Part shown: positions 1-64,000 of the stretch, piece by piece
How positions within the stretch are numbered: the first letter of the stretch is position 1
Layout of the letters: every line of letters begins with the position of its first letter
Source: Zoroaster sp. YZ-2022
Lineage: Eukaryota > Echinodermata > Asteroidea > Forcipulatida > Zoroasteridae
DNA: 64,000 bases
Direction: 5' to 3'
NCBI GenBank assembly: GCA_029582265.1
Contig: CM055816.1
Span: 26,266,820 to 26,330,819, forward strand
Notes under the pieces: generated by a model
Databases searched by the model: none
What the model saw: only the letters and a program-made list of their open reading frames with translations
What the model was told of the DNA's origin: nothing
Program-made: the position numbers and the translations under genes

Positions 1-288
1 AATGATTTCAATAGATCCTTTTTACAGAACAGCCATCTTGGTTTTGTAACACACGGGTCAATGGGAATCACATTGAAGCTTATCAAAATAGACTGGTGCC
101 TTTCAAACTATGTTGTTGTTTTATATTAATAGTAGTCAGGACCAAAGGTACTGCCTTGAAGATTACATCATAATGAACTTAGGTCCTGCAATATGTAATT
201 GAATAACGAATCTTTTAGTCGTATTTTGACCTCATTTTATGTCAAATAGAATTCACAAATACTGCCCTCATTGTTGTATTTTATCCAG
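1..288 (+). other. Intron of the TOMM70-like gene
   Basis: No coding signal. The stretch ends in a pyrimidine-rich tract and an AG immediately before the first recognisable TPR exon, so it reads as intron upstream of that exon. No repeat family was recognised in it. Confidence 0.5.
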
Positions 289-386
289 GCTCAGAGTGAT
301 CAAGGACAATTCTCCGTTGCAGATGAGCATTTCCAGAAAGCCATAGCACTAGAACCAGATAACCCAACTGCTTATGTACATCGAGG
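289..386 (+). CDS. TOMM70: TOMM70-like TPR exon (partial gene)
   Basis: Internal exon of a tetratricopeptide-repeat gene. Seen: the frame opens after TTTTATCCAG and reads AQSDQGQFSVADEHFQKAIA, then LEPDNPTAYVHRG, before a GTAAGT donor at 387. This matches my recollection of the C-terminal TPRs of TOM70, the outer-mitochondrial-membrane receptor that takes preproteins and metabolite carriers from Hsp70/Hsp90. The exon ends in phase 2 and joins the next exon at 945 in frame. Upstream exons lie outside the window. A generic TPR protein is the alternative, but the order of residues in this exon and the next fits TOM70 better. Confidence 0.7.
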
Positions 387-944
387 GTAAGTAACTTTTA
401 TTTATTTATATTTTATTTTCATTTATTTTCATTTACTTTATACCCAAGGCAACCCCCCCCCAAAAAAAAAAAAAAAAAAAAGTAAATAAATCAAATCAAA
501 TCAAAAAATTATTCCACATGTCTTTCACATTTTTACAAAACAATTTTACATTCAATTTATTTTGATTCTTTTGTATTAGTAAGGAAATTTGATTATCAGG
601 ATGACTGGCGTTAGTCTGATAAAATATTTTGTCTGTCACTCAGTCAGTAGAGTATTATAATGATTTTGAGGAAAAAAAGGCTTCCCTGAGAGGGTCAATA
701 CTTTATTGGAAACTGAATAAAGTGATAGAAGGAACGATTTAGATTGTGTCTCCTCTGCTTCAGAAAAACTTTGTGTAAATGTCTTTAAAATAATGTTTAC
801 AAAAGTTATTAAATACACTTATGAATAAATTAAATAAATAAATAATTGAAGTAAAGCTGTCATTGAAGCTGTCATTGGTTATAATCCCATATCAGTCAAT
901 ATTCCTAACTGACATTACATCCTGTTATTATTTCTTCATCTAAG
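387..944 (+). other. Intron of the TOMM70-like gene
   Basis: Starts with GTAAGT and ends CATCTAAG. It contains a C8/A18-type homopolymer tract near 451-481 and short TAAATAAA runs near 826-846. A reading frame on the minus strand (636-818) has no recognisable content and is taken as chance. TOM70 proteins, as I recall them, have about five extra residues at this junction, so a microexon of roughly 15 bases could be hidden here. I could not identify one. Confidence 0.55.
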
Positions 945-1008
945 TTGGAAGAAAGATGCTGATGGAGCAATAGGGATGATCAAGAAAGCATTGCAGATAG
1001 ACACTAAG
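945..1008 (+). CDS. TOMM70: TOMM70-like TPR exon, 3' end replaced by minisatellite
   Basis: Second recognisable exon of the TOMM70-like gene. Seen: after the AAG acceptor the frame continues WKKDADGAIGMIKKALQIDT followed by K, a TPR helix pair that in TOM70 is followed by a conserved CDFAYETMG-type stretch. Here that stretch is missing. The sequence changes abruptly at 1009 into a 23-bp tandem repeat that stays open in frame only as low-complexity Pro/His/Ser. No later TOM70 exon was found anywhere in the remaining 63 kb on either strand. So the copy is either truncated (pseudogene or partial duplicate) or the last exons were displaced by rearrangement or misassembly. Confidence 0.6.
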
Positions 1009-1088
1009 TCCTGCACCCCATCACCACCCAGTCCTGCACCCCATCACCACCCAGTCCTGCACCCCATCACCACCCAGTCCTGCACCCC
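1009..1088. repeat. 23-bp minisatellite, about 3.5 copies
   Basis: Unit TCCTGCACCCCATCACC plus ACCCAG, starting at 1009, 1032 and 1055, with a partial fourth copy at 1078. The copies are almost identical, so the array looks young. It begins exactly where the TOMM70-like homology stops. Confidence 0.95.
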
Positions 1089-1312
1089 TCCCCAGGCAGC
1101 ACTGCTTATCATCAAGTACAGAGGTAAACTATGTCCACCTATACCTCAGGCCTGGGATTTTTCAGGATTTTTTACAAATCTCTCGTTGCCTCAAAACTTT
1201 CTTGAAAGTTGCTAGCAAGGAAATAAAGAAGTAGCCTGTATTGTGTCCAAACCTCTAGTTTCTTGTTTGTGTGGATGTGGAGAGTCTGTAAATCCTCCAA
1301 AATTAAACATCC

Positions 1313-1660
1313 AGGAGGTTCAGGGGACTCAGTCCTCTAGACCAAAGGGAGACCCAGGCCCGCTACCCACAGGAGGTTCAGGGGGCTTTGTCCTCTAGAC
1401 CAAAGGGTGACCCAGGCCTGCTACCCACAGGAGGTTCAGGGGACTCAGTCCTCTAGACCAAAGGGTGACCCAGGCCTGCTACCCACAGGAGGTTCAGGGG
1501 ACTCAGTCCTCTAGACCAAAGGGAGACCCAGGCCCGCTACCCACAGGAGGTTCAGGGGGCTTTGTCCTCTAGACCAAAGGGTGACCCAGGCCTGCTACCC
1601 ACAGGAGGTTCAGGGGGCTTTGTCCTCTAGACCAAATGGAGACCCAGGCTCGCTACCCAT
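1313..1660. repeat. 58-bp minisatellite, 6 copies
   Basis: Units start at 1313, 1371, 1429, 1487, 1545 and 1603 with constant 58-bp spacing and the shared motif AGGAGGTTCAGGGG. Two variant types are interspersed, one with GGACTCAG and one with GGGCTTTG after the AGGAGGTTCA start. This suggests unequal exchange or gene conversion within the array. Confidence 0.95.
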
Positions 1661-1703
1661 TTTTCAGGATTTTGTACTTTTGTCAAATCACACTCCTGAT
1701 ACC

Positions 1704-1822
1704 CACCCAACCATTCATCCCTCCCCACCCAACCATTCATCCCTCCCCACCCAACCATTCATCCCTCCCCACCCAACCATTCATCCCTTCCCACCCAACC
1801 ATTCATCCCTCCCCACCCACTG
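1704..1822. repeat. 22-bp minisatellite, about 5.5 copies
   Basis: CACCCAACCATTCATCCCTC-type unit repeating at 1709, 1731, 1753, 1775 and 1797 (positions of AACCATTCAT). Both reading frames through it are open only because 22 bp cycles through all frames. It is not a gene. Confidence 0.95.
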
Positions 1823-1984
1823 AAGTTCAAAGACCTTAACAACATAATAAGGGGAGACTAGACTTGTGTCGGTCCACCCCTATCTCGTCACAATATCTTG
1901 CTTCGTGGATTTTTTTTAATTTCATAGACAAATAGAACTTCATCCAAGAATGGTAAATTTTGGTTTCCTATATAATGCACTTCT

Positions 1985-2303
1985 CTATTGGAATCAAAAT
2001 GAGGCTGTTTTAAATAGTGTGGTGCCTTGCAAACTCATAGTGATTTATGATTAGCTGTCAGGTTACCAGACAAATATGGCCTCAATGTGATGAGGATCTA
2101 TTAAAGCATGGATAAGATGACTTCCTGGCAGGCAATGATTGCTTTAAATTAAAAACAATAAAGTCATGGCAAATTGACCATGCATGTCTAGTTTACTTAC
2201 ACGAGGTCGATGTCAACTATACTATCCTCATACTGTCCATTTTGATGGAAATTGCCTATGCTCCTAGGACGATGAAATTCAAGGCCTGTGAGGTGATCAG
2301 ACA
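1985..2303 (+). repeat. Segmental duplication copy 1, left end
   Basis: From GAATCAAAATGAGGCT onward this stretch matches 53399-53805 (copy 3), and its last part matches 42970-43053 (copy 2). It is the left part of the duplicated segment that carries the FReD locus. The match stops at 2303, where the 7.3-kb transposon begins, and resumes at 9646. Confidence 0.85.
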
Positions 2304-2487
2304 CACTGTAAAAAATTGCTGTAATTTTGGCAGTATTTTACTGTATATATTTACAGTAGTGTATTGTATATTTATTTTACAGTACCTTACTGTAAATAAT
2401 TATTGCATTAACCGAAAAAATGCAAACATTATACATTGCGGTATTATACTGTAAAATGTATTACAGTATCGTACTGTAACTACGTCA
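2304..2487 (+). repeat. Left terminal and subterminal repeat of the 7.3-kb element
   Basis: The 16-bp TIR is followed by about 170 bp crowded with TACTGTA, TACAGTA and TTACTGTAAA motifs in both orientations. The same motif set fills the other end (9298-9645). Such clusters are typical of transposase-binding regions; that role is inference. Confidence 0.8.
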
Positions 2488-2874
2488 TACATTGTCGACC
2501 AATGGCAATGCTGCATACATTGACACGCCCACAATTTTCGCGCTCAAAAAAGTTGACCCAACGCCATCTTCTTTCTGCAGTTTGATGTTATGATTATGAT
2601 GTCGACAGCAGTGACGAATCCGTGAATTTATACATTTTGGTACAAGGTACTATTACTGTATTATTCTTTCTTTTTTTTCCTGTACAATCTGATAATTTAC
2701 TATTCGTTAGAACTTACTGACTGACGCTGTTGGAAAACCATCGTATTTTTAGATTTGTTTTGATATGTGTGTGTGCAGGCTAACTGTAACGTCGACCCGG
2801 TTTTGTGCTAGGCTATCCCTACATAGGCCTCTTGTTAGTAGTACTAGTTACTAGTGCCCAAGGCCAGTGGCGGA

Positions 2875-3177
2875 CCGTCAGGGGGGGTCGGGGGGGCAGC
2901 CGTCCCCCGGCCCGGACCCTCCCCAAAGAATTTTTTATTTTTTTTAATTTTTTTATTTTTTTACATTCTGGTGGAGGGGGGTGGGGGTGGGGGGGTGGGG
3001 GTGGTTGGGGGACCGAGCCCGAGCTGGAACTTACACAAATCAACCGGGCCCTTTCTTTATTTTGAGCTCCCCTGAAAACATGAAGTGTAATCATGACGGG
3101 TCTCTCGGAAATCACGTGTGGTTAGGGAATGATGCTCGCTCTGCCCCCCGGCCCGGCGGTAACTTGTTCCGCTACTG
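2875..3177. mobile_element. hAT-type MITE with 8-bp target duplication
   Basis: Flanked on both sides by CCCAAGGC (2867-2874 and 3178-3185). Ends are CAGTGGCGGA on the left and TCCGCTACTG on the right. An 8-bp duplication and CAG-type ends are diagnostic of hAT elements. The interior is G- and T-rich low-complexity sequence, and the open frames across it on both strands are spurious. It sits inside the 7.3-kb element, upstream of the zinc-finger start. Confidence 0.9.
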
Positions 3178-3295
3178 CCCAAGGCCTAACATTGTCATTG
3201 TGTAGCGGGTTTGGGTGAACGTATTAATGCTAGGCTTATATACAAGGTTAAAAGTTAATAGTTAATTAATAGTCCAATTCTATAGTGAAAATGAC

Positions 3296-4698
3296 ATGTT
3301 CCACTGTCAACTGTGTGAATATTCCAGTGAGTCGCTGAAGGCGTTTACAGTACACTTTGAATTTCATAGAAACGTTTCTAATTTTAATTTCCCTTGTGTT
3401 GTACCTACATGCACACGTACATTCCGACATTTTCTAGAGATCACAGAAAAGGGGGACTTAGGCCTACCTTGGGCACAGATACAGATCTGATATGTGAAGT
3501 GTGTGAATACAAATTTAAAGATTTTCATACTTTTTGTGCACATTTGAAACATCATATTCAGAGTGGGGTCGAAATTGTGTGTCCATTCAAACATTGTACG
3601 AACATCTTTAGAATAAAGTCATCATTTTCTTCACATTTATCTCGGAAGCACAACAATTGGTCATTTAAGCTTCTTTCTGATTCAGTGTGTAACATTACAC
3701 AACATAACAGTACAGACCCAAGTACTAGTGAAGATTCTATAGTTAATGGTAGTGACATTTCTGATGATGAAAACTTCTTAGATAAGGATTAAGACAATAT
3801 CACTTTGTACACTGTTGATCAAAAGGTTTTTCTGAAAAGCTTAGCTCAATTGTACCTGAAGTTGCAAGCAAAATTCTTACTTCCAGCATCAGTGATTCAA
3901 GATATAATTCAGGAGTTTCAAAGCATTCATGATATAGGTCAGTCCCATTTGATTTCCACATTAGAAAAGAAACTGTTGAACCTGAATGTAGGAGAAAATG
4001 AAACATCAGACATAATAGATCATGTGTTGAGAACAGATCTTTTGAAAGCATGTAATGCTGGTGTATTGCGATCAGATCAAACCCGTCAAACATACTTCAA
4101 AACTGAGTTCCATTTTGTAGAACCTATTGAAATCTATTTGGGACAAGATAGTGAATGTGGAAAACAGAGATTCTACCAGTACATTCCCATTGAAGCACTG
4201 TTCAAACAGAAATCTGTAATTGATCAGTACAAGGAAACCCATGCCCGTAAATCCAAGAAAAATATATTTGAAGATGTGTCAGATGGTAAATCTTTCTTAA
4301 ACAATGTTCTCCTTCAGGAACATCCATCTTCTATTTCACTGATTCTTTATCAAGACTCGTTTGAAGTAGTTAATCCATTAGGATCTGGGAAGAAGAAACA
4401 TAAGATACTTGCAGTATATGTTACACTTGCAGACCTTTTGCCACATAACCGATCAGGTATTGATCATATGCAGTTGGTCTTGCTCTGTAGAGAACAAGAT
4501 TACAAAGCATTTGGTGGAGAGGCTGTTTTCTCTCGCCTGATTAAAGATCTTCAGTCTATAGAAAATGATGGCATTACATCTAGAGTTCTAAGGGGCACAG
4601 TTTGCACTATTGCTGGTGATAATCTAGGTTCTCATAATATAGGTGGATTCACAGAGAATTTTAGTAAGAGCAAGTACTTCTGTCGTTATTGGATTTGA
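3296..4698 (+). pseudogene. C2H2 zinc-finger transposon protein, N-terminal half, broken
   Basis: Seen from ATG 3296: finger 1 (MFHCQLC...HFEFH, C-X2-C-X12-H-X3-H); finger 2, started (C-X4-C) but cut by a frameshift near 3430; then in another frame finger 3 (CEVC...HLKH) and finger 4 (CPFKHC...HLSRKH). An acidic linker and a TAA at 3790 follow, after which the same frame runs open to 4698. The long region reads LAQLYLKLQAKFLLPAS... and later QLVLLCREQDYKAFGG and GDNLGSHNIGGFTENF...KYFCRYW. I recognise this as a multicopy orphan protein family of aquatic animals. The GD...GGF...CR.C arrangement resembles the Asp plus zinc-knuckle part of CACTA/Plavaka-like transposases; that is inference. Family members, as I recall, continue well past the CRYC point, so the copy is internally deleted. 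Confidence 0.75.
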
Positions 4699-5055
4699 CA
4701 TATTACCTACAACGACACAGTATAAACACCAACAATCCAGTTCCATCTATCTACGAACTAAAACAAAAATGGCCATACCTCTTTCTACCAAGATTTCTTT
4801 TGGCACATTTTAACACCTTAACTGATATTCCAATAGTTGCGTGTTTATCAGATGCCCTACAAGGGAAAGGACAGCGTGTCAAGAGCTACATGGCAAATCT
4901 GGAGCAAGGAAACAAACGGGTTCAGGCTGTGTTGGCTGATATTGACTCTGCAATCCATGTACTTGATGACGCTCAATCTGTACTGGCACCAGGGGTAATC
5001 TTGCTTATGATGGCATATTTCAGAGCCCATAGACTCTCTATTTCTGCTCACTGAT
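4689..5055 (+). pseudogene. Orphan C-terminal module, exon A
   Basis: A second conserved region in a different frame from the preceding part. It reads NPVPSIYELKQKWPYLFLPR, then HFNTLTDIPI and DALQGKGQRV, and after a frame change near the end SLFLLTD at a GTAAGT donor (5056). A likely acceptor AACGACACAG ends at 4720. This matches the C-terminal region of proteins often labelled SAMD3-like or uncharacterised in fish and invertebrate genomes (recollection). It continues in phase 0 into the exon at 5717. The late frameshift shows decay. Confidence 0.65.
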
Positions 5056-5212
5056 GTAAGTAGTGTTTTATTTAAAATACATCCCAACCTACATTTTTTT
5101 GTAATTTTTGGTGAAGCCTATTCATGATTCGGGTAGCAGAGCAAACTTCTCCTGCATAAAGGCTTATAACATTGGTCTTGGTGATATGATTCCCATCTTG
5201 AGAAATTACACC

Positions 5213-5383
5213 TAGGTCCAATTTCATAGAGCTGCTAACTAAATTTCGCTAAGCAAAATGAGTTTACCAGCCAAAATGCCATATAGTGTATATTATTTTT
5301 AACTGGTTCCCGCTTATTTTGCTTAGCAACAAAATTTGTCAAGTAATATTTTCTGCTTAACACCTCTATGAAACTGGGCCCTA
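5213..5383. mobile_element. Palindromic MITE, GGGCCCAATTTCATAGAG family, copy 1
   Basis: Left end GGTCCAATTTCATAGAG and right end CTCTATGAAACTGGGCCC are inverted copies. Inner arms carry CTAAGCAAA and TTTTGCTTAG, with a CCAGCCAAA core. Two more members lie at 7316-7464 and 39916-40101. It lies in the intron between exons A and B of the transposon gene. Confidence 0.85.
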
Positions 5384-5716
5384 TACATGTAATGCTTCAT
5401 TAAGTTTGTCAGAATTTTTGGGGAATTTTGAAAAAAGGTTTTCCTATAAAGATGTTTCTTTTATAACCTTGACAACATGTGCACATGTGGAGTTTGTTTA
5501 TTTGTTATGTCATACAAGAATAATTATAATAATAATAATAATGTGTGGACTTATATAGCGCACGTATCCACCAGTGTTTCCATTGGCAATAACAATTGCA
5601 TGATCTGTGGTGTGGCATTAGATGATTTTAGAGAAATATGTGTTCCATTCAAATATATTCTACAAATAATGATGAAAAGCTATTTTTGTTTCTTTTTTGT
5701 TTTGATTTGATACTAG
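5384..5716 (+). other. Intron remainder, with short (AAT)n run
   Basis: Intron sequence with a TAATAATAATAATG run at about 5526-5542 followed by GTGTGGACTTATATAGCGCA, a phrase typical of SINE or LINE tails in marine invertebrates. No gene seen. Confidence 0.5.
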
Positions 5717-5780
5717 GTAACATCTACAGCCACAGAAGTAGAAATTAACCTGCCGGACACTTCAAGGCTAATAATGAAAG
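5717..5780 (+). pseudogene. Orphan C-terminal module, exon B
   Basis: Acceptor GATACTAG at 5716, donor GTAGTG at 5781. Frame VTSTATEVEINLPDTSRLIM then K, with the last codon split after its first base. It joins SLFLLTD of the previous exon in phase 0 and the next exon in phase 1, giving a continuous conserved sequence. This exon has no lesion. Confidence 0.75.
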
Positions 5781-6008
5781 GTAGTGTGTATATTTAACTA
5801 TTAATAGTTATTTCAGAATAAAAGTAATGTGGCTCATCAGAAAATGATGCAAGTAGGATGTAATTTGCAGGGGGATACTCGTGTTCATGACTCCCAAAAC
5901 CACCTGATTCGATCAAGGGAGATGGGGATATGCTGTTTCCCTCCCGCTCCCTTGACTTAGTCATTATTATTGCATTTTACTTATAAATCTTTTTTTTACA
6001 CTCAACAG

Positions 6009-6174
6009 GCGCATCCATTTTGACTGCAGGGGACTGTTTGCTATGTATTGAAGGTGAAGTACAATGTATTTGTACTGATTTCATATCAGGACTTGGTTGC
6101 TTGTTTGCCTCATACTACATCTTCAACTTGGAGTACCAGCCAGAAGCTGCTACCACATTGGAATTCATGCAAAG
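6009..6174 (+). pseudogene. Orphan C-terminal module, exon C
   Basis: Acceptor CTCAACAG at 6008, donor GTAATG at 6175. The frame reads GASILTAGDCLLCIEGE..., then LGCLFASYYIFNLEYQPEA and TTLEFMQR. The YYIFNLEYQPE...LEFMQR part is the signature of the family's C-terminus and is fully open here. The downstream intron starts with a (TG)n microsatellite. Together with exon B this shows the gene was spliced, so this copy is not a retrocopy. Confidence 0.8.
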
Positions 6175-6181
6175 GTAATGT

Positions 6182-6182
<1 letters not shown>

Positions 6183-6217
<35 letters not shown>

Positions 6218-6218
6218 A
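6183..6218. repeat. (TG)n microsatellite
   Basis: About 16 TG units between GTAC and TACACA, a few bases inside the intron that follows exon C. Confidence 0.95.
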
Positions 6219-6950
6219 CATACATTTGTAATTGATTGGATGAGAGCCACTGCTGACCAAAAGGTCTGAAATTAGGATCAATATTTTAGAGGATATGTGG
6301 AAATGCTGGCCTATTCCACCTTTATTTATTGTTATTTATTTCTTATTTATCCTGGAAACCGTTCAGTGTAATCACTGTGTTTTCAAGGGTGCCCACAGGT
6401 GAAGAAAGAACAGTGAAGAAATGTTCAGTTTTAGATGTGGGAGGAAAAACCTGGAAGGGAAACCCACAGAATCGGTAGGGACTGAAACCCAATTCACATA
6501 CAAGGCTCTGGTCCGGTTGAACCACAGCCAACCTGATCCCTAGATGAATAACTTTGGGGACCAGATCAAGAGCAAAAAAATTGAGTAGACATGAAAAGTT
6601 CTGAATTCAGACAAAAGTCTGAGAAATATTACCCCTGTAATTGTCTACGAGGATTGCCATGAAAATTTTCGACTGAAACGTCTAGCTATATAGCTAGGCA
6701 AAATGGACATGTGACAATCCTTATCTACAATGTTCACAAATGTGAAGATAAAAATCATACACTGACACTTGCTTTAATGTTCTTCCAGCTTACTCCAACC
6801 AAAGTTCAGACAGTTGTCTGAACATTTGGTCATTAAAAAAACCATCAAGAGTCCACAGTCAATTAAGGGACAGGGGATTGAGGAACTGCTACAATAATTG
6901 TATGTTGTAAAATAACTAACCATATTTTCACCCTTCTACACCTTCTACAG
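6219..6950 (+). other. Intron of the transposon gene
   Basis: No coding content recognised. It ends in TTCTACAG before exon D. Reading frames here on either strand match nothing I know. Confidence 0.5.
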
Positions 6951-7110
6951 ATGCTTGATGGGATAAATCCCAAAGATTGAACCAAATATACAACGAAGCT
7001 GGTCAAAGTAAAGCTCAGGCAGGGAAGTGCAGCGCAAGGGAGCAATGCAATGCCAATATTGCTACATTTGTGAGGAAGCTGGCCGACTTTGGTGGACATA
7101 ACTTCATGGC
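6951..7110 (+). pseudogene. Orphan C-terminal module, last exon, frameshifted
   Basis: After the CTACAG acceptor the spliced frame gives R-CLMG, then a one-base shift gives INPKD, then a TGA where a GGA Gly would restore GTKYTTK. A further shift gives NANIATFVRKLADF. Conserved family order is QR...GINP.GTK...RKL.DFEW (recollection). At least three lesions therefore lie in 160 bases. A possible poly(A) signal AATAAA lies near 7686. Confidence 0.65.
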
Positions 7111-7315
7111 ACAGTTCATATAATTAGCTATTAGGCATATTGATGTCGTAAATAGGAAGTCTCTACTACAACACTGATTACTGTCTGGGGTGCTGCTTTT
7201 GCAAAATAGAATAGGATAAGGTGTTTTACAAAGCCATGAGTGAAAAAGGAGCCAGCATTTTTTGGTATACAAACTCAGCTTTGGTGCATGGGCGTCGTTC
7301 ATCACTTGCCAACAT

Positions 7316-7464
7316 AGCCCAATTTCATAGAGTTCTTAAGCACAAAAATGTTCTAAGGTTAGCAGAATAGGGTTACCAGCCAAAATTCCCACTGTACTGT
7401 ATTTGAAGCAACATAGTTTGTTAAGCAATATTTTCTGCTTAACAGTTCTTTGAAATTGGGCCCA
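7316..7464. mobile_element. Palindromic MITE, GGGCCCAATTTCATAGAG family, copy 2
   Basis: Left AGCCCAATTTCATAGAG, right CTTTGAAATTGGGCCCAG. Central part TTACCAGCCAAAATTCCCAC is shared with copy 1. It is inserted just downstream of the last exon. Confidence 0.85.
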
Positions 7465-7841
7465 GAAGTGTGCATTTTGAATACATTGTGCTTAGTATTT
7501 TGTTGAAATAGCCTCTTTAGCATTACTTCATTTTATAAATATTTTGATGAATGTCGGTTGAAAGTTAAAAAGGTTCAAATTACTTTAGGGTGACAAAGTT
7601 TGGTAACTGATTTGTTAAAAGATTATCAGGAGACTGAGCTTGTGTGGTCCATGGGAGGAAACTTGGTAACCACATATTAAATGTATAATAAAAGAGATGT
7701 TTAATATTATTACGATTTGACAATTCTTACTACTTTTGATATTCAAGTAAGTTCAGAATTGTTCTGATTTACAAAAGAGACATAAAAACTAAGGACAGAA
7801 GAGGGGATTACTGGGCATTGGGTCTTCCAACCTGAAGTTAC

Positions 7842-8392
7842 AGGTACACTCTCGTCATCTTCCAACTAAACTCAAATCTTGCCATAATATAACTAGATTT
7901 AAGTCGTTGCTTAAAACTCATCTTATGTCACAATTCTTCAAAGATGATGTATATTTGTAATTGCATTGTAGATGTACATGTATCTCAGTACATATTTTTT
8001 TTCTTCTCCTAAGCTATCATTGTAGATTGTTTGTATTCATGTTTTTCTTTGTTTCCGGCATGTAGGCGCCCAGCAGGAGTGGATAATAATGCCTTCTAAA
8101 TCTTTTATTATTATTATTATGGTTGGTCAGTTGAAAATTGAAAGTTGAACGAGCTACTCAGCTCAATTTCTTAAATTTGGGCGTGCGCGATCAACCCACA
8201 AAAAGTATTGTTCACTTGCGCCATGCATACATGCAGCGCCATAAACTTGTTCATATGCATAAATATTGAGCTACACAAAGTCTGTTTTTAGTCCAGGTAT
8301 ATGGATCGATTGCGAGCTCCCAAATTTTGAAATTAAGTCAGTGGTTCATAAAAGTATTTTCAACTGACCAACTGCTTGGCGAGAGTGTACCT
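7842..8392. mobile_element. MITE with AGGTACACTCTCG ends
   Basis: Left end AGGTACACTCTCGTCA, right end GGCGAGAGTGTACCT. The inner arms GTTGGTCAGTTGAAAAT (8121) and its inverse (from 8357) pair as well. A LINE tail (7859-8121) splits the left arm, so the MITE was there first. Confidence 0.8.
7859..8121 (+). mobile_element. 3' end of a non-LTR retrotransposon
   Basis: Reads LPTKLKSCHNITRFKSLLKT, then HLMSQFFKDDVYL and a stop, like the C-terminus of jockey/CR1-type reverse-transcriptase proteins. A 3' UTR ending in (TTA)n follows at about 8100-8120. It is severely 5'-truncated, as is usual for LINE insertions. Confidence 0.65.
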
Positions 8393-8474
8393 TTAAACAT
8401 TTACTGGACACATGGAAGTACTCTTGTGGAATACAAGATATTATTATAGCATTTACCTGCATTGTTTATGACTT

Positions 8475-8679
8475 AAGTAAGACTAATTTGCGGTGACACC
8501 ATGTGAAATTCTCAATTGGTAGTAATTAGTTCAGAAAAGACTGGAGGTATAACGGTGTGCTCTGATGGTCGTGAAGCGTGAGGTTGTACCTCCAGTTCTT
8601 TCAGAAACAATACTACTCAGTGAAATTTCAGTGTCACCGCGAGTTCTTACTCCCTCATGGAAAGCTATAAGTCTTACTT
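8475..8679. mobile_element. Foldback MITE with direct-repeat flanks
   Basis: AAGTAAGACT at the left and AGTCTTACTT at the right. Inner arms pair too (GCGGTGACAC with GTGTCACCGC; GGAGGTA with TACCTCC). The 13-mer TTGTTTATGACTT flanks both sides and probably is or contains the target duplication. Confidence 0.8.
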
Positions 8680-8912
8680 GTTTATGACTTAATATAAACA
8701 GATTGGTGTTGTCTTTGTGACAAGGTTTGATTTACTGAAATATTGTACAGGTATACTAAATTTATCAGTGGGTGTTATATTTCTTGTTCACAAAAGCACA
8801 ACCTCACTTTGTGGTTTTGGGTGGATGGGGAAGGACTGCTAGTTGCAAGATGGCTAATATTAAACACTTTTTAGTAAAAGTGATGTATAGAAACCTTTAT
8901 TATAGTGCTAAT

Positions 8913-9160
8913 TGGGTCTGTCACACTAATGGGGCCAGAATGTGACATTTAATAAAAACAGGATGTGAAAGAAAAATGATATTGTTTGGTAAGCATCATT
9001 CATTCATTATTGGCTTCAAACAGGCCACCATAAGCACGAGTATAAGCTGATAAATTTAAAAAGAAAAAAAGAAAAAATTATTCCTTTATTGTATTCTCCC
9101 TGTCAAAGTAAAGATATAACAATTCATATGGCCCCATTAGTGTGGACAGAGTCAGACCCA
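8913..9160. mobile_element. MITE with TGGGTCTG ends
   Basis: Left end TGGGTCTGTCACACTAATGG, right end CCATTAGTGTGGACAGAGTC followed by AGACCCA. The pairing differs by a short insertion in the right arm. It is nested in the 3' part of the 7.3-kb element. Confidence 0.8.
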
Positions 9161-9297
9161 AGTATGTTAACCAGTTTTCATAAATGTTTTATTAGCTTTT
9201 AAACTTTCATAATTTAGAAAATGTTTTCAGTTTTATGCAATAAAACATTTTGAAATGTTGAACAGTTTTTATTTGTGCAATTTTTTAAAATTTAAAT

Positions 9298-9645
9298 ATT
9301 ATTACTATAATTAGTTCATTAAATTACTGTAAATTATTTGTTATTACTGTAATTTAATTTACAGTAACTAATATTTTCTGCTAAATGTTTACAGTACTTT
9401 ACTGCATGCATTTACAGTATCTGTGCTCTTCCTGTTAAAAATACAGTAATATACTGTATTTACTGCGATACAGTATATTGTTTGTTGCTGTAAGATTTAG
9501 AGTAAGTTACTGGCAACCAGCTGCCGGTAACTTACTGTAATGTTACAGTAATTTATTTACAGTTATTAATGTAAAATTTTACAATGAGTGCACTGGCAAC
9601 TCAGCTGCCAGTAACCTGCTGTAATTCTGAGCAATTTTTACAGTG
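9298..9645 (-). repeat. Right terminal and subterminal repeat of the 7.3-kb element
   Basis: Dense TACTGTA/TACAGTA motifs, including TACAGTAATATACTGTA, plus two copies of an imperfect palindrome around CAACTCAGCTGCCAGTAAC. The tract ends with TTTTTACAGTG, mirroring the left end at 2304. Confidence 0.8.
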
Positions 9646-9810
9646 CATTGTTAAATTAAAACAATTGTTAAATTAAAACACCACAGGATTTACATATGAA
9701 TGTGGCAGGACTCTGTTCCTAAACCTAAGGTTATTGACATTGGGGTTAGAATGGTCGCCAGCTTTATTACTTTGGGGACTATGTCAGAATAACTGATATG
9801 ATGGGTCTTA
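9646..9810 (+). repeat. Segmental duplication copy 1, piece between two transposons
   Basis: Matches 43050-43205 and 53805-53965. A short CATTGTTAAATTAAAACA-like stretch is doubled at 9646-9680. It ends TGGGTCTTA, where the Tigger-like element is inserted. Confidence 0.85.
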
Positions 9811-10696
9811 TCGGGCGCGGATCCAGGGGGGGCGCGGGGGCACGTGTGCCCAGGTAGGTGGTAAAAAAAAAAAAAAGGGGAGGTCAGAGAAAAGGAGGTA
9901 GCCTAAAAAAATACCAACGACAATATTAAACATCTGCTGTGTCTACTTTTGGCATAAAATAAATACTAAAAAATGCAACAGAAAAAAAAAGGTTACCGGT
10001 ATCAATCATGCCATGGAACGCTGAAACCCTCTTTTGAGAGAAAACCGAAGTATTTCCCGGAGCTCCGGATTTGAACTCTCCATCTCATCATCAACATCTA
10101 ATCCTCTTAGGGAAGTTTATTACCAGTTAAGTAATAATACAGCCAGCGGGAAACAATTGATCACTTGACTGAATGATTTGCTAGTTTTGCAAAATCCTTT
10201 TTGAGTGGCCTAAACGCACACATTTCTTTTCAATTAATAAAATATCCAGTGCCATCATGTCCAGTAATGAAACCATGTATTATTTTTTGATCGTTGAAAT
10301 TGGTGCCACAAACAAATAGACCTTGGCTTTTAAAAAAGAAAATCATCTCATCATGATAAAGTTGTATTTTGTGTACCCAAAAACCACGAACGTTCTTTGA
10401 CCAAAGAAGTACATCCGTACATGTTATACTTCGTTTGCGCAGCAATTATCTGGGCTCCCTTGCCAAAGTTCCTTTGCAGTGAATATAACCTTGAATGCAA
10501 GGCTGCAACGATGCATCTCAACAAAATTATGGTCATATCATCTCTCCGTTTGATTTACTAGTTAGTAAGTTTTGTTTATAGGCCTGCTTCAAACGTCGAA
10601 CTTTTGCCGTATCTAATTCAAATAATGACCCTGAAATTTACATTACATATAATAAGGGAGAAACTTTGCTGGAGACAGTTCAACAATGAGTCTTAT

Positions 10697-10905
10697 TCAG
10701 CAGGTCGGAAACGCATGAGAGAAGGTATGGCTTTTCCCGATGTTGAAGGGGCTGTTTTGACCTGGTTCAAAAGCTGTACGGACCAACATTTCCGATTTCG
10801 GGTTCCAATTCTTCAAGAAAGGCCAGGTCTTTGGCAAAGAAGTTAGGACATCCAGACTTCAGCTGCAGTGATGGGTGGCTTGACCGTTTTCTAAAACACG
10901 CCAAG
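10697..10905 (+). pseudogene. CENP-B-type HTH remnant of a Tigger transposase
   Basis: Frame one reads SAGRKRMREGMAFPDVEGAV, then LTWFKSC...VPILQER. After a one-base shift at about 10820 the other frame reads SLAKKLGHPDFSCSDGWLDR, then F. This is the HTH_Tnp_Tc5/CENP-B domain pattern (LTWF...PILQEKA..LAKKLG...F..S.GWLDRFKKRH), which binds the transposon ends. The usual KRHGI end is replaced, and no downstream catalytic motif is visible, so the gene is dead. The start upstream of 10697 is not supported. Confidence 0.75.
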
Positions 10906-12269
10906 GCTAACGTCAACGCGGTGCTGGAAATGCGCTCAGTCCTTCTTTTTATAGCTCTGTTGCGTAGCCAAATCTCTCACACCAATGAGTTATATAAGGT
11001 AGGTCATCATTGATTTTCAAGCGTTAAAAATAATTTTTTATTTTTTGGAAAACTTTAAAAACAAAAATCATGCCATTTGAAACAAATTAATATACAATAG
11101 GTTACTTTGCGGGCGTACGATAATTATATGCACCGAGAGAAGTAAAATGGTGACCTCCTCGGCTAACTCCGCATGGTGACCTCCGCATAGAGTCGAAGTT
11201 TGAGTTCATTCCCTGAGATTTGACTTATCTAGATTTCACTGTATTTGAATTAGAGACGGCAGAAAGGTCGACGTTTAAAGCAACTGACTTCTGCCACGCA
11301 AGTTCGACGGGCAGGTCTTGCCGCTCTGAACGCCAGCTCGTCTCTGGACTCTTCCAAGCGAAGAGATGTTTTTGGTGATACGGGGTTTCAAGCTTATTGC
11401 TCCCATATTATCAAAGATATTGGTCTAACCAGTGTGAAGTATAATTTCTCTTCGATGGACTTTCAGGCCAGTCTCAGTTAGCCCATAGCAATCTTCTGAG
11501 GAACTGATTGATTTATTTTAGTCCAACCCATTCTTAAGGAACAATTTTCCTCCACGAATTTAGTTAATGGAGATGACTTCATCAAGGTTTTAACACAACC
11601 TCATTATGGCAATTAATTGATTGCAGTTTCTTTTATATTATATTTGATTTTTCACAGAAGCTTCGGTGATAAAAATATCCAACGATGTGTCTCATAAAGG
11701 TTGATAAAAAAGGATTAAAATTAAGGGTGCAGAGTAAAAATAAAGCCACCATCCAAGGTGAACAGCGCCTCCAGTGATTTGGTGTACTGTCATTATTGAG
11801 AAAAGTGGATTTTTTTGTATCCAATTTCCAATGATGATTATAGTGACTTTTTTTTCAAATACTTCCCAAAATTAGATTAGTCTACATTTCGTTTGCAATC
11901 GGTAGTCTATGATCGGGTGCAAAAGCAAGCTAGTCCTGGTTTCTTGACCCATTTTCCTCCACGTCTACAAATTGTTCCGTTTCATCTGAAGAAGGGTCGG
12001 GGTACCGTGTGGAAATTACAATCGCCGATGTCAATTTACCTGTCAGGTTCTACGCCAGTACGCATAAATTGCCGCAGTACGATGAGTCTTGCGGCTGATG
12101 GTTTTTAACACCAGGAGCGAGGAACGGTATGAAATCAAGCCCTTTTTCTTGAAAATTTCAACTGGACTGAATTCGGATAAATTGGAAACTGAAGTCAAAA
12201 ACTGCCAAATTAAATGCCAAAAAATCGAGGAGGAGAAACTTCATATTGTTGTAGTCATGACATTGCTAA

Positions 12270-12325
12270 AATAATGGCTAAAATAATGGCTAAAATAATG
12301 ATATATATATATATATATATTCTCC
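12270..12325. repeat. 12-bp tandem repeat followed by (TA)n
   Basis: Three AAAATAATGGCT units and then a run of about 10 TA dinucleotides, inside the Tigger-like element. Confidence 0.9.
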
Positions 12326-12671
12326 ATATAATCTTGAAAACTTTTGCAAAAAAGTCAGGTGAAACTGGCCAAGAATGCCTCAGATTGCACCACAGAGCAT
12401 CCAAGTCCAAAATTTTCCGGGGTATAAGCAGACCCTGGACCTAACGCCGTAAGAGGCTTCGCGCTCGCATTTAATAATATGCTTTCCCCACAATAATAAT
12501 AATAACTAAAGATTTGTAGCGTGCACATATCTACCCTGCTGGGCGCATAGAGCGCGAAAACAAAGGAAAAAAAAACATGATTACAAACAATATACAATTA
12601 GCATAGGGAAAAAAAAATGTTCGTGTTGGGTTATTGACCCCGTCTAAAAATTCCTGGATCCGCGCCTGTTA

Positions 12672-12908
12672 TCACTAACCTAACCATTCTCAAATTCAAC
12701 AAGATCTCTTGTCAGCAGAATCCTTCCATCCTATAGGTGTAACAGCTGAACCTTTAATTAATCAACCGCAGCCATCTTTGCTTTCCTGTACAAAAAGTCA
12801 ATCAGAATGAGGCACATGTACAACTGAAACAGTAGACAGGTTCCTTACAATGTGATGGTTCTAATCATAACGATATCTCTACCGTCCGTAGATAGGGAAC
12901 GTGACTAT
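12672..12908 (+). repeat. Segmental duplication copy 1, continuation
   Basis: Matches 43205-43390 and 53965-54175. It contains the CAGCCATCTTTGCTTTCCTG to GGGAACGTGACTAT module, which also occurs at 16772-16930, 43292-43400, 46640-46790 and 54050-54170. Confidence 0.85.
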
Positions 12909-13811
12909 AGCTGATTAGGCGTCACACATTCATGATTTTGCCCCAAATTCCCACGTATAGCGTCGATCCTATACCTTACAGTTGCTCCCGATTATTAGCA
13001 AAAATCAGCATGAATCAACTTCGCGATCCCCTCACGAGTACTCATGACTGTTGTAAGTCAATGCTAAGAATGCACGATGTTATCCAAGCCGATTTATCCC
13101 GAATGCGTCACGAATTACCACGACACAGCACGACTTCTCACGACAGCGTTACGGTTTACTAACGTCCGCAAGACTGCAATAAGGCCTATCGGGCAGCCAG
13201 ATTACATTCCGCTTCTGCGTTTATACAGTATTGGCCGGTAATCGTGGTGGAAACGTGAGAGGTCGTAGTAGTTCCTACTGCAATCTAACGAAAGTCCTGA
13301 TAATTCTTATGAATTCGTGAACATTCGGCAATATTATTGGTGTACCCGTCTTAATTCTTGATTAGACCGTGATGTGATCGTGATAAATCTTGCTACATCG
13401 TATTGGAATCTTGAGCAAACCGTGGGGGAGTCGTACGTAACTCGTGCTGTCGAAGTAGTTCTTCGTGGTTCTTGAAATAACCGTACTTGCCAGGTGACAC
13501 GATTACCCCAAGAATATCCCCGAGTATCCCGACCTTGTCTACGGTGCCCGTACGGCTATTCACGATCCCCTCACGACTGGTGTAAGAATGCCTCAAGAAT
13601 TCAAAAAATCGTGGGTGACTCACGATGGTTTTGAACATGTCCAAAACTATCGGGAGGCTATCAAGATATTCAGAAGAACAATCAAGATTACTCAAAAAAT
13701 GACCACGTTGCCGTTGAGTAGGGTCTCGCTACGGATATACCACGGATATGCCCGATTTTTCCAACTCGTGGGAATTCCGGGCAAAATCGTGAATGTGTGA
13801 CTGGGGCTTAA
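12909..13811. mobile_element. CACGA-rich inverted-repeat element
   Basis: Empty sites at 16915, 43398 and 46782 read GTGACTATGGTAGAC or GTGACTGTGGTAGAC, so about 903 bp were inserted here. A 35-bp inverted pair lies at 12921-12955 and 13767-13801 (outer part GTCACACATTCA) with three mismatches. The interior is crowded with CACGA/TCGTG and ACGATT/AATCGT motifs on both strands. The 100-codon minus-strand frame at 13393-13695 is a by-product. No clean target duplication is seen. Confidence 0.8.
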
Positions 13812-14279
13812 GGTAGACATGTGTGAGGAACAAACAATACATAATGGGTGGTATTATTCCATTGGTGTAAAACGATAATGTAATACGAAATTGGATCCAG
13901 GGTGTAGATAAAGGGCGGGGTTACACTGCCAAACAAGGGGCAAACAAATAACGTATGATAAATTGATGTGCAAAGGTGCAATTCATCATTTTTCATCGTC
14001 ATACGAAGTAGATTTATACGCTATTACGTGCGTTCTTTCTCCAACGCTGAATCAACCTAACTGATGAAACAATAATGGTGATAGAGGGCGGGCTATATAC
14101 CTGTCAGAGACATCGCATTTGTCTGGGGATAATAATAGGTTTTCCGTCAATTTCAAAACCTTTTGTTAATTTTCGTTCAGAATATTCAAATTCACGCCGT
14201 TTAGTGATCCAATCAATCCAGGGTTTCTTTTTATATACTGTTGCGTTTAATTTAATTGATTTCAAACAATTATTATTTC

Positions 14280-14512
14280 TAGATTGGTGAAATTATATAT
14301 ATCGCGGAACCCGCTACTATATAGGATTCTAGCCGGCCAATCGTCATCAGGCAAAAGCTCGGTGGTCGAGGGTAAGAACGTCTGCACGAGTAAGCGGAGG
14401 TCGTGGGTTCGAATCCCTTGCCCGGTCGCCTGTGTATTTTTCACAGACACTCGGAAAGCACTGAGCATACAGTGCTATGCACACGTCAGTGTAAGGAAAA
14501 ATTAAATCAATT
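14280..14512 (+). mobile_element. tRNA-derived SINE with 12-bp target duplication
   Basis: AATTATTATTTC flanks both sides (14268-14279 and 14513-14524), and copy 2 lacks the insert (near 43875). RNA polymerase III signals: A box TGGTCGAGGG (14363-14372), B box GGTTCGAATCC (14406-14416). The 3' part contains TTTTTCACAGACACTCGG and AAAGCACTGAGCATACAGTG. A second, reversed member is at 34397-34540. Confidence 0.85.
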
Positions 14513-15301
14513 AATTATTATTTCGTTCATATCATACTGCATTTAGTTCTATTTCGTTTTCGGCATTCATGACTTCAAATATAACATCCTAAAATTGTAT
14601 GTTTCGTATCTTTTTGCGATTGATGCATTCAAATTAACAATCATCGATGCGCAAAAGATTTTGTAGAAGTTTGTTATTTTCGCTTTCGTTAATGGGCAAT
14701 CAATTCCAACGCGGCCTTGGCAAATTTCAGTGAGTTTTTCCATGATTTTTGTTGTGAGTTAAGAAAGTCACTTCTGCTTTTGTTTCGCTATCCAATATCT
14801 GGATTTTTATTCCTATGTCAAATTGTTTTTAAAGTAACGAACAATAATCTGCTTATCGCTATGGGGTCATCTTGCATAACAGATTTGTTACCGTTCACTG
14901 TGCACGTACGGCTGGTACCAGCTCTAACCACGTACAGACTGAGCAGAGTTATCTGTAGAAAACATCAAGTCTTAGTTTGTTTTGCAATATAACACAAAGA
15001 AAAACCATGGATCTAAGGTATTTACATCTTTTCGTTAAGAAATGCATTCATTTGTTGATACTTATTGGTAATATCGACCTTACAGAGTACGTACATGGGT
15101 AGCGAGTAAGTGCTGGCGGCACTTCTGTTTTTTTACACAGTGATGAATAAGAAAGTATAAGCATATACGCTGTGCCTGTGTTGAAGTGACAAATGGGCGA
15201 CCACGCGGCATTTGATTTTTTACATAGTGACGAATAAGTTCAAGCCATCGTTACATAAATAATCAACATTTTAAACAAAGCAAACACAGCAAAAGTACCA
15301 A

Positions 15302-15524
15302 CACTCTAAAAACTAAATTGTTGAATCAACCTGTTAAGAGTTCGGTGGTGACAACACTTTATAAAGTCAAATGCAACTCAAAGAAAGTGTTGAATTAACA
15401 CGGAGTCAGAGTTAAGTCTAACTGTTATTAATGTTAATTCAACACTTTTAAAGTTAAATCAACTTTATGAAGAGTTGTCACGACCAACTCTTTAAATATT
15501 GATTCAACACTTTAATTTATAGTG
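15302..15524. mobile_element. MITE with CACTCTAAAAAC / TTATAGTG ends
   Basis: Left CACTCTAAAAACTAAATTG, right TTAATTTATAGTG, with GTTGAATCAA paired inside both ends and AACA on both flanks. It is absent from copy 2. The interior repeats GTTGAATTAACAC-like motifs in both orientations. Confidence 0.75.
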
Positions 15525-18089
15525 AACAGGTACTTATTAACACATTAACAAAGCCAAGAAACTATCAGCGAATTGTGTCCGACTTAAAACATGCTGGACG
15601 GTAAAGGCCCGCGTGCGTGCCACATTTTTACAACAAGCCTTATAAAAGGCCCCAACGTCATCACCTGACAACGGGTCTTGTTTTGACTTGTTTTGATAAC
15701 CGAGCGCACAATATTTACCAATAAAACTGATAACCTTTATTTGATATTCTACTTACTTCAGTAGTCCAAAAAGAAACAAATTATTAATAATTTCCACACT
15801 TGACCTTGATTGTTTACAGTATCAAATTACAATAATGAATTACAATTTCCCGAGAGTTAATCGTGATGCATTTTTCCCGGTTCGTCACTATGTAAAAAAT
15901 GCGACGATTTGATATTTACAATTAATTGACAATATCATCATTTAAAAAAAATAACGGGATGAATTCATAAACAAAATTATTATTTTCATAAAGTTCAAAA
16001 TTTGTTTTCTTGAATAAGCCAAAGCTAACTCATAGAGAAATGCATACTCAAAGAAAAGACACGTGATACAAAGAACATTTGGACGAAAACTTGTGTACAT
16101 GTTATACTTCATCCCTTCAGTGACATCTGAACTCAGAGGGCGCTCTTACAAAAGGCAAATTGATACTATCAAAACGGGTTTCTGACGCCAAACACAGTCT
16201 AGGCTGTGTGTGCTCTGTATATAGCTTTCAAACATAAGCAATTATACAAATGAAACACAAACAATTGAAAATAAAAGCAACATCCATCACAATGTTTGTA
16301 GTTGTATTAGTGCAGTGTAAGTTTAACTGACTTGATATGGCTATTAGTGTATATATGACCAAACTTTCTCTGTACATTTGTCAGCAGAAGCATTTTAAGT
16401 TAAAACTGTAATATTTTCAGGCGGTTATTTAAGGACTAGATGTCAGAATGACTGATAAGATGGGCTTATTCCTAACCATGCTTAAATTCAACAAAAACTT
16501 TAACATTATAATGGTTCATATTGCCCACAGTAGTAAACAAAAGAAACATAATTGTTCTAGCTGATAGATTTAGTTGCGACCAGCAGCAGCAGCAACACTT
16601 TTCTGAGTGGGATTTTGTTGCATCTAGAGCAAGGCTTATTTGAACCCCTTCAAACATCAATTAACCAAAACATCTTGGAAAATGCAAAAAATATTACTAT
16701 TTCTTACACATCCATATTCGTTGTAAACCTAATCTTTCCATCATATAGGTGCAGCAGGCTTTTAAGTATTATACCGCAGCCATCGATCTTTGCTTTCCTG
16801 TACAAATCTATGAGAATCAGAATGAGGCACATGTACAACTGAACCAGTAGACAGGTTACTCACAATGTGATGTTTCCAATCATATCGATACCGCCTGTAG
16901 ATGGGAACGTGACTATGGTAGACGTGTGTGAGGAACAAACAATACACAGTGGCCAATAACGATTCCATTGGGGTAAAAGCAATATTAAATGTAATAATTG
17001 GCGCCCTCACCGACGTGGCTCAGCCTATTGTACTGGATTTGGACTGTATCTGACGCCATCAAAGGGTACCGTTAAAGCAAACCATTGGTAGCATTTTTAA
17101 GGTTTATAGCAGGCATTCAAAGTGACACATCCGCCCCGTGGGGGGGGGGGGGCACTTCCCAACCATCACTTTTAAAAGGACCATGGGTCTCCTACTTTTC
17201 AACCAAATTGGTCATGTAGCCTTTAGTGAATGATTTTTCCTAAATTATTAAATCAGAAAATCTCCAAAATATGCACAAATCTTTCAAAAATGATATTTTA
17301 AACATAAATTAATAAACATTTTCAGAAATTTCCTTAAATTGTCCAAATGATATCTAATTTCTCAGAATTTCATTATAATATTTTAATCCAAATTAATGTT
17401 TCAAACCCAAATGATTTGTTTTATTCAGGTGGAGGTGGGTTGGGTCATGGGGAGGGGTTAGGACAGGAGATCCGTTTTAGGGGTGGTCATTGGAATGTTA
17501 GGATAAACAAAATCTACAACAATGGGCAGGAGCTCAAATCTTCATGAGGGATGTGGGTATATATCCCCTAAAGATTTGACGGGGGATGACAATACAATTA
17601 TCCATCGATAGAGGGCGGGCTTTTCACCTGGATCACAGTCGTCTCTAGTGCCTAGGACGTGGAAGGGGTTAGGAAGTCATTGTGTATACCCTGTAGCTAG
17701 AGGAAGGGGAAAAGCGCCTTCCTATTATGCTCGCCAACCACACCCCCAAGAGATCGTAGCCGGAATCCAACACTGGTTTAACACTGCTGGTTCCAAATTG
17801 GGCACGAAGGATATAATGATCAGACCATGTGGAAACACGTTGAGATTCCATTGGACTTTTTGAGGTGTGGCAGACATAGGAGGGCGCTTTTCAGAATGGG
17901 TAAATCTTGTGTAACTGCAAGAGTTCACTCAATCTAAACAGCGCCCTCTTTTTGTGAGGAGATGGAGAGGAGGAAAGGGGTGGGTGGGGAGTGAGGATAA
18001 TCCGATAAATATCAAGGGGAAATAAATACCCCCAAAATGAGTAGCTGGGACGTAGGATGCCCCTTGATATTTATTTGGTAACTTCGCAT

Positions 18090-18255
18090 TTGAGCCCCTT
18101 CCTCTCCCCACCCCAGAAGTCTCCCCTCCCTTCCTCCCGGACTCTACCCATCTAACTCCCCTCTTTCCTTTTCCTCTCCCTTTCCCCTCCCCTTCCCCTT
18201 TTCCCCTCCCTTTCCCCTCCCCCTCCCCATTCCTCTCCACCCACCCAACGCCTCT
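18090..18255. repeat. Polypyrimidine tract
   Basis: Nearly pure C/T on the plus strand, made of CCCTTTCCCCTCC-like units; the copy 2 counterpart is at 47958-48110. The minus-strand frame rich in Gly/Lys/Glu/Arg is low-complexity translation and not a gene. Such tracts can form triplex DNA (established for polypurine mirror repeats, not tested here). Confidence 0.85.
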
Positions 18256-18660
18256 CCCTATTCAGCATCAAGTCGAAATTTAGTGAAATTTTATTCTGGT
18301 CCACTAAATTTTCGACTTAATACTGGAAATGAAATGTTATGTTAGATGTCCCTTCAATAATGTCAGAGAGAGGTTTAGTTATCTATAGTCTCTGTAAACC
18401 TCCTGTCGCCGTTTGTCCTGATCTGTCAGGTCACGTGGTCAAGTTTAGAAGACTTCGTTTATACACAAACTCAGAAATGAAAGAAAACATTTGTATTCGG
18501 TTCCTATCACTCAGTTTATTGCACTTGATTCGAACCAGGTTTTTCAACAGTATTAATTTAATTGAGGCTATCCAACATTTTCGACATTTGAGTACTCAGC
18601 ATTTTCAAGACAAAAATTGCCAAACACGTCCATTATTCTCCTTTTTGAAAATGTCTGAAA

Positions 18661-21480
18661 TTGTGGATGGCCTCTGACAGCTAATTAATAACATCAATGC
18701 GTTATGTACAGGCAATTTTCTTTTAATTACAACGATTGTTCTCAAAGATTGATATTCCGTGCTCAAAGTGAGTTTACTTGGAAAATATATTTCAAATTTG
18801 AAATGCTGTTTTAGTTTGGTAATAAGGATTAAAGAATGGTTATATAAAATTCAAATAAATTTATGACATTACATCATAACTTCATAATTATTTTATAATG
18901 GTTTCTCATTTAAAATGACATGTTTTACTTTAGTGACCAACATCGCTTGAGCATGGAATATATTAATATCTTTAATGACTTTAATTATAAAAATTAAGTA
19001 AATTGTAAACAATTCAAATCCATTGTCAACAACGACAGTTTAAATTCTGCAGACTACTTATGTTTTGTTTTTCATCAGTCACTTTCCTCGTATGTATACT
19101 CACGTGAATCAGAGAACAAAACAGGGGTCGAAAACACATCAATTGACGGGTGCTTCGCCAAGGACATTTCAAAGTCTGAAGAATTCAACAGATTGTAATT
19201 GTTGACAAGAGACTAAGATATATGTAAATTCTACAAATACATTCAAATATTCATTTAAAAGATTTCAGTAAAGATTTCTAAGACAGAGCTATGCTGACAG
19301 ATATAATTTCACAACATTTTGTCTGAGTCACTCGCTAACAATTACTGGCTAATAGAATGTAAAATTATTTTTGTATTATTACTCTTATTTTGTTTTTGTA
19401 TATATACATATTTCTTCGTATTTTTTTGTTGTATGTTTGAATTTTTGTACTTTTGTATTTTTTAAAGTTTTTTTTAAAAGTATTTATTATTATTAATTGT
19501 TAATAAGACCATGTAATAAATAATAAACTAGTGATAGTCCTTTCAAATCGAAAAATCAGGTCGGGTTGATTAATTTTATTTATTTATTTTCTACATACAG
19601 ATACAACGATGCTGCTTTCACTGTAATCTCGTTTGGGGAAAAACTACCGTCCGGTTGAACTCAACTGGGATTATTTTACCGTTCATATCCATCGTGAATA
19701 TGCTGGGAGGAAGATGCAATTGGAACTACCTACCCATTATTTTATTTTTTTTAATTTTTTTTATTATTAGACAATTATTTAACCAATTATTGGATATAAA
19801 ATATATAACAGAAATCAAGTCAGGCCTAATCCATTAGGTTGAGCAAGGACGATCAACAATTAATATTTTGTTGACATGGTCTGTTATTTGTTCACATTTT
19901 AGTATTAACCTTTTCGGTAGTAAGTAAAATCCACTAAACAAAGCTAAACAAACCATTCATATATGATTTGAACCCGTAGACTCGTTTGAAAATAAGGGAT
20001 GGGATGGCTTAAAGAGATTGTATACAACACTATTAGTAATATGTCCATAAATGCATCCATACTTTATAAGAATGAAGAGATATTTATACAATAAAATAAA
20101 TGTGAAAGTTTCAGTTTATTCTCGTCGTTAACGAAAATAGTGAACATGTAATCAGGTTTGTTTGCATGTATTCAAATGTATTCAAATGGATCCATTCCAA
20201 ATTTGTAATACATTTCTCACGTTTTACAGAATCTCTGATTGAATAATTTCTCTAGATGTTTGGTACGAGCAAATAACTTCACATAAAGTAAGTTTTAGAT
20301 TATATTTTAGTAATCATGTAATCGGGTGTTATTTGCAAACGTGTACACTTACATTGCAGATTTTTTTTCCAATGGAACTCATTACACATTTGTCGCAATG
20401 ATGTTTCAAAGTATATTTAGGTTTAACACCAGAGCAAGTGCAACATGTCTGGGAAGGGGGCGTTCATTCTCAAATACAGATCCCCAGTCTACGGGCCAGT
20501 GTTTACGATACTAATATGATTACATTTACAAATATTGTGTCATTTTCAGTGCAGTGCATACATTTATAATTACAATTACATTCAGACAAACTTTAAACAC
20601 CAAATATATTTTTCTATATGACCAAACAAAAATGCGCACAACTTTTCCAGCGGCCAAGAAAAGCCCGTGCGGAATTTTACGAAAAACAAAAGGAATTCTT
20701 GTGTAATCGCTGAATGGTCGAAGCCTTTTTCATGATTCCTAGCTTTGAAAACTTCATTAAGTGAACTAACAAGACAAATATCTCAAGTTCATTCAGTGTT
20801 ATGTATTTCTGATGATATAATGTACCGTGACAGATATAAAATTCCTTCAATTCAGTCAAGATAACTTCATATTTAAACTTCTATCTTAATGTCCAAAGTG
20901 ATGAGAACATTAGTTTTTTTTTAATATACGTGTCCCAAATGGATTCATGCACTGTGGGGCAAAATTACGCGACCAAACCGTTCCGATGCGACTTGGTCAA
21001 GGCTATCAATTACATTGTTAATCTCAAGAGATTTAATTTTCCGAAATGGTGAAACAGTTTGTTAAGTCGTTAATTTTTTTTAAATATTAAAATAAATAAA
21101 TCAACTGAACTAGCTTTCAATATGATGTTTTCAAAATTAAGACCAAAATATTAAGTGTTTCCATTTATAATTATAAAAAATAAGGTGGAGTATAAATGGA
21201 TACACTTTTCAGCTCTATTATTATTATTATTATTATTATTTGTAAACAAATAATTGGGGTGGAAAAACACACCTTTTGGCCTAAACACAAAACATAAGGC
21301 CTATAATAACATATGTTTTATTTATTTATAATTACTTGTAATTAAATGATAAAGGTAGGCGTGATGTATTTGGTGATTGCGGGTGAACAGGAAACACACA
21401 TATATTTATGTTTTGACCGCCAAATAAAGCTACTATTTTTATTCTGTTTTTCAGTATGTTTCCAGTAAGGTTAATTGGTG
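18661..21480. repeat. Segmental duplication copy 1, non-coding stretch
   Basis: Collinear with 48546-51905 except for two insertions in copy 2 (48979-49035 and 50877-51357). AT-rich. A 60-codon minus-strand frame (20677-20859) is also open at 50612-50794, but its differences are amino-acid replacements and nothing is recognised, so no gene is called. Short (ATT)n at 21220-21240. Confidence 0.75.
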
Positions 21481-21486
21481 TGCCCA

Positions 21487-22511
21487 TGTCTGTTTCACGC
21501 ATTTTCATGCTGGATGCTTTGAGAGGATTGAGGTTGTTATGCCAGTAACGCCACACAATGCCTTTGGCACTCTGAGGCTGCCCATCTGGGTAATAAGGAC
21601 CATTTAAGTCAGAGCGGAGACAGCTATTATACCACCAGGCTCCTTCATGGTCTTGTGCACAATTGAATCCGTTACTCGCATCATTGTCATTATCCTTTGT
21701 TGAGAAGTGCATTCCTTGTGATGCCCAAAGAGGTGACCAGCAGTGCTGCTCACATCGTAGTCGCCATAATTCAGTGTGTACTTCTCACCAGTGATTTGGA
21801 AATCCGTGTATTTCATGAATGCCGTATCGTCACTCCAATCTGTGAGATCTATGCGGAGGTCCCATGTCCCGTGTGATTTATCAGATGTCAGACTCACAAG
21901 TTATCATTCCCTAACCAATGCTCCCCGCTTAGACAACCGAAGCCAGAACTTATACTCACTCCAGTCACGATAAAGTCAAATTTGCCGTCCTCTCTGCGCT
22001 GAAACACAATCCATCCGCCGCCGTCAATGTCCATTTCTAATAGACTTTGAGACCATCGCTGAATCGTCTGGGTAGATCTTGTAGACACTACTTGTGCATT
22101 AACCTGCCTCCATTAGCCCTTTACAACTTCTGTAGCGATCAATCCCAGGCAATAAGAGAGGTGTATTTTCATTTTCATCGAAGTACACACTCTCTTGATC
22201 TTCAACGAATGATTCAGGATACTCAGCCCTTGTGGAGTTATTTAACTCACACAGTTTATTGCATTTGTAGAAGTTAAATGACTTACAGTTCTTATCCATG
22301 TTACAGTCTCGTCCACACATGACGTAATAGAATTTTGATTTTCTTGGCATACGTAAAGTTTTTGAGTGCTCGGTTATCTGCGGGGAGATATTCGTTTGCA
22401 AGCCCACCACATTGACTTCCCAAACTTATCGCTTGTGATATCAGTGGTATTATAAACACGAACATCATGTTTAAATGGAGTACGCACATCAAGAGTACTT
22501 GCTGCGTCATC
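21487..22511 (-). pseudogene. Fibrinogen-related (FReD) pseudogene, copy 1
   Basis: Counterpart of the intact gene at 51913-52959. Read from ATG 22511: signal peptide and first part of the PAN/apple-like domain are open (MTQQVLLMCVLHLNMMFVFI...), then a frameshift near FTYAKK. The next piece ends at a TAA where copy 2 has a Tyr codon (RSCKGLMEAG-stop). Two small deletions near 22038-22060, a frameshift near 21900 and another near 21720 follow. The final TAA is also lost (MKMRETDM runs on into GTPINLTGN). With at least five lesions the copy cannot make a full protein. Secreted innate-immune lectins are the usual role of the family. Confidence 0.9.
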
Positions 22512-23545
22512 TTCGATGTATTGTTTGTATATGGGTGAAAACGTTTCAATGTAAATCCAATTAAATAAGTAGAACTATCAGTTTTTATTCAATCAAGTAT
22601 TTCGGTATCATCGGTCGACCAACTGTTCGATTGAAACACGACTATACTGCACACGGCGTAATGTAGAAATGTAACACAGCTTCGACCGATAAGTGTTTAT
22701 ATTGAATGTTTGTGATCCAAAGTTGCATGCGTAAAAGCACTGATTGGTCAAAGTGAAGTCACTGCTGAATGGTGATTTACCATGTATCACCTGATTGGTT
22801 GACTGAAAGTTGATTAGGCTCAGCTTTATCTGTTTTTTGGTTTCCTCAAAAAGATAAAATTATTCACTAATAGACAGTCCCAACCTGAATTGTTTTAATG
22901 TTTCGAGGAAACAAAATACAAATTTTGCCTTTATGAATTAATGCCTATATCTATGAATTTGTTTAGCACATAAAATGTTTGAATGGTGATTTTACTGAAA
23001 TATTAATGAAATAAATTAAATAGCCTGGTCAACATGGCCTCCCCACTGCAGCTAACACAATTCAACAACAGTATCAGTCTATCGCCTAATTTGCATATCC
23101 AATATTTTTGTATATTGAAACCGTCCCCTCACAGGGCGAGAGACCAGTGGGTACGAGGTATACATAAACTACAGGAACATCCTGGGGACGATGTTGTCGT
23201 TCATCATACTGAACACTATTAAGCCCAACTTTCACATACGTGACCAATTCAAAACTTGATAATTACTATGGCATTATTCGTTTTGTGTTTATTTAAGTTT
23301 ATTACTTGGTGACCCCCAAAAATAGCAATTCTAATTTATTTCTCTTTAGAGTGCCAGGAATGTTCAATGATTGTAATTATGTATTAGCTGAAGACAGTGT
23401 GAATCCAAGCTGTAGGGTAAATGAAAGGGGGAAACACGGTACAATCTGATAACTTGCCGCTGGCTACACCGATCTGCCAACTAATGCACGACATGAATCA
23501 CGAATAAACCCACTAATTGTGCCTTTAAAGAGGATCTGATGATAT

Positions 23546-23588
<43 letters not shown>

Positions 23589-23985
23589 TTTTTTGCCAAC
23601 CAGTGAAATACATGTATGCGGTTATTGGAACCAGACCACATTTCCTATACAAAGTATGGTGGCTAAGAGACCTCACAAATCGGGCAAACGTTCACACATC
23701 ACGGCGAAATCAATTGATCCTTGATCCAGCAATTAAAATGCCGACGCATGTCTGAGATGACGCGTGTGGAGACCAGAAACCAGAGACTTGTTTAACCTGT
23801 TAAGCTTTTACCTCAAACAGTTCCACACAATAATTTCTGAGACTGATGTAACTAAAGGATAGTTCTTCAAAATGAATAGTTCAAGGTTCTTTGACAATCA
23901 TCTTCTTTTTGACTATTAATATTTTACATCAAGCTTTATATAAAACTCTAATCAAACTTGTCTTTACATTTAAGATTACCAATAG
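22512..23985. other. FReD 5' flank, then unique sequence with (TTTA)n
   Basis: To about 22810 the sequence matches 52960-53275 (upstream region of the FReD gene). After that it is unique in the window. It contains a (TTTA)n microsatellite at about 23543-23593. No gene recognised. Confidence 0.7.
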
Positions 23986-24452
23986 TTAGTAGGGGCTACT
24001 ATGTATTTTCGTGCAGAATGCTTGTTAAAAGCAATTTTTCTATTGATATCGCATATTTAGGGTATAAGGAATGAGAAAAAATAGGGTTCCATTTTTTCTA
24101 TCGGGTTAAGGGTTCCAAATTCAAGATGGCCATAATATCCAAAATCCTCATATTTCTCGGCCTATTTTTCTTAAACAAGGCTATTCTATGGATGTTTGAG
24201 TCTAAGTATGCCAATATGAATTTTTAATGATGTTGAAGGTAAATAAACATAGTAGTGATATTGTATGAGCCATAGTTACTGGAAGAGTGAATTTCAAAAT
24301 AGCCGACATTTGATGTACGCATACTATAGGCCCAATATGGCTCACGCATTGGCGCACTTCATGTTTTCAGATACATATGATAATGTTTAACTGTAAAAGT
24401 ATTTAAATCTACATACATGTAGAATCAAGTGAAATAGTGACCAGCTGTTACC

Positions 24453-24955
24453 TTACAAGGTATGTTCAGGATCTTCCACAATTTGAGGATCTGAGTTAAC
24501 ACCGGCTTTGTTAGAGCACTCATACTCTAAACAAGCACACAGCTCTGTACATGGAATGTTGTTGTTGCGGCAGCTGCAGTTTCCTCGACATCCTTTCTTA
24601 CAACCACACTTTACCAACTTGATGATAGCCTCTGGTGCTGGAGGGTTCAAGCATCTCACTGGAACATGTCTATCATTCTGTAATTCCATCCATAGTTCAC
24701 TGGAGATGGAAGACACAGGTTGCTTTCACATGCCTTTAGCCAGATCATTGCTATATAATGTGCACGCAAAATATGTGGTCTCAAGAGCCCGCAGTTGGAG
24801 AAGACTTTCTCCTTCAGCCTGGCGATTGAGTACAAGTACCAGCGCAAGCCAGTAACTGTTGTGTGCTGTTTGGATCTGTATAGCGAACATACAAACTTCT
24901 CAAGTTGGGACAATTTCTTCCGATGGTTCAGTTCTACCAAGTGAAGCCAATGCAT
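24453..24955 (-). pseudogene. CXC transposon protein, C-terminal part
   Basis: Two overlapping frames. The first (from 24955) reads LEKFVCSLYRSKQ..., then RAHYIAMIWLKACESNLCLP and SPVNYGW. After a frameshift near 24690 comes LNPPAPEAIIKLVKCGCKKG followed by a Cys array (C-x-C-x3-C-x3-C-x-C-x6-C-x3-C-x-C-x4-C) and a stop at 24453. The Cys array resembles the tesmin/TSO1 CXC DNA-binding motif. In related orphan proteins from corals, molluscs and fish (recollection) it closes the protein in this same order, so it belongs to the same gene as the upstream segments. Confidence 0.75.
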
Positions 24956-24961
24956 TCACAA

Positions 24962-25315
24962 TCATGTCATCGCAAGACATGAGATCTTCATACAAGATTC
25001 CTTGGTCCTTCCAGCAAACCTGCCACATACGTCTGATCCTGTGAAGGCATGAAAGCCGAGAATAGCTGCATGAGTTGCTCCAAGTTTGTCATAGACAGGT
25101 TTGATTGGAATCTTCCTATTCTGCTTTCCTTTTCCTGTAAGGATGTATGTATCATTAGGAAGCTGTGGATACATGTTGACCATCAGCAAGAATACGTCAG
25201 TATCTGGTGAGTCTATGATGATCACTGCCTCATTTGTCAACTGTGAGGGCATGTAGGAGGAGCAAGGTATCCACGGCTTCTTCATGTTCATGACTGACCA
25301 ATGTATCTGGCACAT
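24962..25315 (-). pseudogene. CXC transposon protein, PIN-like segment
   Basis: Reads AVIIIDSPDTDVFLLMVNMY, then ILTGKGKQNRKIPIKPVYDK, then LGATHAAILGFHAFTGSDVC and GRFAGRTKESC. The order S.DTDV.LL ... TG....R.I.I..I...LG ... GFHAFTG.D is characteristic of this orphan family. DTDV and TG.D acidic positions resemble PIN/XPG-type nucleases; that link is inference. The frame after 24990 is broken. Another frame carries the expected continuation (MSCDDMIVNALASLG). Confidence 0.7.
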
Positions 25316-26114
25316 TTATGTTTCCTCTGGTTTCCTTTCCAAATGTTACCATGAACTGTTTCAACTGATTGGAAGGAGCTGTTACTGTGTTCCAGTGTCT
25401 TGGTTGCAAGGTATTCTACCAGCTCTGCCTTTGTCTTGATGTGTGACAAAGTCATTCAGAGATATATTCTGGATCAGTGAGCTGTCTTTAATGTGGTAGT
25501 AGGTTGACTTCCCCTTTGTTCTCTTTTTCCTCATTTTGTTCTTTAAGAGAACTTTCTACGTATCTGTCAAACACCAGCCTAACCTCATCATAGTCAGCTG
25601 CGATCTTGATCAGCTTGTCAAGAAATGAATCAGCAAAAATCTCTGCATGTTCTCATCTGAGCAGTTTTAGTAATGGAATTTACGAGCCATGCCATCTATA
25701 ATGACAACTCGGTGTTTTTCATTTGTGCTTTGCTCAGTTTGATTATCTTCTACCTCGACGCTATCAGCATGTGTAGCTGCTTCAGATTGGGATTCTATGT
25801 CACAGCTTGGATGCCAGATACAGCAGGCACAGATGATTCATTCATGTCACTGTGTTGTGTGTTCTGTTGCTTGGGGATTAATCATTCAAGGTGATGGAGG
25901 ACCTTTGCTTTGTCATATGCTAATAAGTGATCCATCTGATGCAAACAGGGCTCGTGGGACTAGGCCGAATTCGTACATCCCCTATGCATTCCCTTAGATC
26001 AAGGTCTGGGCGGCTTCTAGATGCAATGATGAACCTCTGTAAAAAGCCCACGTTCTTCTTTCACTTTGATGAGTTTGTCACCTGCTTTCACTTCCATCAC
26101 TGTGTTGCACTTTT
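25316..26114 (-). pseudogene. CXC transposon protein, poorly preserved middle
   Basis: Minus-strand fragments near 25870-25985 read YEFGLVPRALFASDGSL and, after a shift, LLAYDKAKVLHHLE, which fit the family's VPRSLF..DG...DK..L.H.LE region. The rest of the stretch shows no convincing coding continuity. Confidence 0.5.
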
Positions 26115-26900
26115 TTAAGTGCCTATCTTCTGTCTTTTCATTGGATCCCATATGGCAGTATTTCCCTCTGTGAGCCGATCCTTAACAAATGCTTCAAACA
26201 ACCTTTGTCCAATATCATCACGTTCTAATATGTCCTTGGTTACCTTTTCAGGCATTACTTGTTTGGTGAGTAGGTTACTTAGATCACTGTCATCGGTTGT
26301 GAATGGATCTCCATGTTCCACAAACACCTGTCTCAACCTAGATGCATTCTTTATGATTCTGGTAGACTTTCCCCCTGTGATTTCATGATGTTGCTTGCTT
26401 CTCTCATGCGTTACGCCATACTCACTTTCAAACTCATCTACTATATTAGACAGTTCAGGTGCAATCAGGAAGAATCTGTCTAGCGCCTCCTGGTTCTGGG
26501 TAAGTCCAACGATTCCTCCTACAACTTTCAGCTTGCGATTCTCTTGCTCTATTCCATGATCTGGTCCAATAGACGTGAATGCAGCATGGCCCTTTGTCAC
26601 ACAAAAATTGCCCTTCATGAATTCTGCCCAGATATCCGGATACTGCTGTTCTACTGACTGCATTGTGGAGAGGTACAACGGAAGCAAACGGGCATAATCG
26701 AGATGATCGTGTGCAAAAGTACTTGGTAAGGGCTTCAGTAGTCTCCATATGTAACACAAAATCTCTCTGTCTAGTAGCTCTCACATATTGCAGGATTGTC
26801 TCAAATTGCTTCATATAGTTGAGGATGTAGTGTTGGACCGTATTTGCTTTGCCTTCAAAATCAGACCAATTGTGTGAAGATATCTCTGGATTCAAACATT
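26115..26900 (-). pseudogene. CXC transposon protein, conserved core
   Basis: From about 26900: NWSDFEGKANTVQHYILNYM then FETILQYVRATRQRDFVLHM...ALTKYF. A one-base shift at about 26713 gives AHDHLDYARLLPLYLSTMQS, then IWAEFMKGNFCVTKGHAAFT, then ENRKLKVVGGIVGLTQNQEA and so on to a stop at 26115. The H..YAR....YL..M ... EF..GNF ... GGIVG.T.N pattern identifies the family to me. The 214-codon open frame shows decay is not extreme. Confidence 0.8.
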
Positions 26901-28790
26901 GCCATGGTTTCAACAACATCCCTGAGATTGAAGCGAGTATCTGTGTCGTTCTTGATATCCTGTTGATATGCCTGTTCCAAACTTGTGGATGCATTCTGAA
27001 GGAATGTCTTCTCTTCTGGCTTATCAGACAGGAATCTCTCAAAGTATAAGTGATAGAGAGCTAGTAGTGTTACAACATGTGACTTCTAGAACCCCTGTAG
27101 AGGTGTTTGCCATTTAAAATCTGTGTCACTGTTGTGGGCGAATACAGGCCAGCTTCTACCCAAGCTTGGTGGTCTATGCCACTTCCTTCTACATATTTGC
27201 CTAATGCGCAGAGCCCAAGAAGACTACATGTAGCTCACCAGGCCGAAACAGAAACTGCTTCTTAATATCAGCTCTATCTACAGCCACATTGCCATATCAT
27301 AGAGTTGAAGGTCCAAGGTCATAACTGTTATTCTCTCTGCTCCCAGTACCCGTGTTGTGATGTTGTGCGCTCGCATCAGACCAGTATAGAGAGTGCTGTA
27401 GTCTGTGGAGGTGATCTAATTAATGGAGGAATCAATGAGACATTGGTACGACTTGCAGCAGAAGACAGTAGGGAGTTAAAGGCACCCCAAGTTCCAGGTG
27501 CTCTCTGTTGAGTGGTGTTTCACTTTCTTGAAGGTCCATGCAGCTCATTACCCATGCCATGTCAGTCTTTTGTTCATAGCTGTGATGGGTTGTGTACTGT
27601 TCAATTTGCATGGAAAGCTTCTTGTTAGTTGGCTCAGGCTTTCTACATGTTAACTGCGAACATCCACCGACTTCTGTCAAGGTTTCAGCATTGCTCCACG
27701 GTCAATTACAACTTTGGGTACTATTGGTGGCTTGTCCAGTGGATACAGGCTGGTAAACAGCTATAGCTGTTCCATGCAGTGTGTCCTTCCGCAGGGGAGT
27801 ATCTTCAGAAAGTCAATGTTATCCAGTGCATACCAAATGATCTTGAACCTGGTTATTAATCCAGTGATTTGACTGAGGGGTGTCTGGCTTCACAAGGCTT
27901 ATTCTTCTAATTTGTTAATTAATTTAAGGATAATTTATACAGAATAGGACAGAAAACATAGTATTGACGTGCTAAATTTTAATAAGTTTTTAATACAAAA
28001 TAAATGTCATATTCATGAATGCAACCTTTTAACATCTTTTGATTAAAACAACGCATTATGCAACACTATACACAAACCTGGCCAGATTGCAGCTTTTATA
28101 TATTGTATGGGCCTGAGCTTGGCAACCTCGTCGCTTGCTTGTAAATCTCTTCTACCTTCTAATGCTTGGGAGGGAGGGATGGGAGGGACAAGGCAGAGTG
28201 AGGTATGCTAGACGACACCTATAAGTAAAAAAAAAAGATTATATAATGTAACTGTTATGGTAGGCCCTATTATAAGCATGTTTCTTTGTTATATTTTCAA
28301 TTAAAGGGCAAGCCTGATTGTATGGCGGCCATTTTGTGTGTATAGTTAATAATACATTATGTGAGCCTAGTATGTGTATCATAGGTCCCACACAAAATTA
28401 TTCAAACATTTGTAAATAGGCCTATTTTAGTTGTGTAATTTATTGGTTTCTTGGTTGGCGGCCATTTTGAATTTCAAAATGGCCGCCCATATAGTCAATA
28501 CCAGTATATCATACTGTACTTGGAGACATTGTATAGCATTGACAATGTGGTATTAGCATCATTTGGAGTATATATAGTAGATAAAAGGCCAGTTATAAGG
28601 AAAAATATAGTTGACATAATGACGATTTTGTAAATTGGCGGCCATCTTGGTTGGAACCCATAATGACTTTGAAAAATGGAACCCTATTTTTCTGAATCCT
28701 TACACTATAAAGATATGAAATCATGTAAAACTTTGCTTTTAACAAAACTTCTGCACGAGTTTTATTTTTATGACATACTAGCCCCTACTA
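26901..28790 (-). pseudogene. CXC transposon protein, N-terminal remnants and right flank
   Basis: At 27432-27590 the minus strand reads YEQKTDMAWVMSCMDLQESE, then LNREHLELGVPLTPYCLLLQ, a segment that in related proteins lies near the N-terminus. Between it and the core no clear coding stretch is seen. Beyond about 27900 lies AT-rich sequence leading into the right TIR. No start codon can be assigned. Confidence 0.5.
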
Positions 28791-28854
28791 AGTGTACAAT
28801 AGCTTTCATGGGTAAATGAAAGAAATTGAATACGGCAAAAAGGGTACACTACTG

Positions 28855-30075
28855 CAAGAAACAGGGGACGCCTAAATAATGAATGGTAAAATAACATGTA
28901 TGATGATATAAAGACACGTCCCCATCAATGGTTTGAGACTCCAAGAAACGGCAGGGACGCCTAAATAATGAATGAGAAAATAACCTGTATGATGATATAA
29001 AGGAACACGTCCCCCTCCTCCCGCCATCCACCAATGGTTTGAGACTCCAAGAAACAGGAGGATGCCTAAATAATGAATGGTAAAATAACATGTATGATGA
29101 TATAAAGGAACACGTCCCCCCCCCCACCATCAGTGGTTTGAGACTCAAGAAACGGGAGGGATGCCTAAATAATGAATGATAAAATAACCTGTATGATGAT
29201 ATAAAGGAACACGCCCCCCCCCCGCCGCCATCCACCAATGGTTTGAGACTCAAGAAACGGGAGGGATGCCTAAATAATGAATGGTAAAATAACATGTATG
29301 ATGATATAAAGGAACACGTCCCCTCCCCCTCCCGCCATCCACCAATTGTTTGAGACTCAAGAAACAGGACGGATGCCTAAATAATGAATGAGTAAAATAA
29401 CATGTATGATGATATAAAGGACATCCCCCACCCCATCTACCAATGGTTTGAGACTCAAAAAACGGGAGGGACGCCTAAATAATGAATGGTAAAATAACAT
29501 GTATGATGATATAAAGGAACACGTCCCCCTCCCCCCCCCCTCCGCCATCCACCAATGGTTTGAGACTTAAGAAACGGCAGGGATGCCTAAATAATAAATG
29601 GTAAAATAACATGTGATGATATAAAGGAACACATCCTCACCCCCCGCCATCTACCAATGGTTTGAGACTCCAAGAAACAGGAGGACACCTAAATAATGAA
29701 TGGTAAAATAACGTGTATAATAATGATATAAAGGTCACGTCCCCTCTCCCCCTCCGCCATCCACCAATGGTTTTGAGACTCAAGAAACAGGAGGATGCCT
29801 AAATAATGATGGTAAATAACATGTATGATGATATAAAGACGTCCCCGCCATCCACCAATGGTTTGAGACTCAAGAAACAGGAGAGGGATGCCTAAATAAT
29901 GAATGATAAAATAACATGTATGATGATATAAAGGGTCGTCCCCTCCCGCCATCCTCAATGGTTTGAGACTCAAGAAACAGAGGAACACCTAAATAATGAA
30001 TAGTGAATAACATGTATGATGATATAAAGGAACACGTCCCCTCCTTCCCCCACCATCCACCAATGGTTTGATCAT
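28855..30075. repeat. About 103-bp minisatellite, 12 copies
   Basis: Shared blocks GCCTAAATAATGAATGGTAA, ATGTATGATGATATAAAGGA, a variable C-run and CCAATGGTTTGAGACTC. The last block recurs near 28925, 29031, 29130, 29232, 29341, 29438, 29551, 29654, 29761, 29850, 29955 and 30059. Copy length varies mainly in the C-run. Minus-strand frames with repeating SFISSYMLFYHSLFR are translated repeat, not genes. Confidence 0.95.
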
Positions 30076-31302
30076 CATAAAACAAAAGAAATAGTAATCT
30101 GTTGTCGTAGGAGGAGAATTCAGGACGGTGCAGGCGGTACATACAGAAGAGCGGGTGACACACCCAGATGTTCATTCTGAGGTAAAGAATACTTTGGACA
30201 CATTGTTTATTCTCCATTCAATTTTGAAAATTTATATAGATATCTTCAAATCTATATTCCCTTTGAATTAATCAAATTTTGTTTAAATTTTGGGTGAAAT
30301 TAATACCCTTGCATAAAACTTCAAAACAAAATATCATCATTTAATCCATTAAAACAAGTTTATATTATAAAACTATGAAATATGTACCTCACAAACAGAA
30401 TTTTAAGAAAAATGTCCATTAGCTTCATTGATGACTACTCCGGTCGTTAGTTCTTTTGTTGAAATGATACGCACCATGATATACAACGGCTGTTTGATAT
30501 AAGCCATTTAATTATATTTTACTGCAGTGGCGGAACCTTTTGAGCTACTTCGTTATAGCCATCGTTAAACAATCGTAGGTGGTTTACTGAACGAGGTTGA
30601 ACTTTTTCGAATGAAACAGCGACAATCGTTTTGAAAACTAACAATAAGCTACCGTTTCAGTAGGGCTATCATACCTTTTGTAATTAATAGATGTTTTGCA
30701 AGCAGAAAACATACTTGACGAGATTTGAGTCCTCCAGATAGTACCAGCAAATTATTTTTCAATCCCTGGCTCATGGACTCTCTCTGTTCTCGAAAATGCT
30801 TTCAGTGTATCGACGTCTTAACATCTCTGACCACAGAGCTTGTCCGATGGCGATTGGCCGGCTAGAATCCGCCATGGCAACAGGTACACGCGAGGATGGT
30901 AGTATATTAATTAACTCTTACATCGGGTGATAATTCGATTTTACCCTTACACTGACGTATGTATGAAGCCACTTTTGCTCCAGTGCTTTCAGTGCAGGAG
31001 GTCGTGAGTTTTGAATCCATCAGTCGCCTTTGGATTTGTTCAAGGACACTCGTTACACACGGCAGAAAGGGCACGCTGTCATAAAAGTGGGAACACGCAT
31101 TTTACAGAAGTCGTTAAATTACATAAAATGCCCCCTTGACCCCGCCCCTTCTCAATCCGCTAATAATGGTTTAAGACGCAATTGCAATCGCGTGTTGCGA
31201 ATTTGAATTTCAATAACATTCAATTACTGAATTAAAAGTCAAAGTCCTGAACTTGAAATGGCTCATTAAGTGTTTCCACCGCAATAGCCGGCTTGTAAAT
31301 AA
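30076..31302. other. Non-coding stretch with possible SINE remnant
   Basis: Near 30850 GATTGGCCGGCTAGAATCC is the inverse of a phrase upstream of the SINE at 14280. Near 30995-31080 AGGAGGTCGTGAGTTTTGAA and GTCGCCTTTGGATTTGTTCA resemble the B-box region of that SINE, much decayed. No gene seen. Confidence 0.4.
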
Positions 31303-31874
31303 TATGTGACGTGTGCTCCCGAAATCGAGACACTTTTGGGCGGGTTATCAAAAATTGAGTTAGTTATTGATTATGAAAGTAGAGATTCTCAGCTTTACAA
31401 TGATACCTTTTTTTTTTTAAAAGAACTGGATTCCCCTAAAGCGAGTTACACGTAATTTTAGGTTGTCTTTACGAAAATTACAAACGGAATAATTAAAGTT
31501 AAAGTTTCATTTGGTACAAAGCAGGAATCCTGACCCACTCCGACGATACCAAATTTGTACAGGGCGGAGGTTGCTTTCCTGTCGAAACATACTGCACATA
31601 AAGTTAGTGGTACAATTTTGCTTCATTTTGAAACCAGAATTAGAACAAATTCATCATTTCCTGAACTGACATGCCCTTCTAAATCGGTAAAAACATGTAC
31701 TTATCAATGAATTTTTAATCAGACACTTTTGGGCAGAGCTCGGAAGTGAGAAACAGGCAAGAAAATATGCCTGGGGTGTGTTTTTGTGGAATTTGAGTTT
31801 CTTGTAAATTATCAATATTTATAATGTTTATAACATCTTGTGAGGTTTCAGATTAAGGGAGAACACGTCACATA
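31303..31874. mobile_element. MITE with TATGTGACGTGT ends, copy A
   Basis: Left TATGTGACGTGTGCTCCC, right GGGAGAACACGTCACATA, one mismatch in 18. Interior phrases ACACTTTTGGGC (twice, same orientation) and GATACCAAATTTGTACAGGG link it to the better-preserved element at 56349-56854. Confidence 0.75.
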
Positions 31875-34396
31875 TATGAGAGGTTTCAGCTCTTACACAA
31901 GAGAAGAGAATATTGAGTTTATTATCTCACACAAAAATGACCAATAAAACTACCGAATATAATCATTTGTCAACCGTAGAGATGAAATCAATAAATTTGA
32001 AGTTTATTTGATGAAACAGACCAATTTAGTGTTTCGGCAGTCGGCGAAAATAATATATAGAGGTTTCAGTTCTTTTGATTATTGACCAATTTAGATGATG
32101 AATGGACACTTGAACTCTTTGCCTCATTTATCCGCTATAACTTCCTCCTTTATATAGTTCCCCGATCTGCCAATGTGTAAGTATTTTCATGATCATATTG
32201 AGTCACTTTAATTTAATCTTTTTGAATTATATTGTAACTTCTCAGGGACCATGTTTTGTGAACAGGTTACTGTGATAAACAATCAGAAATAAATAAATAA
32301 AATACTGTGAAGCAGCGACACAGGAATCACTAGAAGAGGATTCGATATTTGTTATGATACAATTTCACAGTTTTCAATAGAAAACAGAATAATATTGCAT
32401 GTATAAATATGTATAAATACCTGGCATATTATGTTGAATAATGCCTGTATTGTACATACAGGCAATATCAGAAAATATCAAAGTAGTCTTGGCACAAGCG
32501 TCAATATCCTACTCTCCACCAAATGCCACTGGTGGAGGTGCAAGGGATTACTGCTAGCAACATATATTATTCTATAAAAAGACAGTACTTGATTCAGAGT
32601 CTGGTTTTGTTTGTTCATATATAACATTCAGATTAGACTTCGTCTGTATTGTTCAGAATAGACTCACTTCTGGAAACTGACATATTTCGTTTACACGCGT
32701 CATCATTACATCATCAATATGAGCATGTGTTGTTATCAATACTAACAACGTCCGATCATGACGAGACTTAAGAAGTATATAATACAAATATTTTGTAGGG
32801 ACTGAATTCCAGAAGTTACATAATTATTACGTCATAAGGTGCCCAAATTACATATTTATAGAAAACATTTACTTAAAACCCTTACGTTTCCCACGTTTTT
32901 GATGTGTTAATAGACATGTCGTTTACGATATTACCTCTAAAAAAAAATGCTGTCAAGAAAACTCAGAAGAACAACTCTGAGGTCTGTTCAAAAAGAAAAA
33001 GCTTTTCTAGTTTTATGTATTTACCTTGTCCACAATAAAAGAAAAATAAAACCTTTATAATTATACAAATACACGTGCATACCTTGGTATATTCGAGCGA
33101 GAACTCCAGTGTTTCCATCCCGGTGTCCGGACTGGCTCTTACTGCGCTGGCAGAGTGAGAAAGCGCTGGTGTTCGATTTGAAATAAAGAACATTTTGTTC
33201 AGCTATAATAGCCATATGACCATCAGCACCAGATCAAGAAAATAAATTTGCAGAAAAGCGTCTCTTTCTAATGACATGACATTAACTTTTTTATTTCAAT
33301 AAAATTAATTAACATGCATTAATTTATTAATGCAAAAACAAAATTATTGAAGATATCAAAATCAAAAATTAATACATTTTCCACACGGGTAGTTTTACAG
33401 ACTGTAGCAGAGTATTACGTAAACGGCTTCAGCGAAGATGAGCAAGGTCTCCGGGGTTCCTCTGTGCCCAGACTGACGCTTGCCATGGCAGGCTGAGAAA
33501 AAACACCGGTGTTCAATTTAAAACTGATATAACAATCAACACCGGATCATCAACAGAAAAAATGAATTATTTAGAAACATTTATTTCATGCCAGCATCAT
33601 TAAGAAATAAATTTACATTATTTGTTCCAATTCATATATCCCAAGACAGATGCAACAAATCTATAAGCTGTAAACTAATTAACACAAAATAAACAAAATA
33701 GTAACAACTAAACAAAACAAATTAAATAATGTTAACATGTAAGGAAAATGAGGAAGCAAAGCTTTGTACTCTTTAAACACGACAAAACACAAAATTAACA
33801 GGAGATATATACAAGACAAAGACAAGTCAAGCAAAAAACAAGTAAAGACTGAATGTGGCTTTAGACTGGATGTAATCGTTATCTACATATGTGTTCTAAA
33901 TACTACTTTTAGTTTTGGCCAAAAGATGTCAGAAACAGCTTGTCTAAGTCTGTATAAAACGATTCTGTAATAAGCTATTTATGATGAGATTGTCTCTAAA
34001 ATTATACCTCGTATTTACATTTGATGGTTCTGAGTCTCCCATAGGAGTGAACAGAAGCAATTAATGTAAACCAAGATTGAAAACTAACAGGCAGTAAGTT
34101 ATGAATATATTTCAACCTAAATTTCCCTAAATTAAAATAATAGATGTTTCTCAATTTTAAAAGTTTGAGATTTTTTCAAATAAAGTTTTCAAAATAAAAA
34201 GATCACGGAACCCAACCTTGTTTACAATACAGGCTGCTCGTTTCCATTGAAATATAAAATGCAGTGGGTTTGCTAAAAGTAAGAATTGCATATTAATTCA
34301 AATCAGGTGTTAGAAGAACTGTTTCGGCAAAGAGTTTCCAATCGTGTCCGTAATGAAAACATTTTAGAAATCTTACGAGACAATATATTAAACGAT
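31875..34396. repeat. Degenerate repeat block shared with 59.98-60.39 kb
   Basis: The module around 32961-33190 (CTCTGAGGTCTGTTCAAAAA ... CGGTGTCCGGACTGGC ... GGTGTTCGATTTGAAA) is repeated at 33414-33530 and at 60097-60385. GGAATCACTAGAAGAGG at about 32320 also recurs at 59998. No reading frame here is recognisable. Confidence 0.65.
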
Positions 34397-34540
34397 GATT
34401 TAATTTTGCCCTACACCACCGACGTGTGTACAACACTGCATACTCAGTGCTTTCAAGTGTCTCTGCAAAAAATTCATAGAGCGACTCGGGTGGAATCGAA
34501 CCCCTCATGCTGACCTTGCAGATGTCTTAATATATTTTAG
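34397..34540 (-). mobile_element. tRNA-derived SINE, reversed copy
   Basis: Read on the minus strand: B box GGTTCGATTCC (34492-34502), then CAGAGACACTTGAAAGCACT, GAGTATGCAGTGTTG and ACACACGTCGGTG, ending GGCAAAATTAAATC. This is the same order as the SINE at 14280. The plus-strand frame at 34286-34513 is a shadow of this element. Confidence 0.8.
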
Positions 34541-34877
34541 ACAGAAACATAAACTAAAGACTCGATTACTGAGGAAGTATTTATAATATGAATAACATTC
34601 TTTGTTAAAGGGACAGTATCGTCACGATCAGAGCGATTTAAAACCATGATGCTGTAAACATAAGTATTCTCCAGCTGTCGTAATCACTGCTACACAGTAC
34701 ACTAGAATGGGTCTACAGACTCTCCAGACATTATAGATTGACAGGTACACTGAATGAGTACTTATTGTACTGGGTAAATTCGTTTCAATAACCATGATGC
34801 TCTAAACATAAGTACAATGTATTATCTTTATCTTCACTCTTACATGAACAATTGCAATGGAGAATAATTACAGATAT
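34541..34877. other. Non-coding stretch with MITE-arm fragment
   Basis: At 34541-34600 ACATAAACTAAAGACTCGAT and the following bases match the inverted arms at 53278-53357 and 53549-53628. The rest holds two AACCATGATGCTCTAAACATAAGTA-like repeats (34642, 34793). No gene seen. Confidence 0.55.
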
Positions 34878-34950
34878 CAGACAACTCTAGTCTGCAGACT
34901 GTAGTAAACATTTTGTGTGGACCTCATGATGTTTGTTATAGACCTTAGAC
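34878..34950. repeat. 76-bp minisatellite, first unit
   Basis: One copy of the TAGTCTGCAGACTGTAGTAA ... GATGTTTGTTATAGACC unit, separated from the rest of the array by a hAT-like insertion. Confidence 0.9.
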
Positions 34951-37595
34951 CAGTGTTGGAGCAAAGGCTTTTATCCTCAAGGCCAAGGCCAAGGCTTGAC
35001 CTCAAGGCCAAGGCTTTGACCCTCAAGCCTTAAGGCTAAGGCCAAAGCTTAACCTCAAGGCCAAGGCCAAGGCCAAGCCCTCTAGTATAAAATTACTACT
35101 AATATAAAGCATGTCACATCATAACGAATCGCTCAAAGTAAGAATAAAAACTTCACGTACAAATATATGACTGAGTAGAAGTTCAGGTCTTCGTGGATAC
35201 CATTTAAATATAACAAAAATAATGGTTTGCTTCATACTGATGCACATTAATCTAAACCGAGTATAACAAAGGGGATCTAAGAACGTGTTTTAACTGATGT
35301 TACCTCGTTGTTATGTAACATGGAGGTAATTTTATTTTCTGGGCCATCATGTTTAGAAATATTAGCATTACCTAAAACAGACCAGACTATATTCACCCAG
35401 AATTTGTCAAAAATCTTGGACCAAACTCCACTGAATGGCTTCGAGATTACTTCAGCACCTGTATCAAAGTTCAGAAAATCCCAAAAATATGGAGACATGC
35501 TAAAGTAATGGGAATTCTCAAACCGGACAAGGCCGCCGAAGACCCAGGCAGCTACCGTCCAATAAGCCTACCTGTGCATAATCTACAAAGTGATGGAGAG
35601 ACTAATATACAATCGTATCCAACCCATTGTGGATCCTCAACTCCCACCTGAGCAGGCCGGCTTCCATACAGGACGCTGTACAACAGACCAAGTAACCTCC
35701 TCACAGAAGACATAGAGGACAACTTCCAAAAGGTCTCAAGAATGGTGCTGTACTGGTTGATCTATCAGCAGCATATGACACGGTATGGTATAAAGGTCTT
35801 GCCCTAAAACTACATAAAATCATACCTGATAAAACCTTAGTAAACTTTCTCATGACAATGAGCACTTGCAGAAGCTTTACAATTACTGTTAGCGAAGAAA
35901 CCAGTAAAAAATGCTTCCTGAAAAACGGGTCCCGCAGGGCTCAGTGCTCGCACCGATTTAATTCAACATTTACACTGCTGACCTAACAACCACTGTCTCA
36001 AAGAAATACATCTACGCAGATGACATAGCACTCCTAACCTCTGTCAAAAACATTAACAAGCTTGAAACAACACTTGGCACCGATATGGAATCCTTAAGCC
36101 GTTACTTCAAAAACTGGAGACTCCGACTTAACATCAACAAAACTGTTTAGCAACTAGACTGGCTAACTACAAAATCAAAGTCGTTTGCAATGGCACAACC
36201 ATCCCGTATGATGATTTCCCCAAGTATCTTGGTGTTACTTTGGACAGATCTCTAACATACAAACCCATCTCACACAGCTCGCACAGAAAGCCAACGCTCG
36301 CAACTGTCTCATTAGACAACTAGCAGGCCTTTCCTGGGGCGCAGACTACAACGTTCTTCGAATCTCAGCAATAGCTTCAGTATACTATGTTTGCAGTACT
36401 GTGCGCCGGTATGGGCAAGGAGCACCCACACCAGCAAGATTGACGTAGCCTTTAACAACACCACATGCGCATCATCTCAGGATGTATCAGATCAACTCCC
36501 AATCAATACCTTCCAGTAGTCAGTAGAATTGCTCCTTTATGAGTGAGACGACAGCAGCAATGCCTTGCTCTTGCACGACGTGCCGCTGGTGTGACTCCCA
36601 TCTGCTTCATCAACTGTTGACAAACACCAATCAAAACTCCTACCACAACTGCGACTGCCATCAAGAAATCCCTTTCCATCAACAAACCCACAAACTGCCA
36701 GAAATTAACACCGGATCGCATCCAAAGACTTGGGCACTAAACACGTGGCGGAATATGTGGCAAGAATCAGAATCCAGGACGTGGATATTTAACTACATTC
36801 CCTCACCTTCTACCAACCCACCAGGATGCAATCTACATCGCCACTGCTGGGTCAAACTTAACAGACTAAGAACTGGCCATGGCCGATTTGGACATAACAT
36901 GCTCCGCATGGGACTAAGTGACAACGCTAAATGTACCTGTGGTCATGATGACCAGACTGTAAATCACATCGTTCATGACTGTATTATTTACAGATGTGAT
37001 GGAAATTTAACTGAACTCGACCAGTCTGTATTAAACTGGATCCATAACCTAACCTTGTCATGTTAACTTTGTATGAGCCATACGATAAATAAATAAATAA
37101 AGCAGTCCACGTACAGCACGAATCAGATGATGTTCTATCTACCCCATATAACTGTATGCAAGTTAAGTATAATTTATATCTCCCTGGCCCCACAAGTACA
37201 TGTATACGAAAAATTATTATAGCTTTGTTTTTGGGAAGCAGCAAAATGTACTATCATGGTAACAATATGTGATGCTGTAAAGTAGAAGTGTGTCAACACA
37301 CAAATCTAGGATATTTTCCTCCTCCATGGTAAAACATGATTAAATTAGATACTGCAGACTTGCAGACAGCTGACTCCAAGTTGTATGTTTGTAGAAAAGC
37401 AAAAATTTCAAACAAATTTACCTGAAACATCCAAAATCGATGGGCCTTTGAAGAGCAAGGCCCTAAAGTTGCTGAGCTTTGACCCTCAAGGCCAAGGCTT
37501 TTGCCCTCAAGCCTTAAGGCTAAGGCCAATGTCCAAAAATCAAGCCTTAAGGCAGCCTTAAGGCCAAGGCTCAGCTTCAAGGCACTACATCACTG
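34951..37595. mobile_element. hAT-like element carrying a LINE
   Basis: Ends CAGTGTTGGAGC and GCACTACATCACTG. Flanks CCTTAGAC (34943-34950) and CTTTAGAC (37596-37603) are an 8-bp duplication with one mismatch, inside a minisatellite whose unit is otherwise continuous. Both subterminal regions are built from AAGGCCAAGG/CCTTAAGGC runs (34975-35085, 37440-37580). The middle is occupied by a non-LTR retrotransposon fragment (about 35381-37101). No hAT transposase was seen, so the element itself is non-autonomous. Confidence 0.8.
35381..37101 (+). pseudogene. Non-LTR retrotransposon, reverse-transcriptase fragment
   Basis: A degenerate reverse-transcriptase region. Across several frames it reads KVMGILKPDKAAEDPGSYRP, then PPEQAGFHTGRCTTDQV, AAYDTVWYKGLALKLHK, VPQGSVLAPI (a stop replaces the next Leu), YADDIALLTS with the catalytic YADD at 36013-36024, LNINKT, and YLGVTLDRSLTYK. 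The C-terminus (36700-37066) carries LNRLRTGHGRFG and CTCGHDDQTVNHIVHDC, the zinc-knuckle tail of this class. It ends in (ATAA)n at about 37084-37100. No endonuclease domain is present, so it is 5'-truncated. Jockey-group membership is likely but not proven. Confidence 0.85.
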
Positions 37596-37848
37596 CTTTA
37601 GACATCAGACACCTCTAGTCTGCAGACTGTAGTAAACATTTTGTGTGGACCTCATGATGTTTGTTATAGACCTTTAGATGTTTGTTACAGACCTTGAGAC
37701 ATCAGACACCTGTAGTCTGCAGACTGTAGTAAACATTTTGTGTGGACCCCATGATGTTTGTTATAGACATTTAGACATCAGACACCTCTAGTCTGCAGAC
37801 TGTAGTAAACATTTTGTGTGGACCCCATGATGTTTGTTATAGACCTTT
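37596..37848. repeat. 76-bp minisatellite, middle units
   Basis: Three units, with CTGCAGACTGTAG at about 37620, 37716 and 37796; one junction has a short internal duplication (GATGTTTGTTACAGACC). The block ends at the solo LTR. Confidence 0.9.
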
Positions 37849-39033
37849 TGTCACAAGAGGGCGATATTTTTACTTACCTTTTACGTCATCACAGCAGAAT
37901 TTCCACGCCCCAGAACGGAATGTAAAGTAGATGTAAATTAGATGTAAATTATATGCAAACTTTCGGGCGGGGATATACGTCACTATTCAAATAAGGTTTC
38001 AGCAGGAGATTTGTTTTATTCATGTGCGTTGTGCTGAGAAATTACTTTGGGTAATAATGGCTCAAGAGATTAGAAAATCCGGGTATAAATACGTAAAGAT
38101 ATCGAGGGGGTGAGGGAGACTGAAGTGATGGGAGAGAGTGCGGTAGCACCGAGAGAGCGGTAGCTCTAATAGTAGATCAAGTTTTGGATCAATCTTTTGG
38201 GACAAAGTTCCCAGTATTTTGTGGCGATAGCCTTCAAATGTAAGAGAAAGCGTCGGATTACGCTGTGGAGAAGAGTGGCGGTAGCCAAGTAATTTATATA
38301 TCCTGGAAGAGATTTTGTTCGGCAAAATAGTCTTTTTCTTCAGTCTAGACCCTACATCCCGTATTTATACCACAGGGAGCCAGTTTAAACTGTAACTGTA
38401 AGTGTAATGTTTATTTATTGATGAAGACTTACTGATTTTAGGATAATAGATTAGTAATTAATGATATGTATTTTCAGTACCTTTTCGAGTTGGGGTTTCA
38501 AGAAACCATCAACTACGTTTTGGATACGTATTTGTTATTTAAGATATAAACTGCTTTAAACTTGTCGGAAGGGCTCAGGCTTGTTAGTAGTCATGGATTT
38601 ATTCTATATTCTCCCAGGGCTTCCTTTGTTGGAATCAACTTTATTCAGGACGAAAGCATCACATTTTGGAGACAAAGATATCGCTCACCATAGCTATGAT
38701 GACTCCCTTTTGACATCACTCCAATCCAAGTAGCTCAAATTAGCGGGGAGTCGTGAACGGGGAAAACACATATACAGATACTCCAGACGATGAACTTTTA
38801 ACTTCAAATGGTGGTGGTTTGTAGTTATAATTTATAACTGCATTTTTGTATAGTTGAGTCCATTTGAACTATGATCTATTTGTAGTAATTAATTGTACAT
38901 AGTGTAATAAATATTTAGTATTATTTTCTTTCTAAACGAGAAGTTTTAGTTTAAATTATTGGTTAGTGTGTCCTTGTGAGTGACTTGGCCCAGACGCATT
39001 GCGCGTGAGGCAGGTGGACCCGGGGTTGTGACA
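37849..39033 (+). mobile_element. Solo LTR, 1185 bp, with 5-bp target duplication
   Basis: Begins TGTCACAAGAGGGCG and ends CGGGGTTGTGACA (TG...CA, with terminal TGTCACAA/TTGTGACA inversion). CCTTT flanks both ends (37844-37848, 39034-39038). The host minisatellite is continuous across the site. An AATAAA near 38907 could be the LTR poly(A) signal. No internal retroelement genes are present, so it arose by LTR-LTR recombination (established mechanism). The minus-strand frame at 38062-38325 lies inside the LTR and is unsupported. Orientation is provisional. Confidence 0.9.
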
Positions 39034-39650
39034 CCTTTAGACATCAGACACCTCTAGTCTGCAGACTGTAGTAAACATTTTGTGTGGACTCCATGATGTT
39101 TGTTATAGACCTTTAGACATCAGACACCTCTAGTCTGCAGACTGTAGTAAACATTTTGTGTGGACCTCATGATGTTTGTTATAGACCTTGAGACATCAGA
39201 CACCTCTAGTCTGCAGACTGTAGTAAACATTTTGTGTGGACCCCATGATGTTTGTTATAGACCTTTAGACATCAGACACCTCTAGTCTGCAGACTGTAGT
39301 AAACATTTTGTGTGGACCCCATGATGTTTGTTATAGACCTTTAGACATCAGACACCTCTAGTCTGCAGACTGTAAACATTTTGTGTGGACCTCATGATGT
39401 TTGTTATAGACCTTGAGACATCATCAGACACCTCTAGTCTGCAGACTGTAGTAAACATTTGTGTGGACCCCATGATGTTTGTTATAGACCTTTAGACATC
39501 AGACACCTCTAGTCTGCAGACTGTAGTAAACATTTTGTGTGGACCCCATGATGTTTGTTATAGACCTTTAGACATCAGACACCTCTAGTCTGCAGACTGT
39601 AGTAAACATTTTGTGTGGATCCCCATGATGTTTGTTATAGAATTTAGCAT
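39034..39650. repeat. 76-bp minisatellite, main block
   Basis: Eight units of CTTTAGACATCAGACACCTC ... CTGCAGACTGTAG ... CCATGATGTTTGTTATAGAC. Small variants (CTCATG versus CCCATG, CTTTAG versus CTTGAG) alternate among units. CTGCAG lies in a short palindrome, TCTGCAGA. Confidence 0.95.
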
Positions 39651-39915
39651 AGTGCAGCCATCTTGTTTTTCTTCCATTCAAATAAATGTAACCAAACCGA
39701 GGCTGGAAGGAAAATAGTCTGGTACCATTGTGTATGCAGGGATCCTGACCAAGATTGCAGTGTGAAAATGTGTCTATAGAAGTATTACACTGTACCTTCA
39801 AATCATGACTGGTGTGACCCACTTTATCTTATCACATCAACACATCCCTCATTCTCAAGGAAATCATAAACAACTCTGCATAAAATAAAGATCTCCTTAA
39901 AAACAAGACAACCAA

Positions 39916-40101
39916 AGCCAATTTCATAGAGTTGATGGTTGAAATAGCTGCTTAGTAGAAATAATTGCTTAGTTTGATTTCATGGTAACCAGCCAAAGTG
40001 GAATAGGATGCATATTCCATTTGGCTGGTAGCCAGTTTCATGTTGCTTACAGAATGTATTCGGTAAGCACCATTTCCTGTTCAGTAACTCTACGAAATTG
40101 G
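39916..40101. mobile_element. Palindromic MITE, GGGCCCAATTTCATAGAG family, copy 3
   Basis: Left AGCCAATTTCATAGAG, right CTCTACGAAATTGGCAG, with a central GGTAACCAGCCAAAGTGGAA and its inverse. It is longer and more diverged than copies 1 and 2. Confidence 0.8.
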
Positions 40102-40146
40102 CAGAAAATTCATTGCTGTGGTGTGTCAGATACTCTTTCAAGAAAC

Positions 40147-40248
40147 CTCTATTACGTCTTGTGTCAGTGATATCTAAAGCAGGGAATATGTGTAATACCT
40201 CTGTTACGTCTTGTGTCAGTGATATCTAAAGCAGGGAATATGTGTACT
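40147..40248. repeat. Tandem duplication, about 52 bp x 2
   Basis: CCTCT(A/G)TTACGTCTTGTGTC followed by AGTGATATCTAAAGCAGGGA and ATATGTGTA occurs twice in a row. Confidence 0.9.
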
Positions 40249-41246
40249 CCTTTGAGAAACAGCCATTTCAGATCTTGTTGTGATTGTTAAAATAACCCAA
40301 ATATCTACAATTATTCCCCGCTGTAGATAGCTTTGATGTCATACTACAACATTGGATTCCAAATATTTCTGTGCGAAAATTCCATGACTTCTTCAGACTA
40401 AATATGATAACTCATAGTTAACATGTTAAAATGTTCGTGTTTTGTTGTGACAATTTAGTTATTTCAAAATGTCAGTACTTTTTGTATTCACATATGAACA
40501 TTTTGTTATGACATTTTGTTTTCCAAGCATTTAAATCAGCTTTTAAAACTTTTCCAGGAATTAAACAAACTTCTGTAACGTTTCTATGGATGGAAACATT
40601 CATGTCTATTCCATACCTAATCATTACATTTCTTTGACCTTCCTAGATTTCTATGTGCCTTGTTCCAAGTACCTTACAATGACTTCCATTACTATTAATT
40701 CCATACTGCCCTGTTTATGTTAACGCAATTTAAGACATCTATAAATTACATCATTTTTTTTATTGTTGGTTTTTTTAAAAGATACATTCATACAATTCAG
40801 TTATTTTATGCTAAGCAACTGTAAGAAATAAAAATAAAAATCAGTAATCAAAACCATTTTAAGCTGCAGAAAATCACATTCCAAAGAATTTTAAGATACT
40901 AACATCAGGCCTTAAAAAACTAAAAACTGTTTCATGTTTCTCATTACAGAGATCCATTTCAAAGGTTTATTTCAAGAACAAAGAGTTGCACATTTAAAAA
41001 TTATTTAATTTACAAATGTTTTGCTATGTGTTGGTGTACATGTATACGGAAAAAATAAAAACAAAAATATATCAAATCTGAAAGCAAATTCAAGCAGGAA
41101 ACCAGTCTGCTTAGGGGCCGTTTCATATCATCATTTTCATTTTCATATCATCATTATCATCATCAAGTGTGAAGGGGAAGGCATTAAACAAGTCTAGTCA
41201 AGTACATCTTCAAATGGGGATTGAAAAACCTGCTGTTCAGAATATA
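40249..41246. other. Unannotated AT-rich stretch
   Basis: No gene, no tandem array and no inverted-repeat boundary recognised. Contains short TCATCATTTTCATTTTCATA repeats near 41127-41165. Confidence 0.5.
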
Positions 41247-41472
41247 GACTAATCCGTCGACCAGTTCACTGGGCGCCGCCATATATGCGGTGGTACCAAC
41301 ATGTACAAACTGCGCCAAGCGTTTGTTTTCTAAGCAGTCCAGTGCTTCTTCAACCAATCAGTTCACTCTATTTAACACTAGTGTACCACGTATTTTGATA
41401 ATGCCTGTGACGCGTTCGTGTAGTGTGGTACCACTGCAGTAATGGCTGAAAACATTGGTTGACGGCTTAGTC
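41247..41472. mobile_element. TA-flanked MITE
   Basis: TA on both sides. Left GACTAATCCGTCGACCA, right TGGTTGACGGCTTAGTC, an inverted pair with two or three mismatches. Inner arms GGTGGTACCA and GTGGTACCAC also pair. Tc1/mariner-type target preference. Confidence 0.75.
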
Positions 41473-41474
41473 TA

Positions 41475-41998
41475 TCCGCTCAGTGCACATGGTAGCCCTC
41501 TAGTGGTGAATTTGCACCCAGTGTCTTGATGATAGCTACTTTTGCGTCGTGTGAGCATTGTGCGTACACTTTATGTGCGTATGTTATGGTACTAAGTGCG
41601 CATGTACTTCTGTCAACCAATGATCGCTGGAGATATTCCGCGCGTACGCACATCAACTGCAAAATACGCCAAACGCGACGCACTATCGCTGCCCTTAATT
41701 CGCCCACAGTGGTCTAACAACATGTGCCCTCAACAGCTCATGCACGGTGCGAATAGAGACAGCATTGTAAGAGTTGAAAAAATGTTGAAAGTACTAGTTT
41801 AGGTTGGGGCGTCTTTAAAAGTTGTACTCCACCGTGAAAAATGTGGAACATTTTTAAAAGCACCCTTAGAAAATGTTTCTACTGACCAGTTCTTTGAAAA
41901 TATTCCGACGTTACACCGACATTATAGCAAATGATGGTGACTTCATAGTAATAGTTTGAAGTATTGGATACTTGTGAAATGAATAAAGGCATTGAAAC
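41475..41998. other. Unannotated stretch
   Basis: Less AT-rich than its neighbours, with several short overlapping frames on both strands (41480-41802), none recognisable. Nothing else seen. Confidence 0.4.
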
Positions 41999-42236
41999 CT
42001 GTCTACAGTGGCCACCTGTCTACAGTGGCCACATGTCTACAGTGGCCACATGTCTACAGTGGCCACATGTCTACAGTGGCCACCTGTCTACAGTGGTCAC
42101 CTGTCTACAGTGGCCACCTGTCTACAGTGGCCACCTGTCTACAGTGGCCACCTGTCTACAGAGGCCCCCTGTCTACAGTGGTCACCTGTCTACAGGGGCC
42201 ACCTGTCTACAGTGGCCCCCTATCTACAGTGGCCAC
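41999..42236. repeat. 17-bp minisatellite, about 14 copies
   Basis: CTGTCTACAGTGGCCAC repeated with single-base variants. All three frames stay open because 17 cycles through them; no gene. A second piece of the same array lies at 42467-42550. Confidence 0.97.
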
Positions 42237-42237
42237 C

Positions 42238-42466
42238 TTAAAAAATGTTATCCTCCTTAAACTTAGTTCTGTGTTGTTGGTGGTACTTGTATTCTGTACT
42301 TTTATTATATTATATTTTGTATTATTAATTAGGTGTTTGTGTATTGGTAGTTTTTAAGTATAAATTGATTTGGTGTACCAGTGTATTTTATGTTTGTTAA
42401 GCGCCTAGAAGCTTTTGCGTTATGCGCTATACAAGTTCACTATTATTATTATTATTATTATTATTA
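42238..42466 (+). mobile_element. LINE 3' tail inserted in the 17-bp array
   Basis: AT-rich 3' UTR followed by AAGCGCCTAGAAGCTTTTGC, GCGCTATACAAGTTCACT and (ATT)n. This is the standard tail of CR1/L2-like elements in marine invertebrates (recollection). It splits the array cleanly. Confidence 0.75.
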
Positions 42467-42550
42467 TCTACAGGGGCCCCCTGTCTACAGTGGCCACCTG
42501 TCTACAGTGCCCCCCCCCCCCTTCTACAGTGGCCACCTGTCTACAGTGGC
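42467..42550. repeat. 17-bp minisatellite, second piece
   Basis: About five units after the LINE tail, one with a C10 run. Together with 41999-42236 it is one interrupted array. Confidence 0.9.
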
Positions 42551-44030
42551 TTTATAAATATGAAAGTAATTTCCATTATGAAAAGACAATCACTTGAGAT
42601 TGGTCCTTTTATGAGACGCATTACCAAGCATTTTCACTGGATCCTTAATTGACTCAACAGTAAAAGATAACGCCCTGTATTTGTGACCACACCCACAATA
42701 TGTCAACTTAAAATAATAATCGCATGTACTCCATTTTTGGACAGCTGTATAAGACAAACAAAACAAACAAAATTGTGGCCAATTTGACTCAGAGCTGCTT
42801 AGGTGAAGAATGAGTTATTACACACCTAGCATTTGTTGTCCCCACCCATATGCAATCTACGGCCAATTTCATATAATATTGCCCCTGATGTCTAAATCAA
42901 AGATAATCCCATCTGTTCCCATATGAGGCACGTCAAAAGGTGGGGATTAGAACTTGATTTTGTAATGGAAAAGTTCTTTGAGGGAAAACTGTCTACTCCT
43001 ACATATGCTCCTACGAGGACGAAATTCAAGGCATATGAAGTGATCAGACATTTTTAATTAGATCGGTAAAACACCACAAGATTTACATATGTATGTGTCA
43101 AGTCTCTGTTCCTAAAACTAAGGTTATTGACATTGGGGTTAAGTATGGTCGCCAGCTTGATTATTTTAAGGACTATGTCAGAATAACTGATATGATGGGC
43201 CTTATCACTAACCATTCTCATATTCTACAGGATCTCTTGTCAACCGAATCCTTCCATCCTATAGGTGTAATAGACCTTTAATTAATAAACCGCAGCCATC
43301 TTTGCTTTCCTGTACACAAGTCTATGAGAATCAGAATGTACAACTGAACCAGTAGACAGGTTCCTTACAATGTGATGTAGATAAGGAACGTGACTGTGGT
43401 AGACGTGTGTGAGGAACAAACAATGCCCAATGGGTAATTATTATTCCATTGGTGTAAAACGATAATGTAATACAGGGGTGGATCCCGGGTGTCGATAAAG
43501 GGGCGGGGTTACACTGCCAAACAAGGGGAAAAACAAATAACGTATGATAAATTGATGTGCAAAGGGTGCAATTCATCATTTTCATCGTCATGCGAGTAGA
43601 TTTATACGCTATTACGTGCGTTCTTTCTCCCACACTGAATCCAATTTCTAACTGATGAAACAATAACGACGATAGAGGGCGGGCTATATACCTGTCAGAG
43701 ACATCGTATTTTGTCTGGGGATAATATCGGTTTTCCCGTCCAATGTCAAAACCTTTTTGTAAATTTTCGTTCAAGAACATTCTAATTCACGCCGTTTTAG
43801 TGACCCAACCAATCCAGGGTTTCTTTTTGTATACTGTTGCGTTTAATTTAATTTAATTGATTTCAAAACAATTATTATTTTGTTCATATCATACTGCATT
43901 TAGTTGACTTCAACTATGTCATACCGAAATTTAATGTTTCGCATCTTTTCGTGATTGATGCATTCAAATTAACAATCATCGATGCGCAAAGCATTTTGTA
44001 GAAGTTTGTTATTTTCGCTTTCGTTAATGG

Positions 44031-45850
44031 GCAATCAATTCCAACGCGGCCTTGGCAAATTTCAGTGAGTTTTTCCAGGATTTTTGTTGTGAGTTGAGAA
44101 AGTCACTAAGGCCTATATTTTTTGTAACTTCTGCTTTTGTTTCGCTATCCAATATCTGGATTTTTATTCCTGTGTCAATTTTTTAAAAGTAACGAACAAG
44201 AATCTGTTTATCCCTATGGGGTCATCTTGCATAACAGATTTGTTTACCTTCACTGTGCGCGGACGGCTGGTACCAGCTATAACCACGGACAGACTGATCA
44301 GCGTAATCTGTAGAAAACATCAAGTTTTTAGTTTGTTTTGCAATGTAACACAAATAAAAACCACGGATCTAAGGTATTTACATCTTTTCGTTAGGAAGTG
44401 CATTCGTTTGTGGTAATATCGGCCTTACAGAGTATGTACATGGGTGGCGAATAAGCGCCAGCGACATTTCTGTTTTTCACACAGTGACGAATAAGAAAGT
44501 GTAGGTATACGCTGTGCGTGCGTTGCAGTGACGAATAGGCGACCACGCGGCATTTGATTTTGTACATAGTGACGAATAAGTTCAAGTCATCGTTACACAT
44601 AGAAAATCAACATTTTAAACAAAGCAAACACAGCAAAGTACCAACCAGGTACACTGCAAAATATGCGGTGTTAAATAACACCAGTGGGTTTTCCCATAAC
44701 ATTTCAGTGAGTTTTCCCATGATTTTTGTTGTTGTGAGTTTAGAAAGTCACTAAGGCCTATTTTTTCGAAACTTCTGCTTTTGTTTCGCTATCCAATATC
44801 TGGATTTTTATTCCTATGTCAATTTGTTTTAAAGTAACAAACAAGAATCTGCTTATCCCTATGGCGTCATCTTGAAGACCATATTTGTTACTCTTCAATG
44901 TGCGCGGATGGCTGGTACCAGCTATAACCACGGATAGACTGAGCAGCGTAATCTGTAGAAAACATCAAGCTTTTAGTTTGTTTTGCAATGTAATACAAAG
45001 AAAAAACATGGATCTAAGGTATTTACATATTTTCATTAGGAAGTGCATTCATTTATCGATATTTATTGGTAGTGCCATGGTTGAGCGGTTTAGTGCATCG
45101 GTTTTGTGTTCTGATGGCTGAGTCGTCAGAATGTGGGTTCAAATCCCAACCGCGACCGTGGTGCTTGTGTCCTTGGACAAGACACTTTACCATAATTGCT
45201 TCTCTCCATTCAGGAGTAAATGGGTACCTGTGCGGGCAGAGTTGGTTGTTGTGTTTGATTAGCCCATATGCGCCGAAATGGCAGCAATTGAGCTGTATAC
45301 TCCACAGGGAGCTGAGATGGTTTCAGGAATGATTGATGCGCCTGATGTGCAGGGGATAATAACGTACAGCGCTGTGAGAGCGCTTTAAAATGCCGCCATT
45401 ATTATTATTATTAATATCGGCCTTACAGAGGTGACGAATAAGCGGCACTTCTGTTTTTTGTTTTTTTTTGTTTGTTTTTGTTTGTTTGTTTTTGTTTGTT
45501 TGTTTTTTTTCTTTACAAAGTAATGAATAAGGAAGAATAGGCATATACGCGTGAGTTGGAGTGACGAATAGGCGACCACGCGGCATTTGATTTGTACATA
45601 GTGACGAATAAGTTCAAGTCATCACTGTGCGCGGACGGCTGGTACCAGCTATAACCACGGATAGACTGAGCAGCGTAATCTGTAGAAAACATCAAGTTTT
45701 TAGTTTGTATTGCAATGTAACACAAAGAAAAAAACATGGATCTAAGGTATTTATATATTTTCGTGAGGAATTGCATTCGTTTGTCGATACTTATTGGTAA
45801 TATCGGCCTTACAGAGTACGTACATGGGTGACGAATAAGCGCCGGCCGCA
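44031..45850 (+). repeat. Internal triplication within copy 2
   Basis: The unit TTCGCTATCCAATATCTGGA ... CGGCTGGTACCAGCT ... GAAAACATCAAG ... AAGGTATTTACAT ... GGCCTTACAGAG occurs at 44140-44460, 44780-45070 (continuing after a SINE at 45413) and 45625-45850 (3' part). Copy 1 has it once (14780-15100), and a diverged relative is at 54600-54850. Confidence 0.85.
45070..45412 (+). mobile_element. tRNA-derived SINE, second family
   Basis: A box TGGTTGAGCGG (45078-45088), B box GGTTCAAATCC (45136-45146), then the core TTGTGTCCTTGGACAAGACA, CTTTACCATAATTGC and GTAAATGGGTACCTGTG, ending GAGCGCTTTAAAATGCCGCC and (ATT)n. It interrupts one unit of the triplication. This core type is widespread in deuterostomes (recollection). 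Not a functional tRNA, because the 3' acceptor half is replaced by SINE body. Confidence 0.85.
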
Positions 45851-47957
45851 CTTTTATTTATTACAAAGTAATAAATGCATACTCAAAGAAAGACACGTGG
45901 TACATAGAACATTAGGACAAAAACCTTTGTACATGTTATACTTCATCCCTTTAAATACATCTGAACTCAAGAGGGCGCTCTTACATAAAGGCAGAATTGA
46001 TCCTGTCAAAACGGGTTTCACTGACACCAAACACAGTCTGGGCTGTGTGTGCTCTGTATATAGCTTGCAAACATAAGCAATTATACAAATGAAACACAAA
46101 CAATTGAAAATAAAATCCATCACATGTTTGTAGTTGTATTAGTGCAGTGTAAGTTTAACTGGAAATGATATCACATACCAGTGTGTATTTTTATAACCAA
46201 ACTTTCTCAATACAATTGTCATCAGACGAATTTTAAGTTAAAACCAAAGTTGTTGAGCTGTAATATTTCCAGGCGGTTATTTAAGGACAAGATGTCAGAA
46301 CGACTGATAGGATGGAGCTTATCCCTAACCATGCTTAAATTCAACAATAACTTTAACATTATAATGGATCATATTGCCCACAGTAGTAAACAAAAGAAAC
46401 ATAATTGTTCTAGCTGATAGATTTAGTTGCGACCAGCAGCAGCAGGCTTAACACTTTTCTGACGTGGGATTTTTGTTGCATCCATATCAAGGCTTATATG
46501 AACCCATTAAAACATCAATTAGCCAAAACATCTTGAAAAATTAAAAAATATTACTAATACTTACACATCCATATCCGTTGTAAGCTTAATCTTTCCATCA
46601 CATAGGACAGGTGCAGTAGGTTTTTAAAGTATTACACCGCAGCCATCTTTGCTTTACTGTACACAAGTCTATAAGAATCAGAATGAGGCACATGTACAAC
46701 TGAACCAGTAGACAGGTTCTTCACAATGTGACGGTTCCAATCATAACGATACCGTCTGTAGATAGGGAACGTGACTATGGTAGACGTGTGTGAGGAACAA
46801 ACAATACACAGTGGGCAATAATCGTTCCACTGGGGTAAGGTCACAATGTAATAATTGGCGCCCTCACCGATGTGGCTCAGCTTATTGTACTGGATCTATC
46901 CGACCGTATCCGATGCCGGAATGGGTACCGTTAAAGCAAATCAGTGGTAGCATTTCTAAGGTTTATAGCAGGCATTCAAAGTGACAAACCCGCACCGTGA
47001 GCGGGAGGGCACTTCCCAACCATCACTTTTAAAAAGGACTTGGTCTCCCTACTTTTCAAACAAATTGGTCATGTAACTTTGAGTGAAAGATGTTCTTAAA
47101 TTATTAAATCCCAAAATCTCCAAATTATTTAGAAATCTTTCAAACCGATATTTTTTTAATCCAATAATTAACATTTTCAGAAATTTCCTTCAAAATATCC
47201 AAAATGATTTCTAATTTCTCATAATTTCAACAATATGTTTAATGTTTCAAACCCAAATGATTTGTTTTATTCAGGTGGAGGTGGGTTGGGTCATGGGGGA
47301 GGGTTAGGACAGGAAGATCCGTTTAGGGTTGGCCATTGGAATGTTGAAAATTAGGATAAACAAAATCTACAACAACGGGCAGGAGCCCAAATCTTCATGA
47401 GGGATGGGGGTATATATCCTGTAAAGATTTGACGGGAGATGACCAATGCAATTATTCATCGATAGAGGGCGGCCTTTTCACCTGGATCACGGTCGTCTCT
47501 TGTCTCTGCCTCGGTCAGGGAAGGGGTTAGGAAGTCATTGTGTATACCCTGTAGCTAGAGGAAGGGGAAATGCTCGCCAAGCCCCCTCGCCAAGAGATCG
47601 TGGCCGTAATCCAACACTGGTTTAACACTGCTGGTTCCAAATTGGGGCACGAAGGATATAATGATCAGTCCATGTGGAAACACGTTGAAATTCCATTGGA
47701 CTTTTTGAGGTGTGGCAGACACAGGAGGGCGCTTTTCAGAATCTTGTGTAACTGCAAGAGTTCACCCAATCTAAACAGCGCCCTCTTTTTGTGAGGAGAC
47801 GGAGACGAGGAAAAGGGTTGGCGGGGAGAGAGGAAGTGAAGGAAATGCCGTGTAATCCGTGTAATCCAAAATATCAAGGGGAAATAAATACCCCAAAATG
47901 AGTAGCTTGGACGTAGGATGCCCCTTGATATTTATTTGGTAACTTGACATTTGATCC

Positions 47958-48110
47958 CCTTCCTCTCCCCACCCCAGAAGTCTCCCTTCCCTTCCTCCCA
48001 GACTCTACCCATCTAACTCCCCTTCCTTCCCTTTCCTCTCCCTTTCCCCTCCCCCTTCCCCCTCCTATCCACCCCTCCCCATTCCTCTCCACCCACCCCA
48101 CCCAACGTCT
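47958..48110. repeat. Polypyrimidine tract, copy 2
   Basis: Counterpart of 18090-18255, slightly shorter, so the tract has changed length since duplication. Confidence 0.85.
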
Positions 48111-48978
48111 CAAGTCTCAAGTCCAAATTTTGTGAAAATGTATTCTGGTCCACTAAATTTTCGACTTAATACTAGAAATGAAAAAATAAATAAAAAAAAT
48201 TAAACAGTGTCCCTTTGTAATTTTATGTTAGATGTCCCTTCAATAATGTCAGAGAGAGGTTTAGTTATCTATAGTCTCTGTAAACCTCCTGTCGCCGTTT
48301 GTCCTGATCTGTCAGGTCACGTGGTCAAGTTTAAAAGACTTCGTTTATACACAAACTCAGAAATGAAAGAAAACATTTGTATTCGGTTCCTATCACTCAG
48401 TTTATTGCACTTGATTCAAACCAGGTTTTTCAACAGTATTAATTTAATTGAGGCTATTCAACATTTTCGTCATTTGAGTACTCAGCATTTTCAAGATAAA
48501 AATTGCCAAACACCTCCATTATTCTCCTTTAAAAATGTCTGAAATTGTGGATGGCCTCTGACAGCTAATTAATAACATCAATGCGTTATGTACAGGCAAT
48601 TTTCTTTTAATTACAACGATTGTTCTCAAAGATTGATATTCCGTGCTCAAAGTGAGTTTACCTGGAACATATATTTCAATTTTGAAATGCTCTTTTAGTT
48701 TGGTAATAAGGATTAAATAATGTTATATAAAATTTAAATGAATTTATGGCATTACGTCATGAATTCATAATTATTTTATAATGGTTTCTCATTAAAATGA
48801 CATGTTTAACTTTAGTGACCAACATCGCTTGAGCATGGAATATATTAATATATTTAATGACTTTAATTATAAAAATTAAGTAAATTGTAAACAATTCAAA
48901 TCCATTGTCAACAAAGACAGCTTAAATTCTGCAGACTACTTATGTTTTGTTTTTCATCAGTCACTTTCCTCGTATGTT

Positions 48979-49035
48979 ATTATTATTATTGATGGTTTAT
49001 TAAAACAATTTGAACTTGTAGCCAAAGGCTAAATT
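48979..49035. other. Short insertion in copy 2
   Basis: Absent from copy 1 at 19092. TTATTATTATTATTGATGG then TTGAACTTGTAGCCAAAGGC, resembling a LINE or SINE tail read in reverse. Confidence 0.6.
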
Positions 49036-50876
49036 GAGTCACGTGAATCAGAGAACAAAACAGGGGTCGAAAACACATAAATTGACAGGTGCTTTGCCAA
49101 GGACATTTCAAAGTCTGCAGAATTCAAAAGATTGTAATTGTTGACAAGAGACTAAGATATATGTAAATTCTACAAATACATTCAAATATTCATTTAAAAG
49201 GTTTCAATAAAGATTTCTAAGACAGAGATATGCTGACAGATATAATTTCACAACATTTTGCCCGAGTCACTCGCTAACAATTACTGGCTAATAGAATGTA
49301 AAATAATGTTTGTATTATTACTCTTATTTTGTTTTTGTATATATACATATTTCTTCGTATTTTTTTGGTATGTTTGAATTTTTGTACCGGTACTTTTGTA
49401 TTTTAAAAGTTTGTTTTAGTATTTATTATTATTAATTGTTAATAAGACCATGTAATAAATAATAAACTAGTGATAGTCTTTTCAAATCGAAAAATCAGGT
49501 CGGGTTGATTAATTTTATTTATTTATTTTCACCACATACAGCTACAACGCTGCTGCTTTCACTGTAATCTCGTTTGGGGAAAAATTACCGTCCGGCTGAA
49601 CTGAACTGGGATTATTTTACCGTTCATATCCATCGTGAATATGCTGGGAGGAAGATGCGATTGGAACTACCTACCCATTTTTAATTTTTTAATTTTTTAT
49701 TATTAGACAATTATTTAACCAATTATTGGATATAAAATATATAACAGAAATCAAGTCAGGCCTAATCCATTAGGTTGAGCAAGGACGATCACCTTAATTA
49801 ATATTTTGTTGACATGGTCTGTTATTTGTTCACATTTTAGTATTAACCTTTTTCGGTAGTAAGTAAAATCCACTAAACAAAGCTAAACACACCATTCATA
49901 TATGATTTAGACCCGTAGACTAGTTTGAAAATAAGGGATGGCTTAAATAGATTGTATACAACACTATTAGTAATATGTCTATAAATGCACCCATACTTTA
50001 TAAGAATGAAGAGATATTTATACAATAAAATAAATGTGAAAGTTTCAGTTTATTCTCGTCGTTAACGAGAAAATAGTGAACATGTAATCAGATTTGTTTG
50101 CATGTATTCAAATGTAGAAAATGGATCCATGCCAAATGTGTAATACATTTCTCACGTTTTACAGAATCTCAGATTGAATAATTTCTCTAGATGTTTGGTA
50201 CGAGCAAATAACTTCACATAAAGTAAGTTTTTAGATTATATTTTAGTAATCATGTAATCGGGTGTTATTTGCAAACGTGTACACTTACATTGCAGATTTT
50301 TTTTCCAATGGAACTCATTACACATTTGTCGCAATGATGTTTCAAAGTATATTTAGGTTTAACACCAGAGCAAGTGTAACATATCTGGGGGGTGGGGTTC
50401 ATTCTCAAATACAGATCCCCAGTCTACTGGCCAGTGTTTACGATACTAATATGATTATATTTACAAATATTGTGTCATTTTCAGTGCAGTGCATACATTT
50501 ATAATTACAATTACATTCAGACAAACTTTAAACACCAAATATATTTTTCTATATGACCAAACAAAAATGCGCACAACTTTTCCAGCGGCCAAGAAAAGCC
50601 AGTGCGGAATTTTACGAAAAACAAAAGGAATTCTTGTGTAATCGCTGAAAGGTCGAAGCCTTTTTCATGATTCCTAGCTTTGAAAACTTCATTAAGTGAA
50701 CTAACAAGACAAATATCTCAAGTTCATTCAGTGTTATGTATTTCTGATGATATAATGTACCGTGACAGACATAAAATGCTTTCAATTCAGTCAAGATAAC
50801 TTCATATTTAAACTTCTATCTTAATGTCCAAAGTGATGAGAACATTAGTTTTTTTTTAAATATACGTGTCCCAAAT

Positions 50877-51357
50877 GATTCGCTATTTTACCGGCAAGTC
50901 CGGTACAGTTATACTTTCCTATTTAGTAAGAAATGTATCAAATTTATTGTTAGTGACATTGTAAAACCACTGACATTGTAAAAAGCACTATTAAACAGTG
51001 TATCGTAGGTGCCATTATTTTGAAGAGCAATGAATCCAGCTGCATTATCAATGCATTCATTCACTTAATTTATCGTTATCCATATCCAATCTTTATCAAT
51101 TATATAGCGTTGACCAAGGCTGTTATCGTACGGTATCTCCATCCCGTACCGATTTCTTGCCAGAGAAATTCAGCATACACTGTGCATTTCATTTCCATTA
51201 TGTACATAACACATACACATTGTACAGGACACATACATGTACATCTATCCAACGAGTGGTCATTGTCTGTATTTACATAAGTATACATGTACATACAGTG
51301 TGTATACATACTATATAAATCCACACATTATTATTATTATTATTATTATTATTATAA
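50877..51357. other. 480-bp insertion in copy 2
   Basis: Absent from copy 1 at about 20940, where CCCAAAT joins GGATTCATG directly. The insert starts GATTCGCTATTTTACCGG, contains repeated GTACATACA-like motifs and ends in (ATT)n. Possibly a LINE 3' end; no recognisable protein. Confidence 0.6.
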
Positions 51358-51912
51358 TGGATTCATGCTCTGTGGGGCAAAATTACGCGACCAAACCGTT
51401 CCGATGCGACTTGGTCAAGGCTATCAATTATATTGTTAATCTCAAAAGATTAAATTTTTTCGAAATGGTGAAACAGTTTGTTAAGTCGTTATTTTTTTTT
51501 AATATTAAAAATAAATAAATAAACTGAACTAGCTTTCAATATGAGGTTTTCAAAATTAAGACCAAAATATTAAGTGTTTCCATTTATAATTATAAAAAGT
51601 AAGGTGGGTATAAATGGATACCCTTTTCAGCTCCTGTTATTATTATTATTGTTATTATTATTATTATTTGTAAACAAATAAATAGGGTAAAAAACACCTT
51701 TTTGGCCTAAACACAAAATATAAGGCCTATAATAACATATGTTTTATTTATTTATAATTATTTATAAATAAATGATAAAGGTATAGGCGTGATGTGTTTG
51801 GTAATTGCGGGTAGACGGGAAACACACATATTTATGTTTTTGACCGCCAAATAAAACTACTATTTTATATTCTGTTTTTCCAGTATGTTTCCAGTAATGT
51901 TAATTGGTGTAC

Positions 51913-52959
51913 TTACATGTCTGTTTCACGCATTTTCATACTGGATGCTTTGAGAGGATTGTAGTTGTTATGCCAGTGACGCCACGTAATGCCTTTGTCA
52001 CCCTGCCACTGCCCATCTGGGTAATAACGACCATTTAAGTGAGAATGGCGACAGCTATTAAACCACCAGGCTCCTTCATAGTATTGTGCACAATTCCCGC
52101 TATACACATCATTGTCACTATCCTTTGTTGAGAAGTGCATTCCCTTGTGATGATACCCAAGAGAGTCACCAGCAGTGCTGCTCACATCGTAGTCACCATA
52201 ATTCAGTGTGTACTTCTCTCCAGTGATTTGGAAATCCGTGTATTTCGCGAATGCCGTATCGTCAATCCAATCTGTGAGATCTATGCGGAGGTCCCATGTC
52301 CCGTGTGATTTATCGGAGGTCAGACTCACCAAGTTATCATTGCCTAACCAATGCTCCCCGCTTAGATCACCGAAGCCAGACTTATACTCACTCCAGTCAC
52401 GATAAAAGTTAATATTACCGTCCTCTCTGCGCTGAAACACAATCCATCCGCCACCGTCAATGTCCATTTCACAATAGACTTTGAGATCGTCGCTGAATCC
52501 GTCTGGGTAGATCTTGTAGACACCACTTGTGCGGTAACCTGCCTCCATTAGCCCTTTACAACTTCTGTAGCGAGCAAAGGAGATATCACTATCAGGCAAT
52601 GAGAAGAGAGGTGTGTCTTCATTTTCATCGAAGTACACACTTTCTTGATCTTCAACGAATGATTCAGGATACTCAGCCCTTGTGGAGTTATTTAACTCAC
52701 ACAGTTTATTGCATTTATAGAAGTTAAATGACTTACAGTTCTTATCCATGTTACAGTCTCGTCCGCACATGACGTAATAGGGTACAGTTTTCTTGGCATA
52801 CGTGAAGTTTTTGAGTGCTCGGTTATCTGCGGGGAGATATTCGTTTGCAAGCCCACCACATTGACTTCCCAAGCTTACCGTTTGTGATATCAGTGGTATT
52901 ATAAACACGAACATCATTTTGAAATGGAGTACGCACATCCTGAGTACTTGCTGCGTCAT
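51913..52959 (-). CDS. Secreted PAN/apple-like plus fibrinogen-related (FReD) protein
   Basis: Single-exon frame of 348 aa from ATG 52959 (an in-frame TTG upstream is not needed). Residues 13-30 form a hydrophobic signal segment. Residues 34-112 hold a Cys-rich apple/PAN-like module (C34, C65, C69, C75, C83, C87). Residues 132-344 are a fibrinogen C-terminal domain: SCKGLMEAGYRTSGVYKI, CEMDIDGGGWIVFQRRED, EHWLGND, Ca-site KDSDND (D280, D282, D284), Cys pair C290-C303, and YYPDGQ ... KASSMKMRE at the end. Possible N-glycosylation at NFT (51) and NST (91). FReD proteins are secreted lectin-like recognition molecules (ficolin, tachylectin, angiopoietin types). The TAA at 51913 overlaps a GTAAGT, so a further exon is possible. 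The copy at 21487-22511 is dead. Confidence 0.92.
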   Translation of the reverse strand: MTQQVLRMCVLHFKMMFVFIIPLISQTVSLGSQCGGLANEYLPADNRALKNFTYAKKTVPYYVMCGRDCNMDKNCKSFNFYKCNKLCELNNSTRAEYPESFVEDQESVYFDENEDTPLFSLPDSDISFARYRSCKGLMEAGYRTSGVYKIYPDGFSDDLKVYCEMDIDGGGWIVFQRREDGNINFYRDWSEYKSGFGDLSGEHWLGNDNLVSLTSDKSHGTWDLRIDLTDWIDDTAFAKYTDFQITGEKYTLNYGDYDVSSTAGDSLGYHHKGMHFSTKDSDNDVYSGNCAQYYEGAWWFNSCRHSHLNGRYYPDGQWQGDKGITWRHWHNNYNPLKASSMKMRETDM

Positions 52960-53290
52960 CTTCAATGTATTGTTTGTATATGGGTGAAAACGTTTCAAGG
53001 TAAATCCAGTTAAATAAGTACAACTATCCGTTTTTATTCAATCAAGGATTTCGTTATCATCGGTCGACCAACTGTTTGATTGAAACACGACTATACTGCA
53101 CACGGCGCAATGTAGAAATGAAACACAACATCGACCGATGAGTGTTTATATTGAATGTTTGCGATCCAAAGGATTGCATGCGTAAAGCACTGATTGGTCA
53201 AAGTGAAGTCACTGATGAAAGGTGATTTACATGATTGTATCACCTGATTGGTTGACAGAAACTTGATTAGGTATTTTAATTGAAACATAA
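52960..53290 (-). promoter_or_regulatory. Probable FReD upstream region
   Basis: The 330 bp upstream of the ATG are conserved with 22512-22810 upstream of the pseudogene. On the minus strand a CAATATAAAC TATA-like motif lies near 53145-53155, about 190 bp before the ATG. Promoter identity is inference from position and conservation, and since both copies come from one duplication, conservation alone is weak evidence. Confidence 0.35.
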
Positions 53291-53357
53291 ACTAAAGACT
53301 GAATTACTAAGAAAGTATTTGTAATATAAATAAGATTCTTGTGTACATGTCCTTGTG
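53278..53357 (+). repeat. MITE arm, left of inverted pair
   Basis: AATTGAAACATAAACTAAAG ... GTGTACATGTCCTTGTG. Inverse of 53549-53628. Related to 34541-34600. Confidence 0.85.
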
Positions 53358-53394
53358 GGAGTTTAACGTTTACTCTGCCTATAACATTATGAAT

Positions 53395-54175
53395 ATATGA
53401 ATCAAAATGAGGCTCTTGCCTTAAATAGTGTGGTGCCTTGCAAACTCATTTATGATTAGCTGTCAGGTTACCAGACAAATATGGCCTCAATGTGACGAGG
53501 ATCTGTTAAAGCATGGATAAGACAACTTCCTGGCAAGCAATGATTGTACACAAGGACATGTACACAAGAATATTATTTATATTACAAATACTTTCTTAGT
53601 AATTAAGTCTTTAGTTCATGTTTCAATTAAAAACAAAGTCAAGGCAAATTTATCCTACATCTAGTTTACTTGCACGAGATTAATGTCAACTAAATTGTCC
53701 TCATATTATCCATTTTAATGTAATGGAAAAGTTCTTTGGGGGAAATTGCCTTGCTCCTACCTATGCTCCTAGGAGGACGAAATTCAAGGCCTGTGAGGTG
53801 ATCAGACATTGTTAAATTAGATCGGTAAAACACCACAACATTTACATATGTGTGTGTCAGGTCTCTGTTCCTACAACTAAGGTTATTGACATTGGGGTTA
53901 AGTATGGTCGCCAGCTTGATTATTTTAAGTACTATGTCAGAATAACTGATATGATGGGTCTTATCACCATTCTCAAATTCAAGAAAATCTCTTGTCAACC
54001 AAATCCTTCCATCCTATAGGTGTAACAGACCTTTAATTTAATAAACCGCAGCCATCTTTGCTTTCATGTACATAAGTCTATGACAATCAGAATGAGGCAC
54101 ATGTACAACTGAACAAGTAGACATGTTTCTTGCAATGTGATGAATTCAATCATAACGATATCTCTACTGCCCGTA
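53395..54175 (+). repeat. Segmental duplication copy 3, partial
   Basis: Matches 1990-2303, then 9646-9810, then 12672-12880, without the copy 1 transposons, so it is an empty-site reference. It is interrupted by the MITE arm at 53549-53628 and by a CACTGTAAAA element at 54176. Confidence 0.88.
53549..53628 (-). repeat. MITE arm, right of inverted pair
   Basis: ACACAAGGACATGTACACAA ... GTTCATGTTTCAATT. Copy 1 reads straight from GATTG to AATTAAAAAC here, so the arm was inserted after duplication. Confidence 0.85.
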
Positions 54176-54545
54176 CACTGTAAAACCAGGTGTTTAAGTT
54201 ATAAACGCTTTTTTTTGCAACAGTTTATAAACACTCTAACACGTTTAACTGAATAATGGCTTATCAGAATGAGTGTGTAGGCCTATTATTACCGTTCGAT
54301 TGCAACGACAACCACCCCTCGATTGCCGTAACACAACTAATTTACTTGCAGTTGAAATATTCACTTTGTCTTTTTGTAATTGAATGAATCTTATTTAAAT
54401 TATAAACACATTTAAATTATTTTATATAAACACATTATAAACATTACCGTTTAGATTTTAAACACCTTATAATCACCACTGTTTAATAAATAAACACATG
54501 TGTTTAAGTTATAAACGCGTCAAGTGTTCCCCGGTTTTACACACT
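54176..54545. mobile_element. CACTGTAAAACC-ended MITE
   Basis: Left CACTGTAAAACCAGGTG. Right end GGTTTTACA abuts a second CACTGTAAAACCGGG in inverted orientation (54543). Interior rich in TTTATAAACAC/GTGTTTAAGTTATAAAC motifs. The first ten bases are the same as the 7.3-kb element's TIR. Confidence 0.7.
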
Positions 54546-54850
54546 GTAAAACCGGGAACACTTCGCTTGTTTTCGTGAGTGTTTCAATCAAATTAAGAAT
54601 TATCGCGCAGGATTTTGTGCAAGTTTATTTTCGCTTTCGTTTATGGACAATCAATATCATCTTAAGATTATTTCTTCAGATGTGAGTTATGAAAGTAACT
54701 AAGGCCTATCTTATTTGAAACTTTTTCTTTTGTGTCGCTATACAATTTCTCAATTTTTATTCCAATGTCCAAAAAATTTAAAAGTACGAAACAAGAATCA
54801 GAGTATCCTCACGGGGTTAATTAATTGCATCACGGATTTGTTTCACTTTG
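54546..54850 (+). repeat. Copy 3, diverged continuation
   Basis: TTTATTTTCGCTTTCGTTTA ... AAGGCCTATC ... TCGCTATACAATTTCT ... ACAAGAATC parallels 14660-14870 and 43995-44225, with many differences. Confidence 0.7.
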
Positions 54851-55274
54851 TAATATTTCCTCCTCAATCTTCCTTTTCCCGGAAGTTTAACTGTCTTTCC
54901 TCCCCCCCCTTTTTTTCTTTTGCTTTCTTTTGCCTGTAATCTCCTGACGAGCTAGGCAAATGAGACAGATAGGAATCTAAAATATCATACTCAGGCCTGA
55001 GAATTGAAAGTAAAAATGTGACAAATGATTGCCAATTGATGACATTTTGATCAATCGCTTGCGACTGGTTTTGACGGAATTTAATGAACTTAGTGACACT
55101 TTCAATTAGAATATACTTATTTTGGCGATTAGTTGGGTTAAATGACGATAGAATGCTCAACTTATTTAAATGTATATTTTTGCCGATTGAAATTGAAATT
55201 TTGTATTAAATTGAATGAAAACGGGATGAAATTAGCGGGAAAACCAATATTATATTCTGGTGGTCAGCTTCATC
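54851..55274. other. Unannotated stretch with pyrimidine run
   Basis: A C/T-rich run at 54895-54930. A 98-codon minus-strand frame (54864-55160) has no recognisable content. Nothing else seen. Confidence 0.4.
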
Positions 55275-56348
55275 TTGCTAATTAAATGCTTAATCTTCTG
55301 CTTAATCTTCTCTGTAAAACAAAGCAGTGATTGTCGACACTTCCCATGTCAGTATTATTGTTTTAAATAAATAAAAATAAAAATAAAATAAATAAATAAA
55401 CAGTCAATGGTTCGCCCAAGGATAAATGAACTCTTAAATACAAATTTACCTGCAAATTACACTTTGACTTGATTGAGAATTGAGATGTGTATTGTGTAAA
55501 AAGCACAAAGAAACGCTGTGATTGTATTGAATTCAGGGATGAAAATAAGGCCCCGAATCGCTGAGATGTCATTTCTGAAAAAAGGTATTCTAATGAGGCC
55601 CTGTGGATTTGTTATAATGGATATGAAATCATAGAAAGATACTTGCAAATTCATAATGTTATTTCATATTTCATACAAATCATTGAGTGCGTATTTTAAT
55701 AATCAGTATGCAGCTAATTACAGAGATGATAATCACACAAACATTAATAGTTCAACTGGTTCATTGAGTCAAGATTTTGTATCGAAATTATACAAAATAT
55801 CCAATATAAATTTATAAAACTAGTTATTTTTTTAAAACGTAAATAATGATTATTAAATATTGAATGTATGCTATTTTTTCTTTACAATAATCTGATGTTG
55901 ATGTACAATTTAACAAAGTACAATGAGGTACATTCGAATTTTTAAATCAGTTACTGATTGCGTAAAACTCTTTTTACCCCTGATATTATTATCACATCAT
56001 CAGAATTCCTTATTCATAAAATGCAGTTAAATTTAATGCAGTTAAATTTAAAACTGCACAGCACAATTAAATATGATTTTTCCTGATGTTAAAGAGCAAA
56101 TACTTTGTAAATTTCAGGTGTAGTTTCAATTTGTAAATAAATATTGTTTTCCGTCTCACTTGCTGAATTGTGATCCTAAACAACCTTGGTATTTTACAGT
56201 AGCTACGACAGTCTTTTGTCACGTAGAGTTACTGACAGCAAAGTCAATAATTATTTTAGCCAAGCATAACTAACACACTGCGCGTAGTTCCGTTTCCAGC
56301 TTTCCGTATCATTTATTTTTCATTGTAGCCAGTTGAGGTGTGAATTGA

Positions 56349-56854
56349 TATGTGACGTCATATGTCAAAACCAGGCACACTTGGGCAAGAGGTCAATTTT
56401 GAGTTACTGAAATATTAGTAAAATATAGACCTTGCACTTTACAATGCCGCTTTCTTTTTTCAAATCGGATATTCCATAGCGAAGTTATTAAGATTTGAAA
56501 TCGGACTGTCCGAAACAGTGAGATGATGTCATTTTCCTGGGGAAATACCTAATGAATTATTCAGTTCCTTTATTAGCGAAAGGTCTGACGTTTCCGGCAA
56601 TACCAAATTTGTATAGGGGCGATGCGATTTTACGTTCGCAAGTGAGCTCGAAGTTACGCTAAATTTGGCGTCATTTCCAAGCAAAATCTCGAACAAGGCA
56701 TCATTTTGTGAAATTATAATGCCTCTCTAAAAGTTTTTTTTTTTAATTTGTCGATGAAATTTCAGTTAGAAATCTCAAAATCGCAATTTTGCAGCTGTTC
56801 CTCCATTCGTAGCTCTGCCCAATTCCGCCTGGTTTTGACATACCGCGTCACATA
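56349..56854. mobile_element. MITE with TATGTGACG ends, copy B
   Basis: Left TATGTGACGTCATATGTC then AAAACCAGGC, right GCCTGGTTTTGACATACC then GCGTCACATA, a terminal inverted repeat of about 40 bp. Absent from duplicate Q (62650). TA target. Same family as 31303-31874. Confidence 0.85.
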
Positions 56855-57204
56855 TGCATAGTCTATGTTTTCCTTGACACAATGTAGAATATTCAACTGT
56901 AGCCTGTAAATGGTACACTGTATACTTGAGTTATTTACATGTCAAGTTTTTTTATTCAAGACATTTACTTGATAATACTTGATAACGTGAGAAACCTCGC
57001 TGTGGTATGAACTTGAAATCTGTCTTGTTTAATTTTCTAGCTTGTTACAACTGTTCCAATGAGTCAACATTTAGCATCCATCAAAAACCTATGAGACATT
57101 TGAAATTGTTTTAATCAGACTAACAATATACGTAACAGTGAAAGTAATCATTTGAATTACATATAATGTTACTCATAATGTTTGAAATGAACAAAGAACA
57201 ACTT

Positions 57205-57290
57205 AATAGAAGTGAATTTGAACCTGCGACCTCTGGGTTAATGTGCTGGTGCTCTACCAAGTGAGCTATTTAGTCCTATATTGGCGGTCT
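57205..57290 (-). mobile_element. tRNA-like SINE head in P
   Basis: On the minus strand: TAGCTCACTTGGTAGAGC (A-box region, 57257-57268 on plus) and AGGTTCAAATTC (B box, 57214-57224). It looks lysine-tRNA-like, but the anticodon arm and acceptor ends do not pair, so it is a SINE head or pseudo-tRNA. A second copy is at 63090-63165 and a half copy at 62987-63030. Confidence 0.65.
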
Positions 57291-57999
57291 ACCTAATTGA
57301 TCAATATCTTTGTTCAGGGGTGATAGTCAGAAGTCACAGAATGCCGTATAGCCACGGATCACACCCCATGTTACCATACAAATTAATATAAATTTTATTT
57401 AGTGTATTCTGTATTCTAATTGTTAATCCGGTACTAACCCCATTGTTATGTTTACCTCTTTCATATACACTGTAAACATTATTTGCACTTCTTCTGCATT
57501 CCATCACTATTTTGTCCCCCTAAAACTTGAGGTGCAAAAAAAAACTAAAAACCTAAAAAAGTGAAGTGCATAATAAGAGCATTTGAGGCACTTGAGGTGC
57601 TTAATATTTGGCACTTGACTGATACTTTATTTGTGATTTTAGACCAGTACTATCTTGTCCCAACATAACTGGCATAGTACGGACACTTATCCGAACTATC
57701 CTTATTTTATTATATACCTGAGCTACAAGAATGTAAATGGAAAATCAGAAATGAATGGGCACATGCTTTGAAAAGTAAACAGATGTTTTATTTTAACAGG
57801 TTTGCTTGGTAAAATAATTGGAGAGGGGCTTGGGTGATGATGCTGGCGATATGTTAATTGAGGTGGTACAAATACATGCACCTCTGTGCTCTCGAATAGT
57901 CTCATTGAAAGCCAGCCCGTAATATGAGTGTCAATTGTGCCAAATTTGGAAAAATTATGTTTAACGTTTCCTCAAGATAGCAAAAAGTGACTTTTTAAA

Positions 58000-59540
58000 A
58001 ACCTGTCGCTAGAGGGCGCTGTTAAAAGCGATGACGTCACGAAATATATTTTTGAAAAGACAGATCCCACTTAACATATAAACCCAAAATGATTTTTTCG
58101 AAAACCTATTCAAATTTGCGTCAATATATAAAGAGGTTTTACAACTTGAACTTCCAGTTTGGACCGGAAGTACATGTAAGGGTCAATAGGGTCATATCTG
58201 TGTATCAAATGTCGAGTCCTCCATGTTCTGTATGATTATGAAGAAATAAAAAAAAACATTATTGTGGTTCACGAGATATAAAATACATTGTTTTAATTAT
58301 AATTAATTAATTACGTAATAATTCATTAGATGACCTCACCATGACGCCACAACGTTACCTGGAACTATATGTTAATGTCTAACTATGTGTTAAATTTTAA
58401 GGTTCTTTGAACTCCGCAACTATATTTTGGCTGTACAAATACATTTACAGAATAGTGATTCAGAATATTTCTTCACTTAAACTTCCGGTTTCGAACGGAA
58501 GGAGAGGTCATATCAGTGTCATGTCTGTAAACGAAATGTGGCATAGTTCAAGGTCTTTAAGATGATGCAAAGATTGTGAAAATATCTTCTGTGGTTCATG
58601 AGATCTGGTTTTTTGAAATATTATACTTTGATTTAGTGTAATTCGATATCTGATGACCTCACCATGACGTCACAACCAAGGATACAACTACATGTTAAGG
58701 TCTAACTATGCGTTTTAAGGTTCTGTACCACAATAATGCTTAAAATGTTTAGGCCTTAATCTTTTTAATTTATTTCTTTATTTCTTTATTTTTGCTGTTT
58801 TAGATATCAAAGGCTAAAAATATAATGAAACATATCATTTGGTTATTACATAAATTAAAATGAAAACAAATTCACTGACCATTTAGAAATTTGCTAACCG
58901 GCTAACCAAAAACCAATATTTAAATGTTAACACCCAACAATTTCGGAAAAATTTACCAACCATTTTGTTTTTCTAGACTCTTTTTTGCCACATTGTTTAA
59001 CAATCATTATGGGAAATTTATTAATTTTTTTGGTTAAAAATTATACATATCATTCCATTTGCAAAATTTAATTTAATTACGCTGATAAAATAATAAAAAT
59101 AAAATGAATAAAACACAAGTTAAAAAGAAGATCTAGATCTCTTGCCTCAAAATCAAATATAACTAGACGGAAGTGTTTGTGATATTACAAACACATAGGT
59201 GTTCGAGTTTTGTCAGGGCAGTGATGATGAAGAAACTTTGCAATTTATTTTTTTAATATTAAACTTTGACTTCCGGTTTAGACAGGAAGTAAAGGTCAAA
59301 TTGGGGTCATGTTTTTGTAAATATTTTTGACAGTTAACAATCTGTACAATAGTGCAAAAACTGTGAATTTACCTCTTGTGGTTGAGATATGATTTGTTTA
59401 AATATTAAACTTTAATTTATCGTAATTCGATATCTGATGACCTCATCATGACGTCACAACTCATGTTTCATCTGATGTCACAACTCATGTTTCATCTATG
59501 CGTTAAGTTCTAAGTATTTGCCAAGTTTCAAGTTCATGTG
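58000..59540 (+). repeat. Three diverged tandem repeats with CRE-like sites
   Basis: Unit order: AACTTC(C)GGTTT, GGAAGTA, GGTCAT, GTGGTTCA(C/T)GAGAT, GATGACCTCACCATGACGTC, ACAACT, GTCTAACTATG. Units at about 58140-58440, 58480-58740 and 59265-59530. TGACGTCA is intact in the second and third and mutated (TGACGCCA) in the first. No gene seen. Confidence 0.75.
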
Positions 59541-59586
59541 AAGTTTGCAAGTATGTGTTTTGTGTAGAAGGAGAAGAAAAAAAGGG

Positions 59587-59587
59587 A

Positions 59588-59614
<27 letters not shown>
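59587..59614. repeat. Poly(A) tract
   Basis: A run of about 26 A, possibly the tail of a retroposed sequence, just before a hairpin. Confidence 0.9.
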
Positions 59615-59618
<4 letters not shown>

Positions 59619-59619
59619 A

Positions 59620-59965
59620 AAAACAATAGGTGTTTCGGGCACATACCCGAACACCTAATTAATTTTGTATTCAAAATTAGCTCCAGTACCTGAAAACTAT
59701 TTGTCAAGGATGCACTTGAAAACTGTTACTATGAAATTGATTGGCTATAAACGAAAACAAAAATAACAAATAAATTCTTTAAAAAATCCTCTGCGCATCG
59801 AAGAAGAAGAAAAAATCCAGAACAATATCAAGAGGTGTTCGCGCTGTCGCTCGAACACCTAAAAAAACGAACAATAACAAGAGGTGTTCGCGCTGTCACT
59901 CGAAGACCTAAAAAACCCAGAACAATATCAAGTGGTGTTCGCGCTGTCGCTCGAACACCTAATAA
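59620..59965. repeat. Cluster of AGGTGTTCG hairpins
   Basis: Four inverted pairs: AGGTGTTTCGGGCACATACC with CGAACACCT (59625-59653), then AGGTGTTCGCGCTGTCGCTC-type hairpins with 9-bp arms at about 59832-59861, 59881-59910 and 59932-59961. They are spaced about 50 bp apart and linked by AACAATATCAAG. Confidence 0.85.
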
Positions 59966-60096
59966 TTAAAATATAACCTGGGAAGCAGCAATCTGGGGAT
60001 CACTAGAAGAGGTTGCGATTTCTTGTTATTATAAAATTAGATCAAACCACAATAATTTTGCATACTTTTTAGCAGGAGCACTTACGGAATATATAC

Positions 60097-60385
60097 AGGC
60101 AGCTCTGAGGTCTGTTCAAAAAGAGAAACATCTCTAGTTTGATGTATTACCTTGTTCACAATAACAGAAAAATAAACATCTTTATAACTTAACACATGGA
60201 CTCTGTTTTACTGTCCCAATGTAATTGTAGACATATATATCAACGTAATTTCACACACTGTAGCCAGTGTACGTAAACAGCTTTGGCGAAGCCGAGCGAG
60301 GTCTCCAGGGTTCCCCGGTGACCGGACTGACGCTTGCCGCGCTGGTAGGCTGAGAAAACGCCGGTGTTCAATTTGAAACGATATG
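60097..60385. repeat. Third copy of the 33-kb repeat module
   Basis: CTCTGAGGTCTGTTCAAAAA ... GAGGTCTCCAGGGTTCC ... ACCGGACTGACGCTTGCCGC ... GGTGTTCAATTTGAAA, the best preserved of three (compare 32961-33190 and 33414-33530). Confidence 0.8.
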
Positions 60386-61115
60386 TAACCATAGATTTGC
60401 CTGATTTGTGAGGCCTCTCTTAGCATGTCACCGCACTGATTTTGAAGCCGACCTATGACCAGAAACTGGAGACCTTTTTTAATAAATACATTTGAAGAAC
60501 AACTTTATTGCCCTTCTTCATTTGTAAGAACAATAATTAATTTTACTAAATGCAAATTCTCTGATAATACATTGCGAAGTAAATGAATTACAGTAAATAG
60601 ATAAATTAAAGGTATTTTGCTAATCAGATGTTTCTGCTTAATCTTCTCTGAAAAATAAAGCAGTGATTATCAACACTTTCCATGTCAATATTATTTTTCA
60701 AAATAAATAAATAAAATAAATTAATTAAAATAAAACACTCAGCGGTTCGCCCCAGGATAAATGAACTCTTAAATACAAATTTAACTGCAAATTACACTTT
60801 GACTTGATTGAGAATTCAGATGTTTATTGTGTAAAAAGCACAAAGAAACGCTGTGATTGTATTGAATTCAGGGATGAAAATAAAGTTATTCTGATGAGGC
60901 CCTGTGGATTTGTTATAATGGATACGAAATCATGAAAAGATACTTGCAAATTCAACTGTTATTTCATAATCCATAAAAATCATTGAGTGCGTATTTTAAT
61001 AATCAGTATGCAGCTAATTACAGAGATGATAATCACACAAACATTAATAGTTCAACTGATTCATTGAGTCAGGATTTGCCATATCAATTATTTTAAACAC
61101 ACCAAATATCTGATA

Positions 61116-61335
61116 CACTCACTGGCCATAAGTATTGAAACAGTTTGGAGAACTGTGTTACAATAATTTATTTTATTCTTAAGACTTCTTGAAAGTGCCT
61201 GTGTTTTGAAGTCAATGTTCTTTTTTTACTGTTCTTGCTCGGAAATTATGTAATATACGATCGATGAAATCGGATTAAATGATCATCTAACCTGTTACTT
61301 GTAAAGTGCTATTTTGAGCATGTTAGCCAGTGAGT
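61116..61335. mobile_element. MITE with CACTCACTGGC ends
   Basis: CACTCACTGGCCA on the left, GCCAGTGAGTG on the right, GATA on both flanks. Absent from P. Resembles Tc1/mariner-type termini. Confidence 0.8.
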
Positions 61336-61619
61336 GGATAGTTAATGCTATTTAAGATAATGTAAATATTGAATATTAAATATTGAATATACGCTTCTTT
61401 TTTTATTTATTTATTATTATTATTTTTTTTAAACAATAATCTAAGGTTTGACTTGCTGTACAATTTAACGAAGTACAATGAGGTACATTCAAAATGAAAT
61501 AAAAATATTGAACAATTTTTAATTCAGTTTACTGCTTGCGTAAAACTCTTTCTACCCACGACATTATTTTCACAACATCAATCCGAATTCCTAATTCATA
61601 AAAAGAGCAGTTTAAATTC

Positions 61620-62185
61620 AAAGAAAAAACACTACATATTGCTTGTAAAATGTAAAAATTTAATCCCCCTCAATTGACATGATCAGGCCATATATTTTGT
61701 ACTAACCAATCAGCGTTGTGGAAATCATTTTTCCCATCAGGGTCTAGTAGTGAGAACGAGGTAGACCCTGTGAACGAGGTTATCACGGGACGCTTATGTT
61801 CAACATTACAGGACAACGACAAATTATTCAGGGGTATTTGTGTAATACTTGGGTTGATGTTCATCAGGGACGGATAATTATTGGAATTCAAAATTTGGAA
61901 CCGAACCATGTCATGTCAACAAATTTACGCCATTACTATATTCAAGTTCCCATGACAGGAAATCAATTTATCGATCAGTAAATTGATCACTGCAAACCAA
62001 ACTAATAATCTAAATTTAAATTCCATATCTTGTCAAAACGCTGTCTTTATGAAAACCATTAAATCTTCAGTTTTAATGAGATGTCAGCAGGAAATAATTT
62101 ATATCTTAATTCATAAAATTGTGCTTCCCCACACCCCCAGGCAGGGGTGGAATATTTACTTCAGTCGGGGGGGGGGGGGGTGACA
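61620..62185. other. Unique insertion in Q
   Basis: Absent from P. Contains a 61-codon plus-strand frame and an overlapping 79-codon minus-strand frame, neither recognisable, and ends in a GTCGGGGG-G14 run near 62165. No terminal repeats found. Confidence 0.5.
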
Positions 62186-62986
62186 GCACATTACAATACA
62201 ATTACAATTAAATACCGGTATGATTTTCCCTGATGGCAATGAATAAATACTTTGTAAATCTCAGATGTGTTTCAATTTGATGTACAATAAAGTTGTATAA
62301 TGGTAGAAAAGAGGTTTCAGTTTTGTTGTTGTAGCTAAACTTTTTTGAGGTTAACACATGCAAGTGTTTTGGTCTCTGAAAATATAAACTTATTTCTGTT
62401 TGGCCTAATTGAGGAAAGAAGAGGCAAGCAAGACGTGGTTTGTAAATCAATATTTTTCTCCGTCTCATTTGTTGAATTGTAATACTAAACAACCTTGATA
62501 TTTTACAGCAGCTACGACAGTCTTTTGTCACGTAGAGTTACTGACAGCAAAGTAAATATTTTAGCCAACCATAACTAACACACTGCACTTTAGTTCCGTT
62601 TCCAGCTTTCCGCATAATTTATTTGTCATTGTAGCCAGTTGAGGTATGAACTGATCAGCACGAGACTATATTCTTGATACAATGTAGAATATTCAACTGT
62701 AGCCTGTAAATGATACACTGTATACTTACTTATATTTCAAGATTGTTTAATTCAAGACATTTTCACATAAAAATACTTGATAATTTGATAAACCTCGCTG
62801 TGGTATGAACGTGGAAATCTGTCTTGTTTAATTTTCTTGCTTGTTACAACTGTTCCAATGAGTCAACATTTAGCATCCATCAAAAACCTATGAGACATTT
62901 GTAATTGTGTTAATCAGACTAAAAATGTACGTAACAGTGAAAGTAATCATTTGAATTACATATAATGTTACTAATAATAATGTTTG

Positions 62987-63165
62987 GCTTTACCAACTGA
63001 GCTATCTAGCCTTATGTTGGCGGTCTCTCTATTTTGAATTACATATAATGTCACTCATAATGTTTGGAATAAACAAAGAACAACTTAATAGAAGTGAATT
63101 TGAACCTGTGACCTCAGGGTTAATGTGCTGATGCTCTACCAAGTGAGCTATCTAGTCCTACATTG
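62987..63165 (-). mobile_element. tRNA-like SINE heads in Q (half and full copy)
   Basis: TTTACCAACTGAGCTATCTA at 62993 and GAATTTGAACC ... CTCTACCAAGTGAGCTA at 63097-63151. The surrounding TTGAATTACATATAATGT phrase is also doubled (62953, 63034), so a local tandem duplication took place. Confidence 0.65.
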
Positions 63166-64000
63166 GCGGTCTACATAATTGATCAATATCTTTGTTCAGG
63201 GGGCGGTAGTCAGAAGTCACAGAATGCTGTATAGCCACGGATCACGCCCCATGTTACCATACAAAATAATACAAATTTTATTTAGTGTATTCTGTATTCT
63301 AATTGTTAATCAGGTACTAACCACATTGTTATGTTTACCTCTTTGATATACACTGTAAAAATTATTTGCACTTCTTCTACAATCCATCACTATTTTGTCC
63401 CCCTTTTGTGCAATTTTTTTTTTAAAAACATAAAAAATGAAGTGCATAATAAGAGCATCTGAGGCACTTGAGGTGCTTAATATTTGGCACTTGACCGACA
63501 CTTTATTTGTGATTTTAGACCAGTACTATCTTGTCCCAAAATAACTGGCATAGTATAGACACTTGAGGAACCTCAACCGAACTATCCTTATTTTATTCTA
63601 CACCTGAGCTACAAGAATGTAAATGGAAATGGAATGATTTTTATTTTAACAGGTCTAAACATCATAAAATCTGAATATGGATTGATCTAAGAAATAAAAG
63701 GTAAGACAAATTTGCTTGTTAAAAGAATTGGAGAGTGGCTTGGTTGATGATGCTGGCGATAGGTTAATTGAGGTGGTACAACTACATGCACCTCTGTGCT
63801 CTCGAATAGTCTTATTGAAAGCCAGCCCCGGTCCCTCACCGTCCATTCCCTATCCACTTGAGGGTCAAACAATCACACACAAACAACAAACCTCAATATC
63901 CCTCACCCGATGAGCAAAGTGAGTCGGTGTATAGGCCTATTTTCTCAATCGACGAATGAGGTGTGTTGGGTCGCTCGATTTGAACACAATGAATGATAAA

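Follow-up and report, generated by a model that had tools for sequence, protein, structure and literature searches.

The 64,000-nucleotide stretch of Zoroaster sp. YZ-2022 DNA analyzed here, which we refer to as the window, contains a copy of a terminal inverted repeat (TIR) transposon at positions 2304 to 9645, with borders defined by the ends, the flanking CA dinucleotides, and two empty sites. The 5' TIR (CACTGTAAAAAATTGC, 2304 to 2319, plus strand) is 16 bp long and the 3' TIR (CACTGTAAAAATTGC, 9631 to 9645, minus strand) 15 bp, with a 1-bp indel that leaves the 3' repeat one A shorter. The element ends are CACTG..CAGTG. Copies of the target-site duplication, CA, are located at 2302 to 2303 on the left and 9646 to 9647 on the right, and the insertion context reads ...GATCAGA-CA, the element, CA-TTGTTAAATTA.

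For the empty-site analysis, 200 bp from each flank were joined, one CA was removed, and the product was matched against the window. Two paralogous empty sites on the plus strand matched the joined flanks across the junction: one at 53621 to 53965 (76.9% identity over 359 columns with 47 gaps, junction near 53808) and one at 43004 to 43206 (84% over 213, junction near 43050). The junctions read GATCAGACATTGTTAAATTA and GATCAGACATTTTTAATTA, respectively, each with a single CA, and a 2-bp CA duplication is therefore the best-fitting register that we see; the basis for this length and for the ends is a single insertion with two empty sites. The initial annotation had proposed a TIR transposon with defined ends, a 2-bp CA duplication, and empty sites near 43053 and 53806, all of which the agreement between termini, flanks, and junctions bears out.

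It had also described subterminal zones saturated with TACTGTA/TACAGTA, and 7 copies in both orientations were indeed found at 2339 to 2478 and 10 at 9325 to 9550. A first-order Markov model predicted 0.14 copies in the first and 0.38 in the last 350 bp of the element, and none of 2,000 simulations reached either observed count. The element holds 20 of the 26 copies in the window, and away from its two ends no 350-bp tile across the 64 kb (50-bp steps) contained at least 3. Neither Rfam nor a tRNA scan gave any match in the window.

Remnants of two genes

Four C2H2 fingers and a conserved core had been noted inside the element, and both were recovered on the plus strand in the gene that we call gene 1. 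Its start (3296 to 3433, tblastn) covers finger 1 and the first part of finger 2, after which the frame shifts; this segment is 63% identical to homolog P0014 and 43% to P0001 over 46 residues in frame +2. The remainder of finger 2, fingers 3 and 4, and a linker follow at 3433 to 3789 and stop at an in-frame TAA (3790 to 3792). The core (3793 to 4689) includes LILYQDSFEVVNPLGS, GDNLGSH, and the first Cys of a C(2)C motif. A total of 249 homologs were identified for it, and the tblastn identities were 46% to 51%; its earlier assignment to protein families left uncharacterized was correct. Pfam matched no family to the window core, Transposase_21 included. Of the catalytic triad and the zinc site, this copy retains only the first Asp (codon 4354 to 4356, in LILYQDSFEVVNPLGS), the second Asp (4618 to 4620, in GDNLGSH), and the first Cys (4681 to 4683). 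With the frameshift in finger 2 and the TAA, gene 1 is not intact and the copy is dead, which corrects the initial annotation.

Gene 1 stops and a second gene starts, out of frame, at a deletion seam at 4690 to 4693. In tblastn, the gene 1 alignments of P0003, P0005, P0023, and P0032 all stop at 4689, and the gene 2 alignments begin at 4686 or 4689 for P0122, P0129, P0134, and P0178 and at 4668 for P0121. About 390 to 410 residues of gene 1, including the catalytic Glu, and about 300 residues of gene 2 have been lost.

The first surviving exon of gene 2 (4693 to 5055, plus strand, WPYLF region) ends at a GT donor at 5056 and is 55% identical to P0121 over 120 residues and 57% to P0122 over 113. 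The next, VTSTATEVEINLPDTSRLIMK (5717 to 5780, plus strand, AG...GT limits judged by eye), forms the tail of a weak P0121 tblastn match in the same frame (5438 to 5785, 28% over 127, E 1e-4). An exon with AG...GT borders, ASILTAGDCLLCIEG...EFMQR (6009 to 6174, plus strand), is 67% identical to P0121 over 58 residues and 44% to P0129 over 59. In the last exon (6951 to 7123, plus strand, ATFVRKLAD), the frame is disturbed; similarity to the P0121 C-terminus was seen by eye, and tblastn gave none. The spliced C-terminal exons had been attributed to a single gene together with the fingers and core, but they belong to the second gene, and positions 2304 to 9645 thus carry parts of two genes fused by an internal deletion.

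Relatives of gene 1

Pieced together from relatives, the intact gene 1 product, the transposase, would consist of four C2H2 fingers, a core with a predicted RAG1 fold, and a BAH-like C-terminal domain. The core of the relatives contains D, D, and E, with a zinc site of C(2)C and H(3-4)H between the second D and E in all 11 aligned relatives, a spacing also kept in 15 motif-complete relatives. The second Asp was replaced by Tyr in P0065 and by Gly in P0048. Candidate relatives were considered at lengths up to 1.75 times that of the 436-residue query; among the 240 proteins listed, 3 span at least four fingers and FESKH, and none combines four fingers, FESKH, and a tail of more than 140 residues. 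The named non-fish relatives that were checked (two corals, a sea spider, a starfish, and a sea urchin) all stop short of the Glu. Transposase_21 (tnp2) matched 23 of 60 relatives at E ≤ 1, the best at 2.5e-5 with 24.0 bits versus a Pfam cut-off of 28.6. Pfam gave no BAH match for three gene 1 tails, and NCBIfam nothing above cut-off for three proteins.

The fold model was that of the homolog P0023, which shares 51% identity with the window across 364 residues. A RAG1-type catalytic fold was found on this model, with RAG1 and RAGL as the best matches, and the alignment to RAG1, BbRAGL, and HzTransib (PDB 6dbx, 6b40, and 6pqx) covered about 460 residues at about 9% to 12% identity. The zinc-site spacing is close to that of RAG1. 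Kinship with RAG1 rests on fold and motif spacing, since a finger-poor core profile matched nothing among the PDB sequences at E ≤ 10; the full gene 1 profile matched in the finger region only (profile positions 2 to 152) among the 60 of 134 matches listed.

A viral fold library gave no match at E ≤ 0.001, and profiles of both genes found no relatives in viral contigs; the 16-bp end pattern matched 9 IMG/VR contigs, which we took as chance. The sole match to a genome contig was L001 (4.5 kb, from an "Aquifex" MAG), which encodes a distant gene 1 relative interrupted by a change of frame. Its motifs follow the gene 1 order: DEF..NPLGS, GDNLGS, CRFC, AHDLFEG, KLHYMSHY, and FEGKH. It is most likely mis-binned animal DNA. 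L001 contains no TACTGTA/TACAGTA and clear ends were not seen, and it is therefore no test of the terminus. Its KLHY motif points to H(3)H for the conserved His pair.

Relatives of gene 2

As judged from the relatives, gene 2 probably encodes a SAM-like partner and lies downstream of gene 1 on the same strand. Among the fish proteins listed, two entries were named SAMD3(-like) and the others uncharacterized. The gene 2 profile matched 124 of the 240 proteins listed, 10 of which, from ten fish species, also match gene 1; five of these joined models themselves contributed to the alignment from which the profile was built. The gene 1 segment comes first in 9 of the 10, the order found in the window, and lies inside the gene 2 match in P0126; in 8, gene 2 starts at profile positions 1 to 12. 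The fused fish models may be prediction errors.

The gene 2 model consists mostly of helices. The matches listed for it include no kelch propeller, and no PDB fold matched it at E ≤ 0.001. Its sequence matched only designed helical proteins in the PDB (best E 0.0017). No paper in the open-access literature was found to link SAMD3 with a transposon-derived origin.

Comparison with known systems

The CMCT clade, as outlined in the available text of PMC12730594, comprises EnSpm/CACTA, Mirage, Chapaev, Transib, Plavaka, ESTA, and Lanisha together with RAG1, and is defined by DDE with C(2)C and H(3-4)H between the second D and E, mostly 5'-CA..TG-3' ends, and duplications of 2 to 5 bp. The gene 1 relatives share these motifs, of which only D, D, and the first Cys remain in the copy described here; the CACTG..CAGTG ends conform to CA..TG, and the 2-bp duplication falls within the range. 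The earlier choice of Plavaka/CACTA for comparison was well placed. Plavaka ends are TGT..ACA or CATCA..TGATG (PMC12730594), unlike those found here. The available text on the clade mentions neither a C2H2 array nor a BAH-like tail or SAM-like partner. KDZ, the other candidate named, is not supported as far as Zisupton is concerned, which duplicates 8 bp rather than 2 bp (PMC12730594); Harbinger, hAT, and Zisupton were all excluded by duplication length.

SmTRC1 of the TRC group, found in animals and fungi, is described as a CACTA relative with Transposase_21 and several products per element, and has relatives in sea urchin and zebrafish (PMC1636069). Its 2-bp duplication, identified via empty paralogous repeats, is shared with the element here, whereas its ends begin with CCC instead of CACTG; "zinc finger" does not occur in that paper (PMC1636069).

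The ends also differ from those of plant EnSpm/CACTA elements, CACTG here versus CACTA. In the plant elements, TNPA binds subterminally and internally deleted copies exist; we know of no C2H2 array or BAH-like tail in them. They share with the element a transposase and a second protein (ORF2), but their duplication is 3 bp (PMC4158355). EnSpm/CACTA is listed as a Repbase superfamily (PMC4455052, PMC5753468).

RAG1, BbRAGL, and HzTransib resemble gene 1 in catalytic fold, as modeled on P0023, and the RAG and RAGL systems likewise have a second gene. N-terminal zinc fingers also occur in RAG1 and RAG1L, while RAG1, RAGL, and Transib duplicate 5 bp instead of 2 bp (PMC7204232). The RAG2/RAG2L partner is a kelch protein; the gene 2 model is mostly helical, and no kelch propeller occurs among its listed matches. 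No open-access paper was found that combines BAH, transposase, and CACTA.

Interpretation of the element

We consider it highly probable that positions 2304 to 9645 represent the decayed, non-autonomous remains, shortened by an internal deletion, of a cut-and-paste transposon with two genes from the CMCT (CACTA/CMC-Transib-RAG1) clade. Its relatives point to a marine animal, probably an echinoderm, as the host. Direct evidence covers the termini with their CA duplication, the two empty sites, the subterminal arrays, and the deletion seam, as well as the homology of each half, the conserved motifs, and the fold prediction. That the inverted repeat arose by chance in a repeat-rich region is refuted by the empty sites and has almost no probability: if 3 mismatches are allowed, a 16-mer terminus would turn up 1.6 times by chance in the window, but both empty sites place the insertion borders exactly at the ends, which come with a perfect duplication and the motif arrays. 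A domesticated host gene with fingers, core, and spliced C-terminal exons, lying between transposon ends by chance, would explain the two long coding stretches on one strand, the GT-AG borders around the later exons, and the joining of both parts in some fish models. However, the seam has no intron, breaks gene 1 mid-motif, and shifts the frame; the TAA and a frameshift lie upstream of it, the part of gene 1 that would carry the catalytic Glu is missing, the two proteins are separate in relatives, and the empty sites show an insertion. A host gene was dropped as an explanation on account of the seam, stop, and frameshifts, and we regard this single-gene reading as very improbable.

CACTA-type elements pick up passengers, and most gene 2 homologs are separate models, such that gene 2 could be a host gene or part of another element captured by chance, with gene 1 alone in the autonomous element. 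This is unlikely given the gene order shared by 9 of the 10 joined fish models and the window, the start of gene 2 near the beginning of its profile in most of these models, and the pairing of transposase and ORF2 in plant CACTA (PMC4158355). Placement within the Transib/RAGL branch, not on the CACTA side of the clade, is only slightly less unlikely: RAG1 and RAGL are the top fold matches, a gene pair is present, and the CACTG ends resemble the CACTW start of the protostome RAGL consensus (PMC7204232). On the other hand, the duplication is 2 bp rather than 5 bp, gene 2 lies on the same strand whereas RAG1L and RAG2L are convergent (PMC7204232), its model is mostly helical and kelch-free among the matches listed, and gene 1 relatives show tnp2 matches, albeit below the Pfam cut-off. 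Furthermore, no CACTA-family structure occurred among the fold matches listed, and RAG1 may therefore win by default. To our knowledge, no such structure is known.

For the two-gene CMCT transposon, the fingers, the partner, or both may bind the repeated TACTGTA/TACAGTA near the ends, and the DDE core would cut at CACTG/CAGTG. Insertion would then proceed by a 2-bp staggered join, duplicating CA at this site. The partner and BAH-like tail might regulate synapsis, repression, or chromatin targeting, and the window copy could have been mobilized in trans before it decayed.

It is possible, if rather doubtful, that the element belongs to an animal-wide lineage in which a RAG1-fold transposase with its own finger array and a chromatin-reading BAH domain acts with a SAM-domain protein that the element itself encodes, following the two-protein RAG1-RAG2 plan with other accessory parts, and that the partner family was the source of vertebrate SAMD3-like genes. 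The importance of the finding as a whole would be smaller if Repbase already files such elements under EnSpm. In the genomes of fish, corals, and echinoderms, two large sets of proteins annotated as "uncharacterized", with a few named SAMD3-like, gain a transposon identity, and many false host genes could therefore be removed. The finding also points to a lineage that combines the catalytic fold and the zinc site of RAG1 with other accessory domains and another partner, a useful starting point for studying the origin of two-protein recombinases of the RAG type.

Termini, Target Duplication, and Empty Sites

The initial annotation had proposed a TIR transposon at positions 2304 to 9645 with defined termini, a CA duplication, 2 empty sites, and subterminal motif arrays, and the element proved to be real on all of these points. 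The 5' end is CACTGTAAAAAATTGC (2304 to 2319) and the 3' end is the reverse complement of CACTGTAAAAATTGC (9631 to 9645). The host repeat of the element is also present elsewhere in the window without it. Both flanks, joined minus one CA and aligned to the window, matched across the junction at 53621 to 53965 (76.9% over 359 columns, with 47 gaps) and at 43004 to 43206 (84% over 213), and only one CA was found at the junction in both empty sites. The target duplication of this one insertion is therefore CA, 2 bp. It was also noted that a short tandem duplication adjoining the insertion in the right flank (9648 to 9685) is missing from the empty sites, and that a tandem array of units of about 58 bp is located to the left (1312 to 1659). 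A host gene is present in 2 copies in the window. One (51913 to 53037, minus strand), downstream of the empty site at 53808, encodes a PAN domain and a fibrinogen C-terminal domain in a single ORF (E = 1.7e-67); matches to the other (about 21485 to 22588, minus strand) are split over 2 frames.

Counts of TACTGTA/TACAGTA were 7 in the first 350 bp of the element (0.14 expected) and 10 in the final 350 bp (0.38 expected); none of 2000 simulations reached the observed count at either end. Nested within the transposon are a hAT-like element (2865 to 3177) with ends CAGTGGCGGA...TCCGCTACTG, flanked by the 8-bp direct repeat CCCAAGGC (2857 to 2864 and 3178 to 3185), and 2 related short inverted-repeat elements (5215 to 5380 and 7317 to 7461) with ends CCAATTTCATAGAG. 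A segment of some 130 bp in the 3' portion of the transposon (7997 to 8126) recurs in inverted orientation (76%) at 12487 to 12617.

A DDE Core with a Zinc Site

Homology to gene 1, the putative transposase gene, begins in finger 1 at 3296, changes frame inside finger 2, contains a TAA codon at 3790 to 3792, and breaks off at 4689 within the FCRYC motif. A protein search with the translation of 3388 to 4698 (stop entered as X; E ≤ 1e-3; candidates up to 1.75 times the query length of 436 residues) gave 249 matches out of 3176 candidates. Among the 120 matches listed, nearly all were labelled "uncharacterized" or "hypothetical"; the named homologs were mostly from fish, the others being from the soft corals Dendronephthya and Paramuricea, the sea spider Pycnogonum, the sea urchin Lytechinus, and the starfish Patiria. 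Four fish proteins from the 2 transposon gene families (P0037, P0154, P0175, and P0231) are misleadingly named RecBCD subunit RecC, interferon-induced 44, prolyl-tRNA synthetase-associated, and kinase.

Judged from sequence, gene 1 encodes a transposase of the DDE type. Eleven relatives that are long and have few fingers were aligned, and the 2 Asp, the 2 Cys, the His residues, and the Glu were invariant in all of them. Fifteen of the 240 proteins listed from both searches contained [YQ]D[AS]FE, GDNLGS, FCR[YF]C, GHD[LIV]FEG, KHH[YF]xxHY, and RFESKH in this order; most others lacked the complete set. RAG1 has the catalytic residues D600, D708, and E962 and the zinc ligands C727, C730, H937, and H942. 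The distance between the 2 Asp was 82 to 91 in these 15 relatives (108 in RAG1), from the second Asp to the Cys residues 21 and 24 (19 and 22), from the first and last His to the Glu 25 and 20 (25 and 20), and from the second Asp to the Glu 251 to 255 (254). The second Asp was missing in 2 of the 98 gene-1 entries with xNLGS (Tyr in P0065, Gly in P0048). A distant relative with unchanged motif order has KLHY at the His motif, which makes H(3)H the more likely form of the invariant His pair. This relative is encoded at 2158 to 4468 of a contig (L001) binned as an Aquifex MAG, which resembles animal DNA and is probably contamination.

At least 4 finger-like patterns were present in the first 200 residues of 43 of the 120 listed matches and none in 56, several of which visibly begin within or past the fingers. 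Three of the 240 listed proteins combined at least 4 fingers with FESKH, and none combined 4 fingers, FESKH, and a tail of more than 140 residues. The named non-fish relatives P0014, P0024, P0041, P0066, and P0119 end or change ahead of the Glu. The architecture suggested for gene 1 is thus assembled from several proteins, no single listed one spanning the whole.

Internal Deletion and Decay

In tblastn searches, the alignments of the long relatives P0005, P0023, and P0032, and of P0003, all ended at 4689, whereas those of P0122, P0129, P0134, and P0178 to gene 2, the downstream gene on the same strand for a putative SAM-like partner, began at 4686 or 4689, and that of P0121 at 4668. The P0001 alignment extended through stops to 4743, and that of P0014 ended short of the seam (4690 to 4693). 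The 2 coding parts abut with no intron between them and in different frames. In this copy, gene 1 has lost its second half, including the catalytic Glu, and gene 2 its first half. Given the missing halves, the stop, and the frameshifts, the copy cannot produce transposase. The 11 query proteins gave no match in the window outside the element (E ≤ 0.01).

Relationship to CACTA Transposons

The Pfam model Transposase_21 (tnp2) matched 23 of 60 gene-1 relatives at E ≤ 1, the best being P0061 over the stretch between the 2 Asp (E = 2.5e-5; 24.0 bits, below the cut-off of 28.6), and did not match the core in the window itself. The CACTA/CMC-Transib-RAG1 (CMCT) clade is described as having a DDE core with C(2)C and H(3-4)H, mostly CA..TG ends, and duplications of 2 to 5 bp (PMC12730594); all three are found here, the first in the gene-1 relatives. 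The study of SmTRC1 (PMC1636069, 2006) describes animal CACTA relatives, also in sea urchin and zebrafish, with 2-bp duplications demonstrated by empty paralogous repeats and several products made by alternative splicing; these elements have CCC ends, whereas the present one has CACTG.

The transposon is of an already known kind, and Repbase may already contain such elements under EnSpm. The domain set of gene 1 together with its partner is described nowhere in the open-access literature searched. We consider it very probable that 2304 to 9645 is a nonautonomous, internally deleted, and decayed copy of a two-gene CMCT transposon. Direct support comes from its ends, target duplication, and subterminal arrays, from the seam, from the homology of its coding parts, and from the conserved motifs and predicted fold of the relatives; our confidence was reduced a little by the fact that the full proposed gene 1 is covered by none of the listed proteins. 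The RAG1-type core would perform cut-and-paste at CACTG, and the fingers or the partner may bind the subterminal arrays, for which Spm TNPA is the analog. The BAH-like tail may act in chromatin, and an intact copy would have mobilized this one in trans before it decayed.
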